Origin: Lachnospiraceae bacterium
Lineage (GTDB): Bacteria > Bacillota > Clostridia > Lachnospirales > Lachnospiraceae
DNA: 15,073 bases
Direction: 5' to 3'
NCBI GenBank assembly: GCA_017420605.1
Contig: JAFOIS010000083.1
Span: forward strand, 1-15,073
A program made the position numbers and the translations under genes. Shown piece by piece: positions 1 to 15,073 of the stretch. Positions within the stretch are counted from its first letter, which is position 1. Every line of letters starts with the position of its first letter. The notes below the pieces were generated by a model, which saw nothing but the letters and a program-made list of their open reading frames with translations, did not search any database and was not told the DNA's origin.

Positions 1-531
1 AGCTTCATTTCCTATTCGTTCAAGCCGCAGCTTAGGACCGTCGGCCCGAAGTACGGGAAGATGCTCGGCGCGATCAAAGAGGCGCTTGCGGGCCTCGACG
101 GGAACGCGGCCATGGCTGAACTCAACGAAAATGAAAAGCTCGTCCTGCACACGAAAGCGGGCGATGCGGAACTTCTCCGGGAGGACCTCCTCATCGAGAC
201 CACCAAGGCGGAAGGCTTCGAGGCGCAGAGCTGGGCCGGCGTGACGGCCGTCCTCGATCTTGCGCTCGACGAGGCGCTCATCGAAGAGGGCTTTGTGCGC
301 GAGATCGTCAGCAAGGTGCAGACGATGCGCAAGGAAGCGGGCTTCGAGGTCATGGACCGGATCACGCTGTATGCGGCCGGCAACGACCGGATCGAAGAGA
401 TCCTCAGGAGAAGCGGCGATATGGTCATGAAGGACGTACTGTGCGACGCCATCGTGACCGGGGAGACCGACGGATATACGAAGAACTGGAACATCAACGG
501 CGAAAAGGTCACGCTCGGCGTGAAACGCTGA
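1..531 (+). CDS. ileS: Isoleucyl-tRNA synthetase, C-terminal fragment (5' end outside window)
   Basis: The enzyme charges tRNA-Ile with isoleucine in the cytoplasm. Only the last 176 residues are visible; the frame is open to base 1, so the gene starts upstream. The first residues contain FKPQLRTVGPKYGK, which matches the FKPNxKTLGPKxGK segment of the C-terminal extension of the long (about 1,040 residue) IleRS type. The anticodon-binding-side segment with LIEEGFVREIVSKVQTMRKEAGF follows. The tail has no C-terminal four-cysteine zinc finger, unlike the E. coli-type enzyme, so this is probably the second, eukaryote-like IleRS class (inference). The catalytic HIGH and KMSKS motifs would lie outside the window. 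The gene ends with TGA, 107 bases before glgP, with no clear terminator between them. Confidence 0.9.
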   Translation, partial: SFISYSFKPQLRTVGPKYGKMLGAIKEALAGLDGNAAMAELNENEKLVLHTKAGDAELLREDLLIETTKAEGFEAQSWAGVTAVLDLALDEALIEEGFVREIVSKVQTMRKEAGFEVMDRITLYAAGNDRIEEILRRSGDMVMKDVLCDAIVTGETDGYTKNWNINGEKVTLGVKR

Positions 532-555
532 AAAAGCATCCCGCAACGCTGAAAC

Positions 556-610
556 GGCAGCATGAAAACTGCCTGTACCGGCGGAAGCCGGATGCGTGCC
601 GGCGTACGCC
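556..610 (+). other. GC-rich inverted repeats in the ileS-glgP spacer
   Basis: Three short self-complementary elements follow each other in the 107-base spacer. GGCAG (556-560) pairs with CTGCC (569-573), CCGGC (578-582) pairs with GCCGG (587-591) across a GGAA loop, and GGCGTACGCC (601-610) is palindromic. None is followed by a T-tract, so they are not convincing intrinsic terminators. They may be RNA-stability or processing structures, or chance in GC-rich DNA. I see no promoter here. Confidence 0.3.
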
Positions 611-638
611 GAGATAAAGAAATAGAAAGACTGGATAA

Positions 639-3119
639 ATGGCTGATAAGTTTGACACGAAAGAGTTTCTCAACGAAGTAGAAGTAAATACGCGCCGGTT
701 CTGCACCACAAGCTTTGACGACGCGTCGACACACCAGAAATACATCGGCGTCGCGGCCGAGATCGAAGACGAGATCATTGACAACTGGATGGCCACGCAG
801 AGGGCCTTCGAAGAACAGCATCCGAAGACGGTTTACTACCTTTCCATGGAATTCCTGGTCGGGCGCGCGCTCGGCAACAACCTCCTGAACCTCGGGATCT
901 ATGACGAAGTGCGCGACGCGCTCGCGGAACGCGGCGTGGATCTTGCGGAACTGGAGGAAGAGGAAGCGGAACCGGCGCTCGGCAACGGCGGCCTCGGACG
1001 GCTCGCGGCCTGTTTCCTCGACGCGCTCGCGACGGGCGGCTACGCGGCCTACGGCTGCGGTATCCGGTATCATTACGGGATGTTCCGGCAGAAGATCCAG
1101 GACGGCTTCCAGGTGGAAAAGCCGGACGACTGGCTCAAGAGCTACTATCCGTTTGAACTCAAGCGCCCGGAACTTGCCAAGGAGATCCGGTTCGGCGGCA
1201 ATACCCGTACGGAATTCGACCCGGTGCTCGGCAAGAACAAGTTCCTTTACGAGAATTACACGGCGGTCATCGCGGTCCCGTACGATATGCCGATCGTCGG
1301 TTACAAGAACTGCGTGGTCGATACGCTCCGGCTGTGGGACGCCGAGGCGGTCAACAATTTCGAGCTGGATTCGTTCGACAAGGGCGAATACGACAAGGCG
1401 GTCGAGCAGGAGAACCTCGCGCGGACGATCACGAACGTGCTGTATCCGAACGACAACCATCCGTCCGGCAAGGAGCTGCGCCTCAAGCAGCAGTACTTCT
1501 TCATTTCCGCGTCGCTCCAGACGGCGGTCGAGAAGTTCGTGCAGCGCTACGGCGATGATTTCTCGCGTTTCCCGGAGAAGGTCGCGTTCCAGATGAACGA
1601 TACGCATCCGTCGATGGTCGTGCCGGAACTGATGCGGATCCTGATGGACGACTACGGCCTCGAGTGGGACGACGCCTGGGCGGTGACCACGATGTCCTGC
1701 GCCTATACGAACCATACGATCATGCAGGAAGCGCTCGAAAAATGGCCGATCGACCTGATGAAGACGCTGCTTCCGCGTGTGTATCAGATCATCGAGGAGA
1801 TCGACCGGCGCTTCAAGGCCGAGATCGAGGCGCGCTACCCCGGCGATATCGCCCGGCGCGAGCGCATGGCGATCCTGGTCGGCGGCCAGGTGCGGATGGC
1901 GTATCTTGCGATCGTCGGCGGCCATTCGGTCAACGGCGTTGCGGAACTGCACACCGAGATCCTCAAGTCGAACGTGCTGCGCGATTTTTATGAAATGATG
2001 CCGGAGAAATTCTCGAACAAGACGAACGGCATCACGCAGCGCCGTTTCCTCCTGCACGGGAACCCGGACCTTGCGGCATTCGTGACGAAGAAGGTCGGCG
2101 ACGGCTGGATCACGGATCTTTCGGTGATCGCGGGCCTGAAGAAATACGCGGACGATCCGGAGACGCTCCGGGAATTCGCGGCGATCAAGAGGAAAAACAA
2201 GGAACGCCTGGCGGCGTATATCCTGGAGCACAACCACGTCGCGGTCGATCCGGATTCGATCTTCGACGTCCAGGTCAAGAGGCTCCATGAGTACAAACGG
2301 CAGCTGCTCAATATCCTGCACGTGATGTATCTGTACGGCGAACTGAAGAGAAATCCGGGCATGGATTTCTATCCGCGGACCTTCATTTTCGGCGCGAAGG
2401 CGTCGGCCGGCTATAAGATCGCGAAGAACATCATCAAGCTCATCACGACGGTCGCTGACCGCGTGAACAACGATCCGGACATGCAGGGGCGCATGAAGGT
2501 GGTCTTCATCGAGAACTACCGCGTCTCCAACGGCGAGATCATTTTCGCCGCCGCGGACGTTTCCGAGCAGATCTCGACCGCGTCCAAGGAGGCGTCCGGT
2601 ACCGGCAACATGAAATTCATGCTGAACGGCGCGGTGACGATCGGCACGATGGACGGCGCGAACGTCGAGATCGTGCGGGAAGTCGGAGAGGAGAACGCCG
2701 TGATCTTCGGCCTGTCCTCCGACGACGTCATCCGCATGGAGAAAGACGGCAGCTATGATCCGCGGACGATCTGGCGCAGTGACGAGGGCCTCCGGAACGT
2801 TCTGGAGGGGCTGATCGACGGCAGCTGGGCGGAAGACCGGACGCTGTTCCGTCCGATCTACGACTCGCTCCTTTCCGGCGGCTGGGCGGATCCGTATTTC
2901 ATTCTCGCGGATTTCCGTTCCTATGCCGACGCGCAGAAGAGGATCGAGGAAGCGTACCGCGACCGTCGGCGCTGGGTGAAGATGGCGTTCATGAATACCG
3001 CGTGCGCAGGCAAGTTCTCCGCGGACCGTACGATCCGCGAGTATGTGGATGATATCTGGCATCTGAAGAGCATTACCGTGCCGGAAGATACAGAAGAAAA
3101 ATGGATGATCCGTTCATAA
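639..3119 (+). CDS. glgP: Glycogen/starch/alpha-glucan phosphorylase
   Basis: This cytoplasmic pyridoxal-phosphate enzyme (GT35 family) splits alpha-1,4-glucans with phosphate to release glucose-1-phosphate. At 826 residues it has the usual bacterial length. Family landmarks are present in order: YYLSMEFLVGRALGNNLLNL near residues 67-86; ALGNGGLGRLAACFLDALAT near 110-130; the VKRLHEYKRQLLN block at 546-558; and the cofactor motif EASGTGNMKFMLNG, in which Lys659 is the expected Schiff-base lysine. The sequence is intact. The ATG at 639 is preceded by an A-rich leader with only a weak ribosome binding site (GAAAGA, 625-630), but the protein begins where family members begin. It follows ileS and precedes the TPR/ATPase gene; glgA, glgB and glgC are not nearby. 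Cotranscription with ileS or the downstream genes is possible. Confidence 0.96.
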   Translation: MADKFDTKEFLNEVEVNTRRFCTTSFDDASTHQKYIGVAAEIEDEIIDNWMATQRAFEEQHPKTVYYLSMEFLVGRALGNNLLNLGIYDEVRDALAERGVDLAELEEEEAEPALGNGGLGRLAACFLDALATGGYAAYGCGIRYHYGMFRQKIQDGFQVEKPDDWLKSYYPFELKRPELAKEIRFGGNTRTEFDPVLGKNKFLYENYTAVIAVPYDMPIVGYKNCVVDTLRLWDAEAVNNFELDSFDKGEYDKAVEQENLARTITNVLYPNDNHPSGKELRLKQQYFFISASLQTAVEKFVQRYGDDFSRFPEKVAFQMNDTHPSMVVPELMRILMDDYGLEWDDAWAVTTMSCAYTNHTIMQEALEKWPIDLMKTLLPRVYQIIEEIDRRFKAEIEARYPGDIARRERMAILVGGQVRMAYLAIVGGHSVNGVAELHTEILKSNVLRDFYEMMPEKFSNKTNGITQRRFLLHGNPDLAAFVTKKVGDGWITDLSVIAGLKKYADDPETLREFAAIKRKNKERLAAYILEHNHVAVDPDSIFDVQVKRLHEYKRQLLNILHVMYLYGELKRNPGMDFYPRTFIFGAKASAGYKIAKNIIKLITTVADRVNNDPDMQGRMKVVFIENYRVSNGEIIFAAADVSEQISTASKEASGTGNMKFMLNGAVTIGTMDGANVEIVREVGEENAVIFGLSSDDVIRMEKDGSYDPRTIWRSDEGLRNVLEGLIDGSWAEDRTLFRPIYDSLLSGGWADPYFILADFRSYADAQKRIEEAYRDRRRWVKMAFMNTACAGKFSADRTIREYVDDIWHLKSITVPEDTEEKWMIRS

Positions 3120-3137
3120 CGGGAGATGGATCCCGTT
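3118..3137 (+). other. Hairpin overlapping the glgP stop codon, weak terminator candidate
   Basis: AACGGGA (3118-3124) pairs perfectly with TCCCGTT (3131-3137) around a six-base loop. Only three T bases follow the stem, so termination would be inefficient. It may mark a partial boundary between glgP and the next gene, or stabilise the 3' end. Confidence 0.35.
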
Positions 3138-3183
3138 TCGAATAAAGAGACCCGGGCACAGCAAAGCCAAAGAGGTGGGAAAG

Positions 3184-6100
3184 TTGGATAAAGAAGAATA
3201 CAGGGTACGACTGGAGACGATCAGAACACTGGCGGATGAAGGGGATTTCAAAGCCGCCTCGTCAGTTGCCGACACGGTGGACTGGAAACGCGTCAAGAGC
3301 GTAAGGACCCTCTGCATGATCGGCGAGATCTACGAGGCGAACGGCCGGTTCGAGGATACGAGAAGGATCCTCGAATATGCCTACTGGCGCACTTCGATCA
3401 GCAAGACGGTCCTGTACCGGCTGACGGAGATCAATATCCGGATCGGCGATTTCGACGGCGCGCAGAAGTACTGCGACGAATTTGAGATCGTCTCTCCGAA
3501 GGATCCCACGAAATACCTCCTCCGTTATAAGCTTATGAGCGCCCGTAAGGATCCGCTCGCCGATCAGATCCGCGTCCTTGAAAACTACAAGGACGAGGAG
3601 TTCACGGAACGGTGGGGCTGGGAACTGGCCCGGCGCTACCAGGAGAACGGCGATAACGCGAAATGCATCGCGCTCTGCGACGAAATCATCCTCTGGTTCG
3701 CCGAAGGAAAATACGTTACCCGCGCGATGGAACTGAAGAACCGCATCCTGCCGCTGGCCGCGCAGGATGAACTTGACGTTCATACGCCGCAGGAGGAAGA
3801 GGCCGCGGAACCCGCCGCCGAAGAAACGGAGACCGTCTCTGCGGACGACCGTGCCGGAGAAGCGGAGGATATCGCGGAGGAAGCCGGAAAAGAGAAGGAT
3901 ACCGAGCCCGACGACGGCTATACGCCGGAAGGGTACGGGACCACGCCGGACGACCATCAGGGATACGATTATATCAGCAGACCGGAAGCCGAAGAAGCCG
4001 GTCTTTCGGAAGTCCTCTCCGAGATCGAGGAGGAAGAACGCCTTGCGAAGCAGGAGGCGGCGGAGCGTGCCGAACGGCGCCGCGGCGGAAAAGAACGCCG
4101 GGGGCTTTTCGGAGGCGCGAAGCTGGCCGACAGTTTCCGTGCTGTTTTCGCGACGCTGCGCAGCGGCGGGACAGCCGACGAGGATGAGGAGGAAGACGAA
4201 GACGAAGAAGAAGCCGTCCGCTCCGAGATCCCTGTCAGAGTAACGGACAGAAAAGAAGAAGTGCACGTACCGCAGCTCGAGCCCGAGACCGACAGCGAGA
4301 TCCGGATCGAGGAAGAAACGCAGGATCTGGAAGAACAGATCACGCTCGCGTCGTATCTCGACGATACCATGTCCGCGGATACACTGGACATCGACGCTTA
4401 CCTTGCCGAGACCAGTGCCGGTATGGCCAGCGAGATCGCGAGCGGCCAGTACGAGCAGGTGAATACGCTTCCGTATGAAAAGGCGGAAGAGGCGCCCGCG
4501 GAAGAAGAATATACGGAAGAAGTATACGCGGACGGCGAAGAGGAGCCTGTTTACGCGGAAGAGGCCGGCGGGGAGGAGATCCCGGCCGAAGATACGGAAG
4601 AAGCATACGCGGAAGAAGCGGCGGAGACGGAATACACGGAAGAAGCCGCGGAAACGGAAGAGGAAGCGCTTCCCGAATACGACGCGCAGAACGATGAAAA
4701 TCTTGAACCGTACGCGGCCTATCTGGAAGATATCGATATCACGCTTCCGGCAGAGGAAGACATAGACCAGGCGCAGCTGATGGAAGCGGCCGCGGCATAT
4801 TCCGCCGGTGAGCTTCCGGAAGATACGGAAGAGGAGATCGCGGCCCTCACGGAGGAAGAAGAGTCCGCCGGGATCGCGGCGGAAGCGGAAGCGCCAGCGG
4901 AAGCGGAAGAGGCGGCGGAAGACTGGTCAGATTTTGCAATGGAAACCGTCGCGGAAGCGGAGGAAGAGACCGCGGACACCGCGGAGGAAGAGACCGCGGA
5001 GGAAGAAGCCGAGGCGGCCGATCTTGAGGAGGAAGCCCTGGCCGGCCGGTCCGGAGAGGAAGAACTCGACCCGCTTGAAAAACTGTACGGACGCGAGACC
5101 GACGAAAGTCTCGGGCTTACGCAGACGTTCAGTTTCTCCGAGGAGCTGAAAAAGGCGTTCTCGCGCATCCGCAGTTCCCTTACGGAGAGCGAGGCGGCAA
5201 GACACCGCCGTGCGGTCAATCAGACGCTGAAGTCAGCCGGCGTCTCCCCGGAGGAGGAAGATACCGAAGAGGAGGCCGCAAACGAGGCCGTTATCGAAGA
5301 CGAGGCGGAAGAAGCCGCGGAAGAGACCGTGGAAGAGGCCGTCGAAGAAGCGGCGGAGGAAGCTGCGGAAGAAGCTGCGGAAGAGCCGTCTCTTGTGGAC
5401 ATTCTCGAAGAGGAGCCGGAGCGGTTCACCTTCCAGCCGGTCGAACCGCGCGCGTTCGATGAAACGGAAAAGGATATCTTCACCTACTTTACAAAGATCC
5501 CGGGCATGCGCGAGCAGATCACAAGCGCGCTTGCGGACGTACATAACAATACGGGAGACAAGACCTCCCGTTCCGGCAATATCATGATCATCGGCCGGGC
5601 CGGCGCCGGCAAATCGCGCCTGTCCGACGCCATGATGGTCTCGATCTGCCGGGATCTCGGCATTACGGCGGCCCGCTCGGCACGCCTTACCGCGGAAGCA
5701 TTGAACGAAAAGAACCCGGCGGAGGTGATCGCGAAGCTTGCGGGCGGATTCCTGATGATCGAGGATGCCGGCAGCCTGTCGGACGAGACCGTATCGCGCC
5801 TGCTCCGCGCAATGGAATTCCGCACGGACGACCTTGTCGTCATGCTCGAGGATGAAAAAGCGGATCTGAAGACGCTTCTCGGAAGACATCCCGAGATCGA
5901 GCAGAAATTTACCTCCACCATCGTCATTCCGGTCTTCACCAACGACGAGCTGGTCACTTTCGCGCGGACCTATGCGCGCGAGAAGGGCTACCGGATGGAT
6001 GAGATGGGGATCCTCGCGCTGTATACCATGATCGGCGATAACCAGACCGCGACGGAACCCGTGACGGTCGGCCGTGTCAAGGAAATGATGGACGCCGCGA

Positions 6101-6207
6101 TCAGCCGCGCGGACACGACGGCGCGCCGGATCGGCCGCCGCATATCGAAGCGTTCGGTGGATAAGGACGGCCGCATCCTGCTGCACGAGCGGGACTTTGA
6201 TTTCTGA
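3184..6207 (+). CDS. TPR-like / acidic low-complexity / AAA-type ATPase protein of unknown function
   Basis: The role is unknown. I chose TTG 3184 as start because AGAGGTGG (3171-3178) is an ideal ribosome binding site five bases upstream. The GTG at 3175 lies inside that site. The resulting N-terminus, (M)DKEEYR, matches what I recall of Lachnospiraceae homologues. The product has 1,007 residues. Residues 1 to about 195 form paired helices resembling TPR repeats. Residues from about 200 to 690 are dominated by Glu and Ala, with an almost pure Asp/Glu run and EEAA tandem repeats, probably disordered or extended helix. A basic helical patch lies near 295-330. The C-terminal third is a P-loop domain with Walker A GRAGAGKS (804-811) and Walker B FLMIEDA (856-862). 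It is followed by a lid-like region reminiscent of CbxX/SpoVK AAA+ proteins (inference). No signal peptide or membrane segment is evident. The stop overlaps rsmA by one base, implying coupled translation. Confidence 0.85.
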   Translation: MDKEEYRVRLETIRTLADEGDFKAASSVADTVDWKRVKSVRTLCMIGEIYEANGRFEDTRRILEYAYWRTSISKTVLYRLTEINIRIGDFDGAQKYCDEFEIVSPKDPTKYLLRYKLMSARKDPLADQIRVLENYKDEEFTERWGWELARRYQENGDNAKCIALCDEIILWFAEGKYVTRAMELKNRILPLAAQDELDVHTPQEEEAAEPAAEETETVSADDRAGEAEDIAEEAGKEKDTEPDDGYTPEGYGTTPDDHQGYDYISRPEAEEAGLSEVLSEIEEEERLAKQEAAERAERRRGGKERRGLFGGAKLADSFRAVFATLRSGGTADEDEEEDEDEEEAVRSEIPVRVTDRKEEVHVPQLEPETDSEIRIEEETQDLEEQITLASYLDDTMSADTLDIDAYLAETSAGMASEIASGQYEQVNTLPYEKAEEAPAEEEYTEEVYADGEEEPVYAEEAGGEEIPAEDTEEAYAEEAAETEYTEEAAETEEEALPEYDAQNDENLEPYAAYLEDIDITLPAEEDIDQAQLMEAAAAYSAGELPEDTEEEIAALTEEEESAGIAAEAEAPAEAEEAAEDWSDFAMETVAEAEEETADTAEEETAEEEAEAADLEEEALAGRSGEEELDPLEKLYGRETDESLGLTQTFSFSEELKKAFSRIRSSLTESEAARHRRAVNQTLKSAGVSPEEEDTEEEAANEAVIEDEAEEAAEETVEEAVEEAAEEAAEEAAEEPSLVDILEEEPERFTFQPVEPRAFDETEKDIFTYFTKIPGMREQITSALADVHNNTGDKTSRSGNIMIIGRAGAGKSRLSDAMMVSICRDLGITAARSARLTAEALNEKNPAEVIAKLAGGFLMIEDAGSLSDETVSRLLRAMEFRTDDLVVMLEDEKADLKTLLGRHPEIEQKFTSTIVIPVFTNDELVTFARTYAREKGYRMDEMGILALYTMIGDNQTATEPVTVGRVKEMMDAAISRADTTARRIGRRISKRSVDKDGRILLHERDFDF
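5308..5385 (+). repeat. In-gene 12-base tandem repeat encoding EEAA units
   Basis: About six and a half consecutive 12-base units begin at 5308, 5320, 5332, 5344, 5356, 5368 and 5380. Each encodes Glu-Glu followed by two residues that are mostly Ala or Val. Adjacent units at 5356-5379 are nearly identical at DNA level (GAAGAAGCTGCG type), while outer units differ at third positions. This suggests repeat-unit expansion within the acidic linker. It is not a CRISPR or mobile repeat. Confidence 0.8.
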
Positions 6208-7073
6208 TGCGGGTAGGAGATGCAGCGGCGACCCGGGCGATCCTTGCCCGGTACGGGTTTCCGATCAGGAAGAAGTACGGACAGAATTTTCTGACAGACA
6301 GCGGCGTGCTGCGCCGCATTACGGAAGCGGCCGGCGTAACGAAAGAGGACAGTGTCCTCGAAGTAGGTCCCGGCCTGGGGAGCCTGACCCAGTATCTGTG
6401 TGAGGCCGCCCATGACGTGACGTGTGTGGAGATCGACGCGAAGCTGATCCCGATCCTTTCGGAAACGCTCGCGGACTATGACAACGTCACGGTCGTTCAT
6501 GAGGACATTCTGAAATACGACCTTGCAGCGCACCATGCCGCGCTGCCGGAAGGTGCGTCCTGCCGCAAGGTCGTCGCGAATCTTCCCTATTATATTACGA
6601 CGCCGGTGATCATGATGCTGCTTACGTCGCCGGTCCCTTTTGATACCATGCTGTTCATGGTGCAGAAGGAGGTCGCGGACCGGCTCCTTGCGGTGCCCGG
6701 TACGGAAAACTACGGCGCGCTCACGATCGCGGCGGGGTATTACGCGTCCCTGTCAAATGCGGGCACGGTGCCGCCGTCCTGTTTTTATCCGCGGCCGGGC
6801 GTGGACAGCGCGCTGCTTCTGATGCGCCGCTATGAGGAACGGCCGGTCAGAAGCAGGGATGAACAGCTGATGTTCCGCCTTGTCCGCGCATCGTTCAACC
6901 AGCGCCGGAAGACGCTGGCCAATGCGGTCTCGCATTTTGAGGGGCTGTCTTTTTCGCGGGAAGACGTATGCCGCGCGCTCGTTTCCTGCGGCCTGCCGGA
7001 GGACGTCAGGGGGGAAAGACTGTCGGCTGCTGATTTTGCGCATCTTACGGACGCGCTTTTATCATTTGCTTGA
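6207..7073 (+). CDS. rsmA: 16S rRNA (adenine1518-N6/adenine1519-N6)-dimethyltransferase
   Basis: Also called KsgA, this enzyme transfers four methyl groups from S-adenosylmethionine to two adjacent adenines in the 3' terminal hairpin of 16S rRNA late in 30S assembly. The 288-residue product has all family motifs: KKYGQNFLTD at 22-31; the SAM-binding EVGPGLGSLT at 52-61; the acidic VEID at 74-77; the catalytic NLPYYI at 125-130; and FYPRPGVDSALL in the second half, followed by the small helical C-terminal domain. The ATG overlaps the preceding TGA (TGATG at 6205-6209) and has no strong ribosome binding site of its own, so translation probably depends on ribosomes finishing the upstream gene. 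Loss of this gene in other bacteria causes kasugamycin resistance. Confidence 0.96.
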   Translation: MRVGDAAATRAILARYGFPIRKKYGQNFLTDSGVLRRITEAAGVTKEDSVLEVGPGLGSLTQYLCEAAHDVTCVEIDAKLIPILSETLADYDNVTVVHEDILKYDLAAHHAALPEGASCRKVVANLPYYITTPVIMMLLTSPVPFDTMLFMVQKEVADRLLAVPGTENYGALTIAAGYYASLSNAGTVPPSCFYPRPGVDSALLLMRRYEERPVRSRDEQLMFRLVRASFNQRRKTLANAVSHFEGLSFSREDVCRALVSCGLPEDVRGERLSAADFAHLTDALLSFA

Positions 7074-7095
7074 GGGGGCTTACATCGTGGCTTGT

Positions 7096-7113
7096 GCGCC
7101 GCAGGAGCGGCGC
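7096..7113 (+). other. Perfect 7-bp hairpin abutting the ribosome binding site of the DUF1002 gene
   Basis: GCGCCGC (7096-7102) and GCGGCGC (7107-7113) are perfectly complementary around an AGGA loop. The Shine-Dalgarno stretch GGAAAGGAG (7114-7122) begins on the very next base. No T-tract follows, so it is not a terminator. It could protect the mRNA 5' side after processing, tune translation, or present a decoy AGGA. Function is inferred only from position. Confidence 0.45.
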
Positions 7114-7128
7114 GGAAAGGAGTGCGAT

Positions 7129-8055
7129 ATGAGCACAAAACTGAAGAGGATCATTGCCGGTATCTTGACGGTGACGGCCGTTTTTGCGGCGGTCCTGCCG
7201 GCAGTGCCGGTACTTGGCGCATCACAGAAGGACAAGAAGGTCATTTCGCTGGGCAGCGGTCTTACCGGGGAGGAAAAGAAGACGGTGCTCGGGATCCTGG
7301 GCGTTTCCGAAGCGGATCTGCCTTCCTATACGGTGATCACGGTCACGGAAGAGGATGAACGGCGGTATCTGGGCAATTACCTTTCGGAGGAAATGTTTGC
7401 CGGCCGGTCGCTGTCTTCCTCGCGGATCGAGCCCGCCGCCGCAGGCAGCGGCATTTCCGTGAAGACCCACAATATCACCTGGTGCACCGAGACCATGTAT
7501 CAGAACGCGCTGGCGACTGCCGGCGTGAAAGACGCGGATATCGTGATCGCGGGGCCCTATGAGGTCTCCGGCATCACCGCGCTCACCGGCGTGATCCGCG
7601 CTTACGAGGAACAGGAAGGCATTATCATTCCCGCGGAGAGCATCGATACGGCGACGGACGAGATCGTCACGACGGGGCAGATCGGCGAGAGCATCGGCAA
7701 TGTCAAGAAAGCGGCGGAACTGATCGGCGCGGTCAAGCAGATCATCGCGGCGCAGAGCATCACGGGAGAAGAGGACATCCGCGACGTGATCCGGAAAGTC
7801 GCGTCCGAGATGGGCATAACGCTCAGCGACGAGGATCTTGCGAAGATCGTGGAACTCATGAAAAAGCTGTCGGCCCTCGACATCGACGTAGAAGAACTGA
7901 AGAGGCAGGCCGCCAGCCTGTACGACGAGCTGAAGCGCCAGGGGATCGATCTTTCCGAATACGGCATCGACGCCTCGGATATGGACGGCGCGGCCGGTTT
8001 CCTTGCAAGGCTCTGGGCGAGTTTCCGGGCATTCCTGCACCGCCTCGGACTGTAA
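7129..8055 (+). CDS. Exported DUF1002 (YpuA-like) protein
   Basis: The molecular function is unknown. The 308-residue product starts at ATG 7129, with GGAAAGGAG seven to fifteen bases upstream. An N-terminal signal peptide is clear: positive MSTKLKR, a hydrophobic core to about residue 27, then a PVLGA-type cleavage region near 31, so the protein is exported. The body matches the DUF1002 family (Bacillus subtilis YpuA is the familiar member). Conserved pieces are VISLGSGLTGEEKK; a YLGNYLSEEM segment; SGISVKTHNITWCTETMYQNAL; GVKDADIVIAGPYEVSG; ALTGVIRAYEE; and EIVTTGQIG. The last 100 residues are predicted helical and rich in Lys, Glu and Asp, and may form a coiled-coil or packing domain. It lies 55 bases after rsmA and may share its transcript. 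A longer in-frame reading that begins inside rsmA is not supported. Confidence 0.9.
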   Translation: MSTKLKRIIAGILTVTAVFAAVLPAVPVLGASQKDKKVISLGSGLTGEEKKTVLGILGVSEADLPSYTVITVTEEDERRYLGNYLSEEMFAGRSLSSSRIEPAAAGSGISVKTHNITWCTETMYQNALATAGVKDADIVIAGPYEVSGITALTGVIRAYEEQEGIIIPAESIDTATDEIVTTGQIGESIGNVKKAAELIGAVKQIIAAQSITGEEDIRDVIRKVASEMGITLSDEDLAKIVELMKKLSALDIDVEELKRQAASLYDELKRQGIDLSEYGIDASDMDGAAGFLARLWASFRAFLHRLGL

Positions 8056-8057
8056 AA

Positions 8058-8095
8058 GGCGGGAGCGGCGGGGCATCCCGGCCGCCTGTTCCGCC
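8058..8095 (+). terminator. Imperfect GC-rich hairpin after the DUF1002 gene, possible terminator
   Basis: GGCGG (8058-8062) pairs with CCGCC (8091-8095), and inside it GCGGCGGG (8065-8072) pairs with CCCGGCCGC (8077-8085) with one bulged base. The stem starts three bases after the stop codon, which is typical of a terminator, but GAAAA follows instead of a T-run. It may be a weak or factor-assisted terminator between the rsmA/DUF1002 transcript and the next promoter. Confidence 0.4.
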
Positions 8096-8117
8096 GAAAA
8101 GATTATGAAATTTTCTG

Positions 8118-8148
8118 TTGTATCCGAAAACCATTGTGTTAATATGAT
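8118..8148 (+). promoter_or_regulatory. Candidate sigma-70/SigA-type promoter for the envelope gene cluster
   Basis: An unusually AT-rich island (about 8097-8160) lies between two GC-rich genes. TTGTAT (8118-8123) resembles a -35, and TATGAT (8143-8148) differs from the -10 consensus at one position. The 19-base spacer is longer than ideal. Transcription would begin near 8155, leaving a leader of about 30 bases with GGGAGGG (8174-8180) before the ATG at 8185. Confidence 0.5.
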
Positions 8149-8184
8149 AGAAGTAAGTTTCTCGGCACCAGATGGGAGGGCATT

Positions 8185-8877
8185 ATGAGTTATCTTCAGA
8201 GAAGAAGTATCGGGATCTGCATCCTTCTTTCGATCGTGACCTGCGGTATCTATATGTACTACTGGGTCTACAAACTGGCGGAAGATATTAATTATATCCG
8301 GAATGATCCGAATGCGACGTCTCCGGGCATGGTCCTTCTCCTGACGATCCTGACCTGCGGGATCTACTTCATTTACTGGCTTTACAAAGCCGGCGAGACC
8401 GTTGATACGATCCGTGTACAGCAGGGTATGGCGCCGAGCAGCAAAGCGGTCATGTACCTTCTGCTTTCCGTTTTCGGTCTGAGCATCGTCGCGATGGCGC
8501 TCCTGCAGGGCGACCTCAACGAGATGGCGGACGGCATGAACGGCGGTCAGGGTTACGGCGGAGCAGGCTACGGCGGACAGGATCCGTATGCGCAGCAGCC
8601 GCAGTATCCTCCGTACGGCGGCGCCGGAAACGGCCCCATCCAGGGCACAGGCTATGGCGGAACAGCCGGCCAGGACCGCAATGAAACGCTCTATAACGGG
8701 CAGGTCTACGGCGGTTACGCGCAGACGCAGCCCGCGCAGCAGTTCCCGCAGCAGCCGTACCAGGATCCGAACGCAGGAGTGAACTACGGCCAGTACCAGC
8801 AGCCGTCCCCGTTCGATCCGCAGGCACAGCCGCAGAGCGGCAGCATGATGAATGACCTGAATAACGGCCAGAACTGA
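8185..8877 (+). CDS. DUF4234 membrane protein with Gly/Tyr/Gln/Pro-rich tail
   Basis: The function is unknown. The 230-residue product has two matching membrane hairpins: TCGIYMYYWVYK at 19-30 and TCGIYFIYWLYK at 57-68. These are the hallmark repeats of DUF4234. A third hydrophobic helix lies near 88-106. From about residue 117 onward the tail is low complexity, with YGG, YGQ, QQP and PYQ motifs, very few charges and no predicted fold. It resembles the Tyr/Gly/Gln-rich disordered tails of other small membrane proteins. GGGAGGG sits five bases before ATG 8185, a strong ribosome binding site. The gene opens the DUF4234-DUF2752-VanW cluster, and a promoter candidate precedes it. The tail probably faces the cytoplasm and may mediate protein contacts (inference). 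Confidence 0.9.
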   Translation: MSYLQRRSIGICILLSIVTCGIYMYYWVYKLAEDINYIRNDPNATSPGMVLLLTILTCGIYFIYWLYKAGETVDTIRVQQGMAPSSKAVMYLLLSVFGLSIVAMALLQGDLNEMADGMNGGQGYGGAGYGGQDPYAQQPQYPPYGGAGNGPIQGTGYGGTAGQDRNETLYNGQVYGGYAQTQPAQQFPQQPYQDPNAGVNYGQYQQPSPFDPQAQPQSGSMMNDLNNGQN

Positions 8878-8891
8878 CAGTAATTACGGCA

Positions 8892-8917
8892 GCGGGCCCG
8901 CCAGGCGCGGTGCCCGC
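8892..8917 (+). other. Inverted repeat in the spacer after the DUF4234 gene
   Basis: GCGGGC (8892-8897) and GCCCGC (8912-8917) are complementary, with further weak pairing inside the 14-base loop. No T-tract follows. The 114-base spacer (8878-8991) holds no other clear signal and no obvious promoter, so the downstream DUF2752 gene is probably read from the same transcript. This hairpin may only attenuate or stabilise it. Confidence 0.3.
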
Positions 8918-8991
8918 GGCCGCAGCGATAAGCCGGAGGACGTGCGGCGTGCGTTACGCTGCCGCGCAGCCCGGCCTGTCCTTTATGAAGT

Positions 8992-9393
8992 ATGGAACCA
9001 TCAGCAAAGAGCCGGGGGAAGGCTGTTCTCCGCGAAATGATCCTGCTTGCTGCCTTAGGAGCAGGATGTGTTTTTTTGTATCGGGCGCATATCGCCGTCC
9101 CGTGCCTTTTCCACCGGCTGACGGGGCTTGACTGTCCCGGCTGCGGGATCACGAGAATGCTCGTATCCGTACTCGATGGGGATCTCCGGGCGGCGTTCCG
9201 GTACAATCCCGCTGCGTTTTTCCTGCTCCCCTGCGTCCTTCTCCTTATCGCGTACCGCGCGTTTAAGTTCGTGCGGACCGGAACGAGAAGCGAGGCAAAA
9301 TGGGAGAAGGCCGCGGTCATTTTCATGATCTTCGTTTTTGTCGTGTTCGGCATCGTCCGGAACCTGCCGTTTTATCCGTATCCGCTTCCGTAG
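8992..9393 (+). CDS. DUF2752 small membrane protein
   Basis: The function is unknown. The 133-residue product carries the diagnostic DUF2752 signature: a membrane helix, then LDCPGCGITRM (46-56), then DGDLRAAFRYNPAAFF (62-77), then two further hydrophobic helices. The two cysteines of CPGC (48 and 51) sit next to the membrane and could bind metal or form a disulfide (inference). The ATG at 8992 is the first possible start, because TGA at 8986-8988 closes the frame upstream, but it has no good ribosome binding site. ATG 9037, with GGGGGAAGG (9014-9022) upstream, is an alternative that would shorten the protein by 15 residues and keep all helices. The stop (TAG 9391-9393) overlaps the ribosome binding site of the VanW gene, so the two are tightly coupled. 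DUF2752 and DUF4234-like proteins often occur together. Confidence 0.87.
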   Translation: MEPSAKSRGKAVLREMILLAALGAGCVFLYRAHIAVPCLFHRLTGLDCPGCGITRMLVSVLDGDLRAAFRYNPAAFFLLPCVLLLIAYRAFKFVRTGTRSEAKWEKAAVIFMIFVFVVFGIVRNLPFYPYPLP

Positions 9394-9404
9394 GAGGGGA
9401 GAAC

Positions 9405-10904
9405 TTGAAGAAGAAAAAGGCCAGAAGAACATTATCGGTCATCAGCATCATTCTGGTGCTCGGGATCGCGTATGTACTTTTCTGCATGTCACAGGAGAAT
9501 TCCCTGATCCGCGAAAACCGCGTCGTCAACGGCGTCAGCATCGCCGGGCGGACGCGCGCCGAGGCGGAGAGCGCGGTGCGGCAGGCGTTTCTCAGGGATT
9601 ATCAGGATTCGGCATTTACCGTGACGATCGGGGAGGAAAGCTACCGGATCCCGGTCGCCGGCGCCCTCGATATCGACCTTACGGAAGCGCTGTCGGGGAC
9701 GACGACCAATGCGGATACGCCCTGGTATCTGCGCGGCATCCGTTATGTGCAGGAAAAGACCGGTACAGCCCCGCAGGAAGAGACGCTGACGGTAAGGCCG
9801 TACCTCGCCGATCCGGACGTAGTCAGGTCCGCGGTCGAAGCATGCGGGATCGACAGCTATAACAGCCTTGTGCAGAGCAGCTGGACCAATGAAGGCGGCA
9901 CGATCGTGATCCACAAGGGGAAGAACGGCGAGTCGGCGGACATGGACGCGCTCGCGGACCTTATTCTTTCCAAGATGGAAGAAGGTACGTTTACCGGCAC
10001 GGTCGCCTGCCCCACGAACGTTGTCGAGGCGGATTCGATCAACGTGATCCAGATCGCCTCCCAGTTCCTCGTCCCGGTACAGGAACCGCGTTTTGCAAGG
10101 GACGAGAACGGCGAGCTTATCACGATCCCGGCACAGGAAGGCGCAACGGTCGACCTCATGGCATTCAAAGCCGCCTATGACGCAGCCGGAGACGGCGAAG
10201 ACGTCACGGTCGAGATCCAGACGGTCAAGCCGTCCATGACGACGGAAGAGTTTGAGCAGACCGTATTCGATACGGAACTCTCTTCTTATTATACGTACGG
10301 CGGGACGACCGCCAACAAGGAGATCAACCAGGCGCTTGCGGTATCGACCGTAAACGGCGCGATCCTGCTGCCGGGCGAGGAGTTTTCCTACCTCGGACTC
10401 ATCGGCGATACCACTCCGGATAAGGGCTACGTGCTCGAGAATGCCTATCAGGAAGGCCGTGTGGTCAAGGAATACGGCGGCGGGATCTGCCAGGTGTCCT
10501 CAACGATCTATGCGGCGGTCCTGTATACGGAGATCGAAGTCACGGAGCGGTACAATCACTCCATGCCGGTCGGATATATCCCCTCCGGAATGGATGCGAC
10601 CGTCAGTTATCCGTCGGCCAACTTCCGCTTTAAAAATACACTTGGCTACCCGATCAAGCTGCAGGTGACCTACGACTACAACGACGGCATGATCCGCGCC
10701 GCGATCCTCGGACACCCGAACGGCACCGAGCCGACCATAGAGATCTGGCGCGAGGGCATCGACGTCGGCGAGGATTATTCGTACGGCGTGCAGACGTTCC
10801 GCGTATACCTTGACGAGGACGGTGACGTGATCAAGAAGGTCTCCATGGGTTCCAGCCGTTACAAGGAACTCAACTGGAACAAATCCTCGAGCGAAACGGC
10901 ATAA
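9405..10904 (+). CDS. VanW family protein, membrane-anchored, with peptidoglycan-binding-like domain
   Basis: The biochemical role is unproven; VanW proteins are named after a gene in vancomycin-resistance clusters and are common envelope proteins in Clostridia. I place the start at TTG 9405 because AGGAGGGG (9392-9399) lies five bases upstream and the protein then opens with a Lys/Arg cluster plus one hydrophobic helix (about 10-28), a typical membrane anchor. This gives 499 residues. The middle, about 35-290, fits the YoaR-like putative peptidoglycan-binding domain, beginning with VVNGVSIAGRTRAEAE. The C-terminal VanW domain includes VNGAILLPGEEFSYLGLIG, the conserved GGGICQVSST (358-367), and YNHSMPVGYIPSGMDATV. 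No G5 domain follows, unlike many relatives. It is separated from DUF2752 by 11 bases and ends with a strong terminator, so it closes the envelope cluster. This context does not suggest a vancomycin-resistance operon. Confidence 0.92.
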   Translation: MKKKKARRTLSVISIILVLGIAYVLFCMSQENSLIRENRVVNGVSIAGRTRAEAESAVRQAFLRDYQDSAFTVTIGEESYRIPVAGALDIDLTEALSGTTTNADTPWYLRGIRYVQEKTGTAPQEETLTVRPYLADPDVVRSAVEACGIDSYNSLVQSSWTNEGGTIVIHKGKNGESADMDALADLILSKMEEGTFTGTVACPTNVVEADSINVIQIASQFLVPVQEPRFARDENGELITIPAQEGATVDLMAFKAAYDAAGDGEDVTVEIQTVKPSMTTEEFEQTVFDTELSSYYTYGGTTANKEINQALAVSTVNGAILLPGEEFSYLGLIGDTTPDKGYVLENAYQEGRVVKEYGGGICQVSSTIYAAVLYTEIEVTERYNHSMPVGYIPSGMDATVSYPSANFRFKNTLGYPIKLQVTYDYNDGMIRAAILGHPNGTEPTIEIWREGIDVGEDYSYGVQTFRVYLDEDGDVIKKVSMGSSRYKELNWNKSSSETA

Positions 10905-10929
10905 AAAGCCTGAAAAATAAGGGCTTCCG

Positions 10930-10966
10930 GCCCCGCGCGGCAAGATGGCCGCGCGGGGCATTTTTT
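10930..10966 (+). terminator. Strong intrinsic terminator after the VanW gene
   Basis: A perfect 12-bp GC-rich stem (10930-10941 with 10948-10959) encloses a six-base AAGATG loop. After one A it is followed by six T bases (10961-10966). This is a textbook Rho-independent terminator. It isolates the nrdD control region from upstream transcription. Confidence 0.95.
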
Positions 10967-10974
10967 CCACAAAT

Positions 10975-10990
10975 CCACAATATATAGTTT
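10975..10990 (+). promoter_or_regulatory. NrdR-type operator box 1
   Basis: CCACAATATATAGTTT contains the core CAATATATAG (10978-10987), an exact match to the core CwAtATaTwG of the NrdR box consensus as I know it. NrdR is the zinc-ribbon/ATP-cone repressor of ribonucleotide reductase genes. The box lies upstream of the nrdD promoter and pairs with a second copy 31 bases downstream. Confidence 0.85.
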
Positions 10991-11005
10991 TTACACTTAT
11001 TTTTG

Positions 11006-11021
11006 ATACAAGATATTGACC
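11006..11021 (+). promoter_or_regulatory. NrdR-type operator box 2, overlapping the -35
   Basis: ATACAAGATATTGACC contains the core CAAGATATTG (11009-11018), which matches the NrdR core at nine of ten positions. Its core starts 31 bases after the core of box 1, about three DNA turns, which is the usual spacing of paired NrdR boxes. Its right edge covers the -35 hexamer, so bound repressor should block RNA polymerase. Confidence 0.82.
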
Positions 11022-11044
11022 TTCCACCCGGCAAGTGCTATTGT
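11016..11044 (+). promoter_or_regulatory. nrdD promoter with extended -10
   Basis: TTGACC (11016-11021) matches the -35 consensus at five of six positions. After a 17-base spacer comes TATTGT (11039-11044), which is preceded by TGC to form an extended -10 (TGnTATTGT). Transcription would start near 11051. The 38-base leader ends in AGGGGGAAGGA (11073-11083), ahead of the ATG at 11089. No riboswitch-like structure fits in so short a leader. Confidence 0.75.
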
Positions 11045-11088
11045 AGTAATGCTCGTAAAAAAGCAGTCACTGAAGGGGGAAGGATAAC

Positions 11089-13554
11089 ATGTATCAGGTA
11101 GTAAAACGCGACGGCAAAATTGCGGAATTCGATATCAGCAAGATCAGCACGGCTATCACAAAGGCCTTCGAGGCCCTGGGAAAACAGTATCATCCCAGCG
11201 TGATCGAGCTGATCTCGCTTCATGTTTCGGCGGATTTCGAGAGCAAGGTAAAGGACGGCAAGGTCACGGTCGAAGAGATCCAGGACTCCGTCGAAAAGGT
11301 GCTCTCCGAGTCCGGTTACGCGGATGTGGCGAAGGCCTACATCCTGTACCGCAAACAGCGTGAGAAGGTCCGTAACGTCAATTCCGCCCTTCTGAACTAT
11401 AAAGAACTGGTCGACAACTATCTTAAGATCAACGACTGGCGCGTGAAGGAAAACTCTACCGTCACGTATTCGGTCGGCGGTCTCATTCTGTCCAACTCCG
11501 GCGCCATCACGGCCAACTACTGGCTGAGCGAGGTCTATGATGAGGAAATCGCGGAAGCGCACCGCAGCGCGGCGATCCATCTGCACGACCTTTCCATGCT
11601 GACCGGCTACTGCGCCGGCTGGAGCCTCAAGCAGCTCATCCAGGAAGGTCTCGGCGGCGTACCCGGCAAGATCACGTCCTCCCCGGCCAGCCATCTTTCC
11701 ACCCTCTGCAACCAGATGGTCAACTTCCTCGGCATCATGCAGAATGAATGGGCCGGCGCACAGGCATTCTCGTCCTTCGACACCTATCTTGCGCCCTTTG
11801 TCCGCATCGACAATCTGTCCCAGAAGGAAGTCAAGCAGTGCATCCAGTCCTTCATTTACGGCGTGAATACGCCGAGCCGCTGGGGCACCCAGGCGCCGTT
11901 CTCGAACATCACGCTGGACTGGGTCGTTCCGAACGACCTGAAGAACCTTCCGGCGATCATCGGCGGCAAGGAAGTGGACTTCACCTACGGCGACTGCCAG
12001 AAGGAAATGGACATGGTCAACAAGGCCTTCATCGAGATCATGATCGAAGGCGATGCCAACGGACGCGGTTTCCAGTACCCGATCCCGACCTATTCCATTA
12101 CCCGCGACTTTGACTGGAGCGAGACCGAAAACAACAAGCTGCTCTTTGAAATGACCGCAAAATACGGCACGCCGTATTTCTCGAACTATATCAATTCCGA
12201 CATGGAACCGAGCGACGTCCGCTCCATGTGCTGCAGACTGCGTCTTGACCTTCGTGAGCTCCGCAAGAAATCCGGCGGCTTCTTCGGCTCCGGCGAATCG
12301 ACAGGCTCGATCGGCGTCGTGACCATCAACATGCCGCGGATCGCGTATCTTGCGAAGGATGAGGCGGACTTCTACAAGCGCCTCGACAACCTCATGGATA
12401 TCTCCGCGCGGAGCCTGAAGACCAAGCGTACGGTCATCACAAAGCTCCTCGAGCAGGGCCTCTATCCGTATACCAAGCGCTACCTCGGCACGTTCAGCAA
12501 CCACTTCTCGACGATCGGCCTCATCGGCATGAACGAAGCCGGCCTCAACGCGAAATGGCTGCGCGCCGACCTTACGGATCCGAAGGTCCAGCGGTTCACG
12601 CGCGACGTCCTGAACCACATGCGCGAGCGCCTGTCGGATTATCAGGAAATGTACGGCGACCTTTACAACCTCGAGGCAACGCCGGCGGAATCCACGACCT
12701 ACCGCTTCGCGAAGCACGACAAGGAACAGTTCCCGGACATCGTCACCGCGAACATGAACGGCACGCCGTATTATACGAATTCCTCGCACCTGCCGGTCGG
12801 CTACACGGAGGACATCTTCTCCGCGCTCGACATCCAGGACGATCTGCAGACGCTGTACACCTCCGGCACGGTCTTCCACGCCTTCCTCGGCGAGAAGCTT
12901 CCGGACTGGAAAGCGGCCGCGAACCTGGTCCGCAAGATCGCGGAGAACTACAAGCTGCCGTATTATACGATGTCTCCGACCTATTCGGTCTGCAAGAACC
13001 ACGGGTATCTGACCGGCGAGCAGTTCGTCTGCCCGTACTGCGGAGAGAAGACGGAAGTCTACAGCCGCATCACCGGCTACTACCGTCCGGTCCAGAACTG
13101 GAACGACGGCAAGGCGCAGGAATACAGGGACCGCCGCGTCTATGAGATCGGCCGTTCGCACCTCCGCCACACGGGCCCGAACCCGGCACCGGTCGATCTG
13201 CCGCGCGCAGAGGCCGTGATCCCGGCCGCGGCAGCCGCTCTGGCACCGCAGGCAGCACCGGCAGAAGCCGCGCCGAAGGCAGCGCCTGTTCCGGCACCGG
13301 CCGCAGCGGAAGCAAAGTGCGCCGACGCGAACGTCCTGCTTTTCAAGACCCCGACCTGCCCGAACTGCAAGGCGGCCGCGGCGCTTCTTGACCGCGCGGG
13401 TGTTGCCTACACGGCCCTTAACGCGAACGAGGAAAAGGAACTTGTCGAAAAGTTCGGCGTAAAGCAGGCGCCGACCCTGGTCCTGATCAACGGGGATTCG
13501 TTCGAGAAATACCGCGGCGTCTCCGATATCAAGGGCTGGTTAATGAAGAAATAA
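11089..13554 (+). CDS. nrdD: Anaerobic (class III) ribonucleoside-triphosphate reductase with fused C-terminal redoxin domain
   Basis: This enzyme makes deoxynucleotides from ribonucleoside triphosphates without oxygen, using a glycyl radical installed by the activase NrdG. The 821-residue product begins with an ATP-cone (about 1-95) opening with YQVVKRDGKIAEFD. The reductase core includes YCAGWSL (Cys175) and MCCRLRLD (Cys381, Cys382), the likely thiyl and reducing cysteines. A zinc site of Cys635, His638, Cys648 and Cys651 follows, and then the radical loop RITGYYRPVQNW with Gly663. Unusually, an Ala/Pro-rich linker (about 697-743) leads to a glutaredoxin/NrdH-like domain with CPNC (Cys757, Cys760) and a QAPTLVLI cis-proline segment. 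Formate-using NrdD proteins lack such a domain. The fusion points to the thioredoxin-reducible NrdD2-like type (inference). The gene has its own NrdR-controlled promoter. nrdG does not follow; a thioredoxin-reductase-like gene does. Confidence 0.95.
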   Translation: MYQVVKRDGKIAEFDISKISTAITKAFEALGKQYHPSVIELISLHVSADFESKVKDGKVTVEEIQDSVEKVLSESGYADVAKAYILYRKQREKVRNVNSALLNYKELVDNYLKINDWRVKENSTVTYSVGGLILSNSGAITANYWLSEVYDEEIAEAHRSAAIHLHDLSMLTGYCAGWSLKQLIQEGLGGVPGKITSSPASHLSTLCNQMVNFLGIMQNEWAGAQAFSSFDTYLAPFVRIDNLSQKEVKQCIQSFIYGVNTPSRWGTQAPFSNITLDWVVPNDLKNLPAIIGGKEVDFTYGDCQKEMDMVNKAFIEIMIEGDANGRGFQYPIPTYSITRDFDWSETENNKLLFEMTAKYGTPYFSNYINSDMEPSDVRSMCCRLRLDLRELRKKSGGFFGSGESTGSIGVVTINMPRIAYLAKDEADFYKRLDNLMDISARSLKTKRTVITKLLEQGLYPYTKRYLGTFSNHFSTIGLIGMNEAGLNAKWLRADLTDPKVQRFTRDVLNHMRERLSDYQEMYGDLYNLEATPAESTTYRFAKHDKEQFPDIVTANMNGTPYYTNSSHLPVGYTEDIFSALDIQDDLQTLYTSGTVFHAFLGEKLPDWKAAANLVRKIAENYKLPYYTMSPTYSVCKNHGYLTGEQFVCPYCGEKTEVYSRITGYYRPVQNWNDGKAQEYRDRRVYEIGRSHLRHTGPNPAPVDLPRAEAVIPAAAAALAPQAAPAEAAPKAAPVPAPAAAEAKCADANVLLFKTPTCPNCKAAAALLDRAGVAYTALNANEEKELVEKFGVKQAPTLVLINGDSFEKYRGVSDIKGWLMKK

Positions 13555-13578
13555 GCCAGGGGAGCATTTTTTGATATC

Positions 13579-13614
13579 GCTGCGTCCCGCTTCCGTGCGG
13601 GGCGCAGCCTTTTT
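13579..13614 (+). terminator. Intrinsic terminator or attenuator between nrdD and the flavoprotein gene
   Basis: A 12-bp stem with one T-G wobble (13579-13590 with 13597-13608) encloses a TTCCGT loop and is followed by CTTTTTC. It ends only three bases before the ribosome binding site of the downstream gene (13618-13626). I see no promoter between this hairpin and that gene. Readthrough would therefore be needed for expression from the nrdD promoter, and the hairpin may set a lower dose of the flavoprotein. Confidence 0.88.
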
Positions 13615-13633
13615 CGCAGGGAGGAGAAGAGAT

Positions 13634-14548
13634 ATGTATGACGTGATCGTAGTCGGCGGAGGACCGGCCGGCATGACGGCGGCGCTCTATGCGCAGCGGA
13701 ACGGCAAGAGCGCACTGGTGATCGAGAAGAGCGGGTTCGGCGGACAGATCACACATTCACCGAAGATCGAAAACTTCCCGGGTTTCGTTTCCATCAGCGG
13801 CAACGAACTCGCGGACAAGATGCTCGAGCAGATCCTTGCGCAGGGCGCGGAGATCGAATTCGAAACGGTCACCGGCGTGCGTACGGAAGACGGCGTCAAG
13901 GTGGTGGAAACGGAAGAGGGGAGCCGCTTCGAAGGCAGGAGCGTGATATTGGCGACCGGTGTGAAACACCGGCTCCTCGGACTTCCGGGCGAGGAAGAAC
14001 TCATCGGCGAAGGGATCTCCTTCTGCGCGGTCTGCGACGGGGATTTCTATGCGGGGAAGACCGTCGCGGTGATCGGCGGCGGCAATTCGGCGCTGCAGGA
14101 AGCGATCCTTCTCGCGGGCAAGTGCAAAGAAGTCATCATGCTGCAGGATCTGCCGTTCTTTACCGGCGAAGAAAAACTGCAGGAAGTCCTGTTCGCCTTC
14201 CCGAACGTCCGCGCTTATACCGGTGTCGGCGTCGCGGAATACCTGACCGGAGAGAACGGTCTTCGCGGCGTCCTTATGGAATACCGGGAAGGCGGCCGCC
14301 GGGAAGAGATCGCCTGCGACGGCGTCTTCGTCGCGATCGGCCTTATTCCGGAGAACGGCGCCTTTGCATCGAATGCGGATCTTGACGAACGCGGGTATTT
14401 CGACGCGGACGAAAGCTGTATGACGAAGACGCCGGGCGTTTTCGTCGCCGGTGACTGCCGCAGGAAAAACATCCGGCAGGTCACGACGGCGGCGTCCGAC
14501 GGCGCGACGGCCGCGCTGGCCGCCTGCCGGTACCTGAACGGACTGTAA
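13634..14548 (+). CDS. trxB: Thioredoxin-reductase-like FAD flavoprotein lacking the NADPH-phosphate motif
   Basis: Enzymes of this family pass electrons from a donor through FAD and a redox-active disulfide to thioredoxin-like proteins. The 304-residue product starts at ATG 13634, with AGGGAGGAG seven bases upstream. It has the FAD motif VVGGGPAGMTAA (6-17), a GFGGQI segment, the redox centre CAVCDG (Cys131, Cys134), the nucleotide-fold motif GGGNSA (148-153), and the C-terminal FAD motif GVFVAGDCR with RQVTTAASDG. In place of HRRxxxR, which binds the 2'-phosphate of NADPH in E. coli TrxB, it has LQDLPFFTG (170-178), with an acidic residue where arginine is expected. NADPH is therefore an unlikely donor. 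NADH, or ferredoxin as in clostridial ferredoxin-dependent flavin thioredoxin reductases, is more plausible (inference). Placement after the redoxin-fused nrdD suggests it recharges that enzyme. Confidence 0.88.
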   Translation: MYDVIVVGGGPAGMTAALYAQRNGKSALVIEKSGFGGQITHSPKIENFPGFVSISGNELADKMLEQILAQGAEIEFETVTGVRTEDGVKVVETEEGSRFEGRSVILATGVKHRLLGLPGEEELIGEGISFCAVCDGDFYAGKTVAVIGGGNSALQEAILLAGKCKEVIMLQDLPFFTGEEKLQEVLFAFPNVRAYTGVGVAEYLTGENGLRGVLMEYREGGRREEIACDGVFVAIGLIPENGAFASNADLDERGYFDADESCMTKTPGVFVAGDCRRKNIRQVTTAASDGATAALAACRYLNGL

Positions 14549-14625
14549 GAGAAAAGATACAGGCCGCGGCCGGTATCGGTGCGGACGGCATATCGAAAAA
14601 CAGTGCAGGCGCTGCCTGAGAATAT

Positions 14626-14664
14626 AAAAAAGCACCGTATTCCGTAAAGGAGTACGGTGTTTTT
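14626..14664 (+). terminator. Bidirectional terminator between convergent genes
   Basis: An 11-bp stem with one wobble (14633-14643 with 14649-14659) has a five-base loop. It is preceded by six A bases (14626-14631) and followed by five T bases (14660-14664), so it can terminate transcription from both sides. It sits between the plus-strand flavoprotein gene and the minus-strand phosphodiesterase gene. The rest of 14549-14694 holds nothing recognisable. Confidence 0.92.
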
Positions 14665-14694
14665 AAGTCTAAAGACGGCGGCCGGGACCTGCGG

Positions 14695-15073
14695 TCACTT
14701 TCTGTGCGGGAAAGTAAGCGCGGGCCGGTAGTGCTCGAAGATCACGACGTCATTCTCCGGTTCGTGCCCTTCTTCATGGCTCGTCCAGCACACGCGCATC
14801 GCGCCGAGCTTCTCGGCAAGCCGGATCGTAAACGGTTTCTCCGCGAGCCGGTAGGCGATGAACTGCGGACGGCCGAGCCAGTTGAGCAGGCCGTTGCTCA
14901 TGAGGAACGCGTTTACTTTGGACTGTTTGCCGTAGTCGTCGGACGTCGTGGCCAGCTGGCCGCGCAGAATATAGGGCGCCTGCAGGTAGAACCAGCGGAC
15001 GATCCGCGGATCGAAGCTCTCGATGCAGAACGGTCCCTGATAGCGCGTCAGCATGCCCCAGGTCTTTTCGCAC
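14695..15073 (-). CDS. Glycerophosphodiester phosphodiesterase, C-terminal fragment (5' end outside window)
   Basis: Enzymes of this family hydrolyse deacylated phospholipids to glycerol-3-phosphate and an alcohol. The visible 125 residues run in from the right edge, and the frame is open to base 15073, so the start lies outside. The identifying part is WGMLTRYQGPFCIESFDP followed by RIVRWF and APYILRGQL. This matches the C-terminal half of bacterial GDPD proteins, where the ESF and RGQ segments line the barrel active site. A later segment, NGLLNWLGRPQFIAYRL, and a WTSHEEG near the end fit the final barrel strands. The catalytic His and metal-binding Glu/Asp of the N-terminal half cannot be seen. 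Start, full length and any signal peptide are unknown. Its 3' end faces the bidirectional terminator. Confidence 0.85.
   Translation of the reverse strand, partial: CEKTWGMLTRYQGPFCIESFDPRIVRWFYLQAPYILRGQLATTSDDYGKQSKVNAFLMSNGLLNWLGRPQFIAYRLAEKPFTIRLAEKLGAMRVCWTSHEEGHEPENDVVIFEHYRPALTFPHRK

Follow-up and report, generated by a model that had tools for sequence, protein, structure and literature searches.

The window analysed here, a stretch of 15,073 nucleotides from a Lachnospiraceae bacterium, carries a gene whose single open reading frame joins an ATP-cone, a class III ribonucleotide reductase (NrdD) and a C-terminal redoxin domain. The fusion is certain; a sequence-only reading had claimed it, and the coordinates, frame and length given there (11089-13554, forward strand, 821 residues) proved exact. 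From sequence comparisons we hold with good confidence that this would be a double-cysteine class III RNR whose immediate reductant is the tethered NrdH/thioredoxin-like redoxin. The matter bears on class III ribonucleotide reduction in anaerobes that have no evident formate source, and an NrdD that carries its own reductant makes the question testable in a single purified chain with point mutants. The parts of the gene are as follows.

11089..13554, forward strand: nrdD-grx fusion gene, 821 aa, ATG to TAA (open reading frame and profile matches)
11095..11364, forward strand: ATP-cone, residues 3-92 (PF03477)
11449..13143, forward strand: NrdD catalytic and glycyl-radical part, residues 121-685 (PF13597)
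11611..11613, forward strand: C175, barrel cysteine (invariant in alignments A1 and A2)
12226..12237, forward strand: finger loop MCCR, residues 380-383, double-cysteine type (alignments)
12673..12675, forward strand: E529, aligned with T. maritima E495, a putative proton donor (alignment; residue 495 is named in PMC9669993)
13075..13077, forward strand: G663, glycyl-radical site in RITGYYR (invariant in A2; role by family)
13177..13329, forward strand: variable linker, residues 697-747, Ala/Pro-rich here (linker statistics, pLDDT)
13330..13551, forward strand: redoxin domain, residues 748-821 (Pfam, AlphaFold2, Foldseek)
13357..13368, forward strand: CPNC redox site, residues 757-760 (alignments)

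Pfam places the ATP-cone at residues 3-92, NRDD at 121-685 and Glutaredoxin at 749-802 (31.9 bits, cut-off 22.9) of the 821-aa protein, and the class III identity follows from PF13597 (640.8 bits) and TIGR02487 (518.5 bits, cut-off 326.35). The NCBIfam model NF006126/PRK08270 matches at 1155.1 bits (cut-off 548) and covers residues 1-687 only, so that the C-terminal tail is an extra. G663 of the glycyl-radical motif and the zinc-site cysteines C635, C648 and C651 are invariant in alignment A2 (47 rows). C175, C381 and C382 are invariant both there and in A1 (12 rows), and C757 and C760 throughout A1 and in all A2 rows bearing the domain; the residue numbers assigned beforehand were all correct.

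For the redoxin domain alone, AlphaFold2 predicts a complete thioredoxin-type fold (mean pLDDT 93.9), with C757 and C760 in CPNC and P795, by homology, at the cis-proline position, in agreement with the complete domain read earlier from the letters. Modelled as a full chain, the protein has block means of 77-88 for residues 751-820, 50 for 741-750 and below 50 for 704-746. The tail lies above the cut-offs of both PF00462 and PF00085, and no NCBIfam redoxin model is above cut-off on it (best TIGR02196, 28.6 bits, cut-off 88.55). Foldseek with the redoxin model returns thioredoxins and PDI domains as top matches (best E 2.7e-5), and the profile search returns protein disulfide oxidoreductases, glutaredoxins, NrdH and thioredoxins; because these matches are mixed, 'redoxin' is a safer name than 'glutaredoxin'. 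The thioredoxin fold, CxxC and cis-proline that characterise glutaredoxin/NrdH redoxins are all found, and a redox function of the tail is very likely, to judge from its sequence and predicted fold.

The definition of NrdD2 by Wei et al., as quoted in PMC4493059, asks for a third active-site cysteine and a glutamate, with a methionine optional, and the window protein has C175, C381/C382, E529 and M380. C175, MCCR and E529 recur in every row of an alignment of 95 NrdDs, fused or unfused, except L034, which has neither C175 nor the finger-loop cysteines, and L035, which has no finger-loop cysteines. The finger loop is MCCR in 158 of 160 fused proteins, and unreadable in L214 (gene in pieces) and L237 (an insert).

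In the mechanism that we propose, a separate NrdG2-type activase would install the glycyl radical on G663. The radical would then move to a finger-loop cysteine, one ribonucleotide would be reduced, and a disulfide between C175 and C381 or C382 would be left, as in the N. bacilliformis work described in PMC9669993. C757 and C760 of the tethered redoxin would reduce this disulfide, in cis or across the dimer, an electron transfer that we consider likely. The oxidised redoxin would be recharged by the thioredoxin-reductase-like (TrxR-like) flavoprotein of the next gene, as neighbourhood and motif suggest; since the NADPH motif is missing in the flavoprotein, the donor would be NADH or another.

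The source genome (2.33 Mb) is 93.9% complete in 332 contigs, and absences from it are therefore provisional. It holds one NrdD, and in this 93.9%-complete sequence PF02867, the class I/II catalytic domain, is unmatched, so no other RNR was found. A candidate activase shows as a putative NrdG2 fragment where contig C185 ends, matching the N-terminus of TIGR02495 (60.5 bits over 41 positions); TIGR02491 is nowhere above cut-off in the genome. A glutathione route was dropped, as PF04262, the sole GshA type searched, has no match in the genome. Further features flank the fusion gene in the window.

10975..11021, forward strand: NrdR-box-like pair overlapping the promoter (10975-10990, 14/16; 11006-11021, 11/16; 15-bp spacer)
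11016..11044, forward strand: sigma-70-like promoter TTGACC-17-TATTGT (consensus match only)
13579..13608, forward strand: intrinsic-terminator-like hairpin between nrdD-grx and the flavoprotein gene (sequence scan)
13634..14548, forward strand: thioredoxin-reductase-like flavoprotein, no HRR 2'-phosphate motif (TIGR01292, 302.6 bits, cut-off 343.45)

The TrxR-like gene adjoins the fusion gene, and the hairpin between them weakens an operon claim for the window. The flavoprotein departs from NADPH thioredoxin reductases in that TIGR01292 stays below cut-off and LQDLPFFTGEEK replaces HRRxxxR. A ferredoxin-dependent flavin TrxR (FFTR), suggested by the missing HRR, was rejected as its identity, the best solved relative, 7jyp (251 bits; presumably a Thermosipho enzyme), being HRR-less as well. 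The T. maritima TR prefers NADH, according to PMC5627308. The label of a 'dedicated' NrdD reductase was also ruled out, because the genome has no second strong TrxR match (302 bits for the flavoprotein, 89 for the runner-up) and a free thioredoxin is encoded there too.

Among relatives, a TrxR-like gene is found no more than 1 kb downstream, on the same strand, in 56 of the 73 named fused loci with enough DNA (from the best 80 of 593 stretches), in 6 of 59 survey fused loci, in none of 31 survey unfused loci and in none of 17 viral fused loci. Pooling gives 62/132 fused versus 0/31 unfused (p = 5e-8; named part from the best 80 of 593) and the survey by itself 6/59 versus 0/31 (p = 0.09, not significant alone), and both p-values overstate the association because survey and named rows are related. 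Of these 62 flavoproteins (56 from the best 80 of 593), a crude scan over residues 130-220 finds 48 without HRR and 14 with it; under a stricter motif the numbers are 46 without, 13 with and 3 unassigned. Upstream, an NrdG2-like gene lies within 1 kb in 64 of 70 named fused loci (same best 80 of 593) versus 7 of 59 survey fused loci, and where survey loci are unfused, 5 of 29 have NrdG upstream and 21 of 31 have it downstream. Upstream sequences were scored against the NrdR-box consensus. An NrdR-box-like site (at least 13/16, within 300 bp upstream) occurs in 104 of 156 fused loci, where mononucleotide shuffling leads one to expect 1.7, and the window gene is probably under NrdR control. The spacing of NrdR boxes is typically 15-16 bp (PMC12051234).

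Does the tethered redoxin replace formate, or work beside it? The PFL-type Gly_radical profile PF01228 has no match in the 93.9%-complete source genome, which is consistent with the non-formate reductant originally proposed, and formate is probably dispensable in this organism, as far as its gene content tells. In the family, PF01228 is matched in 111 of 120 genomes at E <= 0.001 (109 above cut-off), and in 53 of the 61 with a verified fusion, which counts against a simple formate-free story. Eight of the nine genomes without it have a verified fused NrdD (G000, G001, G021, G039, G045, G050, G114, G117), and the ninth, G109, has NrdD as an N-terminal fragment only; the profile also matches single-cysteine NrdD, so its absence means that neither was found. 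Among these nine, PF02867 is matched in G021, G050 (weakly), G114 and G117, and as it is absent in G000, G001, G039 and G045, these four show in our searches no strongly matched RNR other than the fused NrdD.

According to PMC9669993, the components for either formate or thioredoxin are present in most (83%) double-cysteine class III sequences; MCCR sequences appear to be equipped for formate or thioredoxin, and Glu-bearing, Met-less clades (N. bacilliformis type) are likely thioredoxin-only. With the finger-loop Met of MCCR and E529 kept, formate is, from sequence, still possible alongside thioredoxin. A tentative alternative, which overlaps our preferred explanation, is a dual-reductant enzyme that would draw on formate as well as the tethered redoxin, as conditions dictate. 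MCCR and E529 would supply the components for both, as that paper argues for the motif class, and the frequency of PF01228 among verified carriers of the fusion fits; on the other side, there is no direct sign of formate use, and the source genome has no PF01228 match. We continue to favour the redoxin as immediate reductant, and consider formate independence of the enzyme plausible.

Phages offer a separate view of the same proteins. IMG/VR yielded 32 phage relatives, 18 distinct ones being fused, and MT835493.1, a 57-kb faecal phage record, has a full-length copy (74.7%). Ten neighbour proteins on six phage contigs match phage families, among them primase, exonuclease and dCMP deaminase as well as dNMP kinase, DNA methyltransferase and NrdG. 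Five phage forms (L221-L224, L227) start at or near the ATP-cone end, so that most or all of the ATP-cone is missing, and all five retain the redoxin. On two contigs with an identical gene (L218, L232), the redoxin is followed by a segment with CPC..CMC..CHC. Pfam FeThRed_B, the ferredoxin:thioredoxin reductase (FTR) catalytic chain, scores 23.6 bits (cut-off 22) on this segment alone, and does not reach E 0.001 on the whole chain. Judged by its motifs and this match, one phage chain is NrdD plus redoxin plus a ferredoxin:thioredoxin-reductase-like domain.

Among 79 frames of stand-alone relatives of the segment (mini-FTR), length ranges over 59-223 aa, with a median of 72. Two sequences were scanned, the L232 segment and L234, and both match phrog_38239 (function unknown). 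All six cysteines are invariant in an alignment of 39 members, 38 of which match FeThRed_B at E <= 0.01. Among solved structures, the mini-FTR profile finds best 4tpu (E 2.2e-4, labelled Rubredoxin), a Methanosarcina ferredoxin:disulfide reductase, next an unrelated DBF4 chain (E 0.004) and third the FTR chain 7pwe (E 0.03). Two plasmid homologues, annotated by NCBI as FTR catalytic domain-containing, have no nrdD annotated within 5 kb, and the family is thus not exclusive to NrdD. The term FTR is absent from the literature matches listed on this subject.

A same-strand NrdD is present in the fetched DNA of 67 of the 81 mini-FTR loci (64 distinct frames; L213 and L234 included), with finger loops NCCR in 46, MCCR in 15, SCCR in 4, unassigned in 2 and single-cysteine in 0. 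The gene orders are DF 33, HDF 21, HDGF 8, DGF 4, DFG 1, F alone 12 and GF 2 (H, NrdH-like; D, NrdD; G, NrdG; F, mini-FTR), and in L213 the mini-FTR frame is immediately 3' of a fused NrdD. In the control, the double-cysteine phage sets gave 84 CCR loci (not deduplicated); a mini-FTR accompanies 47 of them and a small redoxin 52, on the same strand in each case. This comparison is biased in that one double-cysteine query itself came from a mini-FTR locus. The 59 readable-GCR loci of a single-cysteine phage query have neither, and none of the 70 loci of that query has a redoxin-profile match in frames of 40 aa or more, long ones included. Another 14 control loci have no readable finger loop; one of them, L378, has a mini-FTR, and its gene, which came from the single-cysteine query, is interrupted. 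The IMG/VR set of 32, chosen regardless of mini-FTR, has 5 loci with a mini-FTR and 1 with a small redoxin. Redoxin and redoxin-reductase genes adjoin double-cysteine phage NrdDs and are absent beside single-cysteine ones, and phrog_38239 likely gains a function from this neighbourhood.

Perhaps the redoxin protects or regulates the enzyme, acting after oxygen exposure to reduce cysteines that were oxidised, or the zinc site, while formate stays the turnover reductant. We regard this as unlikely. The retained finger-loop Met and Glu would suit it, and the prevalence of PF01228 in the family means that formate could be available in most carriers; against it, PF01228 is missing in the source genome and seven other fused carriers, redoxin and mini-FTR genes lie beside double-cysteine and not single-cysteine phage NrdDs, and the five phage forms without the ATP-cone region have kept the redoxin.

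The search of domain architectures that the sequence-only reading called for finds NrdD with a C-terminal redoxin widespread in cellular genomes and in the 18 phage proteins. A match above 1000 bits occurs in 63 of 120 same-family genomes, and inspection of all 63 loci found the tail in 61 (exceptions G032, G079). In the named set, 593 stretches matched and the best 80 were used; 79 of these are fused, and L194 is cut off by a contig end. In the class, 126 of 391 genomes have a match at E <= 1e-100, with a 68-92%-identical group mostly of frames of about 790-860 aa and a 47-55% group mostly of 690-735 aa. The 30 loci fetched from this survey (L102-L131), hand-chosen and mostly short frames, comprise three fused (L109-L111) and 27 unfused. 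The redoxin is missing in all 15 cellular single-cysteine NrdDs checked, which were hand-picked from the family survey, mostly for long frames. Seven or more MCCR relatives that fall within the fused clade (L037, L039, L104-L108) have no redoxin, which shows that somewhere it can be done without. The idea that the fusion arose once, cleanly, was dropped: a FastTree tree of 101 rows (fused ones sampled), with several weak deep forks and long branches, needs nine changes, six forced by starred branches. One starred clade consists of 27 unfused sequences, and the nested unfused rows look like losses.

CxxC is present in all 160 distinct fused proteins (63 survey, 79 named from the best 80 of 593 stretches, and 18 viral, in addition to the window protein). 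A script counted 152 CPNC, 5 CPKC, 1 CHNC and 1 CPQC, and the 160th protein, L232, has CPNC upstream of its extra domain. The rest of the domain changes fast: a 32-sequence redoxin alignment (mean column identity 44%) has just five invariant positions, C, P, C, P and T, and in A2 the core averages 0.89 column identity, the redoxin 0.58 and the linker 0.29. With CxxC in every fused protein and the linker unconserved, the fusion is not chance, and the view that a covalent redoxin on a double-cysteine NrdD is under selection stands. That the tail is a passive or decaying fusion, as the several nested losses and variable linkers might suggest, is highly improbable in the face of so constant a CxxC (named proteins from the best 80 of 593), phage versions included.

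The linker had been read as an Ala/Pro swinging arm, and this did not hold up as a family trait; it belongs to a high-GC member. Ala plus Pro make up 58% of the window linker; among relatives, the median over 155 linkers no shorter than 8 residues (named ones from the best 80 of 593) is 19%, and this content correlates with local GC (r = 0.69, n = 155). An Ala/Pro-rich linker conserved across the family, as in lipoyl/biotin-type arms, was not found. The glycyl-radical loop and CxxC are 34 to 137 residues apart (median 64, window 92), and six viral fused forms have linkers of merely 1-10 residues. The conserved feature is the presence of some variable linker, not its Ala/Pro character. Two or more cysteines, unexpectedly, occur in 33 of 160 linkers; 32 of the 33 have a pair within four positions (CC, CAC, CEC, CxxC), against 6.8 expected from random placement. 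Eleven of these 32 pairs are CC and come from named loci near the window, which makes independent events fewer than 32. The window protein has no linker cysteine pair.

A broader reading, on which we are evenly divided, is that the double-cysteine NrdDs of gut clostridia and phages form a lineage of formate-free dNTP synthesis with its electron chain progressively built in. Its stages would run from a separate NrdH and mini-FTR (phrog_38239), through a flavoprotein-fed tethered redoxin, to a single phage polypeptide. That ATP-cone/NrdD/redoxin/FTR-like chain would take electrons straight from host ferredoxin, and the linker cysteine pair, found in about one-fifth of fused proteins, would be a relay like the class I/II C-terminal pair. 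The phage forms suggest that some gut phages bring their own dNTP electron supply, some without the ATP-cone off-switch, and many gut clostridia and some phages may run DNA synthesis on redox proteins instead of formate.

How does the fusion compare with known systems? Methanosarcina barkeri NrdD3 works with NrdH and ferredoxin:disulfide reductase. It likewise has an NrdH-type donor, and its ferredoxin-driven reductase resembles the phage mini-FTR, whereas its proteins are separate and its active-site residues different; here the redoxin is fused and a flavoprotein lies in the window. NrdH is listed for NrdD3 in a table in PMC9176816. One NrdD-Grx fusion was already noted in print in 2018. The literature searched held no characterisation or later study of such a fusion, Wei et al. 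2014 may mention such tails, and 'glutaredoxin' is absent from the main text of PMC9669993. The N. bacilliformis and T. maritima NrdDs (NrdD2; NrdDh of RNRdb) share with the window protein the double-cysteine loop, the active-site Glu and a protein reductant, according to PMC4493059 and PMC9669993. They differ in having SCCR and a separate thioredoxin or protein factor, where the window protein has MCCR, an ATP-cone and a fused redoxin. In Facklamia ignava NrdB (PMC6187632), a Grx is also covalently fused to an RNR component and is an efficient reductant. F. ignava can make glutathione, whereas the genome studied here has no PF04262 match; and its fusion is N-terminal on the aerobic class I radical subunit, whereas the one described here is C-terminal on the anaerobic catalytic subunit.

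Close cysteine pairs (CC, CAC, CEC or CxxC) recur in 32 of the linkers of the 160 distinct fused NrdD proteins compared, and the linkers that carry them are otherwise unconserved. The C-terminal end of one unfused NrdD (L105) reads SCTLC.

Between glycyl-radical loop and redoxin: linker cysteine pair, in relatives L134, L141, L160, L175, L198, L214, L226 and others

The redoxins of three relatives (L190, L195 and L205) are variants with HCPKC, the first two additionally with QTPTI. Each adjoins an unusual flavoprotein with GNSAFVEx, and redoxin and flavoprotein may form a co-varying pair.

Unfused loci provide two further arrangements, paralogues in which the glycyl-radical motif is retained but the cysteines of the finger loop are gone (DVRISYEGV and DIRSLTSIQ at that place), and a stand-alone redoxin within about 220 bp of an nrdD on the same strand.

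L034:5060-7150 and L035 (minus strand): unfused NrdD paralogues, about 690 aa
L117:4956-5198, minus strand: stand-alone NrdH/YruB-like redoxin, just downstream in an unfused MCCR NrdD locus

The window also encodes a protein with zero Pfam matches at E 0.001.

Window 3175-6207, plus strand: 1010-aa Glu/Ala-rich protein, C-terminal part P-loop-like

Phage nrdD genes in L237, L238 and L240-L243 are interrupted or of above-usual length, with weak, below-cut-off Intein_splicing matches in L237 and L243. A four-domain phage chain is identical in two IMG/VR contigs, and members of phrog_38239 mostly adjoin double-cysteine phage NrdDs, often with NrdH as well.

L218 and L232, 2998-5604: phage ATP-cone-NrdD-redoxin-FTR-like protein, one chain
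L246-L322; L213:5369-5584; L234:5255-5488: phrog_38239 members

phrog_38239 looks like a miniature ferredoxin:thioredoxin reductase (FTR) catalytic subunit.
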